A stretch of 64,000 bases of DNA, from NCBI GenBank assembly GCA_020852815.1, contig JADZAN010000024.1:248001-312000 (forward strand), given 5' to 3'. Position numbers and translations under genes: made by a program. The notes under the pieces are model-generated. The model ran no database searches. It saw only the letters and a list, made by a program, of their open reading frames with translations, and had not been told where the DNA came from. The first letter of the stretch is position 1. Every line of letters starts with the position of its first letter. Positions 1 to 64,000 of this stretch are shown piece by piece. This stretch comes from Gemmatimonadaceae bacterium. GTDB taxonomy: Bacteria; Gemmatimonadota; Gemmatimonadetes; Gemmatimonadales; Gemmatimonadaceae.

Positions 1-1552
<1,552 letters not shown>

Positions 1553-1691
1553 GGAGCCGAACGGTGACAGCGACGGACCGGCTCATCGCGCTCGGGCGAG
1601 CGCCGCTACCAGGGAGTATCGGCATCGCGCCCGCGAAAGCACGCCCCGCAGGCGCAGAACTTCGGGTTAGGACAAACCAACCCGTGCTGCG

Positions 1692-2972
1692 CTACGACGC
1701 TGGCGCCAGGAGGTCAACCAGCGACAGCGCGATCACCTGTGTGGCCCGCATCAACTCGTCGATGTCGCACCACTCGTCGGGTTGGTGCGACAGCTCGAGT
1801 CGCCCCGGGCCGTAGGCCACGCACTGCTCGATCCCGCCAATGCGCGTCACGTGCTTGTGGTCGTACGTCCCGGGCGAGGCAACGATCGCGGCCTCGCGCC
1901 CCACCGCATCGGCAATCCCCCGCTGGAGCGACGCCACCAGCGGCGACCCCGCCGGGGTGCGCACCGGGTGCACCACCATCAGGTCGCGCATGCTGAAGCG
2001 CGCCTCGGGGATGCGGCGCTGCACCTCGGCCAGGAGGTCGGTGACCTCGCCGCGCACCTGCTCGAACGGCTCCTCCTCCAGGAAGCGCCGGTCGAAGATC
2101 GCGCTGCAGCTATCGGCCACGCACGGCGACTGCACGACGTGCCCCGCCTGCCCGCCGGTGATGCTGTTGATGTTGAGGGTGGCGTGCCGGGCGCCGGCGG
2201 GGACGACCGGCATCGCGGTGATGCGTGCGGCGAGCGAGGGCTGCAGGCGCGCGGCCATGTCGTGCAGGAGTTCCCCCATGTGCTCGATGGCGTTGGCCCC
2301 CAGGAAGGGCATGCTCCCGTGCGCGATGCGCCCCTGCGCGACCACTTCGAACCAGTACACGCCGCGATGCCCGATGCAGATGCGGTCCACCTCCAGCGGC
2401 TCGGGGATGATGACGTGGTCCACCGTCGCCGAGGTGAGGCGCCCCGCCTGCGCCAGATGCGCGGCCCCCGCCCAGCCGCCGCTCTCCTCGTCGACGGTCC
2501 CGCTGATCTCGACGGTCCCCAGGAGCTCCACGCCGGCACGCCGCACACACTCGGCGGCCAGCACCGCGGCAGCGATCCCGCTCTTCATGTCGCTGGCGCC
2601 GCGACCGTACAGGCGTCCGTCGATCACCTCGCCCCCGAAGGGATCGCGCGTCCACCCCTCCCCAACCGGAACCACGTCGATGTGGCCGTTCAGATGCACG
2701 CACGGACGGTCGTGCACCCCGCGCTTGCGCCCCACCACGTTCACCCGCGGATGAAGGGTGGTGTGCTCCGGCCGACCGGTGGCGGTGTAGTACTCGATGG
2801 AGAAACCCAGACGCCGCAGTGTGTCGCCAAGGAACTGCGCGCACTCCTCGTACCGCTCACCCGGCGGGTTCACCGTTGGGATGCGGATGAGGTCCTGGGT
2901 GAGGGCGACGATCTCGTCGCGCGCCGCTTCCACGGCTCGCAGCACCGAGTCCCGCGCGGTAGGTTTGCCCAT
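1692..2972 (-). CDS. M20 family metallopeptidase/deacylase (ArgE/DapE-like)
   Basis: Predicted cytosolic zinc hydrolase of the acetylornithine deacetylase / succinyl-diaminopimelate desuccinylase family, cleaving an acyl or peptide amide. The 426-residue length is normal. Metal and catalytic motifs are complete: HxD in NGHIDVVP (His97, Asp99), Asp128 in GRGASDMKSG, the Glu pair in TVDEESGG (162-163), and a late His near the C terminus in ELSHQPDEW. The dimerisation lid domain sits around residues 200-320. ATG 2972 (MGKPTARDS) is chosen because the open frame further upstream has no family similarity. It is transcribed away from the P1 peptidase at 3112 with a 139-bp shared control region, suggesting a peptide or amide catabolic locus. 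The exact substrate cannot be read from sequence. Confidence 0.9.
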   Translation of the reverse strand: MGKPTARDSVLRAVEAARDEIVALTQDLIRIPTVNPPGERYEECAQFLGDTLRRLGFSIEYYTATGRPEHTTLHPRVNVVGRKRGVHDRPCVHLNGHIDVVPVGEGWTRDPFGGEVIDGRLYGRGASDMKSGIAAAVLAAECVRRAGVELLGTVEISGTVDEESGGWAGAAHLAQAGRLTSATVDHVIIPEPLEVDRICIGHRGVYWFEVVAQGRIAHGSMPFLGANAIEHMGELLHDMAARLQPSLAARITAMPVVPAGARHATLNINSITGGQAGHVVQSPCVADSCSAIFDRRFLEEEPFEQVRGEVTDLLAEVQRRIPEARFSMRDLMVVHPVRTPAGSPLVASLQRGIADAVGREAAIVASPGTYDHKHVTRIGGIEQCVAYGPGRLELSHQPDEWCDIDELMRATQVIALSLVDLLAPAS

Positions 2973-3111
2973 CGAACTCGAAGCCGTGGGAAGCCGGGGA
3001 GTGACTGGCGCAGCGAGCGCCAACGCCTGGCGCACGATGCCAGCGACTGGCGCCACATGCGCCGGAGGGATGATGCGCACGTTACCATCTCCGGGACAAC
3101 ACACGAAGCGG

Positions 3112-4221
3112 ATGACGGGCCACGTGCGCGTGCGCCGGGCGACGACGTGCGTGCTCGGGGCGGGGTTCCTCGCGCTGAGCGCCTGCGCCCCCGCGCTTCC
3201 GGCGCAGGGTGGGGCAGCGCCGCCTCCAGTACCCAGGTCGTCCACAGGCGGTGGGCTCACCGCCGTCACCGGGCTCAAGGTGGGGCACTTCACCCTGGCC
3301 GAGCGCCCCACGGGATGCACGGTCATCCTCGCCGAGCAGGGGGCGGTGGCCGGCGTCGACGTGCGCGGCTCCGCGCCGGGGACGCGCGAGACCGACCTCC
3401 TCGACCCGGTGAACATGGTCCCGGCGGTGCACGGGATCCTCCTCACCGGCGGGAGCGCCTTCGGCCTCGACGCGGCCGGTGGAGTGATGCGCTACCTGGA
3501 GGAGCACGGCGTGGGCTTCGACACGCGCGTGGCGCGCGTCCCCATCGTCCCCGGCGCGGTCATCTTCGACCTCGGTGTGGGCGACGCCAAGGTGCGCCCC
3601 GGCGCCGATTGCGGCTACCGCGCGGCGAGCGCCGCCACTCCGGGGCCGGTGGAGGAGGGGAACGTGGGGGCGGGTGCGGGCGCCACGGTGGGGAAGCTCC
3701 TTGGTGGCGCGCGCGCCATGAAGGGCGGCGTCGGCACGGCCGCCATCACGCTCAAGGATGGGCTCACCGTCTCGGCGATCGTCGTGGTGAATGCGGTGGG
3801 CGACGTGATTGATCCTTCGACCGGCGCCGTGGTGGCCGGTGTGCGCACCGCCGACGGGAAGGGGTTGGCCGACGCGCGGGCGCTGATCCGTGCGGGTGCC
3901 ACGCGTCCGTCGGCGCGTGTGGGGGAGAACACGACCATTGGTGTCGTGGCCACGAACGCCGCGCTCACCAAGGCGCAGGCCAGGAAGGTGGCGCAGATGG
4001 CGCAGGACGGTATGGCGCGCGCCATCTCTCCCGCGCACACGATGGGGGACGGCGACACGATCTTTGCCATGGCCACGGGTGAGCGGGCCGAGGCGGCCGA
4101 CGTGACGACGATTGGCGCCCTGGCCGCCGACGTGCTGGCCGAGGCGATCGTGCGGGCCGTGCGCGAGGCGCGGGGGATTGACGGCTATCCCGCGGCGCGC
4201 GACCTGGCGCCGGCGCGTTAG
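3112..4221 (+). CDS. P1 family peptidase (DmpA/S58-like), predicted lipoprotein
   Basis: Peptidase of the S58/P1 (DmpA-BapA) group, self-processing N-terminal-nucleophile aminopeptidases. The 369-residue protein starts at ATG 3112 with a basic n-region, a hydrophobic stretch and a lipobox (LSAC, Cys25), so it is probably anchored outside the cytoplasmic membrane. Family hallmarks are GILLTGGSAFGLDAA (108-122), EGNVGAGAGATVGK (182-195) and AMKGGVGTA (202-210). The last surrounds the site where DmpA-type enzymes cleave themselves; Thr209 is the likely nucleophile region here (inference). The gene ends in the octamer CGTTAGGC and is followed after 17 bp by a sodium symporter gene, so the two are probably co-transcribed and handle released amino acids or peptides. 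Confidence 0.88.
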   Translation: MTGHVRVRRATTCVLGAGFLALSACAPALPAQGGAAPPPVPRSSTGGGLTAVTGLKVGHFTLAERPTGCTVILAEQGAVAGVDVRGSAPGTRETDLLDPVNMVPAVHGILLTGGSAFGLDAAGGVMRYLEEHGVGFDTRVARVPIVPGAVIFDLGVGDAKVRPGADCGYRAASAATPGPVEEGNVGAGAGATVGKLLGGARAMKGGVGTAAITLKDGLTVSAIVVVNAVGDVIDPSTGAVVAGVRTADGKGLADARALIRAGATRPSARVGENTTIGVVATNAALTKAQARKVAQMAQDGMARAISPAHTMGDGDTIFAMATGERAEAADVTTIGALAADVLAEAIVRAVREARGIDGYPAARDLAPAR

Positions 4222-4238
4222 GCAGCCGCGCCGCGCGC

Positions 4239-5672
4239 GTGACGACGCAGCTCGCCCTCCTGCTCGGCTACTCGGCGCTGATGATCGCGCTGGGGGCGTA
4301 CATTGGGCGACGCGTGCGCAGCACCGAGGGGTTCTTCGTCGCCGGGCGCTCGTTAGGCCCGGGGCTGCTGTTCGCCACGCTGCTGGCCGCCAACATCGGC
4401 GCCGGCTCCACCGTGGGGGCGGCCGGGCTTGGCTATCGCGACGGGCTGGCGGCGTGGTGGTGGGTGGGGGCGGCCGGCATCGGGTCGTTGGTGCAGGCGT
4501 TCTGGGTGGGGCCGTGGATGCGGCGCGAGGCGGAGCGGCGCGGGCTCAAGACCGTCGGCGACTATCTCGAGCAGCGCTACTCCACCAGCGTGCGGCTCAT
4601 CGCCACCGTGCTGCTCTGGTTCGGGACCGTGGCGATACTGGCGGGGCAACTGATCGCGATGTCCACGCTTCTCACCGTTGTGGTGGGGATGCCGAAGTGG
4701 GTGGGGTGCGTGCTGGGCGGGGTGGTGGTGACGGCGTACTTCACCGCCGGGGGGCTCTTGTCGAGCGCCTGGGTGAACGTCTTGCAACTGACGGTGAAGA
4801 TGGTGGGGTTTGCCATTGCCCTTCCCTTGGCGCTGGCGCATGCCGGCGGGTGGAGCGGGGTGGTGGCGGCGGTCGATGCGGGGACGGCGGCCGCCCCCCC
4901 GCCCGGCGCCGGCTACTGGTCGCTCTGGCAGAACGGCGGTTCGGGGTGGCAGTACCTGGCGCTGCTGGGCCCCGCCTTCGTCATCTCGCCCGGGCTCCTG
5001 CAGAAGATCTTTGGTGCGCGCGACGATCGTGCGGTGCGGCTGGGGACGGGGTTGAATGCTGCGGCGTTGCTCGCCTTTTCGTGCGTCCCCCCGATCATGG
5101 GGATCATCGCGCGGGCCACGCACCCCGCGCTCGCCTCCGAACAACTCGCCCTCCCGACCCTCCTGATGTACGATGTTCCTGTGGCGGTGGGGACGCTGGG
5201 GCTGGCGGCGCTCTTCTCGGCCGAGGTGAGCACCGCCGACGCCATCCTGTTCATGCTTGCCACGTCGTTGTCGCAGGATCTGTATCGCCGCTTCGTGCGG
5301 CCGCAGGCGAGCGATGCGCAGGTGTTGCGCGTGGCGCGCCTGGCGGCGATGGCCGGGGGAGTGCTGGGGATCGCGCTGGCGCTGGTGGCGCAGACCATCA
5401 TCGGGACGCTGTCGTTCTTCTACAGTGTGCTGGGGGTGTGCCTGTTTGTCCCGGTGCTGGCCGGGTTGTTCGTGCGGCGTTTTGCAGCTGCCGAAGCGGT
5501 GGCGGCGACTATTGGCGGGATGCTGGTCATGCTCTCGCTGCAGCTCACGGTAGGGGGGCGGGGTGTTGGCGGCGTCACGCCCGCGCTGGCGGGGGTGGTG
5601 ACGTCGGTGGTCGTGGCGGCGCTCGCGCACCTGGCGTTGCGCCGTCCGGCGGGCCCACAACAGCAAGGGTGA
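4239..5672 (+). CDS. sodium:solute symporter (SSS family)
   Basis: Inner-membrane sodium-coupled importer of the SSS/LeuT-fold family. The 477 residues contain about 13 hydrophobic helices, and the N terminus has the family pattern of a helix, a short basic loop (RRVRSTEGFFVAGRSLG) and glycine-rich TM2 (AANIGAGSTVGAAGLG). The start is GTG 4239, with no strong Shine-Dalgarno, as expected for a gene close behind its neighbour. Just four bases separate its stop codon from the SDR start at 5677, so gene order suggests P1 peptidase, symporter and SDR form one operon. Substrate specificity (sugar, amino acid, carboxylate) cannot be assigned. Confidence 0.88.
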   Translation: MTTQLALLLGYSALMIALGAYIGRRVRSTEGFFVAGRSLGPGLLFATLLAANIGAGSTVGAAGLGYRDGLAAWWWVGAAGIGSLVQAFWVGPWMRREAERRGLKTVGDYLEQRYSTSVRLIATVLLWFGTVAILAGQLIAMSTLLTVVVGMPKWVGCVLGGVVVTAYFTAGGLLSSAWVNVLQLTVKMVGFAIALPLALAHAGGWSGVVAAVDAGTAAAPPPGAGYWSLWQNGGSGWQYLALLGPAFVISPGLLQKIFGARDDRAVRLGTGLNAAALLAFSCVPPIMGIIARATHPALASEQLALPTLLMYDVPVAVGTLGLAALFSAEVSTADAILFMLATSLSQDLYRRFVRPQASDAQVLRVARLAAMAGGVLGIALALVAQTIIGTLSFFYSVLGVCLFVPVLAGLFVRRFAAAEAVAATIGGMLVMLSLQLTVGGRGVGGVTPALAGVVTSVVVAALAHLALRRPAGPQQQG

Positions 5673-5676
5673 ACGG

Positions 5677-6471
5677 ATGAACGACAGGTTCTCGTTAGGC
5701 GAGCGCGGGATCGCCATCGTGGGCGCGGGCTCCGGGATCGGCGAGGCGGTGGCGCGGGCCTGTGCACGACAGGGGGCGCGCGTGGCGTGTCTGGACATCA
5801 AGTGCGATGCCGCGGAGCGTGTGGCGGCGTCGCTCCTGGAGCAGCATCGCGAGGCGTACGCCGAGGGGCTCGACATCACCGACCCGGTGGCGACGCACGC
5901 GGCGCTCGATGCGGCCAAGGAGAAGCTGGGGCGACTCGATCACGTCGTGTGCACCCCCGCCATCAACGTGCGCAAGCCGATTCTGCAGTACACCGAGGAG
6001 GAGTTGGACCGCGTGGTGCGCGTGAACGTGAAGGGGAACTTCAACGTGTTGCAGGCGGCGGGGCGCATCCTCACGGCACAGGGGCACGGGAGCATCGTCC
6101 TCTTCTCGTCCATCCGTTCGCAGGTGGTCGAGCCCGGGCAGGCCGTGTATGCGGCGACCAAGGCGGCCATCGTGCAAATGGTGCGCACCGCGGCGGCCGA
6201 GTTCGCGCCCCGGGGGGTGCGGGTGAACGCGATTGGTCCCGGCGTGGTGGAGACGCCGCTCACCGCCCCCATCAAGGCGAACGCCGACTGGTATGGCGCG
6301 TATGCCGCCAAGAATGCGCTGCAGCGCTGGGCGTCGCCGGAGGAGATGGCGTGGCCGACCGTCTTCCTGCTCTCGGATGCCGCCAGCTACATCACCGGCA
6401 CCGTCCTGTTTGTCGATGGCGGGTGGCTGGCGGTGGACGGGCGCTTCTCGCCGCCGGGAATGGGGGAATAG
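5677..6471 (+). CDS. SDR family NAD(P)-dependent oxidoreductase
   Basis: Classical short-chain dehydrogenase of 264 residues. The dinucleotide-binding motif is GAGSGIGEA (16-24); the first residue of the usual TGxxxGIG is replaced by Val. Catalytic residues are present: Asn117 in VNVKGN, Ser144/145 in LFSSIRS, Tyr158 and Lys162 in YAATK. The C-terminal ITGTVLFVDGGW motif is also typical. An Asp at the end of strand beta-2 (CLDIK) suggests NAD preference. It follows the symporter by four bases, so it probably oxidises the imported compound or a product. A sugar or sugar-acid pathway (as in non-phosphorylative L-fucose/L-rhamnose oxidation) is possible but unproven. Confidence 0.9.
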   Translation: MNDRFSLGERGIAIVGAGSGIGEAVARACARQGARVACLDIKCDAAERVAASLLEQHREAYAEGLDITDPVATHAALDAAKEKLGRLDHVVCTPAINVRKPILQYTEEELDRVVRVNVKGNFNVLQAAGRILTAQGHGSIVLFSSIRSQVVEPGQAVYAATKAAIVQMVRTAAAEFAPRGVRVNAIGPGVVETPLTAPIKANADWYGAYAAKNALQRWASPEEMAWPTVFLLSDAASYITGTVLFVDGGWLAVDGRFSPPGMGE

Positions 6472-7015
6472 CGAACGCGATTCGTGGCGTTGCTTCTGGC
6501 GGTGGTCCTGCAGGCGGGGAGACCGCGCATGCTCATGGCACAGGCGGTGACATCGGCGCTCACCGGGATTGCACTCCCCGAGGGGATGAAGCTCGATGAT
6601 CGAGCGTTTCGAGGGGAGGACCGACACGTATCGCATGCGGTTCGAGGGGGGTGCAGGGGGGCGGCTGCTGCATCTGACGGACAAGACTTCGCCGGGGGTG
6701 TACCATCTGGGGGTGAGTCGATGCGTACCGGTGAAGCGCGCGCGTAGGAGGGGTCTCCGCGCGTCGCCAATCGATGCGGGCAGTGCACAGGTGCGCGGCC
6801 GCAGACCCGCGACTCGCGCCTGCGACTGCGGGGCCCAGGGCCGCACATGACGGGGCGTCAACTGCCGATGCGAAGGGACACCCGCGGGCGCACGGAGCGC
6901 AGCCGCATGCGTGGAAGCGCCAGCCACCGCAATCTCACGCTTGACACGCGCTTCACATCGCTGCGTCTTTGCGTCTGCGCAAGCGCGCACGATCGCCCCG
7001 CACTTCCGGACGCAC
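6472..7015 (+). pseudogene. non-coding or decayed stretch with a possible broken small exported gene
   Basis: No intact gene fits this 544-bp gap. From GTG 6484 a frame begins like a signal peptide (hydrophobic ALLLAVVLQAG, then an MAQA-like cleavage region) and continues to about 6600. Another frame, from about 6596 to 6720, reads more like protein (RFEGRTDTYRMRFEGG, then LLHLTDKTSPGVYHL). Together they look like one frameshifted remnant, but I recognise no family. The rest (6750-7015) shows no coding pattern and should contain the control region of the aldo/keto reductase gene. Confidence 0.3.
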
Positions 7016-8479
7016 ATGACCTCGACTGTCGATCGCTGCCAGTTGGCCCCCGGCCTCACCATCGCCCGCACCATCACCGGGCTCTGGCAGATTGCCGACA
7101 TGGAGCGCGACGGGCGCACGATCGACCTGACGGCGACGGCGCAGGCCATGGCGCCGTACGTCGATGCCGGCTTCACGACCTTCGACATGGCCGACCACTA
7201 CGGCTCCGCCGAGTTGGTCTCGGGAATCTATCGCGCGCAGGTGGCGCCCGGCGCCGAGGTGCAGCTCTTCACCAAGTGGGTTCCCAGGCCGGGCCCGGTG
7301 ACGCGCGCCGACGTGCGCGCGGCCGTGGAGCGCGCGTGCGAGCGGCTGCAAGGGCGAACCATCGACCTGATGCAGTTCCATGCGTGGACCTTCGCCGACC
7401 CGCGCTGGCTCGATGCCCTCTTCTTCCTCGACGAGTTGCGATGCGAGGGGCTCATCCGCCACCTCGGCCTCACCAACTTCGACACCGCGCATCTGCGCAT
7501 CTGCCTGACGAGTGGGATCCCGGTTGTCTCCAACCAGGTCTCGTTCTCCCTCGTCGACCGGCGCGCGGCGGGGAAGATGGCGGCGCTCTGCCAGGCGCAC
7601 GGGGTGAAGCTCCTCGGCTACGGGACCGTGCAGGGGGGTTTCCTCTCCGAGCGCTGGTTAGGCAAGCCCGAGCCCAACTGGGAACAGCTGGAGACGTGGT
7701 CGCAGATGAAGTACGGGCGATTCATCCGCACGGCGGGCGGATGGGCGCCGTTCCAGCGTCTACTGGCGACGTTGGATGGCATCGCACGGCGGCACGGTGT
7801 GTCGATCGCCAACGTGGCGTCGCGCTGGGTGCTGGAGCAGCCGGCGGTGGGCGGGGTGATCATTGGCGCGCGGCTGGGCGCCAGCGCGCACGTCGACGAC
7901 AACCTGCGCCTCTTCTCGTTCTCGCTGAGCGCAGAGGACTTGGCGGAGATCGAGGGCGCGACGCGGGCGATGACCATGATCCCCGGCGACTGCGGCGACG
8001 AGTATCGCAGGGCGCCGTATCTCACCGCATCGGGCGACCTCTCGCACCATCTCGAGGAGTTCCCGTCGCCGTACGAGGTAGTGTCCGGCGCCGACGGGCG
8101 GCGCTCCTGTGTGAGCGGGACGACGTGGGAGACGAGGTTCGGCTACTCGCGCGCCGTGCGACGTGGCGACCGTATCGTGGTGTCGGGGACCACCGCATCT
8201 CACGGCGACCGCCTCATTGGCGGGATCGACGCCGCGGCGCAGGCGCACTTCGTGATCGACAAGGTCGAGGGGGCGCTGCGTTCGCTTGGCGCGCGGCTCG
8301 ACGATGTTGTGCGCACGCGCGTGTTTGTCTCGCGCATGGAGCACTGGGAGGCGGTGGCGGCCGCGCATGGGGAGCGATTCGCGGCGATACGGCCGGCGAA
8401 CACGCTGGTGCGCGCGGAGCTGGTGGGGGAGGAGTTCCTGGTGGAGATGGAAGCGGACGCGATTGTGGGGGAGGGGTGA
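7016..8479 (+). CDS. aldo/keto reductase fused to a C-terminal RidA/YjgF-like domain
   Basis: Two-domain cytosolic protein of 487 residues. Residues ~15-335 form an aldo/keto reductase barrel with the catalytic tetrad visible: Asp57 and Tyr62 (FDMADHYG), Lys87 (LFTKW) and His122 (MQFHAW). Residues ~355-487 form a Rid (YjgF/YER057c/UK114) domain. Its C-terminal signature reads PANTLVRAEL ... FLVEMEADA. The arginine that binds the substrate carboxylate in RidA deaminases (PAR-T/S context) is replaced by Asn462, with an Arg four residues later at 466. The Rid part is therefore probably not a canonical imine deaminase (inference). The start is ATG 7016. GTG of the next gene overlaps its stop. It may act on a reactive intermediate produced by the reductase or the upstream SDR. 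Confidence 0.85.
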   Translation: MTSTVDRCQLAPGLTIARTITGLWQIADMERDGRTIDLTATAQAMAPYVDAGFTTFDMADHYGSAELVSGIYRAQVAPGAEVQLFTKWVPRPGPVTRADVRAAVERACERLQGRTIDLMQFHAWTFADPRWLDALFFLDELRCEGLIRHLGLTNFDTAHLRICLTSGIPVVSNQVSFSLVDRRAAGKMAALCQAHGVKLLGYGTVQGGFLSERWLGKPEPNWEQLETWSQMKYGRFIRTAGGWAPFQRLLATLDGIARRHGVSIANVASRWVLEQPAVGGVIIGARLGASAHVDDNLRLFSFSLSAEDLAEIEGATRAMTMIPGDCGDEYRRAPYLTASGDLSHHLEEFPSPYEVVSGADGRRSCVSGTTWETRFGYSRAVRRGDRIVVSGTTASHGDRLIGGIDAAAQAHFVIDKVEGALRSLGARLDDVVRTRVFVSRMEHWEAVAAAHGERFAAIRPANTLVRAELVGEEFLVEMEADAIVGEG

Positions 8480-9105
8480 ATCGGGTGTGCGGGGTGCTGC
8501 GTGTGGCGACGTTCGTTGTCGCCTGGCTCGCGTCGGTGCCGCCCGGTCGCGTGCAGGCGCAGGCGCAGGTGCCGGCGCGGGCGCAAGCGCCGGCGCAATC
8601 ACACGCGCTACCGAAGCCGCCAGCCGCAACGACGCCGGACTCGGCGCGACGCGCGCGCATCGTCCGCGTGGCGCGCGACATCATCCGCACGGCGCGGTTT
8701 GCCGCGCTCATCACGCAGAGCGGCACCGCCACCGCTTCGTCGGCGCGCACCATCGACCCCGCCCCTCCCGACTCGGCGATGATGATCCGGTTCGTGACCA
8801 ACCCCAAGTCGCGCAAGGTTCGCGAGATCGCGCGCGATGCGCGCGTGACGCTGTACTACTTCGATGCCAGGGGGATGCGTTACGCGACGCTTCATGGCGT
8901 TGCGCGCGAGGTGCGCGACCCGGCGCGGAAGGCCGCACTGTGGTACGCCGAGTGGACGCCGTTCTACCCGCTGCGGGAGCGCGGGGCGGCGTTGTACGAG
9001 ATGGTGCCGCGCCGGCTGGAGGTGGTGAGCGAGGCGGACAGCGTGGTGGGGGATCCGGTGACGTGGGGGGTGCCGGGGGTGGGGTTTCGGGCGGCGAAGT
9101 ACTGA
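8476..9105 (+). CDS. exported pyridoxamine 5'-phosphate oxidase-like (PPOX/FMN-binding fold) protein
   Basis: Predicted flavin-reductase-like split-barrel protein of 209 residues, resembling general stress protein 26 / pyridoxamine 5'-phosphate oxidase-like families (motif MIRFVTNPKSRKVREI, then VTLYYFD ... YATLHGVAREV). Unlike most of the family it begins with a signal-peptide-like segment (CGVLRVATFVVAWLASV) followed by a low-complexity Ala/Gln/Pro linker (about residues 28-50), so it is probably exported. GTG 8476 overlaps the TGA of the aldo/keto reductase gene, implying translational coupling. The cofactor and substrate are unknown. Confidence 0.75.
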   Translation: MNRVCGVLRVATFVVAWLASVPPGRVQAQAQVPARAQAPAQSHALPKPPAATTPDSARRARIVRVARDIIRTARFAALITQSGTATASSARTIDPAPPDSAMMIRFVTNPKSRKVREIARDARVTLYYFDARGMRYATLHGVAREVRDPARKAALWYAEWTPFYPLRERGAALYEMVPRRLEVVSEADSVVGDPVTWGVPGVGFRAAKY

Positions 9106-9300
9106 TCCTCAGCTACGCGTCAGCGCGAGCGAGCCGAGCTGGCGTAGGACGAAACGAGTTTCGACTGATCAATCGCGATGAACGTGAACGGGGATATCGC
9201 GCTCGATGGCTTGTGGACTGCACGCCCTACGCACACTGCGCAGGGATCACATGGAATCCCGTCGGCGCTTTGGCCAAGGTGACACGAGGACGGCCGGAAT

Positions 9301-9752
9301 GTGCGAATGGACGTGGTCGGCGCATCGCTTGTAGGAATGGTCGAGTTCGTCGGCCGCACGGAGATTCGGTGGCGCATGTGCTACTGCACTTTCCCGTTTC
9401 CGGGCACCGTTTCGCGCCACTTGCGGCGCGGGCGGCCGAGTGCGCAGGTGAGCACCAGAGGTTTAGTGAGTTCATCGAACGCGTGTTCGAGAAGCAAGAT
9501 TCTCTGGGCCTGAAACCGTGGAGCGAGTTCGCGTCGGAGAGCGGAATACGAGATACAGCGGTATTCGCTCAATGCATGCGCAGCAAGGATCCTCTTCCCG
9601 CTCTCGATCGAGGCGCTCGAATCGGCCGCGCGCTAGGTGTACAAGGCACGCCAACAGTGATCATCAACGGATGGCAGTTCCGAGGAGTGCCACCCGACAC
9701 GCTCTTCGAAAGGATCGTGCGAGACCTCTTGGCAGGCAGGGCTCCATTCTGA
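9301..9752 (+). pseudogene. broken DsbA/thioredoxin-like gene lacking its CxxC
   Basis: The 3' part (about 9360-9752) reads as the C-terminal half of a DsbA-like Thioredoxin_4 domain: HVLLHFPVSGHRFA, an AAECAGEHQRFSEF helix, then the cis-Pro region GVQGTPTVIINGWQF. A second frame just upstream (9335-9350) gives GMVEFVG, resembling the first strand of the same fold. Between them only ~20 bp remain where about 25 codons with the redox CPxC should be, and the frames differ. This is best explained by a deletion plus frameshift. The 9106-9300 stretch before it shows nothing recognisable. A non-canonical start far upstream could rescue only a domain without active site. Confidence 0.55.
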
Positions 9753-9770
9753 GCGCGCATTTGAGGACGT

Positions 9771-10940
9771 GTGCGAATACCTAATCTCTCTGCGGCGAAG
9801 CGCTGGGCGTGCGTTGCCTCCGCTGTCGTGCTTTCGACATCAGTAGCTACTCCTGTTCGCGCCCAGCCGCCCGAGCTGCGCTTGGGGCGACCATCCGCGG
9901 AGTCGATCGAAGGGTTCTCGAAGCTCGGTTCAATCCGTGAGCTTCCCGATGGTAGGGTGGTCGCTCTCGACCTCGCCGAGTGGCGGCTCGTCGTTGTCGA
10001 CCTCGAGGCGCGACGTATCACCGCCATCTCGCGACGGGGTGAAGGGCCGGGTGAGTACAAGGAGGTCTCCGGCCTGTTCGCAATTGGCGTCGATACAACG
10101 ATTGTCGAGGATCGACAGTCGGCTCGCTGGCTGGTCATGCGCGGCGGCGAGCTGAGAGGAATGGTTCGTGTGCCTGGGCGCGGTCAAAGAGGTCCGACCA
10201 TCGTGGGTCTTGCGCGTGATCGCGTTGTCGAAACGGTGACGCATACCGCCGGTCGAGAGACCGGGATTCCCGTTATGCCGATGCGCGAGAACGCGGAGTC
10301 GATCGCCGTCGTGCTGTACCCTCGATTCACGTTAGGTCGTGAGGTCGGGCTCGTCGGAGCGGATACGCTTCGAACGCTCCGCGGGCGGTTCGGAGGGCAG
10401 CGCAGAATACAGCGTGGAGAGGTGAATGGCGGACCACACTACTACCTGCTCGACAGCCCACTAGGAGTGGAAGAACAAGCGGTAGTCTTCCCCGATGGAT
10501 GGATCGCCTATGTGCTGGCATCGCCGTATCGTGTGGAATGGCGGACGGCAAAAGGGGCGTCGGTCGTAGGCGCGCCCCTCCCCTTCGTGCCTCGCCCCGT
10601 CACGGAGGAGATGAAGCGAGCCGCAATTCGGCGACTTTGGCCCAAGCGGAGCCTCGATGTCATCCGCCCGAGCGAGTACCCGGGTTGGCCAGCAACATTG
10701 CCGCCATTTCCGAACGAAGCCGCGTTGGCTGCGCCTGACGGTCAGGTCATCATCGAGCGTTTTTCGCTCCCTGGGGATCGCGTCCGACGTTACGACATAG
10801 TTGACCGAAGCGGCGCGCTGACGGCGAGGCTAGTACTTGACGAGCGCCAGCGGTTGCTCGGGTTCGGCAAGCGTACCGCCTACGTGGCCTACAAGGATGA
10901 TGACGACCTCGAGTGGTTGCAGCGGTTCGACTGGCCTTGA
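9771..10940 (+). CDS. exported 6-bladed beta-propeller-like protein
   Basis: Secreted 389-residue protein of unknown function. It has a signal peptide (~1-31, ending VRAQ) and repeated strand-turn-strand units of the kind seen in 6-bladed beta-propeller proteins of Bacteroidetes and Gemmatimonadota: LGSIRELPDGRVVALDL, a RRGEGPGEYKEVSGL motif, and several later blades to FGKRTAYVAYKDDDD. The RxGxGPGE(Y/F) motif is characteristic of that group. The start is GTG 9771. GC content and codon choice look less extreme than in neighbours (more gaa, aaa and gat codons), matching the lower-GC 9.1-11.3 kb stretch. It may be a horizontally moved gene. Confidence 0.7.
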   Translation: MRIPNLSAAKRWACVASAVVLSTSVATPVRAQPPELRLGRPSAESIEGFSKLGSIRELPDGRVVALDLAEWRLVVVDLEARRITAISRRGEGPGEYKEVSGLFAIGVDTTIVEDRQSARWLVMRGGELRGMVRVPGRGQRGPTIVGLARDRVVETVTHTAGRETGIPVMPMRENAESIAVVLYPRFTLGREVGLVGADTLRTLRGRFGGQRRIQRGEVNGGPHYYLLDSPLGVEEQAVVFPDGWIAYVLASPYRVEWRTAKGASVVGAPLPFVPRPVTEEMKRAAIRRLWPKRSLDVIRPSEYPGWPATLPPFPNEAALAAPDGQVIIERFSLPGDRVRRYDIVDRSGALTARLVLDERQRLLGFGKRTAYVAYKDDDDLEWLQRFDWP

Positions 10941-10990
10941 AGGGGCGCACGCCAACAGTGGTATTCGTGGTCAGGAAATCGGAGGAAATC

Positions 10991-11106
10991 GGGGTCAGAG
11001 TCACCGAGAAACTACTTGAAGGGGGTCAGAGTCATCGAACCAAATTCTCGCTGACTCTGACCCCAGTTCAGAGTCCGCGAAGCAAATTCTCGCTGACTCT
11101 GACCCC
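10991..11106. repeat. GGGGTCAGAGTC palindromic repeats, first cluster
   Basis: Copies of the half-site GGGGTCAGAGTCA occur at 10991 and 11022, facing inverted copies TGACTCTGACCCC at 11052 and 11094. The pair 11022-11064 forms an imperfect hairpin. Similar GGGGTCAGAGT termini are, from memory, associated with REP/RAYT-type Y1-transposase elements in many bacteria; no transposase is present here. No coding potential seen in 10941-11335. Confidence 0.75.
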
Positions 11107-11150
11107 AATTCGGCCCCCCAACTCGCCCCCCCCACCCCGCACGCCCCCCC

Positions 11151-11218
11151 CGTGACCACCCTGAACAGGGCCTGCCTGCCCCCCGCTCAAAGACTCGCAT
11201 CGAAGTCCAGCACTTGAA
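11151..11218 (+). pseudogene. degenerate duplicate of the 5' end of the UGA-containing gene
   Basis: This stretch aligns with the beginning of the gene at 11336: GTGACCACCCT against ATGACCACCCT, then a shared GGGCCT, and a shared GCATCGAA followed by CCAG. It has substitutions and a one-base deletion relative to the intact copy, and the position matching TGA is TCA. It is preceded by the same C-rich tract and the same palindrome, so about 190 bp (palindrome, C-tract, gene start) were duplicated in tandem and this copy decayed. Confidence 0.55.
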
Positions 11219-11219
11219 T

Positions 11220-11262
11220 GGGGTCAGAGTCACCGAACCAAATTCTCGGTGACTCTGACCCC
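11220..11262. repeat. 43-bp near-perfect palindrome (GGGGTCAGAGTCACCGA arms)
   Basis: The arms GGGGTCAGAGTCACCGA and TCGGTGACTCTGACCCC are perfect 17-bp complements around a short AT-rich loop. It is the best-preserved copy of the repeat clustered at 10991-11106 and lies 73 bp before the ATG of the candidate selenoprotein. It could be a mobile-element end, a terminator or a binding site. Downstream, a GGCCGnTTTGGCCG-like tract and C-runs fill 11263-11335. Confidence 0.8.
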
Positions 11263-11335
11263 GATTTGGCCGCTGACCCCGGTTTGGCCGCCGATTTGGC
11301 CGATTCCCCCCCACCCCCCCCCACCCCCGCCACCC

Positions 11336-11683
11336 ATGACCACCCTCGACTGGGCCTACCTGCGCCCCGGCTGAAACACCTGCATCGAAACCCAGGAGTT
11401 CCTGGGACGGAAGAAGGTGGCGCTCGGCCCGACCGAAGACGCCAAGAAGAAGCGGTATGACGCCGTGGCGGTGAAGGAGGTGCTGAAGGGGATCGAGGTG
11501 ATCGTCTCGATGAAGGGGAAGCGCTTCGTGAAGCTCGACCTCAAGCGGGGAAAGGTCTCCGACGCCGACATCCATGCGGCAATCCTGGGGCCGTTCGGGA
11601 CGCTGCGCGCGCCCACGCTGCGCAAGGGAAAGACGCTCATCGTCGGCTTCAACGAAGACGAGTACCGGAAGCTGTTCAAGTAG
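11336..11683 (+). CDS. candidate selenoprotein: ArsC/Spx-like thioredoxin-fold protein with in-frame UGA
   Basis: From ATG 11336 the frame reads MTTLDWAYLRPG, then TGA (codon 13, 11372-11374), then NTCIETQEFLGRKK and continues without interruption to TAG at 11681-11683, 115 residues in all. With UGA read as selenocysteine the active site is U-N-T-C (13-16). This matches the CxxC or CxTC of ArsC/Spx/MgsR-like reductases, with Sec replacing the catalytic Cys. The C terminus (LRAPTLRKGKTLIVGF) also fits the RP-loop and final strand of that family. A hairpin of bacterial SECIS type follows the UGA at the proper distance. If UGA is not decoded, an 88-residue product from GTG 11417 would lack the active site. 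No Shine-Dalgarno is obvious. The Sec machinery genes are not in the window. Confidence 0.6.
11391..11406 (+). promoter_or_regulatory. candidate bacterial SECIS hairpin
   Basis: CCCAGG-AGTT-CCTGGG forms a perfect 6-bp stem with a four-base loop. The loop starts 22 nucleotides after the UGA codon and has G as its second base. Published bacterial SECIS models require a short stem-loop roughly 16-37 nt downstream of UGA with a G among the first loop bases, so this one conforms. It lies within the coding frame (codons for TQEFLG), as bacterial SECIS elements must. Confidence 0.55.
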
Positions 11684-11691
11684 ACGAATCG

Positions 11692-11726
11692 CGCACGAGC
11701 GTCCATCATAGGGCGCTCGTCGTGCG
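11692..11726 (+). terminator. possible hairpin terminator after the UGA-containing gene
   Basis: ACGAGCG and CGCTCGT form a 7-bp stem extended by a bulged CGCA/TGCG pairing, about 10 bp after the TAG. There is no T-run, so function is uncertain. Confidence 0.35.
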
Positions 11727-11779
11727 TTGGTCGCAACTGCCAGCTCCGTATTTCCCTCACCCCCATCCACCCACCCCCC

Positions 11780-13267
11780 ATGTCACCGCGCGGCGCCTCG
11801 CCCTGGTCGATCGTCGCTGCCGTGCTGGCGGCATCGGCCCTCTCCCTCGCGACGCTGCAGGCGCCGCGCTTCACCCCCGTGCAACCCACGCTCTTTGCGG
11901 CTGGCGGGACCTTCACGAACGCCTGGGCGGACTACGACGGCGACGGTGACGTGGACTTGTTTGTGGGGTTCAATGGCGCGCCCAACCGCCTGTATCGCAA
12001 CGACGCCGGCACCTTCAGCGACGTCGCCGCGCAAGCCGGCGTGGCCGACGCGCGAGCGACGCGCGCGGCGGCGTGGGGCGATGTCGATGCGGACGGCGAT
12101 CCGGACCTCATGGTCGGCTTCACCGCGGGAGCCGGCGGCGTGCTGCGTCTCTATCGCAACGATGGCGGTCGCTTTGCCGACATCACCCGCGACGCGGGCA
12201 TCGCGATCGACTCGGGGGCGGTGCGCCAGCCGGCCTTCGTCGACTATGACGGCGACGGCGACCTCGATCTCTACGTGGCCTTCCGCGACAAGCCCAACGT
12301 CCTCTTCCGCAACGACGGCGCGCGTTTCACCGACATCGCTCCCTCGTTAGGCCTGGCCGACGCGCGCAAGAGCGTGGGCGCCACCTGGTTCGACATGGAC
12401 GGCGATGGCGACCTGGATCTCTACCAGGGGAACATGGACGGCGACGCGAACGCGCTCTGGCGCAACGACGGCGCGCGCTTCACCGACATCGCCGAGCAGG
12501 CCGGCGTGCAATGGGGCGCTCGAGCGCCGAACGACAAGTCGAAGGGGACGGTGCGCACCTGCGTGGCCGACATCGACGGCGACGGACGCCTCGACCTCAT
12601 CGCCGCCAACTACGGGACCAACGGTCTCTTCCTCAATCGCGGCAACGGTCGCTTCGAGGACGTGAGCGCGGCGTGGGGCGTCAACATCGACTCGCACTTC
12701 GACAGCTGCGCCCCGGCGGACGTCGACAACGACGGGCGCATCGACCTGTACATCAACGGCACCGTGACGGGGGGCAAGAGCTACCGCGACTACCTGCTGC
12801 GCAACACCGGGGCGCGCTTCGAGGACGTCACGCCCGACACGCTCGAGGCGCTGGAGTCGGATCACGGCGCGCAGTGGGCAGACTACGATGGCGACGGCGA
12901 CGCGGACCTTGCGCTCACCGGCGTGCAGCCGACGGGGATGCACTACCTGCTACGCAACGACCTCGACCCCGCGTTGCACGCGCGTGCGCTGCGCGTGCGC
13001 GTGCTCGACGCCAAGGGGCACGCGACGCGCGCCGGCGCCACGGTGCGCGTGAGCCGCAACGGTATACCACAAGGCGCCTGGTTGGTCGATGGCGGCTCGG
13101 GATACGACTCGCAGAACGACATTCCGCTCCTCATCACCCTGCCCAGCGCGGCGCCGGTCGACCTCGAAGTCACCGCGCCATCGGCGACGGGCCGCTCCCG
13201 CACACGACTCCAGCGCATCGACCCCGCGAAGTACGCCGGCCGCACGCTCGAGATCCGTCTCCCCTGA
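11780..13267 (+). CDS. exported FG-GAP/VCBS repeat protein (CRTAC1/ASPIC-UnbV-like)
   Basis: Secreted 495-residue protein with an N-terminal hydrophobic signal (~10-28) and seven or eight repeats of the calcium-binding DYDGDGDxDLxVxF type (DYDGDGDVDLFVGF near residue 52, DVDADGDPDLMVGF, DYDGDGDLDLYVAF, DMDGDGDLDLYQGN and so on). These build a FG-GAP beta-propeller. The last ~90 residues resemble the ASPIC/UnbV domain of CRTAC1-like proteins. The family is extracellular and often linked to adhesion or surface-polymer binding; no enzymatic motif is visible. The start is ATG 11780, after a C-rich leader. Confidence 0.85.
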   Translation: MSPRGASPWSIVAAVLAASALSLATLQAPRFTPVQPTLFAAGGTFTNAWADYDGDGDVDLFVGFNGAPNRLYRNDAGTFSDVAAQAGVADARATRAAAWGDVDADGDPDLMVGFTAGAGGVLRLYRNDGGRFADITRDAGIAIDSGAVRQPAFVDYDGDGDLDLYVAFRDKPNVLFRNDGARFTDIAPSLGLADARKSVGATWFDMDGDGDLDLYQGNMDGDANALWRNDGARFTDIAEQAGVQWGARAPNDKSKGTVRTCVADIDGDGRLDLIAANYGTNGLFLNRGNGRFEDVSAAWGVNIDSHFDSCAPADVDNDGRIDLYINGTVTGGKSYRDYLLRNTGARFEDVTPDTLEALESDHGAQWADYDGDGDADLALTGVQPTGMHYLLRNDLDPALHARALRVRVLDAKGHATRAGATVRVSRNGIPQGAWLVDGGSGYDSQNDIPLLITLPSAAPVDLEVTAPSATGRSRTRLQRIDPAKYAGRTLEIRLP

Positions 13268-13276
13268 CACGATTCC

Positions 13277-13696
13277 ATGAAGCCCGTCGCCATCACCATC
13301 GGATCGCTGCGCTTCACCGCACGCTTCGAGCACGAGAAGGCCCCCGTCACCTGCGCGGCATTCGCCGCCATCCTCCCCTTCGAGACACAACTGGTGCAGG
13401 CGCGCTGGAGCGGTGAGGCGGCGTGGGCGCCGTTAGGCGACTACCAGCTCGGCGTCCCGCCGGAGAACGCCACCTCGCACCCGTCGCGCGGCGACATTCT
13501 CTTCTACCAGGCGGCGGCCTCCGAGACGGAGATCCTCTTTCCGTACGGCAGTTGTTGCTTCGCCTCCAAGGTGGGGCAGCTGGCCGGCAACCACATGCTC
13601 ACGCTGACGAGCGGGCAGGAGCTGCTCCCCGAACTCGGCCGACGCGTGTTGTGGGAGGGCGCCCAGCCCATTCGCTTCGACTTCGCGGACGAGTAG
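13277..13696 (+). CDS. DUF3830 family protein (cyclophilin-like fold)
   Basis: A 139-residue protein matching the DUF3830 pattern: IGSLRFTARFEHEKAP, then FxxILPFExxLVQARWSGEAAW, PENATSHPSRGDILFY, and ILFPYGSCCFASKVGQLAGNH. The family has a cyclophilin-like small beta-barrel fold, and its function is unknown. It starts 10 bp after the FG-GAP gene, so the two are likely co-transcribed. It probably acts in the cytoplasm (no signal). Confidence 0.8.
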   Translation: MKPVAITIGSLRFTARFEHEKAPVTCAAFAAILPFETQLVQARWSGEAAWAPLGDYQLGVPPENATSHPSRGDILFYQAAASETEILFPYGSCCFASKVGQLAGNHMLTLTSGQELLPELGRRVLWEGAQPIRFDFADE

Positions 13697-13981
13697 AACG
13701 CGCGATCGCCGCCGCTGGAACTCCCGCGACGACGCTCGTCGAACGGTCGAGGTCGCACGGCGCGGCTCGCTCGGCAACCGGCGAGCTTCGTGAGCCAACC
13801 TTTCGGTCCCGACGGGCTGTCCAACCGTCGGTGTCGTTCGCGGCCCAGCGTCTCCCCCGCGTTGCCTCCGTCGGGCGCGGACGTCGCACATCCTAATGCA
13901 GATGTAATCCGCGCGCTCTGGTCAGGGGTGCGCGAGCAATCGCATTGTGACGCATCTCCCCAACCGACCGAGTGCCGGGCC

Positions 13982-15406
13982 ATGTCGCGTCTCCGCAATC
14001 GCTGGTTCATCCTTGCCGCCGTGGTGGTCGCGCTCGGGATCCCGGGCGCCTGGCTCCTGGCGCGTGACGCTGGCGGCGACGATCCCGCCGTGGTGGCCAC
14101 CGTGAAGCGCGGCGCCTTTCACGTGATGGTGACGACCTCCGGCGAGCTGCGGGCGCGCAAGTTCGTGCAGATCCAGGGGCCGCCCAACATGCAGCAGGCG
14201 GAGACGTACCAGACGAAGATCTCCTCGATCGTTCCGGAAGGGACGGTGGTGAAGGAGGGTGACGTGGTGGCCGAGCTGGATCGCTCGGGCATCGCCGCCA
14301 AGATGGCCGAGGTGAACCTCGCACTGCAGAAGGCGCAGGCGCAGTACGAGCAGGCCATGCTCGACTCGACGCTCAACCTCTCCAAGGCGCGCGAGGAGAT
14401 GCGCACGATGGAGCTGTCGCTCGAGGAGAAGCGACTGGCCAAGGAGCAGGCGGTGTACGAGGCGCCCACGGTCAAGCGCCAGGCGGAGATCGACCACGAG
14501 AAAGCCACGCGCGCCCTCGCCCAGGCCAAGGTCGACTACAAGACAAAAACAGAACAGGCGCAAGCCAAGATGCGCGAGGTGGGGGCCGACCTCGAGCGGC
14601 AGCGCAATCGCCTCAACCTCATGCAGACGGTAATGGGCGGCTTCTCCATCCGCGCGCCGGCGCAGGGGATGGTCATCTACGTGAAGGAATGGAACGGGAA
14701 GAAGAAGGTCGCGGGGTCGCAGGTGGGGGCCTGGGACCCGACGGTGGCCACGCTCCCCGACCTCTCGCAGATGGAGTCGATCACCTACGTCAACGAGATC
14801 GACGTGCGGAAGATCGCCGTGGGCCAGCCGGTCCTGCTCTCCCTCGACTCCGATCCCAGCAAGAAACTCCCCGGCAAGGTGGTCGAGGTGGCCAACGTGG
14901 GTGAGCAGCGCCCCAACGCCGACGCGAAAGTCTTCGAGGTGAAGGTGCTGTTGCAGCAGGCGGACACCACGCTGCGCCCCGGAATGACGACCTCCAACGC
15001 GATCGAGACAATGGCGATCAAGGACGCGCTGTTCGTCCCGCTGGAGGCGGTGGTGAACGAGGGCGGGACGGCGTACGTGTACAAGCGCGACGGGTCGTCG
15101 GTGGTGCGCCAGCAGGTCGAGACGGGGGCGATGAGCGACGACGAGGTGGTCGTTTCGCGCGGGCTCGCCGAGGGCGATCGCGTCCTGCTCTCGCCGCCGG
15201 CCAACGCCTCGGAGCTCTCCACGTCCAGGCTCCCCGGCAGCAGCAACACGCCGCCGGCGCGCACCGGCGACAGCGCCGAGCGCGCGCGCCCTGTGCCCGT
15301 CAAGCCCGACACCTCGCCGAGCGCGTCACCGGCCGGCGCGGGCGCCGCGGCAGGCGCCGCGACGGGCACTGGCAACGCCGCGTCAGCCCCGAAGCGGAAA
15401 GGCTGA
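13982..15406 (+). CDS. efflux periplasmic adaptor (MacA/HlyD family)
   Basis: Membrane-fusion protein of 474 residues for a tripartite exporter. It has one N-terminal transmembrane anchor (~8-28), a split lipoyl/barrel-sandwich region, an alpha-helical hairpin of charged coiled coil (~95-215), a second barrel half (FSIRAPAQGMVIYV), and beta-barrel/membrane-proximal domains to ~420. The C terminus is a low-complexity Pro/Ala/Ser/Gly tail (~430-474). ATG 13982 is preferred over further-upstream starts because it immediately precedes the anchor. It is followed after 4 bp by the permease and then the TolC gene, an adaptor-permease-outer-membrane-channel operon. Confidence 0.88.
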   Translation: MSRLRNRWFILAAVVVALGIPGAWLLARDAGGDDPAVVATVKRGAFHVMVTTSGELRARKFVQIQGPPNMQQAETYQTKISSIVPEGTVVKEGDVVAELDRSGIAAKMAEVNLALQKAQAQYEQAMLDSTLNLSKAREEMRTMELSLEEKRLAKEQAVYEAPTVKRQAEIDHEKATRALAQAKVDYKTKTEQAQAKMREVGADLERQRNRLNLMQTVMGGFSIRAPAQGMVIYVKEWNGKKKVAGSQVGAWDPTVATLPDLSQMESITYVNEIDVRKIAVGQPVLLSLDSDPSKKLPGKVVEVANVGEQRPNADAKVFEVKVLLQQADTTLRPGMTTSNAIETMAIKDALFVPLEAVVNEGGTAYVYKRDGSSVVRQQVETGAMSDDEVVVSRGLAEGDRVLLSPPANASELSTSRLPGSSNTPPARTGDSAERARPVPVKPDTSPSASPAGAGAAAGAATGTGNAASAPKRKG

Positions 15407-15410
15407 GTCG

Positions 15411-16811
15411 ATGCCCTTTGGCTATCCCACCTGGCGCGATGCGCGCCAGCAGCTTGTTGCGCACGCGGCCTTCAGCATGCGCACCGCTCTCGAGGCGGTG
15501 GGACACAACAAGCTGCGTGCAGGGCTCACCTCGCTCGGCATCCTCTTCGGCGTGGCGTCGGTGATTGCCATGCTGGCCATCGGGAAGGGGGCGGAGCAGG
15601 AGATCCTCGAGCAGATGCGCCTCCTCGGCTCCAACAACATCGTGATCACCCCGATCGTGAAGCAGAAGGAGGAGGAGGCGAAGGACCAGGGGACCAAGGA
15701 GCCGAAGAAGTACACGCCGGGACTCACGGTACACGACGCCGAGTCGATTGCGCGCGTGGTGCCGGGCGTGGAGACGACGAGCGCCGAGATCGTGCTCAAC
15801 ACCCTCATCACGCGCGAAGGGCGGCGTCGCTCGGGAAAGGTGGTCGGGGTCGACACGAACTACTTCCGGCTGACGAACATCACGCTGGCCACCGGCGGGT
15901 GGTTCACGCCGCTGCAGGTGCAACGCGGGCGCCCGGTGGCGATCATCGGCCACGGCGTCCGCACCCGCTTCTTCACGACCGAGGATCCGATCGGCAAGCC
16001 GATCAAGGTGGGCGACAACTGGCTGACCGTGGTGGGCGTGCTCGCCGACCGCAAGGTGAGCGCCGAGACGTCGCAGCGGCTGGGGATTCGCGACGCCGGC
16101 ATGGACGTGTATGTCCCGCTGCACACCATGCTGCTTCGCTATCGCGACCGGGCACAGCTCACGCAGGCGGAGATGGAGCTGGCCTCGCGCGAGTTTGACG
16201 AGACGCCTCCCGACCAGCGCACCGAGGAAGACCCGGAGCGCCGCGCCGAGCGGACTAACTATCACCAGCTAGACAAGATCGTGGTGCGGGTGCGCGAGGC
16301 GTCGCTCGTCACGCCGGTGGCCGACGTCATCCGCCGCATGCTCACGCGGCGCCACAACAGCGTCGTCGACTTCGAGATCGTCGTCCCCGAACTCCTCCTC
16401 AAGCAGGAGCAGCGGACCAAGACGATCTTCAACATCGTGCTGGGCGCCATTGCCTCGATCTCGCTCATCGTCGGTGGGATCGGGATCATGAACATCATGC
16501 TCGCCTCGGTGCTGGAGCGCATTCGCGAGATCGGCGTGCGGCGCGCCATGGGGGCGACGCAGAAGGACATCCTTGCACAATTCCTCAGCGAGGCCGTGCT
16601 CATCTCCGTGGCTGGCGGGCTGGCGGGGATCCTGGTGGGGGGCGGGATCTCGATCGGGATCGAGCAGCTGGCGGGGATCCGCACGATCGTCTCGACCCTC
16701 TCGGTGCTCGTGGCCTTCGGCGTGTCGTTTTCCGTGGGGATCATCTTCGGGATCGTGCCGGCGCACCGCGCCGCGCAGCAGGATCCCGTCGTCTGCCTGA
16801 GGTACGAATGA
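15411..16811 (+). CDS. MacB-like ABC transporter permease (no ATPase domain)
   Basis: Inner-membrane permease of 466 residues with the FtsX/MacB topology: one N-terminal helix (~40-60, TSLGILFGVASVIAMLAIG), a large periplasmic MacB_PCD domain, and three C-terminal helices (~340-450). It carries the FtsX-type motif VLERIREIGVRRAMGAT. In E. coli MacB the ATPase is fused at the N terminus; here no Walker motif exists and no ATPase gene lies beside it. A separate nucleotide-binding subunit must therefore be encoded elsewhere. The stop codon overlaps the TolC gene (ATGA). Likely role: export of peptides, lipids or antibiotics. Confidence 0.88.
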   Translation: MPFGYPTWRDARQQLVAHAAFSMRTALEAVGHNKLRAGLTSLGILFGVASVIAMLAIGKGAEQEILEQMRLLGSNNIVITPIVKQKEEEAKDQGTKEPKKYTPGLTVHDAESIARVVPGVETTSAEIVLNTLITREGRRRSGKVVGVDTNYFRLTNITLATGGWFTPLQVQRGRPVAIIGHGVRTRFFTTEDPIGKPIKVGDNWLTVVGVLADRKVSAETSQRLGIRDAGMDVYVPLHTMLLRYRDRAQLTQAEMELASREFDETPPDQRTEEDPERRAERTNYHQLDKIVVRVREASLVTPVADVIRRMLTRRHNSVVDFEIVVPELLLKQEQRTKTIFNIVLGAIASISLIVGGIGIMNIMLASVLERIREIGVRRAMGATQKDILAQFLSEAVLISVAGGLAGILVGGGISIGIEQLAGIRTIVSTLSVLVAFGVSFSVGIIFGIVPAHRAAQQDPVVCLRYE

Positions 16812-18337
16812 CGGATTCCAGTGGGGCGCTCGTCAGGTGCACGTATCGGCGGCACGTCGTGGGCGCCGTCCGTGGCGCCGTTCATTGCGCCGTTCTCGGC
16901 GCCCTCGCATTGGCTGTCATGGGGGCGTGCGAGGTGCGGGCGCAGGAGGGGTCGCGCACGCTGTCGCTGGCGCAGTCGATCGAGCTCGCGCAGCGCCAAT
17001 CGCTGCAGGCGAGGGCAGCGGAGAGTACGCGCGATGCCGCGCGGCGGCGAGACCGCGCCTTCACGGCGCGACGGCTGCCGCAGCTTTCGCTCACCGGCGA
17101 CATCCCCGCCTATAACCGGGCAATCATCCCCGTCCTGCAGCCCGACGGGTCGACGGAGTTCAAGTCGCAGCAGCAGACCGATGCGTCGCTCAACCTGCAG
17201 ATGACGCAGCGCCTTCCGTTCACCGGCGGGTCGTTCTTCGTGTCGTCGGCGCTGTCGCGGCTGGAGGTGAACGGAACGCGCGAGCTGCGCAACTGGTCGT
17301 CGACGCCGCTCTCGCTGGGGCTGCGGCAGGACATCCTGCGTCCCAACTCGTTCAAGTGGGATGGGCGCGAGCAGGACCTGCGCGGCGAGGCGGCTGAGCG
17401 CCAGTATCTCGAGGCGCGGGAAGACGTGGCGATTGGCGTGACGCAGGCGTTCTTCGATCTCTACACGGCGCGCCTGGACCTGGAGAACGCGACGCGGAAC
17501 GCGGCGGTGAACGACACGCTGTACACGCTCAACAAGGGGCGCTTCGAGGTCGGGAAGATTGGCGAGAACGACCTGCTCCAGAGCGAGCTGGCGCTGCTGC
17601 GCGCACGCAACTCGGTGGATGGTGCACGCCTCACGCACGACCGCGCGATGGCCGCCTTTCGCCTCGCGCTCAACCTTCCCCCCGACGCGCCGGTCAACAT
17701 CGCGGTGACCGACGTGGTACCCGACCTGGAGGCCGACACGCTGGTGGCGGTGCAGCAGGCGCTGCGCAACCGCGCCCTGACGATGGAGCTGGAGTTGCAG
17801 GATGTGCAGGCACGCCGGCGCATCAACGAGGCGCGGCTCAACAACGGGATCGGGGCGACGTTGCTGGCGTCGGTGGGGCTCAACCAGACGGCGAGCGACG
17901 TCAATGCCGCCTATCGCGACCTGCTCAACCAGCAGCGATTCTCGCTCGCGCTGCAGATGCCGATCGTGCAGTGGGGGGCGCGCAGCAACGACATCCAGGC
18001 GGCGCGCGCCGACCAGGACCGGGTGGCGGCCACGTCGCGCGTGGCGCGCGAACAGCTGGTGCAGGACGCGCACTTCGCCGCGTTGCAGCTGTCGCAGTCG
18101 CGGCGCCAGCTGGCCCTCTCGGCCAAGTCCGACACCGTGGCCGCCAAGCGCTTCGAGGTTGCGTACAACCGCTACGTGATCGGGCGCATCGACATGGACA
18201 ACCTGTACCTGGCCCAGAACGAGAAGAACCAGGCGCTGACGCAGTACCTGCAGTCGCTGCGCGGCTTCTGGCTCTCGTACTACCGGCTGCGGCGGGTGAC
18301 GCTGTACGACTTCACCACGGGAACGGTCATTCGTTAG
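16808..18337 (+). CDS. TolC-family outer-membrane efflux protein
   Basis: Outer-membrane channel of a tripartite exporter, 509 residues. After a signal region (~25-45) come two OEP repeats with long amphipathic helices (LSLAQSIELAQRQSLQARAAEST; later LNKGRFEVGKIGENDLLQSELALLRARNS and the paired YNRYVIGRIDMDNLYLAQNEKNQALTQ). ATG 16808 overlaps the permease stop codon, so translation is coupled. The gene ends with the octamer CGTTAGGC and overlaps the convergent gene by 11 bp. Confidence 0.88.
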   Translation: MTDSSGALVRCTYRRHVVGAVRGAVHCAVLGALALAVMGACEVRAQEGSRTLSLAQSIELAQRQSLQARAAESTRDAARRRDRAFTARRLPQLSLTGDIPAYNRAIIPVLQPDGSTEFKSQQQTDASLNLQMTQRLPFTGGSFFVSSALSRLEVNGTRELRNWSSTPLSLGLRQDILRPNSFKWDGREQDLRGEAAERQYLEAREDVAIGVTQAFFDLYTARLDLENATRNAAVNDTLYTLNKGRFEVGKIGENDLLQSELALLRARNSVDGARLTHDRAMAAFRLALNLPPDAPVNIAVTDVVPDLEADTLVAVQQALRNRALTMELELQDVQARRRINEARLNNGIGATLLASVGLNQTASDVNAAYRDLLNQQRFSLALQMPIVQWGARSNDIQAARADQDRVAATSRVAREQLVQDAHFAALQLSQSRRQLALSAKSDTVAAKRFEVAYNRYVIGRIDMDNLYLAQNEKNQALTQYLQSLRGFWLSYYRLRRVTLYDFTTGTVIR

Positions 18338-20066
18338 GCCGCGCCAGCCGCACCTCGAGCCGGCGCAGCTCGCGGCCGGCGATGGTGAGGTGCAGTGGGG
18401 CAACCGGCGCATGCGCCGGTGATGCGAGCTGGATGGTGATGGGGCGATCGGCCGGCAGCTCACAGAGGGTAAGCATGCCCCCCGCGTCGCTCCGCCGCTC
18501 GACAATAGCGGGGGTCGAGTCGCCCGCGGCGCGCGCGAGGGTGCTCATCCACCGGGCCGTGGCGGCCACGCCCGCCAGCGGCGCGCCGCTCGCCGAGTCG
18601 CGCACCGTCAGGTGCACCGTTCCGCGCCCAAAGGGCACCTCGCGTCCGCCGCACAACCGCGAGGCGATCCCGCGGGCGCTGGGGGCGGTGAAGGTGATTC
18701 GCCGCACCTCGCCCTCGCCGACGGCCACCGTTTGCTCGATCGCGGCGATGCCGAGCGCGTCGTAGCCCGGGGCGCGCACCGTGACGGTGAACTGCGACGG
18801 TGGGAGCGCGTCGAGGACGAACCGGCCGTCGGCATCGGGGGTCACCTCGCGCGCGGAGCCGGCCACGCGCACGATGGCTCCGGGGAGCGGGCGCTGGCCG
18901 CCGCTGTCGCGCACCGTGCCGGCCAGCGTCGCCAGCCGCAACGCGGGGCGCTGTTCGTCGGTTGTCACCACGCCCCCCTCCTCGCTCAGTGCCAGCGACG
19001 ACGGGCGCACCAGGACCCAGGGGGAACTCCCCTCGGTGGCAACCGCGTCCTGCGAGCGACCGTTCATCGGGACACGGATGAACCAGCGCCGCACGAGCCA
19101 GGCGCCGTTGGCAAGGCGGGCGAACTGCAGCTCGCCGCCGATGCGGGCGCTGTCCACCCCTGCGCGCACGCGGTCGTACGCAAACTCGACCGCGCGCAAC
19201 TCGAACGAGCGTGCATCGAGCCAGAGCGTTCCCACGACGTCGGGCACCGCGCTGCGCCTCGTTGGGGCAAAGGCGAGTCCCACCTGGTCGCGGCGGCCGT
19301 TGTGTCCGCGCACCTGGCGAAAGCAGTGCGTGTCGAGGAAGGCATCGCTGAGGAGGATGCGCGCGTCGGGACCGTAGTAGCGCGTGCGCGTGCTGTCCAC
19401 GTCGCGCCAGTAGCCGGTGACGGCGAGCGATTCCGCGGGGAGCGACGAGAAGGGGAGGGCGACGACGCCACGCACCTCGCTCCGTGTTTCGCGCAGCACC
19501 TTGAGCGTCCCCGGTTCCAGCTCGCGCACATAACGCGTGACCTGCGCGGTGAACAACCTGTCGCGTTGCGAGATCTCGGCGGCGTCGAGCGCGGTGCGCG
19601 CCTCGTCCCAGAGCGCGGCCACGCGATCGCGCTCCCCCGGATTCACCGAGCAGACCGAGTTCGCCGTGACCACCACCGTGGGAAGCCGGTACTCCAGCGG
19701 CTCCAGCGAGACGTCGAGCGTGCGCGTTTCGCCCGTGGCCAGCTCGAACGGAGGCGAGGCAAAGCGGTGGACGCCGATGCGCTTGGCGACCAGTTGGTAG
19801 CGCCCCGCGCCCGGCGCGCGCAACGCGTAGCTCCCGCTGGCATCGCTGAGGGCAGAGGCGACGCGCGTGACCGCCGTGTCGGCGCGAACGAGTTCAACCA
19901 GTGCGCCCACGACGGGGGCGCGCGAGGTGGACTGCGTCACGGTGCCACGCACCACCTGCGCCAAAAGCGGCGGCGCCCAGGGGACGGCGGGTGCGGCGAG
20001 TGCGGCGATGGCCGTCAGCCACAACGCGAATGGCAGGTGCCGCGCGCGCGGCGAGCGTGTCCTCAC
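18327..20066 (-). CDS. exported protein with carboxypeptidase regulatory-like domains (paralogue 2)
   Basis: Secreted 579-residue protein, function unknown. It has a signal peptide, then a CarboxypepD_reg (Ig-like) domain starting QVVRGTVTQ and typical of TonB-linked surface proteins. A central conserved region contains LWDEARTALDAAEISQRDRLF and IRVPMNGRSQ, and a second CarboxypepD_reg-like domain follows (LAGTVRDSGGQRPLPGAIVRV). GTG 20066 overlaps the stop of the upstream gene by 4 bp, giving a translationally coupled pair. The neighbour (20063-21796) is a clear paralogue with the same order of motifs, so this is a tandem duplication. Confidence 0.72.
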   Translation of the reverse strand: MRTRSPRARHLPFALWLTAIAALAAPAVPWAPPLLAQVVRGTVTQSTSRAPVVGALVELVRADTAVTRVASALSDASGSYALRAPGAGRYQLVAKRIGVHRFASPPFELATGETRTLDVSLEPLEYRLPTVVVTANSVCSVNPGERDRVAALWDEARTALDAAEISQRDRLFTAQVTRYVRELEPGTLKVLRETRSEVRGVVALPFSSLPAESLAVTGYWRDVDSTRTRYYGPDARILLSDAFLDTHCFRQVRGHNGRRDQVGLAFAPTRRSAVPDVVGTLWLDARSFELRAVEFAYDRVRAGVDSARIGGELQFARLANGAWLVRRWFIRVPMNGRSQDAVATEGSSPWVLVRPSSLALSEEGGVVTTDEQRPALRLATLAGTVRDSGGQRPLPGAIVRVAGSAREVTPDADGRFVLDALPPSQFTVTVRAPGYDALGIAAIEQTVAVGEGEVRRITFTAPSARGIASRLCGGREVPFGRGTVHLTVRDSASGAPLAGVAATARWMSTLARAAGDSTPAIVERRSDAGGMLTLCELPADRPITIQLASPAHAPVAPLHLTIAGRELRRLEVRLARPNE

Positions 20067-21796
20067 TCGCGCAACTCCACGACAGAGACCCCTCGCTCGG
20101 GGGTGCGAAGCTCCCACCGCCTGACGAGTGCGCCGTCGGGGGCGCGCTCCTCCACGACGACGCGCTCGAGCGCGGGGAGGCCACAGGCGTTCACCGCGCC
20201 CAACGCGTCGACCGGAAGCTCGACCGACTCCGTCTCGGTGCGAAAGGTGTTGCCGGCGATGAGGCGTCGCACCGGTCGCGTGACGCGCAGCACGCGCGGG
20301 TGCGCGCTGTCGACGGGGGCAGCAGGGGGAATCAGTCGCATGGAGATGTGCTGCTCATCGTCCTCGTCGTACCCGCACAGCTGGCGAAGGATCTGCGCCG
20401 TGCGCAGCGCCATGACAATGGTGCTCGAGTTCTTCCCCTCCTCGATGGTGAGCACCTGCTCTCCGGCCACGAGGCCGAGTCGTGCGTAGTCGGGGTGCTC
20501 GACGACCAGCGTGTAGTTCCCGGCCAGCACCTCCGCGAGGCGGAACGAACCGTCGGCCGCGACCATGACCGACTTGTCGAGCCCCGCCAACGAGACGCGC
20601 GCGCCAACCAGCGGTCGGCGCGCACTGTCGACCGCTTGCCCCGTGAGGATCGCCGTGCGAGCTCCGCCTCCCTCGTCGGCGGAGGTGAGCCCGCCATCCT
20701 CGATGAAGGCGACGATCCGGGCGCGGTCATCGGCGACGCGTCCGGCGCGCAACGTCGTCACGGAGCTGCGCGGGAGCTCGATGCGGGGGACGCGCATGAA
20801 CCAGCGCGAGACGTACCAGGCCCCGCGCGCCAGCCGCTCGAAGTGCACCTCGCCACCGACGCGCGCATCGGTAACTGGCAGCGGGAAGTTTGTGTAGCGG
20901 AAGGTCACGCGCCGCAGTTCATACGAGCGGGCATCGAGCCAGATCACCCCGGCGATGTCGGCTGTCTTGCGCGCCTTGGTGGGCGTGAAGGCGATCCCCA
21001 CCTCCCCGTCCTGCCTGGTGCGTTCGAGGGAGAAGCAGTGGTCACGCACGAAGCCGTCCGAGAGGAGGACGCGATCGTCGGGGGCGTAGAAGTCGAGGAC
21101 GCCGTCGGGGAGGAGCCGCGCGTAGCCGTTGGCGGCCAGCGATTCGGGGGCAATCGAGCTGAAGGCGCGCTCGGTGACGCCCTGCCGCACGCTGTTTGTC
21201 TCGTGGCGAATCCGGAGCGACCGGGGCTCGAGCGTGCGATGGTAGCGCGTGATGGTGGCGCGAAAGCGGCGCTCCCTCAGCGAGAGGTCGCTGGCGGTGA
21301 GGGCGGTGCGCGCCTCTTCCCAGAGCGCGGCAATGCGCGCGCGGTCGCCGGAGCGGACGTCGCACAGCGTCGCCCCCGTCACCGTCACCACGGGGAGGTC
21401 GAAGCGCACCGCCTCCAGCGCGATGTCGAGCTGGCGCGCCTCACCCGCGCGCAGGGTGAGCGCCTCCGACTGGAACTGCCGCACGCCGATGCGCTTGGCC
21501 GTGACGACGAAGGTGCCGGTGTCGCTGGCGGTGAGTGCGTAGGCGCCGCTGGCGTTGGTGAGCGTGGCGGCGACGCGCGAAACGTCGTTGGCCACCGCCC
21601 CGGCGCGGTGCAGGGTGACGACCACCCCCGCGATGGGTGCGCCGCTGGCGAGGTCGCGCACGGTGCCGCGCACCACCTGCGCCCGGAGCGGGGCGGGGAA
21701 CAGCGCGCACGCCACCGCGCCGGCGGCCGCAAGGCACACCGCCACCCCGCGCCACGCCGCCAGCCACAACGCCTCTCGCGCTAACCAACGCCTCAT
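20063..21796 (-). CDS. exported protein with carboxypeptidase regulatory-like domains (paralogue 1)
   Basis: Secreted 577-residue protein, first gene of the pair. ATG 21796 gives a signal peptide (basic start, hydrophobic LAAAGAVACALF, then AQVVRGTVRD at the mature end). The domain order matches the downstream paralogue: CarboxypepD_reg (~32-115), a conserved central region (LWEEARTALTASDLSLRERRF; KRIGVRQF; WLDARSYELRRV) and a second CarboxypepD_reg domain (LTGQAVDSARRPLVGARVSLAG). It is divergent from a tonB gene 125 bp away, and CarboxypepD_reg domains are common in TonB-dependent systems. A role at the outer membrane is plausible but unproven. Confidence 0.72.
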   Translation of the reverse strand: MRRWLAREALWLAAWRGVAVCLAAAGAVACALFPAPLRAQVVRGTVRDLASGAPIAGVVVTLHRAGAVANDVSRVAATLTNASGAYALTASDTGTFVVTAKRIGVRQFQSEALTLRAGEARQLDIALEAVRFDLPVVTVTGATLCDVRSGDRARIAALWEEARTALTASDLSLRERRFRATITRYHRTLEPRSLRIRHETNSVRQGVTERAFSSIAPESLAANGYARLLPDGVLDFYAPDDRVLLSDGFVRDHCFSLERTRQDGEVGIAFTPTKARKTADIAGVIWLDARSYELRRVTFRYTNFPLPVTDARVGGEVHFERLARGAWYVSRWFMRVPRIELPRSSVTTLRAGRVADDRARIVAFIEDGGLTSADEGGGARTAILTGQAVDSARRPLVGARVSLAGLDKSVMVAADGSFRLAEVLAGNYTLVVEHPDYARLGLVAGEQVLTIEEGKNSSTIVMALRTAQILRQLCGYDEDDEQHISMRLIPPAAPVDSAHPRVLRVTRPVRRLIAGNTFRTETESVELPVDALGAVNACGLPALERVVVEERAPDGALVRRWELRTPERGVSVVELRE

Positions 21797-21921
21797 CGGT
21801 CGTTCATCGAACCGTAATCCAGCGCTCACCGGGGGCTCATCCAGCACGCCGACGTTAGGGGTAGGACCTCGTGGGCCGCACCCTGAACACGACGCGGCCC
21901 CACTCACCAGGGGAGGACCCC

Positions 21922-22647
21922 ATGCGCATCACCCTACCCGAATCGTCACAGCGCCGCCAGCGTTCCGTCGGCGGCACCATTGCCAGTGCCATCATCCACG
22001 CCACCGTCATCGGCGGGACGCTGGTGGCGACGGGGATGTCGGCCGAGCGACCGCGGTATCCCAAGGTACAGCCGGAGCAACTCGTCTACGTGAGGCCGCA
22101 CGCGGTGGACCGTCCCCCCGCGCCGCGCCCAAGCGCTCGGCCGCCCGAACAGGTGGTCGTCCCTACACGAGAGCTCGTCGTGCCTCCCACGACCGTTTCC
22201 GTCATCGTCGATCCAACCATCGTCCCCACCGGGATTCCCCCGGTCGACGCGACGCTGGGCGTTCCCTTCGACTCCACGGCGCGCGCGAGTGAAGGCAGCG
22301 GGAGCGAGACTGCATCCTCGTCAGGCACAGGCGACAGCGGAACTCCCATGACCGCCTTCACCGTCGATCGCGAGGTTGTCCCGTTGCGTGGCGTCGCGCC
22401 GCGTTATCCGAGCATGCTCGCCAGCGCCAGCGTGGAGGGGACGGTCGTGATGCAGTTCGTCGTCGACACGCTGGGGCGCGTGGAGTCGGGGAGCCTCGAT
22501 GTTCTCCGCGCCGATCATCCGCTCTTCGAGCAGAGCGTGCGCGAGGCATTGGGACGGATGCGCTTCGTCCCCGCGGAGGCCGGCGGGCGGAAGGTGCGCC
22601 AGTTGGTGGAGCAGCCGTTCACCTTCGCGCTGGCTCGGCGCGACTGA
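21922..22647 (+). CDS. tonB: TonB family energy transducer
   Basis: TonB-like protein of 241 residues. ATG 21922 follows a good Shine-Dalgarno (AGGGGAGGA). One N-terminal transmembrane segment (~18-36) is followed by a Pro-rich periplasmic spacer and a C-terminal TonB domain (~155-241: VAPRYPSMLASASVEGTVVMQFVVDTLGRV). In the family this transfers proton-motive energy from ExbB/ExbD to outer-membrane receptors; neither partner is in the window. It is divergent from the CarboxypepD_reg gene pair. Confidence 0.85.
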   Translation: MRITLPESSQRRQRSVGGTIASAIIHATVIGGTLVATGMSAERPRYPKVQPEQLVYVRPHAVDRPPAPRPSARPPEQVVVPTRELVVPPTTVSVIVDPTIVPTGIPPVDATLGVPFDSTARASEGSGSETASSSGTGDSGTPMTAFTVDREVVPLRGVAPRYPSMLASASVEGTVVMQFVVDTLGRVESGSLDVLRADHPLFEQSVREALGRMRFVPAEAGGRKVRQLVEQPFTFALARRD

Positions 22648-22669
22648 TCTGCTGATCCGCAGTGCGCGA

Positions 22670-22707
22670 CAGCCGCATCACCACCCGTCCATGGCATGAT
22701 GCGGCTG
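22670..22707. terminator. bidirectional terminator-like hairpin
   Basis: CAGCCGCATCA and TGATGCGGCTG are perfect 11-bp complements around a 16-base loop, placed between the convergent tonB and lipoprotein genes. No strong T-run is present. Confidence 0.6.
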
Positions 22708-22723
22708 AGGCGCGAGCGCCAAC

Positions 22724-23434
22724 TCACATCTGCCGTAACGTCCCCTTGCCGAGATTCGCCGCCAGACTCTGCGCAATTTCGCGCACCACTCCCTCGCGGT
22801 TGCCATATCGGCCGACGCTGGCCGTCCACCACGCTTCGCTCTCGCGCGCCGCGATCAGCACCAATCGCACGCTTGCCACATCCACCTCACGCGTCACGGC
22901 AACAAGGCTCCCCACCGAACGCGGTTCACGCGTGAGCCCGTAGGTCCCGATCAGGAAGGCGTCGACTCCGGCCGCCTTCTGGATGTCCGACATGAACCGC
23001 TTGGTTGCGGGGGAGAGCACCAAGCCACCCTGCATCATGGCATACGATGTGTTCATGTCAGCCTGCAAGTTCTTGTAACCGGTGCCAAGGTTGGCGCGGC
23101 TCACGATGTTCAGCAACGACTTGTAGTCGACAATTCCCCACTGCGCCTGTCTCGTCTGCAGTTCGGAGGAGAGGGCACTGGCCAGTGCCTCGCTGAAGTC
23201 CTCATCGCTGATGGACGCGTATGGTGAGGCGGGATTCGAGGCGGGGAAGATCGGGAAGACACCAACCTTCGTGATCTTCGTGAAGTCCATGTTGGGCGAC
23301 ACGAATGCCTGAGGGGCGCGAATCTGCTGGTTGGCCCCTCCAAGCTGCCCAACGGCGCAGGAAGTACTCACGGCCAGAAGAAGAATCGATGCCAGCCAGG
23401 CAGCGAGACGGCGCGACGCAAGACGAACCTTCAT
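22724..23434 (-). CDS. lipoprotein with CsgG/LpoB-like fold
   Basis: Predicted lipoprotein of 236 residues. ATG 23434 gives a basic n-region, a hydrophobic core and a lipobox ending at Cys (VSTSCAVG). The mature part has the alternating pattern of CsgG/LpoB-type proteins: KVGVFPIFPAS, EDFSEALASALSSELQTRQ, and GVDAFLIGTYGLTRE. In known families such proteins form secretion pores or regulate penicillin-binding proteins; which applies is unknown. It lies 62 bp downstream of the RDD-protein gene on the same strand. Confidence 0.6.
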   Translation of the reverse strand: MKVRLASRRLAAWLASILLLAVSTSCAVGQLGGANQQIRAPQAFVSPNMDFTKITKVGVFPIFPASNPASPYASISDEDFSEALASALSSELQTRQAQWGIVDYKSLLNIVSRANLGTGYKNLQADMNTSYAMMQGGLVLSPATKRFMSDIQKAAGVDAFLIGTYGLTREPRSVGSLVAVTREVDVASVRLVLIAARESEAWWTASVGRYGNREGVVREIAQSLAANLGKGTLRQM

Positions 23435-23496
23435 GACAGCGCTCCTTGAGATGTTGTCGTGGGAATCGGGCCAGGGCAGTGAACGGCGCGCGGCGG

Positions 23497-23979
23497 CTAT
23501 GCTGCTCGCACCACGACCGTTCGCGCGATCTTGTCGTGCCACGCTTGCCCGTTTCGATCGATGATCGCCCAGAGGTATCCGAGGCCGAGGAACAGGCCGC
23601 TCACGAATCGCCCCACGAACTCGCGAACGAACATCGTCCCGAACCCCGGTATCTCCCCGCTGTCGGGTCGCACGACTCGCAGTCCCAGGATGCGCTTCCC
23701 GGGTGTGAGTCCCTCGCGCAGGAGCAGGAGGAACCAGATCAGATAGGCGAGCGGGAAGCCGAAGGCGACGATCGTGCCGAATGTCTCCGAGATCGCCAGC
23801 GCCCCGCCGCCGATCACTACATACAGAATGATCCCGATGAGTGGATCGATCATCAGCGCCATCCATCGGGCGAAGAGACCGGCCCGCGTTCCCCTCGATG
23901 GTGACGCCAGGAGGACGTTGCACCAGGAGCAGAAGAACGATTCCGGATTGACCGCACGCGCACAGTTGGGACATGTCAT
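23497..23979 (-). CDS. RDD family membrane protein with N-terminal zinc ribbon
   Basis: A 160-residue protein from ATG 23979. It begins with a CPNC ... CSWC zinc ribbon, then an RDD domain (LFARWMALMIDPLIGI, with the Arg and Asp typical of RDD) containing three hydrophobic helices. The C-terminal motif TPGKRILGLRVV ... VREFVGRF is also typical. RDD proteins sit in the inner membrane; some are sodium/proton antiporters but most are uncharacterised. It is divergent from the giant SARP regulator gene with 192 bp between them. Confidence 0.85.
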   Translation of the reverse strand: MTCPNCARAVNPESFFCSWCNVLLASPSRGTRAGLFARWMALMIDPLIGIILYVVIGGGALAISETFGTIVAFGFPLAYLIWFLLLLREGLTPGKRILGLRVVRPDSGEIPGFGTMFVREFVGRFVSGLFLGLGYLWAIIDRNGQAWHDKIARTVVVRAA

Positions 23980-24171
23980 GGTCGAACCCTCGCTTGAGCC
24001 GTCGAATGGTCGGCGACATCTTCGATGGACTGCGTCTCGTCCACGACTCCTGTCAGGCTCGCACGGTGGGTCGCGCTCGCGGTGACGAGCAGGAGACGCT
24101 GAGGAGACGTTCGCAGCAGACTTTCGCGAGATGTGGAGTCGGGCGGTGGGATACCGGATGCACGCGACCTT

Positions 24172-27100
24172 ATGACGGGCGCGAACGCCGACGGCGTTCG
24201 ACTGCGCCTCAGGGCCCTGGGTGAGTCGATCCTGGTGTCGGAGGGGGGCCGCGATAGCCCGCCTCGGGCGCTCGAGCTGTCGAAGGGACTGGCGTTGGTG
24301 ACGTACCTCGCCTCGCTCCCGGGGCGAAGCGCGTCGCGTGACCATCTGGTCGACATGTTCTGGTCGGACCTAGAGATCGAGGCCGGACGCCACGCGCTGC
24401 GTCAACACTTGTGGCAGCTGCGGCGTCGTTTCGACGACCGCCTACAGATCGAAGGGCGCGAGGTTCTGGCGCTAACCGCGCCGCTCGCCTTCGACCGTGA
24501 CGAACTGCTCGCAGCCGCAGAGGCCGGCGATCATCAGGGCGTGACGGAGCGATACACGGGCGACCTCCTGGCAGGCTTCGCCTCGCCGGGTGCCGTGGAG
24601 TTCGAGCGGTGGCTCGACCTCGAACGCGCCCGCCTTCGCTCGACGTTCGTCCGCTGCGGGCATGCGCGCGTCCACCAACTCATGGCGGAGGGCCGTTCGC
24701 GCGAGGCGAGCCAGCTCGCTCGGCGCGTGCGCGACGTCGCGCCCGAAAGCCAGCAGGCCTGGCGCGTGCTTCTCGACGTGCTCCTCTCCTCAGGCGATGC
24801 CCTCGGCGCGGCGATCGAGGCGGAGTCGCTCGAGCGCCGGCTGCGATCCGAGGATCTGGAGCCCGAACCGGCGACTAACTCCGTGCTGGCGCTGGTTCGC
24901 AAGGGCGCCCTCCCGGATTCGCGAGGTGCGGATGCGGCGCGCGGGCTCAGCGCGGCGCTGGTGGGTCGTGAACGAGAATTCGCGGGGCTTCTGGCCGCGT
25001 GGGGCGAGGCGATCTCGGGTCGCACCTCGTGCGCACACATCACCGCGCCCGCCGGCAACGGAAAGTCCCGGCTCCTGCACGACCTCGGCGTGCGACTCTC
25101 CGCGTCCCGCGCGCGCGTCGTGCGCGTACGCGCCAATGCGGGTGCCGCGCAGATTCCCGGCGCCCTGGCCAGCGACCTGGTTGCGGCGCTCGCGCACTTG
25201 CCGGGAGCGAGCGGCGTGAGCGTCGAGGTGGCGCGCACGCTCGTGAGGCTCAATCCCTCGCTCTCGAGCGTGTACCGCGCGGCGCCGGAGTCCAACGCGC
25301 CGGATGAGTTGCGCCAGCGCATGATTGCATTGCGCGACCTCGTTCAAGCGGTCGTCGAGGATCGACCGCTCGCGCTGCTCGTGGACGACATGCACTGGTG
25401 TGATGCGGACTCTCGCCACATGATCGCGGGCGCTATCGGCGGTTTGGACAAGGAACGCGTGCTGCTCGTGGTCGCCGAGCGTTCGTTGTCGTCGAGCGGC
25501 GTGTTCCTCCCGCACGCCCGGCACCTTGCGCTGGCGCGACTGCCACTGGCCGCCGTGGTCGAGCTCCTCGTGAGCATCGCGACGCTTCCCGCCGCGTCGT
25601 GGGCCGAGGCATTTCCGGCGCGCCTGCACCGCGCCACCGGTGGTTCGCCGCTCGCGGTACTGCAGACCTTGCAGCTGACGCGCGAAGGTGGCCTTCTCTC
25701 CATCGAGGAGGGTGGATGGGTCACGCGCCATCCCGACGCCTTGCTGACGACCATCGATGCCGGGACGCCGCTGCGGCAACGAGTGTCCGCACTCGGCGAT
25801 CCCGAGCGTCTGGTACTGGCCATGCTCGCGGTGGTCGGTGAGCCCGCGACCGTTGGCACGCTGGAGCGCGCGTTCGGCGTCCAGGGGAGCCAGTTGCACG
25901 CCTCGTTGCTGGCACTCGGCCAGGCGGGGATCGTCCAGCAGGACGACGATAGCTGGCGTCTCGCGCACGACACGTTCGCCGAGGAGGCGTTGACGCAGTC
26001 GCCGCCCGCCGAAGTACTGCGACTACACCATCTTCTCGGTCACGACCTGGCCGCCGGATCGACGGGCGGGCGGGCGCTGTTGAGCGCCGGCACGCATTTG
26101 CGCCTGGCGGGCGATACGGTCGGTGACCGGGCACTCTTTGTCCGGTACGTCCGGCAGCGCAAGTCCGGGCGCGATCGACGAAGCATCTCGACGATCGCCG
26201 CTGAATGGCTGAGCACCGTGCCCGACGACGCGCGGGTGTCGGAGCTGGCGTCATCGCTTCCTTTCGGAGTTCGTGTCGGGTTCTCGGCGCGCGCGCAGGC
26301 ATTCCTCACAGTGATCCTGTTGATCTCCGTGGCGGTTGCCGCCCTCACGATTCGGACGCAGGGCGACGAAGCGACGCGCGAGGAGATGCCGTACTTCGTC
26401 GTGGCCGCCTTCAACGAGCGGGGACTGCATCCCATGGCCAGGGTCTCGCTCGACACCGACTCGGGGAGCGGCGCCTCCTTCACGCTTCGTGCGGTCACGC
26501 TTCGCATGGCGGACTCCGCATTCAGGGAGGCACAGGAGATCCTCCCGCCTCCCGTAGACTCCCTCCCCTACATCGTGGTGCGCGCCGTGGGCGATAGTGG
26601 CGTCACCGACTTGTTCGCCGTGGATAAGGAAGGGCGTTCGCGCCGGCTCACTGCGGCGCGCGGCGATGATGTGCACCCCGACTGGTCGCCCGACGGACGG
26701 TCACTGGCATTCGTGACTTCGCGTTGGGATTCGCTCGAGCATCCCACGCTCGCGGTGCTCGAGCTTGCGACCGGCGTCGTGCGGCGACTGTCCACGAGCA
26801 CGGTGTCGGAGCTCTTGCCGCGTTGGAGTCCCGACGGCTCGCGCATCGCCTTTCTCGCGGACGACGTTGCCGGCACGTCGATGCGCGTCTGCACCGTGCG
26901 TGTCGACGGAAGCCATCGCAAGTGCTGGAACCTGTCGCCGCGCACCGACTGGCATCTGGAGGCATGGCAAGGCAACGACTCCCTCATCCTGAGACTGGCG
27001 GATGATTCGCTACCGCGGATGAAGGTGCTGGCACTCGACTCGGGAGCGATTCATGAGCGAACCCTTGCTTGTCGACCGCTCAACATCTCGCGAGATGCGT

Positions 27101-28200
27101 CGTTTCTCACGTGCGTCACACCGGGGACAGCGCTCGGGCCATTGGGCGGTGCGATCGCTTCCGTGCACGCGCATGCGGTTCCACAGCGCCTCCCCGCCTT
27201 CGGTAAGGAGACGTCGGACGAACGGCACGTGTTCTGGTCCGGCCGCCCCGGCCGCGGGAGACACATCGAGACTATCACGTTCGGGAACGAGGGCTCCATC
27301 GCCATCGTCGGCACTCCGTCGCGGCTCACGGTAGTCGCCCGGCGCGTGGACGGATCGACGATCGCTGCGCGCGAGCTGACGTTCACGTCATCCGATACGA
27401 CGATCGCCAGCATCGACACGAGCGGCGTGCTCCACGCGCGCCGGCCGGGCCGCGTGGACATCGTCGCGTCGGTTGGCGGATGGCGTTCGACGCGCCGCAC
27501 GTTCGAGGTTCGCCCAAACTCCGGGGTGACGATTCTGCGCGAGCGGTGGGAACGTGGATGGGATACCGGATGGCGAGTGTTCGGTATGCCGAAGTCGCGC
27601 GTGGTGACGAGTGGCGGGGTGAAGGCTCTCGCCATTGGCGGCGACGGGCGCTTCAGCTCCGGTGTCTATGCGCGTGTCCCGTTCGAGCGTGCGGAAGGAC
27701 TCGCCGTGCGGGTACGCCTCGCGACGAAGGTTCGACTGCAACAGTGGCAAGAGGTGGTGGTAGCGCTGCAAGATGGTGTGGACACAACGTCACTCGCCGC
27801 CTGGAACCACCAACGTGGTTTCGTCTGGGCCAGTGGTCGGATTGATGGCCGGGCGCCGCATTGCTGGGCGAGGTACCCGGGAGGGCGACGAGGTGCAACG
27901 TATGCCGACTCGTTGCTGCTTGACGTTGGGGGCGCCTCCGTGTTCGTCGCCGTCGACCGATCGCTTCGGACGGGTGAGTGGTACGATCTCGTGCTCCAGT
28001 GGCTCCCTGACGGACGATGCGCAGTGGCCGTCAACGGGCGACCGCTCGCGGTCGTGCCGCCCGTCGATCAGTACGCTGGCCCGACGCACCTCTTCGTCCA
28101 CGGCAACGCCTTCCGCACAGAGATGCTGGTCGGTGAGCTGCGCGTGATACGCGGCCTGGACCGTTCGGTGAACTGGGGCGATATGCTCGCGCGGCAGTGA
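24172..28200 (+). CDS. giant SARP-AAA regulator with transmembrane helix and exported propeller/Ig/lectin-like C terminus
   Basis: One 1342-residue chain. Residues ~8-95 are a SARP/OmpR-type winged helix (RLRALGESILV, then RHALRQHLWQLRRRF) and ~100-245 a bacterial transcriptional activation (BTAD) repeat domain. Next is a STAND/AAA ATPase with Walker A APAGNGKS (292-299) and Walker B LALLVDDMHW (~400-409). One transmembrane helix lies near 710-731. The rest should be periplasmic: a TolB/PD40 propeller (~800-1040, WSPDGRSLAFVTSR, RWSPDGSRIAFLAD), a Big2-like Ig domain (~1046-1115), and a concanavalin/LamG-like domain to the end. It looks like a membrane-anchored transcription factor that senses outside the membrane. 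GTG 24133 is an alternative start. ATG 24172 is preferred because the winged helix begins just after it. Confidence 0.8.
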   Translation: MTGANADGVRLRLRALGESILVSEGGRDSPPRALELSKGLALVTYLASLPGRSASRDHLVDMFWSDLEIEAGRHALRQHLWQLRRRFDDRLQIEGREVLALTAPLAFDRDELLAAAEAGDHQGVTERYTGDLLAGFASPGAVEFERWLDLERARLRSTFVRCGHARVHQLMAEGRSREASQLARRVRDVAPESQQAWRVLLDVLLSSGDALGAAIEAESLERRLRSEDLEPEPATNSVLALVRKGALPDSRGADAARGLSAALVGREREFAGLLAAWGEAISGRTSCAHITAPAGNGKSRLLHDLGVRLSASRARVVRVRANAGAAQIPGALASDLVAALAHLPGASGVSVEVARTLVRLNPSLSSVYRAAPESNAPDELRQRMIALRDLVQAVVEDRPLALLVDDMHWCDADSRHMIAGAIGGLDKERVLLVVAERSLSSSGVFLPHARHLALARLPLAAVVELLVSIATLPAASWAEAFPARLHRATGGSPLAVLQTLQLTREGGLLSIEEGGWVTRHPDALLTTIDAGTPLRQRVSALGDPERLVLAMLAVVGEPATVGTLERAFGVQGSQLHASLLALGQAGIVQQDDDSWRLAHDTFAEEALTQSPPAEVLRLHHLLGHDLAAGSTGGRALLSAGTHLRLAGDTVGDRALFVRYVRQRKSGRDRRSISTIAAEWLSTVPDDARVSELASSLPFGVRVGFSARAQAFLTVILLISVAVAALTIRTQGDEATREEMPYFVVAAFNERGLHPMARVSLDTDSGSGASFTLRAVTLRMADSAFREAQEILPPPVDSLPYIVVRAVGDSGVTDLFAVDKEGRSRRLTAARGDDVHPDWSPDGRSLAFVTSRWDSLEHPTLAVLELATGVVRRLSTSTVSELLPRWSPDGSRIAFLADDVAGTSMRVCTVRVDGSHRKCWNLSPRTDWHLEAWQGNDSLILRLADDSLPRMKVLALDSGAIHERTLACRPLNISRDASFLTCVTPGTALGPLGGAIASVHAHAVPQRLPAFGKETSDERHVFWSGRPGRGRHIETITFGNEGSIAIVGTPSRLTVVARRVDGSTIAARELTFTSSDTTIASIDTSGVLHARRPGRVDIVASVGGWRSTRRTFEVRPNSGVTILRERWERGWDTGWRVFGMPKSRVVTSGGVKALAIGGDGRFSSGVYARVPFERAEGLAVRVRLATKVRLQQWQEVVVALQDGVDTTSLAAWNHQRGFVWASGRIDGRAPHCWARYPGGRRGATYADSLLLDVGGASVFVAVDRSLRTGEWYDLVLQWLPDGRCAVAVNGRPLAVVPPVDQYAGPTHLFVHGNAFRTEMLVGELRVIRGLDRSVNWGDMLARQ

Positions 28201-28215
28201 TGGTCGCTGCGTCGC

Positions 28216-29790
28216 CTAACGCCGGCGAGTAGTCCCGCGCGATGACTTGCTCCCGCCGAGCAACGCTCCCAGGACGCCGCGCACCAGCGTGCCGGTGACG
28301 GCGACGGCGGCGGTGCGGAGGACACTCTTTCCCACCGACGAGTTGAGCACCTGCCCCAGCACGCTGGTGTCGGCTGGCGCCTGCGACGCGGCGCGCCCGC
28401 GGCCGGCAGGCGCCGCAGGTGCGTCGGCTTCCGCTTGCGCCTCCGCCTGCTGCTGCGCCGCGTAGCGCGCCTGCAGGACCTCGCGCGCGCTCTCGCGATC
28501 GATGGCCGAGGCGTACTTCTTCACCTGCGGCGTTTGCAGCCGGCGGGCCATCTCGTCGTCGGTGAGCGGCCCCATGCGCGACGTGGGCGGGATCATGCGC
28601 GACACGAAGGGCGGCGTCGGCGTCCCCTTGGGAGAGAGCGTCACGACCATGGCCTCGCCGATCCCCATCGAGGTCAACGTCGCCTGCACGTCGTAGAACT
28701 CCGTCCGGGGAAAGGTGCGCGCGGCGGCGCGCAACGCCTTCTCGTCGTCCGGGGTGAAGGCGCGCAACGCGTGCTGCACGCGGTTGCCCAGCTGCGCGAG
28801 CACGGTGTCGGGAATGTCCTTCGGGCTCTGCGTGATGAAGTAGACGCCGACCCCCTTGGAGCGGATCAACCGCACCACTTGTTCGATCTGGTCCAACAAC
28901 GCCTTGCTGGCGCTGTCGAAGAGAAGGTGCGCCTCGTCGAAGAAGAAGGCGAGCTTGGGACGGTCGACGTCGCCGACCTCGGGGAGTTCGTTGTAGAGCG
29001 TTGCCAGCATCCACAGCATGAAGGTGGAGAAGAGCGCCGGCTTGTTCTGCACGTCGCTCAGCTCGAGGATGCTCACCAGCCCGCGCCCGTCGCGCTCCAC
29101 CTGCATCAGGTCGTCCAGGTCGAACATCGGTTCGCCGAAGAACTTGTCGGCCCCCTGCTGCTCCAGCTCGACCATCTCGCGCAGGAGGACGCCCACGGTC
29201 TGCTTCGACATCCCGCCGTACGCCTTGAGCTCGTCGGCCCCGTCGTCGGTGAGGTATTGCAGGACGCTGCGCAGGTCGGAGAGGTCGAGGAGGAGGAGTC
29301 CCTTGTCGTCGCAATACTTGAAGACGAGCGAGAGGACGCTGGTCTGCGTCTCGTTGAGGTCCAGCACCTTGGCCAGGAGCTGCGGCCCGAACGACGAGAC
29401 CGTTGCCCGCAGCTGCGCCCCTTTGGCGCCAGTGAGGCTCAGGAACTCCACCGGAAAGGAAGTGGGCGTCCACTTGCACCCGGTGTCGGCCGCACGCTGG
29501 TTGACCTTGTCGTTCGCCTCGCCCGCGGCTCCCACCCCCGACAAGTCCCCCTTGATGTCCGCCATGAAGACGGGGACCCCGGCATTCGACAGCTGCTCGG
29601 CGATCAGCTGCAGAGTTTTAGTCTTTCCCGTCCCCGTTGCACCGGCAATGAGGCCATGCCGGTTCATCATCGCCAACGGGATGCGAACGATGGGCTCGGG
29701 CTGGCACGTGCCCTCGTGCACCACGGCGCCGAGGGTGATGGCGTCGCCGGTGGCGGCGAAGACGAGTTTGGCGGAGTCGAATGCGGACAT
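28216..29790 (-). CDS. HerA-like helicase / DUF853 family ATPase
   Basis: Predicted HerA-FtsK-type ATPase of 524 residues (DUF853; the E. coli relative is YjgR). Walker A is GATGTGKTKT (50-59) and Walker B KLAFFFDEAHL (about residue 275). The sensor region reads YFITQSPKDIPDTVLAQLGNRVQHALRAF. A long Gln/Ala-rich linker (~440-480) precedes a short Gly-rich C terminus. ATG 29790 is preferred to an in-frame ATG 10 codons upstream, because the conserved sequence begins just after it. The cellular role is unknown; relatives are thought to act on DNA or as pumping ATPases. Confidence 0.85.
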   Translation of the reverse strand: MSAFDSAKLVFAATGDAITLGAVVHEGTCQPEPIVRIPLAMMNRHGLIAGATGTGKTKTLQLIAEQLSNAGVPVFMADIKGDLSGVGAAGEANDKVNQRAADTGCKWTPTSFPVEFLSLTGAKGAQLRATVSSFGPQLLAKVLDLNETQTSVLSLVFKYCDDKGLLLLDLSDLRSVLQYLTDDGADELKAYGGMSKQTVGVLLREMVELEQQGADKFFGEPMFDLDDLMQVERDGRGLVSILELSDVQNKPALFSTFMLWMLATLYNELPEVGDVDRPKLAFFFDEAHLLFDSASKALLDQIEQVVRLIRSKGVGVYFITQSPKDIPDTVLAQLGNRVQHALRAFTPDDEKALRAAARTFPRTEFYDVQATLTSMGIGEAMVVTLSPKGTPTPPFVSRMIPPTSRMGPLTDDEMARRLQTPQVKKYASAIDRESAREVLQARYAAQQQAEAQAEADAPAAPAGRGRAASQAPADTSVLGQVLNSSVGKSVLRTAAVAVTGTLVRGVLGALLGGSKSSRGTTRRR

Positions 29791-29821
29791 CACACTCTCT
29801 TGGGAGAAGACGAGAGGCATG

Positions 29822-29839
29822 CCCCAGCGAAGGCTGGGG
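29822..29839. repeat. REP-like hairpin CCCCAGC-GAAG-GCTGGGG
   Basis: A 7-bp stem with a tetraloop, flanked by GACGAGA(G/A) repeats. It is a member of the same dispersed family as at 32186, 32520, 32806, 48342 and 48373. Confidence 0.6.
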
Positions 29840-29868
29840 ACGAGAAGACGAGAGGGCGGTGCTGGAAG

Positions 29869-30228
29869 CTACACGGCGGCGGATGCGGCGGCGGCGGTGG
29901 TGGTTTGTTGCTGGCGTTCGGATTCTGCAAGCAGCGGGGTGCTCGAGGCGCCGCCCAGGTCCGTGACGAGGGTGACGAGACCGGTGCCGAGTCCCTTGAG
30001 GGGATCGGACCAGAGAATGGTGCCGTTTCGCGCGTCGAGCGCGAAGAGTTCGCCGGCGCACGTGGCGAAGAGCCCTTCGAGGTCGCGCACCACGTTCACG
30101 AATGACGCCGACGACTTGTACTTGGCCGGGAGTTGCGTGCGCCACACCTCGGCGCCCGTCTTCCTGTGAAAGGCGACGACGTGTCCCTTGATGCCGACGT
30201 ATACCAGCGATTCGGTCCTGCGGGCCAT
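29869..30228 (-). CDS. PQQ-like beta-propeller fragment protein
   Basis: Short protein of 119 residues from ATG 30228 (an in-frame ATG at 30276 would add 16). It contains about two PQQ-type propeller blades: VYVGIKGHVVAFHRKTGAEVWRTQL and LFATCAGELFALDARNGTILWSDPL. Full propellers need seven or eight blades, so this is either a truncated gene or a small lone-blade protein. No signal peptide is seen. It ends in a Gln/Thr/Ala-rich tail close to the HerA-like gene. Confidence 0.6.
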   Translation of the reverse strand: MARRTESLVYVGIKGHVVAFHRKTGAEVWRTQLPAKYKSSASFVNVVRDLEGLFATCAGELFALDARNGTILWSDPLKGLGTGLVTLVTDLGGASSTPLLAESERQQQTTTAAAASAAV

Positions 30229-30569
30229 GGGACGCTTTCCGGTGACGGGATCGATCGCGCAGTTGCCCGGGTGCAAACTGACGCCGGGAGAATGTGCCCC
30301 GCAGGGCGACCGCGCCAGCCTGTGGCGGTACGGATGCGGGAGATACGTGTCGTGGGAGAGGACGCGGCGAGGACGCGGCGAGGACGCGGCGAGGACGCGG
30401 CGAAGGAGCTGCAGCGCGCTGCGAAGACCGCGTAAGAACTTCGCGGGGACCGCGTAAGAACTTTACGGGGACCGCGTCGCTGGCGTGTCGCGGCGCTGGA
30501 CGACGTGTCGCGGCGCGCGGTACGTTCCGCCGAGCCGTTCACAAGCACGTCGCGATTCCTGGAGGTCCC
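30229..30569 (+). repeat. leader region with tandem repeats upstream of the LanC-like gene
   Basis: This 341-bp gap has no gene. It contains four perfect copies of the 11-mer GAGGACGCGGC (30358-30401). Two and a half copies of a ~23-bp unit GACCGCGTAAGAACTTnnCGGGG follow (about 30425-30478), then two copies of GTGTCGCGGCGC (near 30485 and 30505). The unit lengths are not multiples of three on the first array. A clear Shine-Dalgarno GGAGG at 30561-30565 closes the leader. The arrays may form a regulatory or unstable DNA tract. Confidence 0.7.
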
Positions 30570-32114
30570 ATGTGTGACCATGCGTTCCCGCCACGCCACG
30601 CACGTTCCGGCACCCCGGCCGGCGGAGACGCCAAGTCTGGTGACGCCACATCCGGCGGCGCCGAGTCCGGCGGCGCCGTATGCGGCGGCGCGAACTCCGA
30701 TCCGATCTCGCGTCGCACGCTCCTCGAACGCGGCGGGGCGGTGGCGGCGTTGCTCGCACTGCCGTCGCTCCGCGATGGTGCGTGGGAGCTGTCGAGCGGT
30801 GTGGCGCCTGGGCGCGCGCTTTCCGCGACGCGGAGCGCCAGTGCCTACGTCGACGCCGCGCTCAAGGCGGAGCGATGGATCGCACGCTCGGCGGTGCGCG
30901 ACTCGCGAGGGCTCACTTGGCCTGCCGACCCCAGCGATGCCAAGAGCGTGCAGGACAACCTGTACAGCGGGAGTCCCGGCGTCGTCCTGTTCTATCTCGA
31001 GCTGGCGCAGGCCACCGGCGACCGGCGGTGGCTGGAGCCGGCGCGCGATGGGGCGTTGTACCTGGCGGCGACGCTCCCGGCCGCGGCGGCGACGTTAGGC
31101 GAGGAAGGGCACGGGCTGTACACGGGGGTCGCGGGAGTCGCCTACGTCCTCGAGCTGGCGCAGCGGGCCACCGGCGATACGCGGCTGCGCGCGGGGCGTG
31201 ACCGCGCGGTCGCCATTCTGCGCGAGACGCTGGCGCCAGTGAGCGCGGGGGCGGCGTGGAACCCGTCGACCGATATCATCTCGGGGAGCTCGGGGATCCT
31301 CCTCACGCTTGCGTGGCTGGACCGCAACGGCGGCGCATGGGATGGGTGGCGCCGCGATGCCGCGCGCGCGGGCGACCGGCTGATGGAAGTCGCCATTCCC
31401 GAGTTTGGTGGTGTGAAGTGGGGAATCTCGAGTAGCGTCCCGCGGCGCTATCCCAACTTCTCGCACGGAACCGCCGGCGTGTCGTACACGCTGGCGACGC
31501 TGTACCAGGAGACCAGGGAGCGTCGCTTCCTCGACGCGGCGCTGGCCGGCGAGCGTTATCTCGCGGCCATCGCCACGCGCACCGCCGGCGACGGCGTCCG
31601 CATCCATCACTCGGAGCCGGGGGGCGAGGAACTCTTCTACCTCAGCTGGTGCCACGGCCCTGCGGGGACGGCGCGCCTCTATCATCGCCTGGCCGAGTCG
31701 ACCGGCGACTCGCGGTGGCGCGCGACCATTTCAAGGCTGGCGCAAGCCATCGTCGACAGCGGCGTTCCCGAGGTGCACCCCGACCGGTCGGGTTACTGGA
31801 ACAACATCTCGCAGTGCTGCGGAAGCTGCGGCGTCGTCGAGTTCTTCATCGCCATGCACGCCATGACGGGCGACACGCGCCACCTCACCTTCGCGCGCCG
31901 CGTGATGGACGATGCCCTGTCACGCGGGACTGCCGACGGCGACGGTCTCAAGTGGATCCAGAACGAGCATCGCGTGCGCCCCGATCTTCTCGTTGCCCAA
32001 ACGGGGTTGATGCAGGGCTCCGCCGGCGTGGGGCTGGCGCTGTTGCACCTGGACGGCGCCCTGACCGGCCGCGCGCCGCTCGTGGCACTGCCGGACGCGC
32101 CGCGCTGGGTCTGA
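30570..32114 (+). CDS. Tat-exported LanC-like (lanthionine synthetase C-like) protein
   Basis: A 514-residue protein. ATG 30570 is preceded by GGAGG. The first 45 residues are Gly/Ser/Ala-rich; then SRRTLLERGG with a hydrophobic stretch (47-66) forms a twin-arginine signal. The rest is an alpha/alpha toroid with LanC-type repeats (GVVLFYLELAQATGD, GLYTGVAGVAYVLELAQ, SHGTAGVSYTLATLY, QGSAGVGLALLHL). The LanC zinc ligands (Cys in WCxG, Cys-His in CHG) appear as Cys361 in SWCHG and Cys416/Cys417 with Cys420 in QCCGSCG, so the usual His is a Cys. Export is unusual for this fold, whose cyclases act in the cytoplasm. No lantibiotic precursor or LanB/M is nearby. Confidence 0.75.
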   Translation: MCDHAFPPRHARSGTPAGGDAKSGDATSGGAESGGAVCGGANSDPISRRTLLERGGAVAALLALPSLRDGAWELSSGVAPGRALSATRSASAYVDAALKAERWIARSAVRDSRGLTWPADPSDAKSVQDNLYSGSPGVVLFYLELAQATGDRRWLEPARDGALYLAATLPAAAATLGEEGHGLYTGVAGVAYVLELAQRATGDTRLRAGRDRAVAILRETLAPVSAGAAWNPSTDIISGSSGILLTLAWLDRNGGAWDGWRRDAARAGDRLMEVAIPEFGGVKWGISSSVPRRYPNFSHGTAGVSYTLATLYQETRERRFLDAALAGERYLAAIATRTAGDGVRIHHSEPGGEELFYLSWCHGPAGTARLYHRLAESTGDSRWRATISRLAQAIVDSGVPEVHPDRSGYWNNISQCCGSCGVVEFFIAMHAMTGDTRHLTFARRVMDDALSRGTADGDGLKWIQNEHRVRPDLLVAQTGLMQGSAGVGLALLHLDGALTGRAPLVALPDAPRWV

Positions 32115-32889
32115 GCGCACGACCACCTTCCCTGCCCCCCGCCCACCACCCCCCGCCCACCTCCCCCAGACCCCACACCCTCCTTCCCAGCGAAAGCTGG
32201 GATCCATTCGCCCTTGCCTCGCACGCGACCGCTCGTCTACGGCGCCGGTGACTGCAACAACAAAAGCTCGACACGGAGGTCCACGGAGGTATCACGGAGT
32301 AGCACGGCGGAATACGGCGACGCGCCACCCTCCTCTGCGCTCCTCCGCGAATCTTACGGGAACCTCCGTGTTGCGCTTTGGATCTTTGGTCTTCTCCGCG
32401 CCCCGACCTCCGTGCGCCTCCGTGCGCCCTCCGTGAACTTCCGTGTCACGCGCTTGATCGCGAACCGTCCGTGCGCCTAACCAGAGGCCCCCACCTCCCC
32501 CAGCCCCCCCGCCCACCTTCCCAGCGAAAGCTGGGACCCATTTGTCCTCGCCTCGCACGCGACCGGTCGTCTCGGGCGCCGGTGACCGCAACAACCAAAG
32601 CTCGACACGGAGGTCCACGGAGGTATTTCGGAGGCACACGGCGGAATACGGCGACGCGCCACGCTCCTCCGTGCTACTCCGTGCTACTCCGTGAATCCTC
32701 CGTGGCACGCTTTAGATCGCTTGTCCGACAAGCGCCTAACGAGCAGCGCGCCAGTGACTCCGGCCGCCACCCCGCCCACCCTCCCAGCCCCCCCCGGCCC
32801 CCCTTCCCAGCGAAAGCTGGGACCCATTCGCCCTCGCCCCGCACACGACCGCCCGTCTCTCGCGCCAGTGCCGACAACAACAAAAGCTC

Positions 32890-32983
32890 GACACGGAGGA
32901 CACACGGAGGCACGGAGGGCACGGAGGAAACCCTCGTACCGCTTTGCTCCGTGCCCTCCGTGTCTCCGTGAAACCTCCGTGTT
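32890..32983. repeat. large inverted repeat of CACGGAGG heptads (module 3)
   Basis: The left arm, with four spaced ACGGAGG units, faces a right arm with CTCCGTG, CCTCCGTG, TCTCCGTG and CCTCCGTG. Together they can form a hairpin of about 40 bp per arm. The same structure recurs almost unchanged at 33193-33287. Confidence 0.75.
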
Positions 32984-33000
32984 AAACGCCTTTGATCCTG

Positions 33001-33407
33001 GAAACCAGGGACAATGGCACCTGCATGGGCAACGGCAACTGCAACTTCCCCAAACACGGGGGTGCATCAAGCATTGCCGCGCCGCCCCCCGCCCCCCCCG
33101 CCCACCTTCCCAGCGAATGCGGGAACCCCTTCGCCCTCGCCCCGCACACGACCGCCCGTCTCGGGCGCCAGTGACCGCAACAACCACAGCTCGACACGGA
33201 GGACACACGGAGGACCGGAGGGCACGGAGGAAACCCTCGTACCGCTTTGCTCCGTGCCCTCCGTGTCTCCGTGAAACCTCCGTGTTAAACGCCTTTGATC
33301 CTGGAAACCAAGGACAACGGCACCTGCATGGGCAACGGCACCTGCAACCTCCCCTAACACGGGGGTGCATCAAGCATCGCCGCGCCGCCCCCCGCCCCCC
33401 CCGCCCC
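33001..33407. repeat. direct duplication (~300-bp period) of module and spacer
   Basis: The spacer at about 33001-33110 (GACAATGGCACCTGCATGGG, CACGGGGGTGCATCAAGCAT) recurs at 33301-33407 with few differences, and the intervening module 4 copies module 3. This indicates a recent ~300-bp tandem duplication. Confidence 0.8.
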
Positions 33408-33708
33408 CCTTCCCAGCGAATGCGGGAACCCCTTCGCCCTCGCCCCGCACACGACCGCCCGTCTCGGGCGCCAGTGCCGACAACAACAAAAGCTCGACAC
33501 GGAGGTATCACGGAGGCGCACGGCGGAATACGGCGACGCGCCACCCTCCTCCGTGCCCCTCCGTGATACCTCCGTGAACCTCCGTGTCACGCTTTAGATC
33601 TTTGGTTTTCTCCGCGCCCCAACCACCCCGCGCTCCGTGAATCCTCCGTGAACCTCCGTGTCACGCTTTAGATCTTTGGTCTTCTCCGCGCCCCAACCAC
33701 TCCGCGCC

Positions 33709-35727
33709 TTATCGCCCGAGCACCCGCCTGGCCTCCGAGATCACGTGCGCCGCCGTGATCCCGAACTCGGCGTAGAGCGTCTGGTAGGGCGCACTCGCGC
33801 CAAAGGTGTCGATCCCGACAAAGCCACCGTCGAGCCCCACGTAGCGCTGCCACGACATGGAATGCGCCGCCTCCACGGCCACGCGCTTTGTGCCTGGCGG
33901 CAGCACCGACGCCTGGTACTCCGCGGGCTGCCGCTGGAACAGCTCCTGGCTCGGCATGCTCACCACGCGCGCCTGTACCCCGTCAGCAGCAAGCGCCTGG
34001 CGCGCCTGGAGCGCGAGCTCGACCTCCGAGCCCGAGGCGACCAGGACCACGTCCGGAGCGCCGTCAGCCGCATCGGCGAGGACGTACGCCCCCTGCGCCA
34101 CACCGCTCGCGGCGCTGAACGCCGCACGGTCGATGAGCGGGAGCTTCTGGCGCGTGAGAATGAGCGCCGTCGGCCCCTTGCGGTTGAGGAGCGCCGCGCG
34201 CCACGCCTCGGCCGTCTCCGCCGCGTCGGCGGGACGGATGACCGTCACGTTGGGAATGCAGCGCAGTGAACTGAGGTGCTCCACCGGCTGGTGCGTCGGG
34301 CCGTCCTCGCCCAGGCCGATCGAATCGTGCGTGAAGACGTAGATCACCCGCAACCCCATCAGCGCCGCGAGGCGAATGGACGCCCGCATGTAGTCGGCGA
34401 AAACGAGGAAGGTCCCGCCGTACGGGATCACCCCGCCGTGCAGCGCCAACCCGTTCATGATCGCCCCCATCCCGAACTCGCGCACCCCAAAATGGATGTT
34501 GCGCCCAGCATAGTCGTCCGGGCCAAAGCGCGGTGAGTCCTTGAGGACGGTGATGTTGGAGCCGCTGAGGTCGGCCGACCCGCCGATGAGCTCGGGGATC
34601 TTCGCGCCCAGCGCGTTGAGCACGACCCCCGAGGCGTTGCGGCTGGCGATGTTCCCGTTCTCGGGAGTGAAGACGGGGAGCGCCTGCTGCCACGCGGCCG
34701 GAAGCTCACCCTGCATGCGACGCCCGAACTCCTTGGCCAGCTCGGGGTGCGCCTTGGCATAGGCAATGACCTGCTTGCGCCACGCGTCGTTCGCCTCGGC
34801 GCCGCGCGGCACGGCGAGACGCCAGTGCGCCAGCGACTCCGCCGGAATGGTGAATGGCTCACTCTCGGGCCAGCCGAGCCGCTCCTTGGTGAGGGCAATC
34901 TCCGCCGCGCCCAATGGCTCGCCGTGCGCCTTGGCCGTGTCCTGCCGGTTGGGCGAGCCGTAACCGATGTGCGTCTTCGTGATGACGAGCGTGGGACGCG
35001 TGCGGTCGGCCTTGGCGGCCACGATCGCCGCGTCGATCTGCGCCAGGTCGTTCACGTCGTCGATGCGCAGCACCTGCCACCCATACGCCTCGAAACGCTT
35101 GGCGGCATCATCGCTGTAGGTGATCCCCACCTTGCCGTCGATCGAAATCCCGTTGTCGTCGTAGAAGCCAATCAGCTTCCCCAGCTGGAAGTGCCCGGCA
35201 AACGACGCGGCCTCGTGCGAGATCCCCTCCATCAGGCAACCGTCGCCGGCAATGAAGTAGGTGAAGTGATCGACGATCGCGTGAGCGTCGCGGTTGAACG
35301 TCGCGGCGAGGTGCGCCTCGGCGGCGGCCATCCCAACCGCCATCGCCAACCCCTGGCCCAGCGGACCGGTCGTCGACTCCACCCCAGGCGTGTGACCGTA
35401 CTCGGGGTGCCCGGGCGTCTTGCTCCCCCACTGCCGGAAGTTCCTGATCTCGTCGAGCGAGAGGTCGTAACCGGACAGGTGCAGCGCCGAGTAGAGGAGC
35501 ATCGACGCGTGGCCGTTGGACAGCACGAAGCGGTCGCGGTTGGGCCACGCCGGGTCGGCGGGGTTGTGCCGCATGTACTTCGTGTAGAGCGCGTAGGCCA
35601 ACGGGGCGAGCCCCATCGGGGCGCCGGGATGGCCACTCTCGGCCTTCTGCACGGCGTCCATCGACAACGTACGGATCGTATTGATGCACAGCGCGTCGAG
35701 CGTGGACGCGTCGGCCGGTGCGGACAC
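33709..35727 (-). CDS. tkt: transketolase
   Basis: Thiamine-diphosphate enzyme of the pentose phosphate pathway, transferring two-carbon ketol units (xylulose-5-P to ribose-5-P or erythrose-4-P). The 672 residues are full length. Visible motifs: [39 protein letters not shown], the ThDP signature [13 protein letters not shown] ... [24 protein letters not shown], and the C-terminal [16 protein letters not shown]. The start is GTG 35727, fixed by AGGAG six bases upstream; the longer open frame is not conserved. Its 3' end runs into the repeat region. Confidence 0.95.
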
Positions 35728-35898
35728 GGGGGACTCCTGGCGGATTCGAAGGGGGTGACGACGTGACGAGCGCGGGAAAGGTATCGCGTCCAATCCGGTG
35801 ACGCTTCCTCCGCGCGTGGTGCCGCCATGGTCACATTGGGATAGGTTGTCGGTCATCGTGCCCGCACCGCGTTTTCTCGTCGCCTGCGCCGCTTCCCC

Positions 35899-37374
35899 AT
35901 GTCCTCGACCCGGCCCCGGCCGCTCGCCGCCGTCATCACCGTCGTGCTTCGCGCCGCCAGCGCCGCCAGCGCCGCCGCCGTCACGGCGACCGCCGCACAC
36001 GCGCAATCCGCGCCGCAGGCAGCGCCGCCCGCGATGACGGCGCACGACTCGCTCGCCCGCGACCTCCTGCGCGAACTCATCGCGATCAACAGCACGGCGA
36101 GTGGCGCCCAGATGAGCCGCGCCACGCAGGGCATGGCGGCCCGCCTGCGTGCCGCCGGGTTCGCCGAGGGGGATGTGCAGCTGGCGGGGCCCGACGCGAC
36201 GCACCTGAACCTCGTGGCCACGCTGCGCGGGCGCGACCCCAGTGCCAAGCCCGTGCTCCTCATGGCCCACGTCGATGTCGTCGAGGCGCTGCGCACCGAC
36301 TGGACGATGGACCCGTTCACCCTCAACGAGCGCGACGGCTACTACTACGGGCGCGGGACGACCGACAACAAGGGCGGCGCGGCGATCATCATCGCCAACA
36401 TGATCCGATGGAAGCGCGAAGGGTTCGTCCCGTCACGCGACGTCATCGCCATCCTCACCACCGACGAGGAAACGAGCCAGGAAGCGGGGATCCACTGGCT
36501 CCTCACCAACATCCCACGCCTCAAGGACGCCGAGTACGCGCTCAACACCGACGCCGGCGGGCTCAAGGAGGGGGATGGGAAGAACCGCCCGCGCTTCTTC
36601 ATCCAGTCGTCGGAGAAGCTCTACCAGACGTACACGCTCGATGTCACCAATCGCGGCGGGCACTCCTCCATCCCGCGCCCGGACAACGCGATCTACACCC
36701 TGGCGCGCGCACTCGCACGGCTCGAGACGTATCGCTTCCCGGTGATGTACAACGAGGTGACGCGCGCGTCGTTCGCGCGCAGCGCCACGGTGGAATCGGG
36801 GCAGATGGCGGCCGACCTGCGGGCGCTGGCCGGCGGAGCAACGCGCGGTCCCGCGGTCGAACGCGCGTTCCGCGATCCCGCGCTCAACGGCAACCTGCGC
36901 ACAACGTGCGTGGCGACGATGCTCAGCGGCGGGCACGCCGAGAACGCCCTCCCTCAGAAGGCGACGGCAACGGTGAACTGTCGCATCTTTCCCGGCGTGA
37001 GCGCCCAACAGGTTCAAGCCACGCTGCAGCGCGTGGTGGCCGATACGGCGGTTCACGTGACACTCGCCCTGGGGAGTGTGCCGAGCCCCGCCTCGCCGCT
37101 GCGTCCCGACGTGATGGGCGTGGTGGAGCGCACCGCAGCCGAAATGTGGCCGAGGGCCGTGACCATTCCGATCATGGAGAACGGGGCGACCGACGGACTG
37201 TACCTGCGCAACCTCAACGTTCCCGTGTACGGCGTTTCGGGCCCGCTGTACGTGCAGGGCGACGACCGGGCCCATGGGCGCGACGAGCGCGTGGGGATCC
37301 AGAACTTCAATGCGTCGCGCGAGCTATGGTACCGGATGGTGAAGGGGCTCCTCGGCGACGCGACGCGCATGTGA
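35899..37374 (+). CDS. exported M20 family metallopeptidase
   Basis: Secreted zinc peptidase of 491 residues, distinct from the cytosolic M20 enzyme at 1692. A signal peptide covers ~1-36 (cleavage after AHAQ). Metal and catalytic motifs are present: MAHVDVV (His/Asp), [10 protein letters not shown] (Asp), [13 protein letters not shown] (Glu pair), and a late His in [12 protein letters not shown]. The lid domain sits about residues 245-370, including GGHSSIPR. M20 enzymes of this subgroup act as carboxypeptidases or aminopeptidases in the periplasm. It is divergent from transketolase. Confidence 0.88.
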
Positions 37375-37439
37375 CGAGATGGCGCCCCGTCCGTTGCGGG
37401 CACCAGCAGTTGGAACCGGCCAGATGGAGGGAAGAGCGG

Positions 37440-37970
37440 ATGGACGTGCGAATGTGGACACGGGCGGCGGCTCGCGCGCTGGTGGTTGTCGCGGTTGCGT
37501 CGTCCGCGGCGTGCCGGAAGGAGGCGGGGCAGGGTGATCGCCCCGATTCGGCGGCGGCCTCCCCGGTCGACCGCCACGCTACCGCCATGCCCGCGCTGTC
37601 GTGGCGCCTTGCGTCGCCGCCCAGTTGGGATGACCGGGTGCGGGTCGTGGATGATGCGGAAGGTGCGGCGCGACTGGCCGCGCTGGGGATTCACACCTCG
37701 ACGCTCTTCCAGTACCTCCCGCGCGACACGAGTGCCGGGCCACAGGCACTGTTGGGCGTCTACGTCTACGACTCCACGGCCTGGGCGCGCGCCGCCGGAG
37801 GGGATGGTGGGCCGCCCGGCGAGGTGGTCGAGCGCGGGCCGGGGGTGGTGTACGTGGCCAGCCTTCCACGCTCGAACCCGTTCGGCGCTCGCAGCGCTGA
37901 CTCCTCGGAGTTCGCGAAGCGCACGATCGACATGGCGTATCTGCAGCGCGCCTTCCGCGTGGTGCGGTGA
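37440..37970 (+). CDS. hypothetical lipoprotein
   Basis: A 176-residue protein that I do not recognise. ATG 37440 follows GAAGAG and gives a signal with a lipobox (ASSAAC), so the mature protein is lipid-anchored. The body has a mixed alpha/beta pattern with hydrophobic strands (LLGVYVYDSTAW, GPGVVYVASLP) and no catalytic motif. It lies 65 bp after the exported peptidase gene, on the same strand. Confidence 0.7.
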   Translation: MDVRMWTRAAARALVVVAVASSAACRKEAGQGDRPDSAAASPVDRHATAMPALSWRLASPPSWDDRVRVVDDAEGAARLAALGIHTSTLFQYLPRDTSAGPQALLGVYVYDSTAWARAAGGDGGPPGEVVERGPGVVYVASLPRSNPFGARSADSSEFAKRTIDMAYLQRAFRVVR

Positions 37971-38120
37971 CCGTTGGTTGAACAGCGCAGGCTAGGCGCA
38001 GCGTGCAGCCCGACGTTAGCGCACTTTTTTCGGTGTTGCGGCGTTGACCAGTACATCAGCGGGGGGGCGCGTTGTATTTTCCCCGCTCCCACCACGTAAC
38101 CCCAAGAAGACGAGAGTTTC

Positions 38121-38642
38121 ATGCGACGTTCTGTACTGACGACTCCGGCGCTCCTGTTGGCGCTGGGCGCGCTGGCCGCCTGCGGCGGCGGCGGCGAGAA
38201 GGCGGCGACCACTGACACGGCGGCGGCCGTAGCTCCTGCGGCGACGCCCGCGGCGGCCCCGGCGGCTGGCCTCGATGGCAAGGCGGAGTACCTCGTCTGC
38301 CAGACCTGTCACCAGGAGAACGGCGAAGGGCTTCCGAACCTCTATCCGCCGCTCGCTGGCTCCGAATGGCTCACCGGTGAGCCGGAAATCGCCATCGCGA
38401 TCGTGCTGCACGGCATGCAGGGCGAGATCACGGTCAAGGGTCAGAAGTACAACAACGTGATGGCGCCGTGGGCGTCGCTCTCCGACGCGCAGATCGCGGC
38501 GATCCTCACCTACGAGCGCTCCTCGTGGGGGAACACCGCGGCGGCCGTGACGGCCGACCAGGTGGCGGCGGTTCGTGCCGCGACGACGTCGCGCACCACC
38601 CCGTGGACGCCCGACGAAGTGAAGGCGGCGAAGCTCAAGTAA
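38121..38642 (+). CDS. class I cytochrome c lipoprotein
   Basis: Electron-transfer protein of 173 residues. A lipobox (LAAC, Cys21) is followed by a Gly stretch and an Ala/Pro/Thr linker. One cytochrome c domain then has the haem attachment motif CQTCH (60-64) and distal Met114 in NNVMAPWASLSD. LYPPLAGSEWL is typical of the cytochrome c family linked to terminal oxidases or dehydrogenases. It stands alone between genes, with its own leader (37971-38120) and a strong terminator-like hairpin downstream. Confidence 0.88.
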   Translation: MRRSVLTTPALLLALGALAACGGGGEKAATTDTAAAVAPAATPAAAPAAGLDGKAEYLVCQTCHQENGEGLPNLYPPLAGSEWLTGEPEIAIAIVLHGMQGEITVKGQKYNNVMAPWASLSDAQIAAILTYERSSWGNTAAAVTADQVAAVRAATTSRTTPWTPDEVKAAKLK

Positions 38643-38671
38643 GCTTCGGGTCGCTGGCACAAACACAACGC

Positions 38672-38707
38672 ACCGCCCCGCGACGCCGTCAGGCTTCGCG
38701 GGGCGGT
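38672..38707 (+). terminator. Rho-independent-like terminator of the cytochrome c gene
   Basis: ACCGCCCCGCGA and TCGCGGGGCGGT form a perfect 12-bp stem with a 12-base loop, 30 bp after the stop codon. The stem is followed by TTTCG. It also lies downstream of the convergent patatin gene and could serve both. Confidence 0.7.
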
Positions 38708-38775
38708 TTCGCGTGGCGGGGTGCTCGCCGGCGCGTGCTCGCGCGTTCGGCGGGCGGCTGATTCGGTGGATCCTC

Positions 38776-39960
38776 CTACGGTCGCACGTACGGCGACGGC
38801 GCTGCCACTTCCCAGGGATTCGAGCCGCGCGCGCGGTCGTAGCCCATCTGCTCCAGGCGATGCATGAAGTCGCGATCGAAGAGCTTCATCGCGGCGGGAT
38901 CGTTGGCAACGGCCGCCGGGATCGCCGTGTAGCGGAACTCCATCCGGATCCCGGAGCCGCCGCCGTTCACCGCGCGCTCGAGCGTCGTCAGCTGCTGCAG
39001 CAGGAGCGGGTGCTGCCCCCAGAAGAGGAGGATGGTGGCCCGCTGGTTCATCGCCTTGCGGCTGGCGGGCGACATCACCTCGACCGGCGCCTGCGTCCAG
39101 AGGTTCATGATGGCCCACACCCGCACCGTGAGCGGCTCCTTGAACCCCAACCGCCGCGCGGCGGCGGCGAGCCGCTCGAACTGCGCCAGCGAGAGCACGG
39201 GGAGAAGGTTCGCCGTCATGCCGCCATCGGCATGGACGTGCCCATCGATCACCTGCGGCGGAAAGACGCCGGGAAGCGACGACGACGTGAGAAGGAGCTG
39301 GCGCAGGCGCGGGAGCGCTGACGCCCCTGGCGCAAGCTCGGCGGCAACATCCCACGTATGGCCCACGGCGAGATCGAAGTCGGTGGTGCCGATGGCGAGC
39401 TGCCGTCCGTCGCGGAAGGCGTCGCGCAGTTGCACCTGCATGGTCGAGTCGTAGACCTGCGCCATGGTGCGTTGCAGGCGGTCGGTCCTGACCAGGCCAC
39501 CGCTGCGCCGCAACCAGGAGAACCAGTCGATGGTGGGGGCGATGCTCTCCGCGGCACGTCGATACAGCGCCGACAACGTATCGAGCGCCGTCGCGGTGCC
39601 GAGGAAGGCGAACGGCGCCTGCAGCGCCCCCGTCGAGACGCCGGTGACCAGGTCGAACGTCGGCATGGGGGCGTCGGCGCGCCCCTTCCACCCGCGCAGG
39701 AAGCCGGCACCATACGCGCCGTTCTGTCCGCCCCCCGACAGGAGGAGGACATCGACGGTGCGGTCTCCGCGCGCCAACGCGCGGCGCGCCAGGCGCTCGA
39801 CGATCGAATCGGTCGTCGCCTCTTCCACCTGCCGCAGGGCGCGCGCGTCCGCCTCCAGCGACGCCACGGTGGCCGCGGGGCGATGCACGGTGGCGCACGC
39901 GCCCACGCTCAGTGCGAGGAAGAGTGCGCGCACGTTACGAATGACGATGTGGCGGAGCAT
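38776..39960 (-). CDS. patatin-like phospholipase, lipoprotein
   Basis: Predicted lipid acyl hydrolase of 394 residues. The lipobox is SVGAC (Cys22). The patatin catalytic parts are present: oxyanion glycine loop LSGGGQNGAYGAG (~75-86), nucleophile elbow GVSTG (Ser109), and the dyad Asp in the DGG motif (ADGGM, about residue 242). As a lipoprotein it should act on phospholipids or lipid esters in the periplasm or outer membrane. No neighbours hint at a pathway. It ends opposite the cytochrome c terminator. Confidence 0.88.
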   Translation of the reverse strand: MLRHIVIRNVRALFLALSVGACATVHRPAATVASLEADARALRQVEEATTDSIVERLARRALARGDRTVDVLLLSGGGQNGAYGAGFLRGWKGRADAPMPTFDLVTGVSTGALQAPFAFLGTATALDTLSALYRRAAESIAPTIDWFSWLRRSGGLVRTDRLQRTMAQVYDSTMQVQLRDAFRDGRQLAIGTTDFDLAVGHTWDVAAELAPGASALPRLRQLLLTSSSLPGVFPPQVIDGHVHADGGMTANLLPVLSLAQFERLAAAARRLGFKEPLTVRVWAIMNLWTQAPVEVMSPASRKAMNQRATILLFWGQHPLLLQQLTTLERAVNGGGSGIRMEFRYTAIPAAVANDPAAMKLFDRDFMHRLEQMGYDRARGSNPWEVAAPSPYVRP

Positions 39961-39993
39961 GCGGGGAGGGAGGAGGGGGCGCGCTCGCGTACC

Positions 39994-40593
39994 CTAACGC
40001 GAGGCGGGAGGTCCGAGCGGTGACGGCTTGCACCCCGCGGGTTCCACCGTGTACGACACCGACGCGACCTTCCAGGTGCGCCCCGCGCGCACGAGCGTGA
40101 AGGCGTCGATGCCGCAGTGCGAAAAGCGGCCGTTGACGAACAGGTCGTACGGCGTCCACACCACGGCGACCGACCCATGCACGTGCACCGTGGGGTCCCA
40201 CATGCGCTCGAGGACGGTGTCCTTGGCGGCGCGCAGGCGATCGAAGTGCGAGGCAAAGCTGGCGCTTCGCATGATGGCCGAGTCCCCGGAGAGCCGAGTG
40301 GCGAATGACGCGCCGTTGTCGACCATGATGCGCTGGGCGGCGGCGGGATCGTTGTCGTGCATGGACCGGAAGAACTCCTGCACCACGGCCACCACCGAGT
40401 CGCGCGCCCCCTTGTCGGGTGTCGCCCCCTGCGCGTGAAGCCGCTCGGGAGTGGCGAGCGTCGCCGATGCAGCGACTGCGCAGGCGAGAGCAGGCGCTGT
40501 GGCGTGCACGACGGCACGTGCCGTGGCGCGCGCGAGTGAGCGCGAGTGCAGGCGTACGGTCCAGCGGATGCAGCGAAGCGAGCGTAAGCGCAT
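39994..40593 (-). CDS. exported NTF2-like (SnoaL/DUF4440-type) protein
   Basis: A 199-residue protein with a long basic N terminus, a signal-like hydrophobic segment (~33-52, ending HAQG) and one NTF2-like cone domain: VVAVVQEFFRSMHDNDPAAAQRIMVDNG, then VHVHGSVAVVWTPYDLFVNGRFSHCG and WKVASVSYTVEP. The fold is used by many small enzymes and binding proteins; specific function unknown. It lies 33 bp upstream of the patatin gene on the same strand. Confidence 0.75.
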   Translation of the reverse strand: MRLRSLRCIRWTVRLHSRSLARATARAVVHATAPALACAVAASATLATPERLHAQGATPDKGARDSVVAVVQEFFRSMHDNDPAAAQRIMVDNGASFATRLSGDSAIMRSASFASHFDRLRAAKDTVLERMWDPTVHVHGSVAVVWTPYDLFVNGRFSHCGIDAFTLVRAGRTWKVASVSYTVEPAGCKPSPLGPPASR

Positions 40594-40654
40594 GAGAACC
40601 TGCGTTGGGGGAATCGACGATCACACCGGCCCCCCTAACGTCGCGCCACATCGC

Positions 40655-41980
40655 ATGGCATTCAAGGCGACGGCGGCAGTATTCTCACGTTGCTGCACCA
40701 CTCTCACTGCTCACCCCAACGCTCGGGAGCGATCACGGGTGCTCGTCCCTGCCTTCCTCTTCGCCCTCTCGCTCGGCGCCGCGGCCGCACCGCGCACCGC
40801 GCCTGTCACCGTCGGCGCCGACCGGCTCTTCACCGAGTACGCACACCTCATTCGTGGCAAGTCGCTGGCGCTGGTCGCCAATCACAGCGCGCGCCTGGCC
40901 GACGGGACGCACCTGGTCGATGCCCTGGCGCGCCACCGCGAGTCCACGCTCAAGGTCCTGTTCGGGATGGAGTACGACATCCGCTCCAACGACTACTCGG
41001 CGGTGCGTGATGGCGAGGTGGCGATCGATCGTGGCACCGGGCTCACCAAGTACAACCTGTACGGTGAGCACCACGCCCCCACGGCTGAGGCGCTGGCCGG
41101 CGTCGACGTGATCGTCTTCGACATTCAGGAAGTGGGGGCGCGCTTCTATGAGCATGTGAACATCCTGGGTTTCGTGATGGAGGTGGCGGCGCAGCAGGGC
41201 ATTGCCGTGGTCGTGCTCGACCGCCCCAACCCCATCACCGGTCGCACGGTGGAGGGATTCGTGACCGACACGGCGGCGCGCTTCCGTTTCGGGTCGTACG
41301 CGCCCATCCCGGTGGTCCACGGCATGACGATGGGCGAGTTGGCGATGCTCTACAACGGCGAGCGCCTCCTGCGCGGCGGGCGCACGGCCTCGCTCACCGT
41401 GGTCCCGATGACGGGGTGGACGCGCGGGATGTGGTACGACGAGACGGGGCTGCCTTGGCGCAAGCCGTCGCCCAACCTCCTCACGCTGTCGTCGCTCCTG
41501 GCCTACGTGGGGACGTGCCTGTTCGAGGCGCTGAACGTGAGCGAAGGGCGCGGCACCGACCGTCCGTTCGAGCAGGTGGGGGCGCCGTGGCTGGACAACG
41601 CTCGCACCGTGGCGATGCTGCAGGAATTGCAGCTGCCGGGGGTGCGATTCGAGGCGGTCGCGTTCACGCCGCAGCAGCAGCCGTTCCACGGACGGCCGCC
41701 GGAGCTGGCGGGCGAACGCCTGCGCGGCGTGCGGCTGCACGTCACCGACCGCGACACGTTCCAGCCCTATCGCACCGGCGTGGCGCTGCTATGGGCGGTG
41801 TACACGCTGCATGCCGACCGCCTGGTGTGGAACGACGCGGCGCTCGACCGCCTGGTGGCCACCCCCAGGCTCAAGGCGTTGCTCCTCGCGGGCAAGTCGC
41901 CGCGCGAGATCGCCGACGCGTGGCGCGGCGAGGTCGATGCCTTTCGCACCACGCGCGAGCGCTACCTGCTCTACCGGTAG
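40655..41980 (+). CDS. NamZ-like exo-beta-N-acetylmuramidase (DUF1343/GH171)
   Basis: Exported DUF1343 protein, the family that includes NamZ enzymes releasing MurNAc from peptidoglycan fragments for recycling. From ATG 40655 it has 441 residues. GTG 40739 would give a cleaner signal peptide (LVPAFLFALSLGAAAA) and 413 residues. Typical parts: LVANHSARLADGTHLVDAL, GVDVIVFDIQEVGARFYEH, VLDRPNPITG, FEALNVSEGRGTDRPFEQVGAPW. The usual catalytic PEHG(F/L)RG motif appears as GMEYDIRSND: the Glu is kept, but the following His is Tyr. Activity may therefore differ. Confidence 0.8.
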   Translation: MAFKATAAVFSRCCTTLTAHPNARERSRVLVPAFLFALSLGAAAAPRTAPVTVGADRLFTEYAHLIRGKSLALVANHSARLADGTHLVDALARHRESTLKVLFGMEYDIRSNDYSAVRDGEVAIDRGTGLTKYNLYGEHHAPTAEALAGVDVIVFDIQEVGARFYEHVNILGFVMEVAAQQGIAVVVLDRPNPITGRTVEGFVTDTAARFRFGSYAPIPVVHGMTMGELAMLYNGERLLRGGRTASLTVVPMTGWTRGMWYDETGLPWRKPSPNLLTLSSLLAYVGTCLFEALNVSEGRGTDRPFEQVGAPWLDNARTVAMLQELQLPGVRFEAVAFTPQQQPFHGRPPELAGERLRGVRLHVTDRDTFQPYRTGVALLWAVYTLHADRLVWNDAALDRLVATPRLKALLLAGKSPREIADAWRGEVDAFRTTRERYLLYR

Positions 41981-42008
41981 CGCGGCAGCCGCACGACGCC
42001 CAACGGGC

Positions 42009-43133
42009 CTAACGACGCGACTCGGCGAACTCGGGTGCCATGAGCCCGGCCGCCGAGCGCCCGTGCGGGTCCTGGTGCAGGCGCACGGCATTGACCATCT
42101 CCAACGCCGTCTGCGTGCACGGCGGGAGCTCGGCGTCGGAAGTGCCGAGCGGGGTCACGCGCTCTCCCCACTTGACCAACTGCGCGCAGAAGGTGAGCCC
42201 GCCACCAAAGGCGGGGATGAGGATGTTGGCGCCGGGCCGGACGCGCCCTTCCTCGAGCGCCTCGACCAGGGCAACCGGGACGGTGGCGGCGCTCATGTTC
42301 CCGTATTTCTGCACCGTGAGCATGACCTTCTCCATCGGGACGCCGGCGTACTTGGCCACCGCCTCGATGATGCGCAGGTTGGCCTGGTGCGGGACGACGA
42401 TGTCGACCGCATCTGGCGGGAGCCCGCGCTCCTTGAGGACGCGCACCGACGCCTCGGCCATGTTGTGCACCGCGCGCTTGAAGATCACCTGGCCGTCGAA
42501 GTCCCAGATGGTGTCGCCAAAGGAAATGTCGCGCCCCGCATAGGTGCAGCCAAAGCCGCGCACGCGAAGCGAGGCGCGCGCCTCCGCGTCGCACCCCATC
42601 ACGTTGCCGAGCAACCCTTCCTCCTCATCCGTCGGCTGCAACACCACCGCGGCGGCGCCATCGCCGAACAGGACGGCAACGTTGCGGTTGGTCCAATCCA
42701 TGTAGCGCGAGATGAGCTCGACACCGATGACGATCACGTTGCGCACCATCCCGGTGCGGATCATCCCGGTGGCGGTGGCAAGCCCGTAGCAGAACGAGGT
42801 GCAGGCGGTGTTGATGTCCATCGACGCAGCCCTGGTGGCGCCGAGCGCGACCTGCACCCCCGAGGCGCTGTTGGGAACCAGTTCGTCGTTGGAGACGCCG
42901 CCGTAGATGACCAGGTCGATGTCGGCGGCGGTCAGGCCGGCGCAGGCAAGGGCGCGCTGCGCGGCGATGGTCGACATCTCGATGGCGCTGACGTGCGAGA
43001 TGCGCCGTTCCTTCATCCCCGTGCGCGACGTGATCCACTCGTCCGACGTGTCGAGAAAGGTCGAGAGGTCGGCGTTGGAGAGGACGGCCGGGGGCATGCA
43101 CTTTCCCCAACCGGTAATGGCGGCGTAGGTCAT
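42009..43133 (-). CDS. 3-oxoacyl-ACP synthase III (FabH/KASIII-like)
   Basis: Condensing enzyme of 374 residues for fatty acid or secondary lipid initiation. The catalytic triad is visible: Cys111 (NTACTSFCYG), His in VPHQANLRI, and Asn in GNMSAATVPVA. The N terminus ITGWGKCMPPAVLSNADL is typical, as is the dimer-interface region SDEWITSRTGMKERR. It is longer than FabH (~320) because of a C-terminal extension after FGGGLTFCAQLVKWG. ATG 43133 is chosen because similarity begins there. No other fatty-acid genes are nearby, so it may be a specialised paralogue. FabH cannot be distinguished from related thiolase-fold starters by sequence alone. Confidence 0.88.
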   Translation of the reverse strand: MTYAAITGWGKCMPPAVLSNADLSTFLDTSDEWITSRTGMKERRISHVSAIEMSTIAAQRALACAGLTAADIDLVIYGGVSNDELVPNSASGVQVALGATRAASMDINTACTSFCYGLATATGMIRTGMVRNVIVIGVELISRYMDWTNRNVAVLFGDGAAAVVLQPTDEEEGLLGNVMGCDAEARASLRVRGFGCTYAGRDISFGDTIWDFDGQVIFKRAVHNMAEASVRVLKERGLPPDAVDIVVPHQANLRIIEAVAKYAGVPMEKVMLTVQKYGNMSAATVPVALVEALEEGRVRPGANILIPAFGGGLTFCAQLVKWGERVTPLGTSDAELPPCTQTALEMVNAVRLHQDPHGRSAAGLMAPEFAESRR

Positions 43134-43447
43134 GGGCTCGTTCGGTGGCGCGCGGCCAGCGCGCGCGCGGGGAAGGGGAGAGTGCGGTGCGGGCCGGAGG
43201 CGAGTCCGGCCGCGGGTCGGGGAACGCGCGGGGAAGCTGTCCCGCGCACACAGCGTTCGCAACGGCGCGACTGGCCCGCACCATCGCGCGTCGTCACATT
43301 CCGGCGCCGGTCGCGATCGTGAGCTTTTGTGCCGGTTGCCCGCGTTTGCATTCTCCCTCGCCAATACTCCGTGTCACACACCCTGCTTCGCGCGGCTGGC
43401 GGTGGCGCCAAGGTCTCGCCGCAGCCGCACACCACCCCCGTGCGGCC
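43134..43447. other. intergenic region between divergent genes
   Basis: A 314-bp gap between the divergent FabH-like and DAACS symporter genes. I see no coding sequence, repeat or clear promoter consensus in it. The least GC-rich part (about 43315-43380) is the likeliest place for promoters. Confidence 0.5.
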
Positions 43448-44734
43448 ATGACGGCCCGTGCGCGCCGTCGTGGCGGCGACGGGGTGGTGGTGCTGGCGGC
43501 CCTCATGGCCGCTATGGCGTTAGGCAGCGCGATCGCCGCCTCGGGAAACGAGCGGTTGGTGCGCTGGGCCACGGCCATCCAGCCCATCGGGACGTTGTGG
43601 GTCAACGCCATCCGGATGACGGTGATTCCGCTCGTCGTCTCGCTCCTCATCACGGGGGTGGCGTCGGTCTCGGACCTGCGCGCGGTGGGGCGGCTCGGTG
43701 CCCGCACCTTGCTCGTCTTCCTGGCGTTGCTTGTGATGGGGAGCGTCGTGCCCGCAGTGATCATGCCGGCCATCGTCGCGCTCCTTCCCTGGCCCGCCGG
43801 GACGATTCCGCTTCCGCCGGGGGCGGCGGAGGCGGCGACGCAGCTCCAGGCGAGCGGGACACCGGTGGGGGTGGTGGAGTGGTTCACGACGCTCATCCCC
43901 GCCAACCCGGTGGAGGCGGCCGCCAGCAGCAACATGGTGTCGCTGGTCGTCTTCACCTTCCTGGTGGCGCTGGCCACGGCGCACAGCGCGAGCGGCGTGC
44001 GGGAGCCGCTGGTGCGCTTCTTCGAGTCGTTAGGTGCGGTGATGTTGCGCCTGGTGGGGTGGATCATCGCCCTGGCGCCGGTGGCGGTCTTTGCGCTCGT
44101 CCTGCCGCTGGCCGTCCACGGCGGCGGGGCGCTGGCGGGGGCGGTGGGGCTGTACATTGCCTCGTTCGCCATCGGGGCCACGATCGTCACGGCGCTCTTC
44201 TATCCCGTCGTTGCGGCTGGCGGCGGCGCGGGGATCGCGCGCTTCGCCCGCGCCGTCCTCCCCACGCAGATGATCGGGATCAGCAGCAGCTCGTCCATCG
44301 CCTCGCTCCCGGCGATGGTGGCGAGCGCCGACGCACTCGGCGTCCCGCCTCGCGTGAGCGGCTTCGTCCTCCCGCTGGCCGTCTCGGTGTTCAAGCCGGC
44401 GGCGGGGATCGCGTGGGTGGCAGGAGTGCTCTTCGTGTCGCGCGTGTATGGCGTCCCGATCGGGGCGCGCGAGCTGTCGATCGTGGCGGTGGCGGCGATC
44501 TTCCTCTCGTTCGCCGCGCCGGGGGTGCCGCGCGGTGCCTTCCTCGTCCTGACCCCGCTCCTCACCGCGATCGGCCTCCCCGCCGAGGGGGTGGGTGTGC
44601 TCATTGCCGTCGACCTGATCCCCGACATGTTCGCAACGGTGGTGAACGTGACGGGCGACGTGGCGGCGACGACGCTGGTGGCGCGGCTGACGGATGGCGA
44701 CGCGGTGGACGAGGGCGGTGCCGCGACTGGTTAG
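43448..44734 (+). CDS. dicarboxylate/amino acid:cation symporter (DAACS/GltP family)
   Basis: Inner-membrane sodium- or proton-coupled importer of 428 residues. It shows the GltPh-type pattern: helices 1-6, then the re-entrant hairpin HP1 with a serine-rich motif (MIGISSSSSIASLP), TM7 (VFKPAAGIAWVAG, in place of the usual NMDG-type motif), HP2 (FLSFAAPGVPRGAFLVLTPLL), and TM8 with the substrate-binding Asp/Asn region (AVDLIPDMFATVVNVTGD). Substrate is probably glutamate, aspartate or C4-dicarboxylates. It begins at ATG 43448 and ends in GGTTAGGC. Confidence 0.87.
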   Translation: MTARARRRGGDGVVVLAALMAAMALGSAIAASGNERLVRWATAIQPIGTLWVNAIRMTVIPLVVSLLITGVASVSDLRAVGRLGARTLLVFLALLVMGSVVPAVIMPAIVALLPWPAGTIPLPPGAAEAATQLQASGTPVGVVEWFTTLIPANPVEAAASSNMVSLVVFTFLVALATAHSASGVREPLVRFFESLGAVMLRLVGWIIALAPVAVFALVLPLAVHGGGALAGAVGLYIASFAIGATIVTALFYPVVAAGGGAGIARFARAVLPTQMIGISSSSSIASLPAMVASADALGVPPRVSGFVLPLAVSVFKPAAGIAWVAGVLFVSRVYGVPIGARELSIVAVAAIFLSFAAPGVPRGAFLVLTPLLTAIGLPAEGVGVLIAVDLIPDMFATVVNVTGDVAATTLVARLTDGDAVDEGGAATG

Positions 44735-44773
44735 GCGGCACGGCGTGGCCACGACGCTGGCGCCAATCCGTGG

Positions 44774-45748
44774 CTACGCAACCTCTCGACCCGCGCCGGC
44801 GCGCCAGATCTCGTACCATTCCTCGCGCGTGAGCGTCACGTCGAGCGCGGCGATCGCCTCGCGCAGCGCACCTAAGCGCCGAGTGCCGGTGATGGGGACG
44901 GGGCGCGCCGGGAGGCGCAGGATCCAGGCGTAGGCCGTCGTCGCTGCCGATACGCCGTGGCGAGCGCCCACCTCCCCCAGCGTGCGGCGCACGCGATCGC
45001 TTCGCTCGTCGGTATCGGTGAAGATGCGTCCCCCGGCCAGTGGCGACCAGATCATCGGGCGCACGCGCAGGTCGGTCGCCTGGTCGAGTGTCCCGTCGTC
45101 GAGCACCTCCAGTTGCAACGGCGACAGCTCCACTTGGTTGGTGGAGAGCGCGACGCGCCGGGCCAGGAGCGCGAACTGCGACGGCGTGTGGTTGGATGTA
45201 CCAAGGTGGAGCACCTTTCCCGCCGATTGCAGCCGACGGAAAGCGTCGGCCACCTCGTCGGGGTCCATCAGGAGGTCGGGGCGATGCAGGAGGAGCAGGT
45301 CGATGCGATCGGTGCGCAGCGCGCGCAGCGACTCCTCCACCGAGGCAATCAGGTGCGCCGCCGACGTGTCGTATGACTTGATGGCGTGCGCCGGACGATT
45401 CGGCGACGTGAGCTTGATGCCGCACTTGGTCACCAGCTGCATCCGGTCGCGCAGCCCCGGTGCGCGCGCCAGCGCCTCGCCAAACAGCGACTCCACGGTG
45501 TAGCTGCCGTAGATGTCGGCGTGGTCGAAGGAGGTGACGCCGTGGTCGAGGCACTGCTCGATCCACCGCAGGCGCTCGGCGCCGTCCATCCCCCAGTCGG
45601 CCATGCGCCACACGCCGGCCACGATCGGCGAGAGGCGCGCGCCGCTGGCTGCAAGCTCGGCGAGTGGGAGCGTCGCGGGGTGCGTGCGCGACGTCGGAGC
45701 GGATGAGGGGGCGACCAGGTCGCCGTGAGAACGGTCGGGTGCGGGCAT
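44774..45748 (-). CDS. aldo/keto reductase (YdhF-like)
   Basis: NADPH-dependent oxidoreductase of 324 residues, single domain. The tetrad is present: Asp and Tyr in SFDHADIYGSY, Lys in LVTKCG, and His in LLLLHRPD. The cofactor-binding C terminus reads RPVPITGTRRLGALREAI. The sequence around PLAELAASGARLSPIVAGVWRM and the TKCGIK region match the YdhF subgroup. The start is ATG 45748. Substrate unknown. Confidence 0.88.
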   Translation of the reverse strand: MPAPDRSHGDLVAPSSAPTSRTHPATLPLAELAASGARLSPIVAGVWRMADWGMDGAERLRWIEQCLDHGVTSFDHADIYGSYTVESLFGEALARAPGLRDRMQLVTKCGIKLTSPNRPAHAIKSYDTSAAHLIASVEESLRALRTDRIDLLLLHRPDLLMDPDEVADAFRRLQSAGKVLHLGTSNHTPSQFALLARRVALSTNQVELSPLQLEVLDDGTLDQATDLRVRPMIWSPLAGGRIFTDTDERSDRVRRTLGEVGARHGVSAATTAYAWILRLPARPVPITGTRRLGALREAIAALDVTLTREEWYEIWRAGAGREVA

Positions 45749-46014
45749 GGCAGGGAAGCGAGAACGGGCGCGACCAATGCGTCGGCGCTGACATCGTGCG
45801 ACGCGCGCGCCAGACACGCGCCAGAACACACGCTGGCACGCGCGGGACATCCGCTGGCGCGCGCGGCGCTCGGGACGCGCGAGGCGAAGGTACCGGTTGC
45901 CCCCGCGCCGTCCAGCGTTCATTGTCTGCGGCGCCCGTGGCGCGACGACTCGTCCCGCTGGGCTGTCCTTTCGCCGTTCTCGCACCACTTCCCCCCACTT
46001 CCCCCCACCTTCCC

Positions 46015-47574
46015 GTGCGAAGCTCCCCCCTGCGCCGCGCCCCGTGGTTGCTGGCGACGTGTTCGACGGTCGGCATCCTTGCCGCTGCAGCCTGTTCACC
46101 CGGATCCGGGAAGGAATCGGCCTCCACCCCCGCGGGCGCGCGAAGCGAGCGGATGAAGGCACTCATCGCCCGCGGCGATTCGCTGCAGCTCCCCGGCGGA
46201 ACGTGGGAGGCGCCGCCGGGCGATGCGCAGGAGCACGCGATTGCCGGCTTCGCCACGACACTCTGCGCCGCGGTCTTCATTACCGGGCTCGACCCGGCAG
46301 ACGCCGCGGCCAACGTCGGCTTCTTCACCGGCCCGCTCGAGGATCGCAAGGTCGTCACCGACACGGTCATCGACCGCAAGGAGCAGATGGTGCGCCTCAA
46401 GCTCCCCAGCGGCGTTTGGGTGCGCGCCAAGCGCTATGGCAGCCAGGGGTGCATCCCGCTCCCGCGGGACAAGGACTCCGTCTTCTTCACCCCGGTGGTG
46501 GTGAAGCCCAAACTTCCCGATGCCGCCACCACCCCCTGGCCGATGGGCGACAAGGTCGATCCTGCGCCCTGGCCCGCCGGCGTCGACTCGGTCAAGGTCG
46601 CGCAGGCGCTCGCCACCGGCTTCGGGCCCGACTCGGCGATGACGGAGGCGTTCCTCGTCACGTATCGCGGGCGCATCATCGCCGAGCGCTACGGCGCCGG
46701 GATCGGGATCCATACGCCACTCGAGAGTTGGTCGATGGGGAAGAGCCTCACCGGGACGCTGGTGGCGCGCCTGATCCAGATGGGGACATACACGCTCGAC
46801 CAGCCGGCGCCGATTCCCGAGTGGCAGTCGGCGGGCGATCCGCGACAGGCAATCCGCATCGTCGACATCATGCGGATGTCGAGCGGGCTCCGCATCCGGG
46901 CGCCGCAGGACCCGGACTATGATCCGTCGTTAGGCTATCCGGACCATCTCTGGTACTACACGGGCGCGGGCAACTCTTTCCAGTGGGCGGCGACCCGCCC
47001 GCAGCAGTGGAGTCCCAACGCGGTGGGACGATATCGCAACACGGACCCGGTGCTGGCTAACTATCTGGTGCGACTCGGCGTCGAGAAGCGCGGCGAGGAC
47101 TACCGCACCTGGCCGCAGCGCAACCTCTTCGACAAGATCGGGATTCGCGACGCCGTGCTGATGACCGATCCGTACGGCAACAACCTCACGCAGGGGGCCG
47201 AGTACCTCCCGGCACGCGACTGGGCGCGGCTGGCGAACCTCTACGTGCAGGACGGCGTGTGGAATGGCGAGCGCCTCCTCCCCGAGGGGTATGTCGACCA
47301 CGTGAAGAGCGTGGCGCCGGCGTGGCTGGCCGATGGCCGCCCCGTGTACGGCGGCGGCTTCATGTGGGTGAATGGCGACGGCGGCGACCCGATGCCGAAG
47401 GACGCCTTCTCGTTCCGCGGCGCCGGCGGGCAAAGCACCATCATCGTCCCCGATCGCGACCTGGTGGTGGTGCGCCTGGGAAAGTATCGCGGTTCCCGCA
47501 CCGGTGACGCGGCGTTGAAAGATGCGCTCCGGCTCTTGATGGAAGCGGTTCCGGCGCAGGGCTCGGCGAAGTAG
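46015..47574 (+). CDS. serine hydrolase of the beta-lactamase/class C fold, lipoprotein
   Basis: Predicted lipoprotein of 519 residues from GTG 46015 (lipobox AAAC). After a ~200-residue N-terminal region of unknown fold (with VGFFTGPLEDRKVV and LPSGVWVRAKRYGSQGC) comes a beta-lactamase/D-alanyl-D-alanine carboxypeptidase-like domain. It has SxxK in WSMGKSLTG (Ser240, Lys243), YxN as YRNTD, and a late GGQSTIIVPDRDLVVVRLG in place of KTG. Members act as esterases, amidases or peptidoglycan enzymes, and true beta-lactamase activity is uncommon. The 5' end overlaps the control region of the divergent aldo/keto reductase gene. Confidence 0.82.
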   Translation: MRSSPLRRAPWLLATCSTVGILAAAACSPGSGKESASTPAGARSERMKALIARGDSLQLPGGTWEAPPGDAQEHAIAGFATTLCAAVFITGLDPADAAANVGFFTGPLEDRKVVTDTVIDRKEQMVRLKLPSGVWVRAKRYGSQGCIPLPRDKDSVFFTPVVVKPKLPDAATTPWPMGDKVDPAPWPAGVDSVKVAQALATGFGPDSAMTEAFLVTYRGRIIAERYGAGIGIHTPLESWSMGKSLTGTLVARLIQMGTYTLDQPAPIPEWQSAGDPRQAIRIVDIMRMSSGLRIRAPQDPDYDPSLGYPDHLWYYTGAGNSFQWAATRPQQWSPNAVGRYRNTDPVLANYLVRLGVEKRGEDYRTWPQRNLFDKIGIRDAVLMTDPYGNNLTQGAEYLPARDWARLANLYVQDGVWNGERLLPEGYVDHVKSVAPAWLADGRPVYGGGFMWVNGDGGDPMPKDAFSFRGAGGQSTIIVPDRDLVVVRLGKYRGSRTGDAALKDALRLLMEAVPAQGSAK

Positions 47575-47605
47575 CGAACGACGAACACCGCGACTCGCGA
47601 TGTGG

Positions 47606-47631
47606 AAGGCGCGCCGAAGTCAGCGCGCCTT
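47606..47631. terminator. bidirectional terminator-like hairpin
   Basis: AAGGCGCGC and GCGCGCCTT make a 9-bp stem with an 8-base loop between two convergent genes. The YdeI stop codon lies in the loop. Confidence 0.55.
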
Positions 47632-48309
47632 CTTCGCGCGTAGCGCCGTCTTCGCGCGTGGCGCCTGCTTCGCGCGTTGCACCTGCTTCTCGCGCTGTGC
47701 CTCCTTGGGCCTGGCGGCGGCGCCGGTCCTGGGCTTGGCGTACTTCGCCATGTGGTCGAGCCGCTCTCCCTCGGCGGAGATGGCGATGAGCTCGGCGAGC
47801 CGGCGTGCGCGCGTCTCCTCGCGCTTGGCCGAGATGACCCACCAGATGGCCGCGCGCCGGTACGACGTCGCTTGCGCCTCGAAGTAGCGAAACGCGCGCC
47901 GGTTTCGTCGGAAGGTGGCGAGCATCGCTTCGTCGAATGCTTCGGGGCGCTGCTCGTAGGAATACGTACCGGAACGATTCTCCTTGCGCCTGGCGAACGC
48001 CTCGCGCCCCGCCGGCTGCATGCGCCCCTCGGCCTCGAGTTGCGCTACGCGCGCAATGTTGACGGCGCTCCAGGTGGATGTCGCCTTGCGAGGGGAGAAG
48101 CGGATGGTGTAGCGCGTCTCGTCCACACCGGTGCGCCGCCCGTCGATCCATCCGTAGCAGAGCGCCTCGTCGACCGACTGCGGCCAAGTGATGGTTGGCC
48201 GTCCGGCGGCGACCTTGTGGAAGCCCACGAGGACTTCGCGCTCGGTGGCGTGATGGCGATGGAGCCAGTCACGCCATTCGGTGGGTGAGGTGAAGTAGAT
48301 GGGCTGCAT
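47620..48309 (-). CDS. YdeI/OmpD-associated family protein with basic C-terminal tail
   Basis: A 229-residue protein. Residues ~1-190 match YdeI-type proteins: YFTSPTEWRDWLHRHHAT, VDEALCYGWIDGRRTGVDET, RFSPRKATSTWSAVN and AIWWVISAKREETRARRL. The family is linked to stress and envelope phenotypes in enterobacteria, and its biochemistry is unknown. The last ~35 residues are a Lys/Arg/Ala/Gln-rich repeat tail (imperfect REKQVQRAKQAPRAK-type units) resembling histone-like tails, which could bind nucleic acid or other polyanions (inference). The start is ATG 48309. Confidence 0.8.
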   Translation of the reverse strand: MQPIYFTSPTEWRDWLHRHHATEREVLVGFHKVAAGRPTITWPQSVDEALCYGWIDGRRTGVDETRYTIRFSPRKATSTWSAVNIARVAQLEAEGRMQPAGREAFARRKENRSGTYSYEQRPEAFDEAMLATFRRNRRAFRYFEAQATSYRRAAIWWVISAKREETRARRLAELIAISAEGERLDHMAKYAKPRTGAAARPKEAQREKQVQRAKQAPRAKTALRAKKAR

Positions 48310-48341
48310 CTTCGTGAGAAGACGAGAAGACGAGAAGCCTG

Positions 48342-48388
48342 CCCCAGCGAAAGCTGGGGACGAGAAGCCTGTCCCAGCGAAAGCTGGG
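48342..48388. repeat. two REP-like hairpins in direct repeat
   Basis: CCCCAGCGAAAGCTGGGG (48342-48359) and CCCAGCGAAAGCTGGG (48373-48388) each form a 6-7 bp stem with a GAAA tetraloop. They sit in a ~30-bp direct repeat beginning CGAGAAGCCTG. The surrounding 48310-48558 is otherwise non-coding and CTCGTCTTCTCGTC-rich. Confidence 0.75.
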
Positions 48389-48558
48389 GACGAGAGAGGA
48401 TATCTCAACGAAAGCGGAGGACGACCGCAGGGGAATCTGCGGGGCGGCACCAAGCCGATGCAAAGCAGCTGCACGCTCCCCTTGCCCCACCCTCTCGCAA
48501 GCCGCACCATCCCCCACGCCCTCCCAGCCTCGTCTTCTCGTCCTCTCGTCCTCTCGAC

Positions 48559-50106
48559 ATGCTTCGTCGCGATTTCCTTTCCGACGTGAGCCGCTACGCC
48601 TTCCTGTGCGCGGGGACGCCCACGCTGTGGCGGCTCTCGCATCGCCTCACGATTGGCAACGCGGCCGGGTCGCCGTTCTCGCTCGGGGTCGCGAGCGGCG
48701 ACCCCACGCCTAACGCCTGCGTCATCTGGACGCGGCTGGCCCCCGATCCCTTTGCGCCGCTGGGCGGGATGGATGGCGGGCGTCCGGTGGTGAACTGGGA
48801 GGTTGCCGACGACGAGCAGTTCACCAGGGTCGTGCAACGCGGGCGTTACACGTGCGCGCCCGAGCTTGGCTACTCGCTGCACGTCGACGTGCAGGGACTC
48901 GCCCCCGATCGCTGGTACTTCTACCGCTTCACCACGTCGGGGGTGGAGAGCCCGGTCGGGCGCCTGCGCACCACCCCCCCGGATGGTGCCCAGCAGCCGC
49001 TCGATTTTGCCTTCATCTCCTGCCAGCACTACGAGCAGGGGCTGTATACGGCCTTCGAGCACATGGCCAACGAGCGCCTGGACCTGGTGGCGCACCTGGG
49101 TGACTACATCTACGAAACGGCCACGCGGGAGCAGGTGGTGCGCCCGCACCACGGGAAGGAGATCGTCTCGCTCGACGACTACCGCAATCGCTACGCGCAA
49201 TACAAGCTCGACCCCGCGCTGCAGAAGGTGCATGCAATGTGCCCGTGGATCGTGACCTGGGACGATCACGAGGTCGACAACAACTATGCGGGGCTAAACG
49301 GGGAGAACGTCTTCGAGTCGGAGGAGCAGATGCACCTGCGGCGTGCGGCTGCGTACCAGGCGTGGTGGGAGCACCAGCCGGTGCGCGTGCCGCGCGCCAA
49401 GTCGTGGGCCGACCTCAACATCGCGCGCACCGGCAACTGGGGAGCGCTGGCGCGCTTCTGGGTCCTCGACACCCGGCAGTATCGCAGCGACCAGGCGTGC
49501 GGCGAGGGGAATCGCGTGGTGCCGTGCGGCGACTGGAGCGACCCCCGGCGCACGCTGATGGGAACGGACCAGGAGAAGTGGCTCTTCAACGGGCTGGGGA
49601 CATCGCAGGCCAGGTGGCAGGTGCTGGCGCAGCAGGTGATGATGGGGCCGCTCGACTCACGGCCGGGCGCGGAGGTGCAGCTGTCGATGGACCAGTGGTC
49701 GGGCTACCCGGCGGCGCGCGAACGCCTGCTGGGGACACTCGCCGAGCGAGCGAAGGGGCGCGCCGTCGTCATCTCCGGGGACATTCACGCCAACTTCGTG
49801 AACGAGTTGCACGCGGGCTTCGATCGTCCGGGGAGGCCCGTGATCGCCGCGGAGTTCGTGGGGACGAGCATCTCGTCAGGCGGGGACGGCGACGAGACTT
49901 ACCGCGGGTGGGACGCGATGCGCGCCGACAACCCGCACATCAAGTGGCACAACGCCCGGCGCGGCTATGTGCGCTGCCGCGTGACGCCTGACGAGTGGAC
50001 GGCCGACTATCGCATTGTGCCGTACGTCTCCCGCCCCGGGGCGCCCGTCGAGACGGCGACCAGCTGGCGGGTGCAGCACGGGCGTCCGGGAATCGAGAAG
50101 GTGTGA
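48559..50106 (+). CDS. phoD: PhoD-like alkaline phosphatase D
   Basis: Exported calcium/iron-type phosphodiesterase-phosphatase of 515 residues. The N terminus MLRRDFLSD plus a hydrophobic segment looks like a twin-arginine signal. An N-terminal Ig-like PhoD_N domain (SLGVASGDPTPNACVIWTRLAP) precedes the catalytic domain, with metal-site motifs ISCQHYEQGL, HLGDYIYE, TWDDHEVDNNY and VISGDIHANF. It cleaves phosphate mono- or diesters (e.g. teichoic acid or nucleic acid in relatives) outside the cytoplasm. No PHO-box-like element was recognised. Confidence 0.9.
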   Translation: MLRRDFLSDVSRYAFLCAGTPTLWRLSHRLTIGNAAGSPFSLGVASGDPTPNACVIWTRLAPDPFAPLGGMDGGRPVVNWEVADDEQFTRVVQRGRYTCAPELGYSLHVDVQGLAPDRWYFYRFTTSGVESPVGRLRTTPPDGAQQPLDFAFISCQHYEQGLYTAFEHMANERLDLVAHLGDYIYETATREQVVRPHHGKEIVSLDDYRNRYAQYKLDPALQKVHAMCPWIVTWDDHEVDNNYAGLNGENVFESEEQMHLRRAAAYQAWWEHQPVRVPRAKSWADLNIARTGNWGALARFWVLDTRQYRSDQACGEGNRVVPCGDWSDPRRTLMGTDQEKWLFNGLGTSQARWQVLAQQVMMGPLDSRPGAEVQLSMDQWSGYPAARERLLGTLAERAKGRAVVISGDIHANFVNELHAGFDRPGRPVIAAEFVGTSISSGGDGDETYRGWDAMRADNPHIKWHNARRGYVRCRVTPDEWTADYRIVPYVSRPGAPVETATSWRVQHGRPGIEKV

Positions 50107-50305
50107 GCGGGCGCTCGCGCGGCGGGCGCCGTCGCGACTGTCGCCCGCGCCCAGTCGAGCGGCGGCGGTTCGCGTAGATTTCTTCCCGTACGCGCCACGC
50201 GTGCGGGAGGCGCCCGCATCGCCGTCCTTCCAACGGGAGCTTGTCGTGTTGTCGGCTGTGTTGTCGGTTGTGCCGTCGGCTGTGTTGCAGGAGAAGTGCG
50301 CGCGA

Positions 50306-51655
50306 GTGCGTGCGTGGGTTTTGCCTGCCGGCGCACGCTTGCCGCGAGTCGTGCCAGCGCTCTCCGCGCTTTCCGCGCGCGCCGCGCTCGCATCACTCGC
50401 CGCGGTTGCGCTACTCGCCGGGTGCGGGAGCGATCCCGCCTCGCCCGCGCCGGAGGTCCCGCCGACCAACACGATCACTGCCGTCGAGGCGCTCCCCTCG
50501 ATGATGGTGAGCACCACCAACCAGGTCCCCATCACCTCCCGCGAGCTGTACGTCACCGGGACCTATCGCATCATCGACACCGACAGCAAGGTCCTCAACG
50601 AAGGGGCGCTCGAGATCCGCGGACGCGGGAACACCACGTGGATCATGCCCAAGAAGCCGTATCGGCTCAAGCTGGGCGCCGGCGCCGCGCTCCTCGGCAT
50701 GCCGTCGTCGAAGCACTGGGTGTTGCTCGCCAACTATTCCGACAAGACGCTCGCCCGCAACGACGTCACCTTCGAGTTCTCGCGCCTGGTGGGGTTGGAG
50801 TGGACGCCGCGTTCGCAGTACGTCGACCTCACCGTGAACGGCGAGTACCAGGGGGTCTACCAGCTCGTCGAGCACGTGCGCATTGCACCTGAGCGCGTGA
50901 ACATTCCCGAGCTCAAGGTGAGTGACACGACGGCGTCGGCGGTGAGCGGTGGATACCTGATGGAAGTCGACGAGCGGCGCGGCGAGGACTTCTGCTTCAA
51001 CTCGACGCGCACGACGATGATCTTCTGCCTCTCCAACCCCGAGACGCTGAACGATCCGGCCTGGGCCAGGCAGCGCGCGTACATCACCAACTACATCAAG
51101 CAGGTCGACGACGCGATCTTCAGCCCGCGGTTTGCCGACCCCCAAACGGGATATGCGGCATACATCGACGTCGAGTCGGCGATTGGCTACTACCTGGTCA
51201 ACGAGCTGTTCAAGAACGTCGACGGCAACCTTCGGCTCAGCACGTACCTCTACAAGAAGCGCGACGGGAAGCTCTTCTTCGGGCCCGTGTGGGACTTCGA
51301 CCTGGCCCTGGGCAACGTGACCTACGATGGCGCCGACCTCACCGAGGGCTGGCACACGCGCACCGCGGCGTGGTTCACTCGGCTCTTCCAGGATCCCGCC
51401 TTCGCCGCGCGGGTCAAGGCGCGATGGAACGAACTGCGCACCAACGGCACGCTCGACAAGGTGGACCAGCGCATCGCCGCCCGGCAGAAGTACCTGAGCA
51501 AGGTGCAGGCGCGCAACTTCGCGAAGTGGCCGATCCTCAACACCTGGGTCTGGCCCAATCGCGTGGTGACGGGGAGCTGGGACGGCGAGTACACCGCCAT
51601 GGCCTACTGGCTCTTCGCGCGCCGCAAGTGGATGGAAGGGGCGTTCGGGAGCTGA
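50306..51655 (+). CDS. CotH kinase family protein, lipoprotein
   Basis: Secreted protein-kinase-like protein of 449 residues. The start is uncertain: GTG 50306 has GGAGAAG ten bases upstream and gives a lipoprotein signal (LLAGC), but in-frame upstream GTG codons exist. CotH-kinase motifs: ALEIRGRGNTTW, KKPYRLKLG, WVLLANYSDKTLARN, GVYQLVEHVRI, GGYLMEVDERRGED, and catalytic/metal region NELFKNVDGN ... FGPVWDFDLALGN. CotH in Bacillus phosphorylates spore-coat proteins; bacterial relatives outside Firmicutes are uncharacterised. It lies 199 bp downstream of phoD. Confidence 0.82.
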   Translation: MRAWVLPAGARLPRVVPALSALSARAALASLAAVALLAGCGSDPASPAPEVPPTNTITAVEALPSMMVSTTNQVPITSRELYVTGTYRIIDTDSKVLNEGALEIRGRGNTTWIMPKKPYRLKLGAGAALLGMPSSKHWVLLANYSDKTLARNDVTFEFSRLVGLEWTPRSQYVDLTVNGEYQGVYQLVEHVRIAPERVNIPELKVSDTTASAVSGGYLMEVDERRGEDFCFNSTRTTMIFCLSNPETLNDPAWARQRAYITNYIKQVDDAIFSPRFADPQTGYAAYIDVESAIGYYLVNELFKNVDGNLRLSTYLYKKRDGKLFFGPVWDFDLALGNVTYDGADLTEGWHTRTAAWFTRLFQDPAFAARVKARWNELRTNGTLDKVDQRIAARQKYLSKVQARNFAKWPILNTWVWPNRVVTGSWDGEYTAMAYWLFARRKWMEGAFGS

Positions 51656-51683
51656 ACGCGCGCGTCGCTCAACGCGTCATCGA

Positions 51684-52268
51684 TCACCGCCCTAACCGAG
51701 CAAAGTCGCGCTGCATCAACACGAAACGCAGGACGGTTCCGTCGGGGACGCGGTCGCTCACTTCGCGCACCGGGGCAAAGCCAAGGGCAGCGTAGAACGG
51801 GACGCCAGGGAGCGTGGCCATCAACTCGGCGCGCGTGAAGCCGGCGGCGCGCGCCGCGTCGAGGCAGGCATCGAGGAGAAACCGCCCCACGCCGCGTCGC
51901 GCCTGCTCCGGCGCGACGAAGAAGGCGCGTATCTTCGCCGGGTCGACGCCGGGTTGCAGCTGATCGCCGCCAGGGCTGGCTGGTCGCGAGACCGCGTCGT
52001 CGGCGGTGTCGACCGGGCGCTGGTCGCCCCCATACAACGTCCGCCGAAAGCTCCACCCGCCGCACCCCGCGAGCGCGCCATCGGCGTGGACCACGAAGTA
52101 GGTCCCATCGCGTACCAGTGCGGTGTCGATGCCAAAGACGTAGCGCACCGCCGCCTCGATCTCGGCCGGCGAGTAGTAGCCGACGCTCAACTCGCGCGCC
52201 GAGCGCTCGATGAGCGCGCTCAGCGCGGGGATGTCGTCAGGCGTGGCGGGGCGTAGGGTCAGTGGCAT
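51684..52268 (-). CDS. GNAT family N-acetyltransferase
   Basis: Acetyl-CoA-dependent acetyltransferase of 194 residues. It has an N-terminal strand-helix (LTLRPATPDDIPALSALIERSA) and the acetyl-CoA pyrophosphate-binding motif FFVAPEQARRGVGRFLLDACL (R/QxxGxG/A as RRGVG). A later motif ELMATLPGVPFYAALGF completes the fold. An insertion of about 20 residues (ADDAVSRPASPGGDQLQPGV) separates strands 4 and 5. Start ATG 52268. Substrate unknown. Confidence 0.88.
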   Translation of the reverse strand: MPLTLRPATPDDIPALSALIERSARELSVGYYSPAEIEAAVRYVFGIDTALVRDGTYFVVHADGALAGCGGWSFRRTLYGGDQRPVDTADDAVSRPASPGGDQLQPGVDPAKIRAFFVAPEQARRGVGRFLLDACLDAARAAGFTRAELMATLPGVPFYAALGFAPVREVSDRVPDGTVLRFVLMQRDFARLGR

Positions 52269-52462
52269 GCTTGGGCTCGGGCGCCTCCCAACTTGCACCG
52301 CGAAGGCGCCGCTGCGCCAACCACCACGGAAACTCCGGGCCAGCGCGCGCACCGGCGCACGCGCGCTCGCGAACGGCGCACCCGCGCCCGCGCGCCCGCA
52401 GCAGCCCAAGCCCCCTGCCGCCCCCGCGCGCCGCAGGCCAGCGCTCTCTACTTTCCTCCTTC

Positions 52463-53326
52463 GTGACTGCCTATCGCGGGCGCCTGGCGCCCACCCCAAC
52501 CGGTGAAATGCACCTCGGCCACGCCCGGACCTTCCACGCCGCGTGGCGCCGCGCGATGGACGCCGATGGGGCGCTGGTGCTGCGCATCGAAGATCTCGAT
52601 CCGCAACGCTGCCGCCCCGAGTACACGCGGCAGATGCTGGACGACTTCGCCTGGATGGGAATCACCTGGACCGAAGGGCCGTTCTACCAGTCTCAGCGGA
52701 CGGAGCGCTACGTGGACGCGTGGCGGCACCTGCGCGACGCTGGCGTCATCTACCCCAGCACCGTGTCGCGCAAGGAAGTGCGCGACGCCGCGCTCGCCCC
52801 GCACGAGGACGAGGAAGGAGCGGAGCAGATCTTCCCGACAGAATGGCGCGCTCCACACGGCGCCGAGCGCGAGCATGATGCGCCGTTCGGCGTCGCGTGG
52901 CGCTTTCGTGTCCCCGATGGCGAGACCATTCGCTTCACCGACGAGCGCCGTGGCGACCAGTCGTTCGTTGCCGGCGTCGACTTCGGCGACTTCGTCCTCT
53001 GGCGCCGCGATGGCGTCCCCGCCTACGAGCTGGCCGTCGTCGCCGACGACGTGGCGATGGGGATCACCGAGGTGGTGCGTGGTGAGGACCTCCTCCTGTC
53101 GACGGCGCGCCAGTTGCTCATCTATCGGGCGTTAGGCGCCAAGCCCCCCGCCTGGTGCCACGAGCCGCTGGTGCGTGACGGCGAAGGGCGGCGCCTGGCC
53201 AAGCGGTATCGCGCACTCTCGCTGCGAACGCTGCGCGAGCGCGAGGTGTCGTGGGCCGCGCTGCGCGACGCGACGCCGGCGCAGGTGGACGCACTAGCGT
53301 CGCGGCACAGCGAGGTGCAACGCTGA
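52463..53326 (+). CDS. gluQ: glutamyl-Q tRNA(Asp) synthetase
   Basis: Class I aminoacyl-tRNA-synthetase paralogue without an anticodon-binding domain. It attaches glutamate to queuosine at the wobble base of tRNA(Asp). The 287-residue length fits. Motifs: HIGH as HLGHA (17-21), RIEDLDPQRCRPEY, and the second ATP motif as RRLAKRYRAL (KMSKR-like). Start GTG 52463, chosen because RGRLAPTPTGEMHLGHA begins at once. The zinc-binding Cys cluster of the E. coli enzyme (around the CxC after IYP) is absent (IYPSTVSRKEV). It may be zinc-free, as some relatives are. Confidence 0.87.
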   Translation: MTAYRGRLAPTPTGEMHLGHARTFHAAWRRAMDADGALVLRIEDLDPQRCRPEYTRQMLDDFAWMGITWTEGPFYQSQRTERYVDAWRHLRDAGVIYPSTVSRKEVRDAALAPHEDEEGAEQIFPTEWRAPHGAEREHDAPFGVAWRFRVPDGETIRFTDERRGDQSFVAGVDFGDFVLWRRDGVPAYELAVVADDVAMGITEVVRGEDLLLSTARQLLIYRALGAKPPAWCHEPLVRDGEGRRLAKRYRALSLRTLREREVSWAALRDATPAQVDALASRHSEVQR

Positions 53327-53832
53327 TGATGTCAGCGCCGACGGGTGTGGTGCTGGCGGCGATCGTCCTGGTGCTCGCGGTGGTGGCCTTGCTCCCGCGC
53401 GCCGAGGTGCGCCACCCGCTCGTGGTGCTCATTCGCGTTCTCGTTCCCTCGTGGCGCTTCTTCGACGGTCTGCAGGTCACGCCGGCAATCCGGGTGCGGG
53501 TGGCGCGTGCTGGCGAAGATTTCGGGGCGTGGGAGCCGATCCTCGCGCCGGCAGCGCGTCGTTGGTGGCACGTGGTGTGGAACCCCGAGGGGAACCTCGT
53601 CCTCGCGCAGCACGCACTCCTCGAGCGACTGCTCATGGACGTTGGCGAGTGGGAGGGCGACGCCGCGGCAGTCACCTCGTTGGTCTCGTACGACCTCGTC
53701 CTCGATCTCGTGACGTCGGCCATCGCGCGTGATGCGCGCTTTGCCGGCGCGGCGCGCTGCCAGTTCAAGCTCGTCGACCAGCAGCCTGGCGCGCCCGATG
53801 ACCTCCTCATTTCGGACGAGCACGACGCATGA
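53326..53832 (+). CDS. small membrane-anchored protein, SdpA/DUF5819-like partner of an HTTM protein
   Basis: A 168-residue protein with one N-terminal transmembrane helix (~9-26, VVLAAIVLVLAVVALL) and a soluble domain. Its motif VPSWRFFDGLQVTPAIRVRV ... WEPIL resembles the WxFF-type signature of SdpA/DUF5819-type proteins, which are encoded next to HTTM membrane proteins. Its ATG overlaps the stop of gluQ by one base (TGATG), and the next gene overlaps it by four, so the three genes are translationally coupled. The family assignment is tentative. Confidence 0.5.
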   Translation: MMSAPTGVVLAAIVLVLAVVALLPRAEVRHPLVVLIRVLVPSWRFFDGLQVTPAIRVRVARAGEDFGAWEPILAPAARRWWHVVWNPEGNLVLAQHALLERLLMDVGEWEGDAAAVTSLVSYDLVLDLVTSAIARDARFAGAARCQFKLVDQQPGAPDDLLISDEHDA

Positions 53833-54599
53833 TGTCGCTCACCGCGCCGGCCACGCTGCGATGGATGGCGCTTCTCGCGTCGCTCTCGGTGATGCAGGGG
53901 ACGCTGGAGCTGCTGGCGTGGCGCCGTCACCTGGCCGATGACGGGACGTGGCGCTGGCGCACACTGTCGCGCGAACTGCGCTGGCTCTCACCGCTCCTCG
54001 CCTACCGCCCATTCCTCATGGTGCTCGCGGTGCGAGTGGGGTGCGCGCTCTTGCTGCTGGCGGGAGTGCACGGCGCCACGCTGCCGCTCCTCTGGATCAC
54101 GTCGCTCCTGGCCAACATCCGCTTCCGCGGGAGCACCAACGGCGGGAGCGACATGATGCTGATGGTGGTGCTCTCAGCGCTCACCGTCGCGCACCTCGGC
54201 GCCTCGTCGCCGATCGTGGTGCAGGGCGCGCTGGTCTATGTCGCGGCCCAGTCGGTGATGTCGTACTTCATCGCCGGCGTGGTGAAGCTCATCGATGCGC
54301 CGTGGCGGCGCGGTGTCGCGCTCGCGTCATTCGTGGCCACGCCGCACTTCGGGACGCCAATCGCGCTGCGACAGCTCCTCTCGCGCCCCGCCGTCGCCTT
54401 CGCGGCGTCGTGGGCGGTGATCCTCTTCGAGTGTGCCTTCCCGCTGGCGCTCACCGGGGCGCGCGCGGCGGCGTTGTTCGTGGCGCTCGCCGCCTGCTTT
54501 CACCTGGGGAACGTGGCCGCGTTCGGCCTCAACCGCTTCCTCCTGGCCTGGGCGGCAAGCTGGCCCGCGGTGCTCCATACGGCGACACTCCTGCGGTAG
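53829..54599 (+). CDS. HTTM-like integral membrane protein
   Basis: A 256-residue protein with six or seven transmembrane helices. Loop motifs such as ANIRFRGSTNGGSDMMLMVV, the helix AAQSVMSYFIAGVVKLID and the RRGVALASFVATPHFG segment resemble HTTM (horizontally transferred transmembrane) or DoxX-like domains, found in vitamin-K-dependent carboxylases and SdpB. The assignment is from overall pattern. Coupling with the small FF-motif protein suggests a two-component membrane complex. No obvious precursor peptide gene is nearby. Confidence 0.55.
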   Translation: MMSLTAPATLRWMALLASLSVMQGTLELLAWRRHLADDGTWRWRTLSRELRWLSPLLAYRPFLMVLAVRVGCALLLLAGVHGATLPLLWITSLLANIRFRGSTNGGSDMMLMVVLSALTVAHLGASSPIVVQGALVYVAAQSVMSYFIAGVVKLIDAPWRRGVALASFVATPHFGTPIALRQLLSRPAVAFAASWAVILFECAFPLALTGARAAALFVALAACFHLGNVAAFGLNRFLLAWAASWPAVLHTATLLR

Positions 54600-54619
54600 G
54601 GCAGCCGGCGAGCGCCGCG

Positions 54620-55003
54620 TCAGGGGCGCCGTGCCACCAGCTCGATCTCGACCAGCGCGCCCAGCGGCAACCCGGCTACCGCCACCGTGGTGCGCGCCGG
54701 GTACGGCGCCGTGAATCGCGCCTGATACGCACGATTCATCTGCGGAAAGTTTGCCATGTCGGTGAGGTAGACGTTGCACTTGATCACGTCATCCATCGAC
54801 AGCCCCGCATCTTCCACCACCGCCTGCAAGTTGTCGAAGGCGCGGTGCGTCTGCGCCTCCACGTCGCCCTCGATCAGCTTGCCGAGCGCGGGGTCGATCG
54901 GTGTCTGGCCCGAGCAGTAGAGCAGCTCGCCCGCCCAGACGGCGTGCGAGTAGGGACCAATGGCGGCTGGGCCGCGCGCACTTTCGACATGAGCTCGGGG
55001 CAT
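54620..55003 (-). CDS. RidA family enamine/imine deaminase
   Basis: Small cytosolic protein of 127 residues that hydrolyses reactive 2-aminoacrylate-type imines. Canonical features: GPYSHAVWAGELLYCSGQ, DVIKCNVYLTDM, and the C-terminal YPARTTVAVAGLPLGALVEIELVA with the carboxylate-binding Arg in PART. It contrasts with the Rid domain fused to the aldo/keto reductase at 7016, which lacks that Arg. Start ATG 55003; the upstream frame overlaps the end of the previous gene and is not conserved. Confidence 0.92.
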   Translation of the reverse strand: MPRAHVESARGPAAIGPYSHAVWAGELLYCSGQTPIDPALGKLIEGDVEAQTHRAFDNLQAVVEDAGLSMDDVIKCNVYLTDMANFPQMNRAYQARFTAPYPARTTVAVAGLPLGALVEIELVARRP

Positions 55004-55010
55004 GACGCGT

Positions 55011-56417
55011 TCAGTGGTTGGACGGTTGGGTGTCTGGGCGCGTAGCAGGCGCAACGCGCTGGGAGTCGGCGGCCGCGCGTGCCGCCGCGGCGCGCTCCGC
55101 CGCGCGCCGCTCGCGCGTGGCAATCACCTTGCTCAGGCGCTCGCGAGGGAGCGACCACTGCGGCGGCCGCCAGCCGCGCCGCTCCACGGGCGATGCGCCG
55201 CCCTTCCGTGGCCGCAGCGCATCGACAAACTCGGCGTAGCGCGACCCCGGGTTCCACAGCGACCAGCTCTTCGCGCCGGCGTCGTACACCGCCTGGATCT
55301 GCTGCCGCACCTCGGCGGCGCCGTACTGCGCCCCGCGAATGCTCATCGCCTCGAGCCACGGCATCACCTCGCCAACAGTGGCGCCGGCCGAGTCCTTCAC
55401 GAAGCGCGTGCGCTCCATGGCATCGGTCGTCGCCAGCCGCACGACTTCGTATGGCTTCGCCAGCGGGCGCGGGAAGCCGTACAGCCCGGTCGAGTAGTGC
55501 GACGGATACACCATCGGGAGGACGACGTCGGCCGTGGCGATCACCGTTTCCCAGTGCTGGCCAATGTCCACGTCCCCTTCCAGGTGCGTCACCAGGCCAA
55601 AGACGTCGACTGTCACCGGCACCCGGTACTGTTGCAACTGCTCCTTGGAGTAGCGGATGAAGTTGCGGATGTTCTCGGCCCGCGAGACGCCGTTGCTCCC
55701 CGGATAGCGCATCACCTCGCGCATGCGCGACGTCACGTCGGGAAAGCGAACGTAGTCCCACTGCAGCTCGGAGAAGCCCATGTCCAGCGCCTCGCGCGCG
55801 ATGGCCACGTTGTAGTCCCACACGCGGCGATCGTACGGGTTGACCCACGCGCCCCCCTTGTTGTCGCGCCACACGCTCCCGTTCGCGTGCCGGATGGCCA
55901 ACTCCGGCTTCCGCTCCGCCAGCTGCCGATCCTTGAAGACGACGATGCGGGCGATGGGATAGATGCGGTGCGCCTGCAACGTGTCGATGAGCGCCGGCAG
56001 CCAGGTGGTGGCGGGGCGCGTGTCGGCGCCGATCTCGCGCGCCAGCGGGATGGCGGTGCTGTCGTAGGCCAGGTACGTGTCCGACTCCTTCACGTCGATC
56101 ACGAAGGCGTTGACCTCGGTGGAATCGGCGATGGCAATGAGCTGCGCCATGCGCGAGCGCGAGCCGGCGGCCCATGCGTTCACGTACAGCGCGCGCACCG
56201 AGTCGGGGCGGGGGACGCGGTCGCCAAAGCGCGCCCGCCAGGCGGCGACGCTGTCGGCCGCGCGTTCGGCGGCACTCCGCGACCCTGCGGCGCCGCCAGC
56301 GTTAGGCGCCGATCCCTGCGCACCGGCGCGCGGCACCTCGCGCTCGCCGCAGCCGGCAGCTGCAGCAACGCCGGTCAACAGCGCCATCGACGCGGCGAGG
56401 AGCGCTCGACGCGTCAC
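55011..56417 (-). CDS. putative glycoside hydrolase (DUF4015), lipoprotein
   Basis: Lipid-anchored protein of 468 residues (lipobox AAAGC, Cys23). Residues ~70-405 match DUF4015: VRALYVNAWAAGS, NAFVIDVKESD, IYPIARIVVFKD, GFSELQWDYVRFPD, ADVVLPMVYPSHYS and AKSWSLWNPGSRY. It is predicted to be a TIM-barrel glycoside hydrolase. The Asp in QWDYVRFPD and the Glu or Asp in FVIDVKESD are candidate catalytic residues. The N-terminal linker and C-terminal ~60 residues are low complexity. It overlaps the DUF1080 gene by 4 bp, suggesting a shared glycan-degrading function. Confidence 0.82.
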   Translation of the reverse strand: MTRRALLAASMALLTGVAAAAGCGEREVPRAGAQGSAPNAGGAAGSRSAAERAADSVAAWRARFGDRVPRPDSVRALYVNAWAAGSRSRMAQLIAIADSTEVNAFVIDVKESDTYLAYDSTAIPLAREIGADTRPATTWLPALIDTLQAHRIYPIARIVVFKDRQLAERKPELAIRHANGSVWRDNKGGAWVNPYDRRVWDYNVAIAREALDMGFSELQWDYVRFPDVTSRMREVMRYPGSNGVSRAENIRNFIRYSKEQLQQYRVPVTVDVFGLVTHLEGDVDIGQHWETVIATADVVLPMVYPSHYSTGLYGFPRPLAKPYEVVRLATTDAMERTRFVKDSAGATVGEVMPWLEAMSIRGAQYGAAEVRQQIQAVYDAGAKSWSLWNPGSRYAEFVDALRPRKGGASPVERRGWRPPQWSLPRERLSKVIATRERRAAERAAAARAAADSQRVAPATRPDTQPSNH

Positions 56418-57373
56418 TTGGCCGGCGTGATGACGATGTTGCGGTACTCCACCGGGCCGTGATCGCCCTGCAGGAAGAGCGGGCCCGGCGCCCCTTCGTT
56501 GCTGTCGAGTGCACCGCCGGTGATCCCGGGGATGACCTGGTCGGCGATGATCGTCTTCCCGTTGAGCACGATGGTCACGCGGCGCCCAATGAGCGTGATG
56601 TCATACGACTGCCACGTATCCGGCCCGCGCGAGGCAAGCTCGTTGGGGATGAGGTGTCCGTACACCGCGCCGAGCCCGTCGATCTTCGGCTCGTCGCCCT
56701 GCGTGTCCTCCACCTGCACTTCATAGCGCCCGCGCAGGTAGATCCCGCTGTTGCTCCCCTTGGGGAAGCGGAACTCGACGTGGAGCTTGAAGTCGGTGAA
56801 CGACCGATCGGTGACGAGGTCGGCGCCGGCCGCCTTGTTGCGCAGCACGCCGTTGGACACCTCCCACTGGTTGGTCCCCTCGCCGAGTGCCTTCCATCCG
56901 GTGAGGTCCTTCCCGTTGAGGAGCGTGACGGGGAGCGCCCACGACGGCGCGGTGGTGCGCACCAGTCGCGGGGCGCGCGCGCCGCGGAACGCCTGCTTTC
57001 GCCCGTTGGCGTAGGCGATCGTCCCGGCAATGGAGTCGCCGGTCAGCCGCCCGGTGACGCTGTTCTCCCCCTCGCTGTCGTCCCATTGCGGGGGAAGGGT
57101 GAAGGCAAAGCGCCCGTCCTTGAAGTCGATGCGGGCAATGGGGCGCGCGCTCCCCACCATGTTGACGAATGCGCCGATGAGCGTGCTGCGCCCCGAGTGG
57201 CGCACCTCCAGCCACGATGCCGTGTGGCGCCCCGGTGCGTCGACGACGATGTCCCATCGCCCGATCAGCGGCGACTCCGACTGGACCGGCGCGACGTGCG
57301 TTGCGGCTGGCGGAAGCGCGGCCGCCGCCATGTGGAGGTGGGCGGCGGCGAGGAGGGCGGTGAGGATCGGCAT
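56414..57373 (-). CDS. exported DUF1080 (3-keto-disaccharide hydrolase-like) protein
   Basis: Secreted 319-residue protein from ATG 57373 (signal ~1-20). The C-terminal half is a concanavalin-like DUF1080 domain: LLNGKDLTGWKALG, WEVSNGVLRN, FTDFKLHVEFRFPKGSNSGIYLRGRYEVQV, NELASRGPDTWQSYDI, and GPLFLQGDHGPVEYRNI. The N-terminal half (~30-155) is a second beta-rich region. Members hydrolyse 3-keto-glycosides or bind glycans. Coupled to the DUF4015 gene. Confidence 0.85.
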   Translation of the reverse strand: MPILTALLAAAHLHMAAAALPPAATHVAPVQSESPLIGRWDIVVDAPGRHTASWLEVRHSGRSTLIGAFVNMVGSARPIARIDFKDGRFAFTLPPQWDDSEGENSVTGRLTGDSIAGTIAYANGRKQAFRGARAPRLVRTTAPSWALPVTLLNGKDLTGWKALGEGTNQWEVSNGVLRNKAAGADLVTDRSFTDFKLHVEFRFPKGSNSGIYLRGRYEVQVEDTQGDEPKIDGLGAVYGHLIPNELASRGPDTWQSYDITLIGRRVTIVLNGKTIIADQVIPGITGGALDSNEGAPGPLFLQGDHGPVEYRNIVITPAK

Positions 57374-57441
57374 GCGCGAAGCGGTTCGAGGGATGCAGCG
57401 ACGCCGAATGATACCCTCGATTGTCCAGCAGCGCCCCGTCT

Positions 57442-57597
57442 TTAAGAGCCGCGCCGCCCCGACTTGGATGACGTCGACTGCGGCTTGATCGCCGGCGCGC
57501 GCGGCGGCGCCAATGGCTTCGCCCCCTCCTTGTGCGGCGCGGCGCCGGGCACCGCCTTGCGCTTGGGCGAGAAATCGGGGATGTGGGACTTCTTCAT
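57442..57597 (-). CDS. conserved-looking 51-residue basic protein
   Basis: A short gene from ATG 57597, supported by a strong Shine-Dalgarno (GGAGGGAGCG just upstream) and normal coding bias. The product begins MKKSHIPDFSPKRKAVPG and ends in a Pro/Lys/Ser-rich tail (QSTSSKSGRRGS). It is strongly basic and probably disordered. I recognise no domain; it could be a ribosome- or nucleic-acid-associated peptide. It is followed 68 bp later by the DUF1080 gene on the same strand. Confidence 0.6.
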   Translation of the reverse strand: MKKSHIPDFSPKRKAVPGAAPHKEGAKPLAPPRAPAIKPQSTSSKSGRRGS

Positions 57598-57691
57598 CGT
57601 CGCTCCCTCCACCTCGGGGAATGGGACTCGTCAGGCACCCCGATAGTCTACAGCCCCTCGCACGCAAAGACAGCTCGCCTCGTGAGACGCC

Positions 57692-58099
57692 TCACGCCGG
57701 GCCGCCGCCGCGCCCCTCCGGCGCGCCGATAGCGCGCCCCTCCGGTGCGCCAACAGCGCGCCCCTCCGGCGTGTACACCTCGACCGACAACGAAAACGTC
57801 CGCTCATCGCCGGCGGCGAGCGCGCCCACTCCCATGACCTGTCGCGCCACCTCCTCGCCGCGCTCGTTGCGGATCGTCAGGAGCACGGAGTACTCCCACG
57901 CCTCGGCACCCACGCTGTTGCGCAACACCCCCTCCACCTTGAGTGGAGTGCTGGTGCGCAGCGCGCGCGCCGCTGCGCCGGAGTCGAAACGCAGGTGGTG
58001 CTGGCACTTGGGACAGCGGACGGCGCTCTCCAGGATCGTGGCACGACAGTGCGGGCAACTGCGCGTGCTCCCTGCCACGCTCTCGCGGACTGGGCTCAC
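57692..58099 (-). CDS. zinc-ribbon protein with C-terminal PEGR repeats
   Basis: A 135-residue protein from GTG 58099. An N-terminal zinc ribbon (CPHC ... CPKC, ~15-33) is followed by a beta-sandwich-like segment (LKVEGVLRNSVGAEAWEYSVLLTIRNERG, then FSLSVEVYTPEG). The C terminus carries repeats of the sequence APEGRA encoded by a 27-bp unit (three copies, 57700-57775), probably an expansion. Function unknown. Confidence 0.7.
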   Translation of the reverse strand: MSPVRESVAGSTRSCPHCRATILESAVRCPKCQHHLRFDSGAAARALRTSTPLKVEGVLRNSVGAEAWEYSVLLTIRNERGEEVARQVMGVGALAAGDERTFSLSVEVYTPEGRAVGAPEGRAIGAPEGRGGGPA

Positions 58100-58196
58100 G
58101 GGACGATCAACCCCACCGGCGCCGCGGCGCGCACCTGCCGCAACGCCTCGCCCTTCCCGCCCCAGCCTGGATCATCGACGGCGTCCGGGTCACGCG

Positions 58197-58706
58197 TCAC
58201 GAGGCGAGGTCGGTCTCCCGGGGAATGGTGCCAGCGGTCGACGGCTCGTTCCACCCGAACTCCACGCGCCCGCGCATGCGCGAACCGGCGGCCACGGTGA
58301 GCGAGTCGGCCTTGAGGTCGCCGATCAGGACGCCCGAGGCGAGAAGCTCCACGCGGGCGGCGTCGAGCACGTTCCCTTCCAGCTCTCCCGCGATCGTCAC
58401 GGCGTTGGCGCGCACGCCGCCGTTGACCCGCGCCCCCGACTCGATGGTGAGGTTCCCTTCCACCGTCACGTCACCCTTGAAGCGCCCGGCAATGCGGATG
58501 TGCCCGCTCCCGTCGATCTTGCCTTCGATCGTGAGGTCGGAACCGATGACCGACTCGGAGCCTTCGCGTGTCGCGGTGCGTCGCGAGGCTTCGCGGCTGT
58601 AGGCCAGGTCACTCGGCGCGTCGAACTCGCGGCGCGGGGGCTCGGTCACCACGCCAAGGGTGGCGCCTTCCTTCTTGGGCGTCGTCTGTTCCTTCCAGAG
58701 TGCCAC
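58197..58706 (-). CDS. bactofilin
   Basis: Cytoskeletal protein of the bactofilin family (DUF583), 169 residues. GTG 58706 is preferred because AGGAG lies eight bases upstream; the alternative start nine codons upstream lacks one. The core (~50-140) is a right-handed beta-helix with short repeats: VIGSDLTIEGKIDGSGHIRIAG, GDVTVEGNLTIESGARVNGGVRAN, AVTIAGELEGNVLDAARVEL, and GVLIGDLKADSLTVAAG. Bactofilins polymerise without nucleotide and position cell-wall enzymes. The disordered N- and C-terminal ends are typical. Confidence 0.9.
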   Translation of the reverse strand: MALWKEQTTPKKEGATLGVVTEPPRREFDAPSDLAYSREASRRTATREGSESVIGSDLTIEGKIDGSGHIRIAGRFKGDVTVEGNLTIESGARVNGGVRANAVTIAGELEGNVLDAARVELLASGVLIGDLKADSLTVAAGSRMRGRVEFGWNEPSTAGTIPRETDLAS

Positions 58707-58809
58707 GGGTGAATCTCCTGTTTGGGTCCCCAACGATTGCGCGCGGGGACGCCCGTGGCGCTGTCAGCTGCGTCACCAAGCCCGGAACTGGCGAGCACGG
58801 CCTGCCGCA

Positions 58810-58900
58810 CTCGTCAGGCAAGCTGGGCCGTGCCACTCGTCAGGCAGGCTCGTCAGGCAAGCTCGTCAGGCAAGCTCGTCAGGCAGACTTGTCAGGCAAG
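58810..58900. repeat. 13-bp tandem repeats (CTCGTCAGGCAAG)
   Basis: Five contiguous copies (58836-58900) with one or two mismatches, plus one isolated copy at 58810. They lie between the bactofilin and HD-domain genes, and the last copy contains the HD gene's stop codon, so the 3' end of that gene has been reached by the array. Confidence 0.8.
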
Positions 58901-59479
58901 CTCGGCGTCGGACTCGCGCGCGCGCCGTTCGGTTTCGGCGTCGAGAATGGCGCGCAACTCCACCAGGAGCGGGTGGTGCGCCGTGTGGCGCCGGCCGTAG
59001 TCCAGGTTGAAGCGATAGTCGAAGTCGCGCGGGTTGGCGCCCTGCGTGTGCTGCAGGATCGTCTCGAGCTTGTCGAGTCCCTTGGCCAGGCGAGCCTCGG
59101 GGGTCAGCCCGGCTTCGTACTCGTCCCACAGCGCCACGATCTCGTCGCGCTGCCCCGGCGGGAGCGCCGCCGCCAGCGTTTCGAGGTCGCGGCGCTCGTC
59201 GGCCGACTTGCTCGCCCCGCGCCGCGCCTGTTCCGGCGCCGGTACGTCACCACCAATCGCCTCCCCAAGGTCGTGCACCACGCAGATGCGCAGCACCTTC
59301 CCGAAGTCGACCTCGGGAAAGCCCGGGCGCAGCACCATGGCCATGAGGCACAGCCGCCACGTGTGATCGGCGACGCTCTCCGGCTCACCAGCGGTTGTCC
59401 ACCCGCTGCGGCGGCGCGTCTTGAGCGCCTCGGCGGCGCGCAGAAAGTCGAGGACCTGCAGGAGTTCGTCGTGCTGCAT
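58892..59479 (-). CDS. HD-domain phosphohydrolase (YfbR/HDDC2-like 5'-nucleotidase)
   Basis: Metal-dependent HD hydrolase of 195 residues. The motif order matches HDDC2/YfbR-like 5'-deoxynucleotidases: VADHTWRLCLMAMVL (first His, residue 39), VVHDLGEAIGGDVPA (His-Asp pair), then DELVALWxEYEAGLTPEARLAKGLDKLETILQ. Start ATG 59479, because similarity begins there. It probably dephosphorylates (deoxy)nucleoside monophosphates. Confidence 0.85.
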   Translation of the reverse strand: MQHDELLQVLDFLRAAEALKTRRRSGWTTAGEPESVADHTWRLCLMAMVLRPGFPEVDFGKVLRICVVHDLGEAIGGDVPAPEQARRGASKSADERRDLETLAAALPPGQRDEIVALWDEYEAGLTPEARLAKGLDKLETILQHTQGANPRDFDYRFNLDYGRRHTAHHPLLVELRAILDAETERRARESDAELA

Positions 59480-59562
59480 TGGCTGGAAGAGAAAACTCAG
59501 CGCACCAGCGCGCCGGCCACCGTGCGCGCCCCAGGCCAACCCCGGCCCTCCCGCGACAGCGC

Positions 59563-61089
59563 CTACGGTGTGGGCGCCGGCGCTTCGGCGCGCCACTGCG
59601 TGGCGAGTGTACGCGCCTGCGCCAGGAGTGCATCGAGGTCGCGTCGCCCAATGTAGCGCCCATCGACGATCACGGCGTCGAGCTGCTGCATCCGCGTGAT
59701 GTCGTCGAGCGGGTTGCCGCGCACCAGCAGGATGTCGGCGAGCTTGCCCGGCTCCAGCGTTCCTAACGAGTCGCGCGCCGCAAGGAACTCTGCCGGACGG
59801 ATGGTCGCGGCGCGCAGTGCGTCCAGCGGCGACAGCCCCGCCTGCACGAGGTACCCGAGTTCGTCGTGCAGGCTGAACCCCGCCAGTCGATTGGTCCCCG
59901 GCATGTCGCTCCCGGCGAGGAGCGGGACGCCGGCGCGATGCATGTCACCAGTCGTCTGAAAGGCCCAGCGAACGAAGGCGTAGTTGGCGAGCGTGTCTCC
60001 ACTCGCCCAGTCCTTGCGCCGCCCCACCATGAAGGGGAGGCGATACGCCTCACGCGCCTCGCGCATGGTGGAGTCGTCCAGCATTCCGTTGATGTGGCGA
60101 ATGGCGGCGAGCGTCGGTACCTGCCACGTGGCGTTGCGCTTGAGCCGCGCGAAGAGCTGCGCTGTCTTGGCCTCCGCGGAACTCGCGATGGCGCGCCGCT
60201 GCCGGTCGGCCAGCCGCCGCTCGGGGCTCCAGATGCCGACGCGTATCAGGAGCTGCCCCCACCACGTCTGCTCGTTGCGCGCCTCCTCGAGCAGCGTTGC
60301 CTCCTCCCCCGACGTCGCCTGCGCCATGCCTAACAAGTGCTCGGTGCTCGCCATCCCGGCATCGGAGATCTCGGAGAGCGGCATCCAGGGCGGTACGTGA
60401 CCCGCGACCGGGAGCCCCTCGGCACGCGCCGCCGCCATCAAGGCGGGAAAGCGCACGGCCGGAAGCTCGAGGTACTTCACGAAGTCGGCGCCGTCGCGCT
60501 TGAGCGCGCGCACCGCACTGCGAATGTCGTCGTCGGTTGTGAGCGGGAAGGGGGCGCCGGGAACGACGCGAGCGGTCCCGCCAATCTTGTTCCCCGTCAC
60601 CACCAGCCGAGGTCCGAGCCGCTGGCCGGCGGTGACCGCCGCCCGCCAGGAGCGCAACAGCTGCAAGTCCCCGGACATGTCCCGCACGCCGGTAACGCCG
60701 TTGGCGACAAAGAGCGGCAGCACGAAATCGGCGTTGCCGGCAATGGTCGATGGCCCCGACGCCCCCCGCGGGCGCATGGAGGTCGCCGAGAGGTGTGCAT
60801 GCATGTCCCACAACCCTGGCGTGGCGTACAGTCCGCGCGCGTCGACGGTGCGCGCGCCGCGCGGGAGAGCGACCTTCCCGTCGGCGCCCATCGCCTGGAT
60901 GCGTCCACCGGCAATCACCAACGTCTGCTTGGGGCGAACGACACCGGTGGCGACATCCACCACCTGCGCGTGCACGATCACGATCGTCTCGCGCGGCGGC
61001 GCGCTCCCCTGCGCAGCGAGATTGTACGCAACCAGGAGGCTCGCCGCGCCGAGCGTCGCGAGCCGAAGCGTCAGACGGGGGCGAGTCAC
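59563..61089 (-). CDS. exported amidohydrolase family protein
   Basis: Secreted TIM-barrel metal hydrolase of 508 residues. The start is most likely GTG 61089, giving a signal peptide (LATLGAASLLVAYNLAAQG); longer frames lack support. Metal-site residues: HxH in GLWDMHAHL, Lys of the carbamylated type near FVKYLELP, His in AGHVPPW and STEHLLG, and Asp in LLAGSDMPGTN. LEPGKLADILLVRGNPL is the typical C-terminal barrel-closing strand. Related to imidazolonepropionase/prolidase-like amidohydrolases; substrate unknown. Confidence 0.88.
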   Translation of the reverse strand: MTRPRLTLRLATLGAASLLVAYNLAAQGSAPPRETIVIVHAQVVDVATGVVRPKQTLVIAGGRIQAMGADGKVALPRGARTVDARGLYATPGLWDMHAHLSATSMRPRGASGPSTIAGNADFVLPLFVANGVTGVRDMSGDLQLLRSWRAAVTAGQRLGPRLVVTGNKIGGTARVVPGAPFPLTTDDDIRSAVRALKRDGADFVKYLELPAVRFPALMAAARAEGLPVAGHVPPWMPLSEISDAGMASTEHLLGMAQATSGEEATLLEEARNEQTWWGQLLIRVGIWSPERRLADRQRRAIASSAEAKTAQLFARLKRNATWQVPTLAAIRHINGMLDDSTMREAREAYRLPFMVGRRKDWASGDTLANYAFVRWAFQTTGDMHRAGVPLLAGSDMPGTNRLAGFSLHDELGYLVQAGLSPLDALRAATIRPAEFLAARDSLGTLEPGKLADILLVRGNPLDDITRMQQLDAVIVDGRYIGRRDLDALLAQARTLATQWRAEAPAPTP

Positions 61090-61322
61090 GACAGCTGGGA
61101 GACGGAGCGCTGCGGCCGGTGATACGCGTATCGAGGCATGAGTCGATGAATCAACGAAGCAACGAAGCAACGGGAGAAGTGAACGAAAGGCGCGTGAATG
61201 CGACGTGAGCGTGCGAGTCCAACGGAATGCCACTTGCACCCTTACCATTGCATCCCCGCGGCCGCGAAGTGCACCCACCTGGCAGTCCGGGCGACCGCCG
61301 GCTTCCCTCTGAGGATTGTTCC

Positions 61323-62081
61323 ATGCGCATGTACGTCACGCGCCTCTTCCTGTCGCTCCACAAATGGATCGGCATCGGGATCGGCGTCATCGTCTTCGTC
61401 TGGCTGGTGAGCGGGATGGTCATGATCCTCCCCTTCACCCCCATCGTCCCCAAGCGCACGGCGGAGATGGTCGACATGCGGCAGGCAACGGTGTCGCCAG
61501 CGGGTGCCATCGACCTGGTGCGCTCGCGCGAAGGCGACACGTCGGGGGTGCGCCGAGTCGTCTTTGTCGCGATCGGCCCCGACCCGTACTACAAGGTCGA
61601 TGCAAAGGATGGAAAGTCGTTCCTCCTCAGCGCCGCCACCGGCGAGCGACTCGTCGTCACGCGCGACGTCGCCGAGCGCATTGCGCGCCGCGACTTCTCC
61701 GACAACGCGCGCATCAGGAGCGCCACGGAAATCTCGCGGCACTCGTTCGGCTATCCCGGCGGGGCACTCCCGGCCTGGCGCCTCGAGTTCGACGACGCGC
61801 GCGGCACCATCGCCTACGTCTCCAAGCGCGATGGCTCGGTAACGCATGTGAACGGGCGGTCGCGCATTCGCTCCTTCATCACGGGGCTTCACACCTTCGA
61901 GCAGATCGAGCTGGTTGGCGGCTCCGAGCGCCTCAAGAAGCTGTCGTTGCATCTCACGAGCCTGATCACGATCGTCCTCGTGCTGACCGGCTACTACGTC
62001 GTGCTCCCCCGGCGGTGGCGACGCCGGTGGGAGGTGGGGCGCCGCGATCGCACCAGGGCGACGGAGGCACCGCGCGCTTAG
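61323..62081 (+). CDS. PepSY-associated membrane protein
   Basis: A 252-residue protein with two transmembrane helices (~18-40 and ~220-240) around a periplasmic PepSY-like domain. FLSLHKWIGIGIGVIVFVWLVSG is the PepSY_TM pattern with its conserved His, and a second His appears in GLHTFEQI. The C terminus is strongly basic. PepSY_TM proteins are linked to iron uptake or respiratory electron transfer; here no partner is adjacent. ATG 61323 or 61329. Confidence 0.75.
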   Translation: MRMYVTRLFLSLHKWIGIGIGVIVFVWLVSGMVMILPFTPIVPKRTAEMVDMRQATVSPAGAIDLVRSREGDTSGVRRVVFVAIGPDPYYKVDAKDGKSFLLSAATGERLVVTRDVAERIARRDFSDNARIRSATEISRHSFGYPGGALPAWRLEFDDARGTIAYVSKRDGSVTHVNGRSRIRSFITGLHTFEQIELVGGSERLKKLSLHLTSLITIVLVLTGYYVVLPRRWRRRWEVGRRDRTRATEAPRA

Positions 62082-62087
62082 GCCACA

Positions 62088-63248
62088 TCACTCGTGCTTC
62101 AGCAGCGGCGTCACGATGTCGGCAATACGCTCGGCAATGCGTCGGTTGGCGGCTTCGGTGACGTGCGCGGCGTGGTCGACGAAGATGGTCGCGGTGTCGG
62201 CGTCGAACAGCCCGTACAGGGGGAAGTAGCCGGTCCCGTTCCGGTCGGCCATCGCCGAGTCGATCGACGCGGTGCAGGGGACGAGGAACCGGTTGGTCTG
62301 CAGCGACTTCTCCCACGGCGTGAGCGCCTTGCGGGTGGTCTGGTGCGTGGGCTGCATGAAGCGCACGGTCTTGAAGCCCCAGCGCTCCCCCAGCGCCTCG
62401 GTGGAGATGGCGATATTGCGGTAGTAGCCCGCCAGCGGGCCGCAGATCTGCGCCGGCCCGCCGGTCACGTTGGGCTCTCGCTCGTTGAGCCCGAGCGCCG
62501 ACTGAAGGCGCTGCACCACCTCCGCGTGGCGCCCTAGTCCCACGAGTTCGCCCCAGAAGTCTCGTGTCCCCAGGTCGATCTGCTGCTGTGTGGACTCCTC
62601 GCCATAGGTGTGACCCGGGGTGCCGAACTTCCAGGCGGTGGCGATGTCGTTATAGCCGTCGAGGAAGACGACGGCCGTCGGGACGCGCCCGTTAGCCAGC
62701 TCCACCAGGAGGGTCGTCGCCTCCTGCGTGGAGTTGAACGCCTGCTGGGCGAGGTTGACGACCTCCACGTCGGTGATCCCGCGTTCGCGCAGCGCCCCCG
62801 CCGTATAGGCCGGGATGCTGAACGAATCCCGGGCGGAGAACCCCCACATCGTCGACCCCCCCATCATGTACAACATCCGGCGCGGGGTGCCGGTGATGGG
62901 CGGCTGCGGGGTGAGCCGTCGTCCGAGCGAGTCGACGTGCACGTACTTGGCACTCACCGGCTTGGTCCAGAAGGCGCGGTAGGGGTCGAAGCGGTTCTTG
63001 CGTGCGGCCAGCCCGTCGGCCCCGGTAAACGGCCCCCACCAGTCGGTGCCGGCGTACGGATGCAGCGACGAGTCCTTGGCGACTGGTCCGCCGCGCATCG
63101 CCTGGCGCGCTCCGCGCACCCCCCGGTACCCGTATTCGAGGACGAGGAAGAGCAGCAGCGTGATCCCGATCATGAGCCAGGCGTCCCTGAGCAGGCCAAC
63201 GACTCGACCGACTACTCCTCGGGGACCGCGCGACGGCGAAGTGCTCAT
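62088..63248 (-). CDS. SGNH/GDSL-like hydrolase with membrane anchor
   Basis: A 386-residue protein with one N-terminal transmembrane segment (~24-41). The catalytic domain has a block I variant MMGGSTMWGF (Ser near residue 132, like GDS in AlgX/SGNH families), block III-like LDGYNDIAT (Asn/Asp), and a C-terminal DHAAHVTEAANRRIAERI with the Asp-x-x-His pair. Such proteins modify extracellular polysaccharides or lipids. It is divergent from a carbamoyltransferase gene, which fits a surface-glycan or secondary-metabolite locus continuing beyond the window. Confidence 0.7.
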   Translation of the reverse strand: MSTSPSRGPRGVVGRVVGLLRDAWLMIGITLLLFLVLEYGYRGVRGARQAMRGGPVAKDSSLHPYAGTDWWGPFTGADGLAARKNRFDPYRAFWTKPVSAKYVHVDSLGRRLTPQPPITGTPRRMLYMMGGSTMWGFSARDSFSIPAYTAGALRERGITDVEVVNLAQQAFNSTQEATTLLVELANGRVPTAVVFLDGYNDIATAWKFGTPGHTYGEESTQQQIDLGTRDFWGELVGLGRHAEVVQRLQSALGLNEREPNVTGGPAQICGPLAGYYRNIAISTEALGERWGFKTVRFMQPTHQTTRKALTPWEKSLQTNRFLVPCTASIDSAMADRNGTGYFPLYGLFDADTATIFVDHAAHVTEAANRRIAERIADIVTPLLKHE

Positions 63249-63418
63249 CTGGCAACGAGTTGAAGAGAGGAGGACTCGAAAACACGTACCGCCATCCGAT
63301 GTAGATGACCTACGCGCCTGCAACGGGCAAGAAGAATACCGCCCGCGGCGCGGAGGGGGGGACCGGGCCTGCTTCTTGCTCCCCCTAACGACCCTTGCAA
63401 TCCCTACTTCGCACACGA

Positions 63419-64000
63419 ATGCCCGCTCACACGCCGACGCACATCCTCGGCATCTCGGCCTTCTACCACGACAGCGCCGCCTGCCTCGTGCGCGATGGCG
63501 AGATCATCGCCGCCGGGAGCGAGGAACGTTTCACCCGCATCAAGGGTGACTCGAACTTCCCCGCCAAGGCGGTCGAGTTCTGCCTCAGGGAGGCGGGGAT
63601 CGAGACATCGGCGCTCGACGCCGTTGCCTTCTACGACAAGCCGCTCCTCAAGTTCGAGCGCATCCTCGAGACGTACCTCGGCGTGGCGCCGCGCGGCTTC
63701 AAGTCGTTCCTCATGGCGGGCCCGCTCTGGATCAAGGACAAGCTCTACATGGATCGCCAGATCCGTGAGGCGCTCGACTTCCACGGGACCATGCTCTACG
63801 CCGAGCATCACGAGTCTCACGCCGCCAGCGCCTTTTTCCCGTCACCGTTCGAGGAGGCGGCGATCCTCACGATGGACGGCGTGGGCGAATGGGCCACGGC
63901 CTCCATTGGCCGGGGCGAGGGGAACGACCTCTCGATCCTGCAGGAGCTGCACTGGCCCGACTCGTTAGGGCTCCTCTACTCCGCCTTCACGTACTACACC
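63419..64000 (+). CDS. carbamoyltransferase (NodU/CmcH family), N-terminal part
   Basis: The first 194 residues of a carbamoyltransferase, cut by the right edge (full enzymes are ~550-620). Start ATG 63419. N-terminal motif HILGISAFYHDSAACLVRDG, then GSEERFTRIKGDSNFP, and HHESHAASAFFPSPF (the His-x-x-x-His-Ala type signature). In the family these transfer carbamoyl from carbamoyl phosphate to sugars, antibiotics or polysaccharides. The position beside an SGNH-like protein suggests glycan modification. Confidence 0.9.
   Translation, partial: MPAHTPTHILGISAFYHDSAACLVRDGEIIAAGSEERFTRIKGDSNFPAKAVEFCLREAGIETSALDAVAFYDKPLLKFERILETYLGVAPRGFKSFLMAGPLWIKDKLYMDRQIREALDFHGTMLYAEHHESHAASAFFPSPFEEAAILTMDGVGEWATASIGRGEGNDLSILQELHWPDSLGLLYSAFTYYT

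Follow-up and report, generated by a model that had tools for sequence, protein, structure and literature searches.

Computational evidence for an ArsC/Spx-type selenoprotein gene with selenocysteine at codon 13 in a Gemmatimonadaceae bacterium

ArsC-like selenoproteins were reported from bacterial genomes in 2006 (PMC1794560) and from ocean metagenomes in 2008 (PMC2398784). An 'Arsenate reductase-like protein' with the motif UxxC appears in a 2022 review (PMC9312934), and under the same name and motif the family NF041106 is listed in the 2026 review of the prokaryotic selenoproteome (PMC13188914). The latter also sets out the criteria for a bacterial SECIS element (bSECIS): a loop of 3–9 nt closed by a stem of 4–16 bp, a G in the first two loop positions, a location 16–37 nt after the UGA, and a minimum free energy of −7.5 kcal/mol or lower.

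The window analysed here, a stretch of 64,000 nucleotides, contains an open frame that runs from ATG 11336 to the TAG at 11681–11683 and is interrupted by a single in-frame TGA, at codon 13, at the coordinates given in the original prediction. With TGA translated as U, the read-through protein displays the proposed active-site spacing U-N-T-C at residues 13–16. The features of the locus are the following:

11336–11683, + strand: coding sequence, very probably of an ArsC/Spx-family selenoprotein of 115 amino acids with UGA read as Sec (read-through translation, NF041106 and PF03960 matches, conservation in relatives)
11372–11374, + strand: predicted Sec codon UGA, codon 13, first residue of UxxC (same column in 16 of 16 aligned homologues)
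11381–11383, + strand: TGC codon of the putative resolving Cys16 of UxxC (translation; invariant column)
11391–11406, + strand: bacterial SECIS-type hairpin with a 6-bp stem and AGUU loop (folding; conservation with covariation in relatives)

The read-through protein matches the NCBIfam model NF041106, 'ArsC family (seleno)protein', with 115.9 bits against a cut-off of 85, covering profile positions 1 to 107 of 107. It resembles this family (ArsC_rel_Se_1) in the full-length match and the UxxC motif, and differs from it in nothing essential; the gene is thus a further member of an already described and catalogued selenoprotein family. The ArsC 1 and ArsC 2 selenoproteins described in the Global Ocean Sampling survey (PMC2398784) likewise belong to the ArsC family and have Sec in a UxxS or UxxC motif but, unlike the present gene, they are marine metagenome sequences, and the likeness to them is one of family and motif only.

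An NF041106 homologue over the cut-off was found in 66 of 395 genomes drawn from the phylum, and every such match carries exactly one in-frame TGA. Where the DNA was read directly, the TGA falls in the same column at 38 of 38 loci, namely the 37 of the hairpin and codon comparison below plus one (G087) from the alignment of 16 homologues. In that alignment Y8, R10, P11, U13, C16, G88, R91, A92, P93, G98 and G104 are invariant. The weaker matches without TGA appear to be other ArsC-family genes; two of them whose sequence could be read, L081 and L082, show Cys in the equivalent motif (KGCSDT and KGCRDT). When the single protein was used to scan named genome contigs, the one match was an ArsC relative of the Cys type from a Moraxellaceae MAG, with Cys at the position of the UGA. 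Homologues had been expected to show either Cys or UGA at codon 13, and this is the distribution observed: UGA at the same codon within the family, and Cys in the distant Spx and ArsC proteins.

A mechanical ORF caller places the gene start at GTG 11417 and loses the first 27 codons, just as had been anticipated for gene finders. Such a start would yield an 88-residue protein without the active site, and it could also draw on the leader before ATG 11336, which is almost pure C and contains no recognisable Shine-Dalgarno sequence. Against it, the first 16 codons are highly conserved, with Y8, R10, P11, U13 and C16 among the invariant positions, and in the structural model described below they form strand 1 and the beginning of helix 1. 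We therefore consider initiation at the GTG very improbable and retain ATG 11336, an exact start that is placed by conservation because the leader offers no recognisable Shine-Dalgarno sequence. Such C-rich leaders without a Shine-Dalgarno sequence stand directly before two ATG starts (11307–11335 and 11751–11779) and are not general among the other starts checked.

A TGA inside an otherwise intact frame might also be a true nonsense mutation in a recent pseudogene, too young for decay to have become visible. The surroundings of the gene lend this idea some colour: just upstream there is a partial, decayed copy of the start of the gene, and palindromic repeats have invaded the region, as would befit a mobile, unstable stretch. 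However, the same UGA occupies the same codon in dozens of genomes from several families of the phylum, distant relatives included, which refutes a plain stop. In three same-genus pairs, moreover, dN/dS after the TGA is about 0.26, 0.48 and 0.14, with third codon positions changing most (the first 11 codons are too few to yield a meaningful ratio). As judged from these substitutions, the frame downstream of the TGA is under purifying selection, and a pseudogene is a most improbable reading of the locus.

The repeats themselves form a cluster of REP-like palindromes (GGGGTCAGAGTCACCGA-N9-TCGGTGACTCTGACCCC) at 10987–11302, between the upstream gene and the selenoprotein gene. Their half-sites have 54 and 55 matches (about 109) in the host genome, against 1 and 0 in two genomes of the same genus that are 74% and 99% complete, so that the palindromes are probably a recent lineage-specific expansion. 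Among them, at 11114–11210, lies the decayed duplicate of the C-rich leader and of the first 20 codons of the selenoprotein gene (98 nt, 75.5%, E 1e-12 within the window), which reads TCA where the gene has TGA. Neither the repeats nor the C-rich leader were found next to the gene in two same-genus relatives.

Recoding of UGA calls for a dedicated machinery, and the selA, selB, selC and selD genes that the original prediction proposed to look for are all present in the host genome. SelB (304 bits, in a frame of 744 amino acids), SelA (532 bits), SelD (385 bits) and tRNA-Sec (68.5 bits) each score over their cut-offs, and the tRNA is also called by ARAGORN as tRNA-SeC with anticodon TCA (UCA). 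All four lie on one contig (C10), where selD stands directly upstream of the tRNA-Sec gene selC (locus L085, about 2142–3265). SelD is itself a selenoprotein by sequence, with an in-frame UGA in CAGUAAKLGPG, a well-known Sec site. Among relatives, selB is over the cut-off in all seven TGA-type cases found among 99 genomes, and the gene is likewise missing from four near relatives in which no selB exceeds the cut-off (G005, G059, G063 and G077). Sub-cut-off tRNA-Sec-like Rfam matches occurred in all searched and all control genomes and were disregarded.

The predicted hairpin was confirmed as stated, with a perfect stem CCCAGG/CCTGGG at 11391–11406 and a 4-base loop AGTT, 22 nt after the UGA, in which G is second and is followed by U. 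Folded alone it reaches −11.1 kcal/mol, and its stem, loop, G position, distance and energy all lie within the published bSECIS ranges. At gathering scores Rfam returned no RNA family within the window. As a control for chance, we recoded the same amino acids synonymously with the family's own codon use, and a stem of at least 6 bp arose in about 24% of the recodings of the present gene. The hairpin of this genome is consequently weak evidence, within chance given the protein sequence and the GC-rich codon use, and we rejected it as stand-alone proof. In most relatives, synonymous recodings give such a stem in about 1% of cases or less.

What makes the SECIS convincing is that it is kept across relatives with compensatory changes. 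A stem of at least 6 bp is present in 24 of 27 distinct sequences, and 98.6% of cells pair across the 23 distinct relatives with a 5-nt loop. Two of the six stem pairs show compensatory changes (G-C to U-A and A-U to G-C), and the covariation score over these 23 relatives is 0.304 versus 0.158 when shuffled, a value that no slid register and not one of 500 shuffles attained. Codon choice follows the same pattern: the Phe codon within the hairpin is TTT in 25 of 37 genes (8 of 64 elsewhere in these genes), and the Leu codon is CTT in 25 of 37 (31 of 460 elsewhere). The loop seems to covary too, AGUUU versus GGUUC, in keeping with the N1/N2 pair in the pattern published for these elements. In relatives, both the frame past the TGA and the hairpin are conserved to a degree that far exceeds chance.

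A 5-nt loop fits most NF041106 relatives, while the present gene, its genus and one further genome (G054) pair in a register shorter by one base, where the loop is AGUU, 4 nt long with its GUU kept. In a UGA-type homologue from a distant family (locus L075, at 4721, family f7) no hairpin was found at the usual place; CACC-CGUGC-GGUG, which lies a few bases before that place, could take over its role. No Cys version over the cut-off occurs among the 66 genomes that hold the subfamily. It is conceivable, though we put it forward only tentatively and hold it to be rather doubtful, that the subfamily is obligately Sec-based in the phylum and that in this genus the SECIS register slipped by one base with GUU retained.

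An AlphaFold2 model built with the 16 homologues reaches a pLDDT of 92 and a pTM of 0.85, and it places residue 13 between the strand of residues 6–9 and the helix of residues 14–25. Thioredoxin folds usually carry their nucleophile at this strand-helix junction. In fold comparison the protein matched Spx, YffB and ArsC-related proteins best, with a Foldseek E value of 5e-5 for Spx, and 3ihq and 3gkx superpose with Z 8.6 over 88 residues at 2.8–2.9 Å. Going by model and alignment, the protein belongs with the thioredoxin folds of the Spx, YffB and ArsC type, and its Sec occupies the position of the first Cys in the Spx CxxC.

With Spx (PDB 3gfk, 1z3e, 3l78, 6ghb) the protein shares a thioredoxin-like fold with an insert, a CxxC that aligns to its UxxC, and the motifs G-x-LR-P and G-[FY]-N-E-[DE]; it differs from Spx in having Sec in place of the first Cys and in its score on the Spx/MgsR model. 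The solved YffB and ArsC-related proteins (PDB 1rw1, 3gkx, 2m46) have the same fold, with Z about 8, but contain no Sec and are 15–24% identical to the present protein.

These relationships bear on a question of function that is compatible with a selenoprotein gene, namely whether the protein could be a true arsenate reductase or an Spx-type regulator with a Sec redox switch. The Pfam ArsC model (PF03960) scores 35.2 bits, over its gathering cut-off of 24, and the best solved relatives, by sequence as well as by fold, are Spx proteins whose CxxC stands at the corresponding position. On the general Spx/MgsR model TIGR01617, however, the protein scores 35.3 bits, far under the cut-off of 75.05, and we therefore do not class it as Spx. 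The neighbours checked in the window (an FG-GAP protein, a DUF3830 protein and an efflux system) include no ars operon, and none of the neighbours shared across lineages points to either function. No neighbour was common to all lineages in the 17 regions compared, for which reason operon context was discarded as a clue to the substrate. Nothing specific favours arsenate reduction or Spx-like regulation of RNA polymerase; these functions are not supported, and we consider either of them unlikely.

Taken together, the reading frame, the conservation of UGA and SECIS, the fold family and the presence of a full Sec machinery were all established computationally. We hold with very high confidence that this is a genuine bacterial selenoprotein gene from the ArsC/Spx branch of the thioredoxin fold, with Sec predicted at codon 13, most likely by way of SelB and the SECIS. 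The Sec-containing ArsC/Spx-type protein of the original prediction is thus well borne out by the NF041106 match, the conserved UGA, the full Sec machinery and the predicted fold.

For the actual insertion of Sec, the two-step Sec/Cys catalysis and the substrate, we infer the following mechanism. SelB and Sec-tRNA(Sec) most likely recognise the hairpin just downstream and recode the UGA at codon 13. The product would be a protein of 115 residues that carries its redox centre, Sec-Asn-Thr-Cys, where the first helix begins; its most likely role is that of a cytosolic thiol/selenol oxidoreductase. By analogy with UxxC/CxxC redoxins, the selenolate of Sec13 would attack the oxidised substrate, and Cys16 would then resolve the selenenyl intermediate.

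As the family is already catalogued, the gain for this locus is modest: a correct annotation and a defined biochemical target. The case confirms that a true selenoprotein cut short by simple ORF calling can be recovered by reading raw sequence blind, and it adds a clear instance of SECIS covariation for the ArsC/Spx-like family. If the subfamily does prove to be obligately Sec-based, its reaction would have to be one for which Cys does not suffice.

Follow-up and report, generated by a model that had tools for sequence, protein, structure and literature searches.

The window, the whole 64,000-nucleotide stretch of DNA that was analysed, encodes a single chain in which a winged helix and a BTAD domain are followed by an AAA_16/STAND NTPase, a predicted transmembrane helix, a TolB-like propeller, a Big2/Ig-like domain and an all-β C-terminal domain (CTD). 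We consider this protein to be, probably, a transmembrane, ATP-switched and self-regulating one-component regulator of large-SARP type, with the exported propeller, Ig-like domain and CTD as its sensor. The gene and its parts are as follows:

24172–28200, plus strand: regulator gene, SARP-STAND-propeller-Big-CTD membrane protein, 1,342 residues from ATG24172
24193–24906, plus strand: SARP domain, winged helix at about residues 8–100 and BTAD at about 105–245 (Pfam and AfsR profile match)
24934–26271, plus strand: STAND/AAA_16 NTPase and the helical region after it, residues 255–700 (Pfam, Walker motifs)
26296–26352, plus strand: single transmembrane helix, residues 709–727 (hydropathy, positive-inside flank)
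26479–27309, plus strand: TolB-like (PD40) propeller region, residues 770–1046, with invariant Cys907 and Cys918
27307–27510, plus strand: Big2/Ig-like domain, residues 1046–1113 (Big_2 in relatives, Ig-type PDB chains)
27517–28197, plus strand: CTD, all-β, residues 1116–1342, with invariant Cys1231 and Cys1283, possibly a ConA-like jelly roll

The start is a candidate call between ATG24172 and an in-frame GTG at 24133, which would add 13 residues. The initial annotation had proposed a single chain of SARP, STAND ATPase, one transmembrane helix, propeller and Ig-like domain; SARP, STAND and propeller are all matched in one chain by Pfam and by profiles, and the predicted layout appears to hold.

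As in large SARPs, an N-terminal OmpR-type winged helix precedes a BTAD domain, which is followed by a STAND-type NTPase with Walker motifs. In the window protein the Pfam match to Trans_reg_C, the winged helix, lies below the cut-off (E = 9e-4); BTAD (9.9e-5) and AAA_16 (1.1e-16) are recognized, the NTPase being assigned to AAA_16 and not to NB-ARC. Among the 20 full-length relatives of our alignment (window protein included), AAA_16 is found in all 20, BTAD in 16 and Trans_reg_C in 14. The Walker A (GxGKS/T) and Walker B (DDxHWxD) motifs are intact in 20/20. The family profile matches the SARP domain of AfsR at 0.0026, and the SARP-domain profile alone matches AfsR (8hvr) at 8.9e-4. Pfam finds no C-terminal TPR sensor in the window protein; its weak TPR matches fall within the BTAD region.

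The arrangement in one chain is conserved. Of 99 genomes from the same family, 19 hold near-full-length matches, 23 in all, and the frame is uninterrupted in 22 of these (18/99 genomes); the one-chain form also recurs in distant members belonging to other families of the class, and the CTD is present in 71/395 genomes of the phylum, mostly inside the same long frame. Since near-full-length matches recur in 19/99 family genomes, the window gene is no assembly fusion, the error that the initial annotation had allowed for. That two genes were merged by an assembly or frame error has nothing in its favour for the window gene and only an in-frame TAG in one relative (G008); the 22 uninterrupted frames refute it, and its probability is practically nil. 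The divergence of the cytoplasmic half is correlated with that of the exported half (Mantel r 0.79, p 0.0002). Related SARP-STAND-helix chassis carry a different exported part (type II), another conserved domain of ∼ 300 residues. An optional STAND part was dropped as a reading, as it depends on one member only (L107). Beyond the phylum, a single scan of genome contigs gave one Thermoleophilaceae STAND match, and the CTD profile matched none of 296 genomes from the phylum to which L035 (a Thermoleophilaceae genome) belongs, in a search run without a known positive. Twelve plasmid records match, none over more than 80% of the query; the ten listed of the 12 cover the SARP and/or STAND part only.

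The transmembrane helix (QAFLTVILLISVAVAALTI, residues 709–727) has a Kyte-Doolittle value of 2.40. In the aligned relatives the best 19-residue stretch of the linker reaches at least 1.6 in 16/20 rows, and the flank just N-terminal of the helix carries 2–6 K/R versus 0–1 D/E in all 20. Only four cysteines are invariant in 20/20 rows, and all lie C-terminal of the helix. Because of the positive-inside bias and these four cysteines, the N-terminal half is predicted to be cytoplasmic and the C-terminal half exported, a topology that hydropathy, charge and cysteines support. The sequence joins a DNA-binding domain and at least one predicted transmembrane region in one chain. A helix buried within the propeller, raised in the initial annotation, does not agree with its position between the STAND and propeller regions or with the positively charged flank in 20/20 rows. 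More generally, the hydrophobic stretch could be a buried helix of a wholly cytoplasmic chain. Its modest hydropathy in the other four rows (1.21–1.48) and single rows with further hydrophobic stretches in the STAND part would fit this, but the charge bias in 20/20 rows, the distribution of the cysteines and the TolB- and Big-type domains downstream do not; moreover, four of four cytosolic large SARPs have no comparable helix at that place (best hydropathy 0.58–1.29). We regard a cytoplasmic chain as very improbable.

In the predicted exported half, two PD40 stretches are recognized in the window protein (E = 2e-11) and PD40 is found in 19/20 rows. Among solved structures, those of TolB proteins come closest to the propeller, the family profile matching them at 1.5e-21. 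Big_2 is below the Pfam cut-off in the window protein (E = 0.12) and is recognized in 6/20 rows (best 2.5e-5); the family profile matches Ig/Big-type PDB chains down to 1.6e-11. A structure model of the exported half has a pLDDT of 37, too low for use. The CTD has no significant sequence relative among solved structures, its best PDB profile match being partial (0.061). Foldseek with a CTD model of pLDDT 43 gave a best E of 1.5e-3 and a query TM of at most 0.36 among the matches listed, which are mostly receptor-binding domains of clostridial neurotoxins, with a sialidase, galectins and a yeast carbohydrate-binding domain. Proteins of these kinds share the ConA-like jelly roll. In view of the low-confidence model we take the matches as a hint that the CTD may be such a jelly roll and not as kinship. 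The LamG or lectin label of the initial annotation finds no sequence support: Pfam gives no LamG-type match in the window protein at E ≤ 1, nor do PDB profiles favour it, and only the low-confidence model points that way.

The TolB relationship suggests another source for the signal, in which propeller and Ig-like domain/CTD would attach to a partner in the periplasm (a Pal-like lipoprotein or a cell-wall polymer) and loss of this contact would be sensed. This envelope-state reading varies the signal side of our preferred explanation, not its switch. The four invariant cysteines fit an oxidizing compartment; however, only two PD40 stretches are recognized in the window protein, PD40 propellers bind many things, and neither Pal nor Tol genes are among the annotated recurring neighbours. 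We find it doubtful, though less so than the other alternatives considered here.

Two genes flank the regulator, as initially annotated (RDD and HerA-like), and both are confirmed by Pfam:

23497–23979, minus strand: RDD membrane protein, cysteine-rich at its N-terminus (PF06271, 1.7e-20), start re-read at 23979, divergent from the regulator
28216–29820, minus strand: HerA_C (DUF853-type) ATPase (PF05872, 7.8e-198), convergent with the regulator

No link between the HerA_C gene and the regulator was found. A LanC-like gene (4.5e-35) lies 2.4 kb downstream, and the regulator is not beside a recognized antibiotic cluster, as judged from Pfam annotation of some of the window's 51 called genes. 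No family-wide operon partner was found, and no conserved neighbour points to a signal or regulon: neighbours shared within particular groups are housekeeping genes (ParA, acyl-CoA ligase, folE, PTPS, SMC-type) or, in 5/22 loci, DUF1800/DUF1501 genes, and we draw no conclusion from either. As to an anti-phage role, PADLOC has no model for the regulator.

The absence of a recurring protease gene among the annotated neighbours bears on regulated proteolysis, in which an outside event would cause the linker or helix to be cut, and the SARP-STAND half, once released, would act as an ordinary cytoplasmic large SARP. The cytoplasmic half alone does hold the full SARP-STAND set, and relatives without any exported part exist (L129 and L130; L131 ends just after the transmembrane helix). 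Against this stand the lack of a recurring protease gene among those annotated neighbours, the retention of the helix across many divergent lineages and the fact that single-chain regulators acting from the membrane are common (accessible text of PMC10269533). We judge proteolysis unlikely.

The regulator and the RDD gene share a divergent promoter region of 192 bp (23980–24171), and the RDD gene is a possible second target. The region contains the following feature:

24083–24109, plus strand: putative SARP-type operator TGACG-AGACG-AGACG, three GACG copies at an exact 11-bp period, 63–89 bp before ATG24172

When 7-mer direct repeats were counted at spacings of 7 to 35 upstream of 22 regulators, 17/22 had repeats at 11 bp versus 2–10/22 at other spacings; among control upstreams the 11-bp figure was 94/295. 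TGACG-N6-TGACG (≤ 1 mismatch) occurs upstream of 15/22 regulators and 10/293 control genes. In relatives held out from the finding of this core it occurs in 15/38, versus a mean of ∼ 3 at other spacings. Five regulators (L044, L046, L048, L049 and L054; L044 has a TGACG pair with one mismatch) lack 7-mer repeats at 11 bp in their upstream regions, as do 12/21 distant type I members. Large SARPs bind direct repeats at a spacing of 11 or 22 bp next to the -35 element. Repeats with an 11-bp period lie ahead of their targets (accessible text of PMC10936776 and PMC10972967), those of AfsR among them (PMC10936776). The repeats upstream of these regulators have this 11-bp spacing, which is a new observation. 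The same repeats precede four of four type IV cytosolic SARPs, and other BTAD proteins could therefore bind them.

Genome-wide, TGACG pairs are not enriched at 11 bp (26, versus 22 at 10 bp and 66 at 12 bp); intergenic pairs account for 20/26 at 11 bp, compared with 8/22 at 10 bp and 8/30 placed at 12 bp. AGACG-type sites number 12 in this genome and 11 in the genome G026, with no common target but the regulator's own promoter. An AGACG-type regulon was rejected: the adjoining genes, judged by eye from their N-termini, seem unrelated, and several are housekeeping-like. A search for a sigma-70-like promoter at the window operator gave no match. The literal LRQ in the recognition helix associates with the presence of TGACG (23/37 versus 7/23, Fisher p 0.033), which is only a hint because the comparison was chosen after the data were seen.

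We infer from these features that the regulator is exported in its C-terminal half, switched by ATP, responsive to a ligand, bound to DNA and autoregulated. The SARP domain and STAND ATPase would lie in the cytoplasm, with one helix through the inner membrane and the exported propeller, Ig-like domain and CTD standing in for the cytoplasmic TPR sensor of AfsR. The unliganded exported module would keep the STAND part in its closed (ADP) form. An outside ligand or envelope state would alter how chains pair within the membrane, whereupon the STAND part would exchange ADP for ATP and oligomerize. Paired SARP domains could then bind the 11-bp-spaced direct repeats beside the -35 element and recruit RNA polymerase while anchored in the membrane; the regulator's own promoter would be the first target. 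As a predicted operator and a likely autoregulated promoter are named, the proposal is directly testable. More tentatively, and with somewhat less than even confidence, we suggest that such proteins form a class-wide family in which the transmembrane STAND receptor also serves as the transcription factor. Its exported sensors would be interchangeable (propeller-Big-CTD in type I, the other domain in type II), it would oligomerize in the membrane on binding ATP once the outside module is engaged, and it would bind an 11-bp operator of its own that drifts in sequence with the protein lineage. The variety of exported domains suggests that one chassis already serves a whole range of external sensors. 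If true, this would show how an NTPase-driven assembly can be triggered from outside the cell within one polypeptide, a simple and testable path from outside signal to gene expression.

The combination had been called foreign to classical SARPs, and it does fall outside the small, medium and large classes in the accessible text of the review PMC10972967. A search of titles and abstract openings, with preprints and most subscription papers outside its range, found no report of a SARP that is anchored in the membrane and carries a propeller. The closest known systems are AfsR and other large SARPs (SARP, NB-ARC/NOD and TPR), which share SARP and BTAD followed by a STAND NTPase, and direct repeats of 11-bp period ahead of their targets (parts of PMC10936776 and PMC10972967), although the match of AfsR to the window family is weak (8.9e-4). 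AfsR is restrained by its NOD/TPR part and activated by ATP (accessible text of PMC10936776); in place of the TPR sensor the window protein has a transmembrane helix and the predicted exported propeller-Big-CTD, and unlike large SARPs its gene is not beside a recognized antibiotic cluster, as far as the window genes were annotated. CadC, ToxR and TcpP resemble it in having a DNA-binding domain inside, one transmembrane helix and an exported C-terminal part in one chain (PMC10269533, in part); the words BTAD, SARP, WD40 and Gemmatimonad are absent from the accessible main text of that survey. The window protein differs from these in the STAND ATPase between its DNA-binding domain and the membrane. 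STAND switches are usually drawn with the sensor in the same compartment, and MalT-type regulators have the NTPase switch between effector and sensor. The window protein shares this order with MalT and with other STAND regulators whose sensors are cytoplasmic (accessible text of PMC10936776), but its DNA-binding domain is SARP-type and N-terminal, and its sensor would lie across the membrane from the switch.

The regulator at 24172–28200 (+) is a single reading frame encoding a chain of 1,342 amino acids, with an alternative in-frame GTG start at 24133. Pfam places AAA_16 (1.1e-16), PD40 (2e-11) and BTAD (9.9e-5) over the cut-off in this protein, and Trans_reg_C and Big_2 below it. Searching 99 same-family genomes with the full-length protein gave some match in all, mostly to the SARP or STAND part only, and in 19 of them 23 near-full-length matches at 30–37% identity (the window itself aside). 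The initial annotation had allowed that two genes might be fused by an assembly error; an internal stop is missing in 22 of the 23 places, and such a fusion is rejected. The window's own genome holds a second copy, on contig C43. Among 20 of the 22 intact chains (alignment A1), Pfam finds AAA_16 in 20, PD40 in 19, BTAD in 16, Trans_reg_C in 14 and Big_2 in 6, and the family profile reaches TolB (1.5e-21) and also Ig-type chains among solved structures. Across the phylum, 395 genomes were scanned with a profile of the C-terminal all-beta domain (CTD, residues 1116–1342), and 71 match, the strong matches mostly lying inside frames of 1,200–1,540 amino acids. A further sample of 20 loci, many of them distant, holds 21 CTD frames, with a SARP domain in 21, STAND in 20 (all except L107), Big in 19, a hydrophobic linker peak in 18 and a recognisable propeller in 15. 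The cytoplasmic and exported halves co-diverge (Mantel r 0.79). By these sequence criteria, the regulator is a genuine single-chain family.

The best 19-residue hydropathy of the STAND–propeller linker is ≥ 1.6 in 16 of 20 aligned rows and 1.21–1.48 in four. Its preceding flank (≤ 15 residues) carries 2–6 K/R versus 0–1 D/E in all 20 rows. Cysteines 907, 918, 1231 and 1283, the only ones invariant in 20/20 rows, all lie C-terminal to the helix, and cytosolic large SARPs from the same family are without a comparable stretch (0.58–1.29 in 4/4). Together these features support an N-in/C-out orientation well, short of proof. The single-chain SARP, STAND and propeller architecture with a transmembrane helix, as first annotated, is supported by Pfam domains, linker hydropathy and charge bias. 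The LamG or lectin-like label of the CTD fared worse: Pfam detects no LamG-type family in the window protein, sequence comparison with solved structures yields no relative of the CTD (best match 0.061, partial), and a single-sequence model is all-beta at low confidence (pLDDT 43). The best fold matches of this low-confidence model include several lectin-type domains (E ∼ 1.5e-3 to 1e-2, query TM ≤ 0.36), and 'LamG-like' stays a guess.

A different exported domain also occurs on this chassis. A second group (10 tree rows) shares the SARP–STAND–helix part (best hydropathy 1.64–2.53 in 10/10), and its conserved exported region of ∼ 300 amino acids is unlike that of type I (propeller-Big-CTD) and has no CTD. 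This type II domain (alignment A5: L027–L034, L061, L067) shows the conserved motif S.T[NS]W...W..G[ND][DE], with no Pfam match over cut-off in three tails scanned. When the cytoplasmic parts are placed on a tree of 59 rows, the distribution of exported types requires seven changes (least possible 3, shuffled mean 17.9), and starred branches force at least three changes for type I. Exchange of exported sensors, or repeated loss, is likely rather than proven, a reading limited by long branches and a quick tree search. A 717-residue SARP–STAND chain (L131:704–2854) ends directly after a very hydrophobic helix (2.98) and would be membrane-anchored with no exported domain.

A pair of genes for DUF1800 and DUF1501 proteins lies near the regulator in five of 22 loci (L043, L045, L046, L055 and L036, the C43 locus, where they are downstream on the same strand). 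Around one housekeeping cluster (ParA, acyl-CoA ligase, SDR, folE, PTPS, GNAT, SMC-type) the regulator occupies two differing positions (L041, L042, L047 versus L048, L049, L052, L054), as if gained or moved twice. In the window, two adjoining proteins, both with CarboxypepD_reg domains (18327–21769), are followed by a TonB_C protein (21871–22647).

For each of the 22 main regulators, we scanned the 250-bp upstream sequence for 7-mer repeats (≤ 1 mismatch, spacings 7–35). Repeats at 11 bp occur in 17 of 22, versus 2–10 at every other spacing; among neighbouring genes of the same loci, 94 of 295 upstream sequences have them. The core is TGACG; TGACG-N6-TGACG (≤ 1 mismatch) precedes 15 of 22 regulators and 10 of 293 control genes. 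Among relatives outside the core discovery it precedes 15 of 38 (distant type I 7/21, type II 4/10, cytosolic type IV 4/4, type III 0/3) whereas the 23 alternative spacings average 3.0 of 38 (binomial p 8e-8, assuming independence). AfsR, too, has an 11 bp repeat distance (PMC10936776). AGACG copies occur in the window and in L038, a relative in the same genus, and GGACG occurs in L056; across regulators the spacing is kept and the letters drift. This is consistent with autoregulation and also with control by other BTAD proteins, and the repeats are a putative SARP-type operator.

The window's own genome has 26 TGACG-N6-TGACG sites, 20 of them intergenic, compared with 8 of 22 intergenic at 10 bp and 8 of 30 placed at 12 bp; the total of TGACG pairs shows no rise at 11 bp. 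The regulator and its divergent RDD gene are separated by 192 bp, within which GACG stands three times at 11 bp (24084, 24095, 24106); when these 192 bp were shuffled 5,000 times, 8 shuffles matched the triplet, the window being among the 22 discovery loci and so not independent. On C43, one pair precedes the regulator copy and one its divergent neighbour:

L036:12848–13746 (own genome, contig C43), regulator copy and facing gene, whose product has five fn3 stretches; both pairs lie in the intergenic region that the two genes share

Another pair lies 39 bp before an AAA_16 gene on contig C46, whose product looks SARP-like at its N-terminus by eye. At window 30361–30403, upstream of a LanC-like gene (ATG ∼ 30570), an 11-bp tandem repeat, GACGCGGCGAG, of more than three copies also yields GACG at 11-bp spacing; it may represent another operator-like array, or just a simple repeat.

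In AfsR, the SARP domain is restrained by NOD and TPR and freed by ATP (PMC10936776). From this and the anatomy of the regulator, the most likely route is one in which the exported module substitutes for AfsR's TPR sensor; its engagement would let STAND bind ATP and assemble, and the assembled STAND would place paired SARP domains on the 11-bp repeats, with the regulator's own promoter as first target. Proteolytic release is also possible, as is envelope sensing via the TolB-like propeller.

Transmembrane regulators made of one chain are widespread, with 50,302 counted across 9,673 genomes (PMC10269533), and large SARPs are a well-known class (PMC10972967). Titles and abstract beginnings of published, mainly open-access papers gave none on a union of SARP, STAND, membrane helix and outside sensor. 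In contrast to both classes, the STAND switch here sits between the SARP domain and the membrane, with the probable sensor outside, and this union is what sets it apart.
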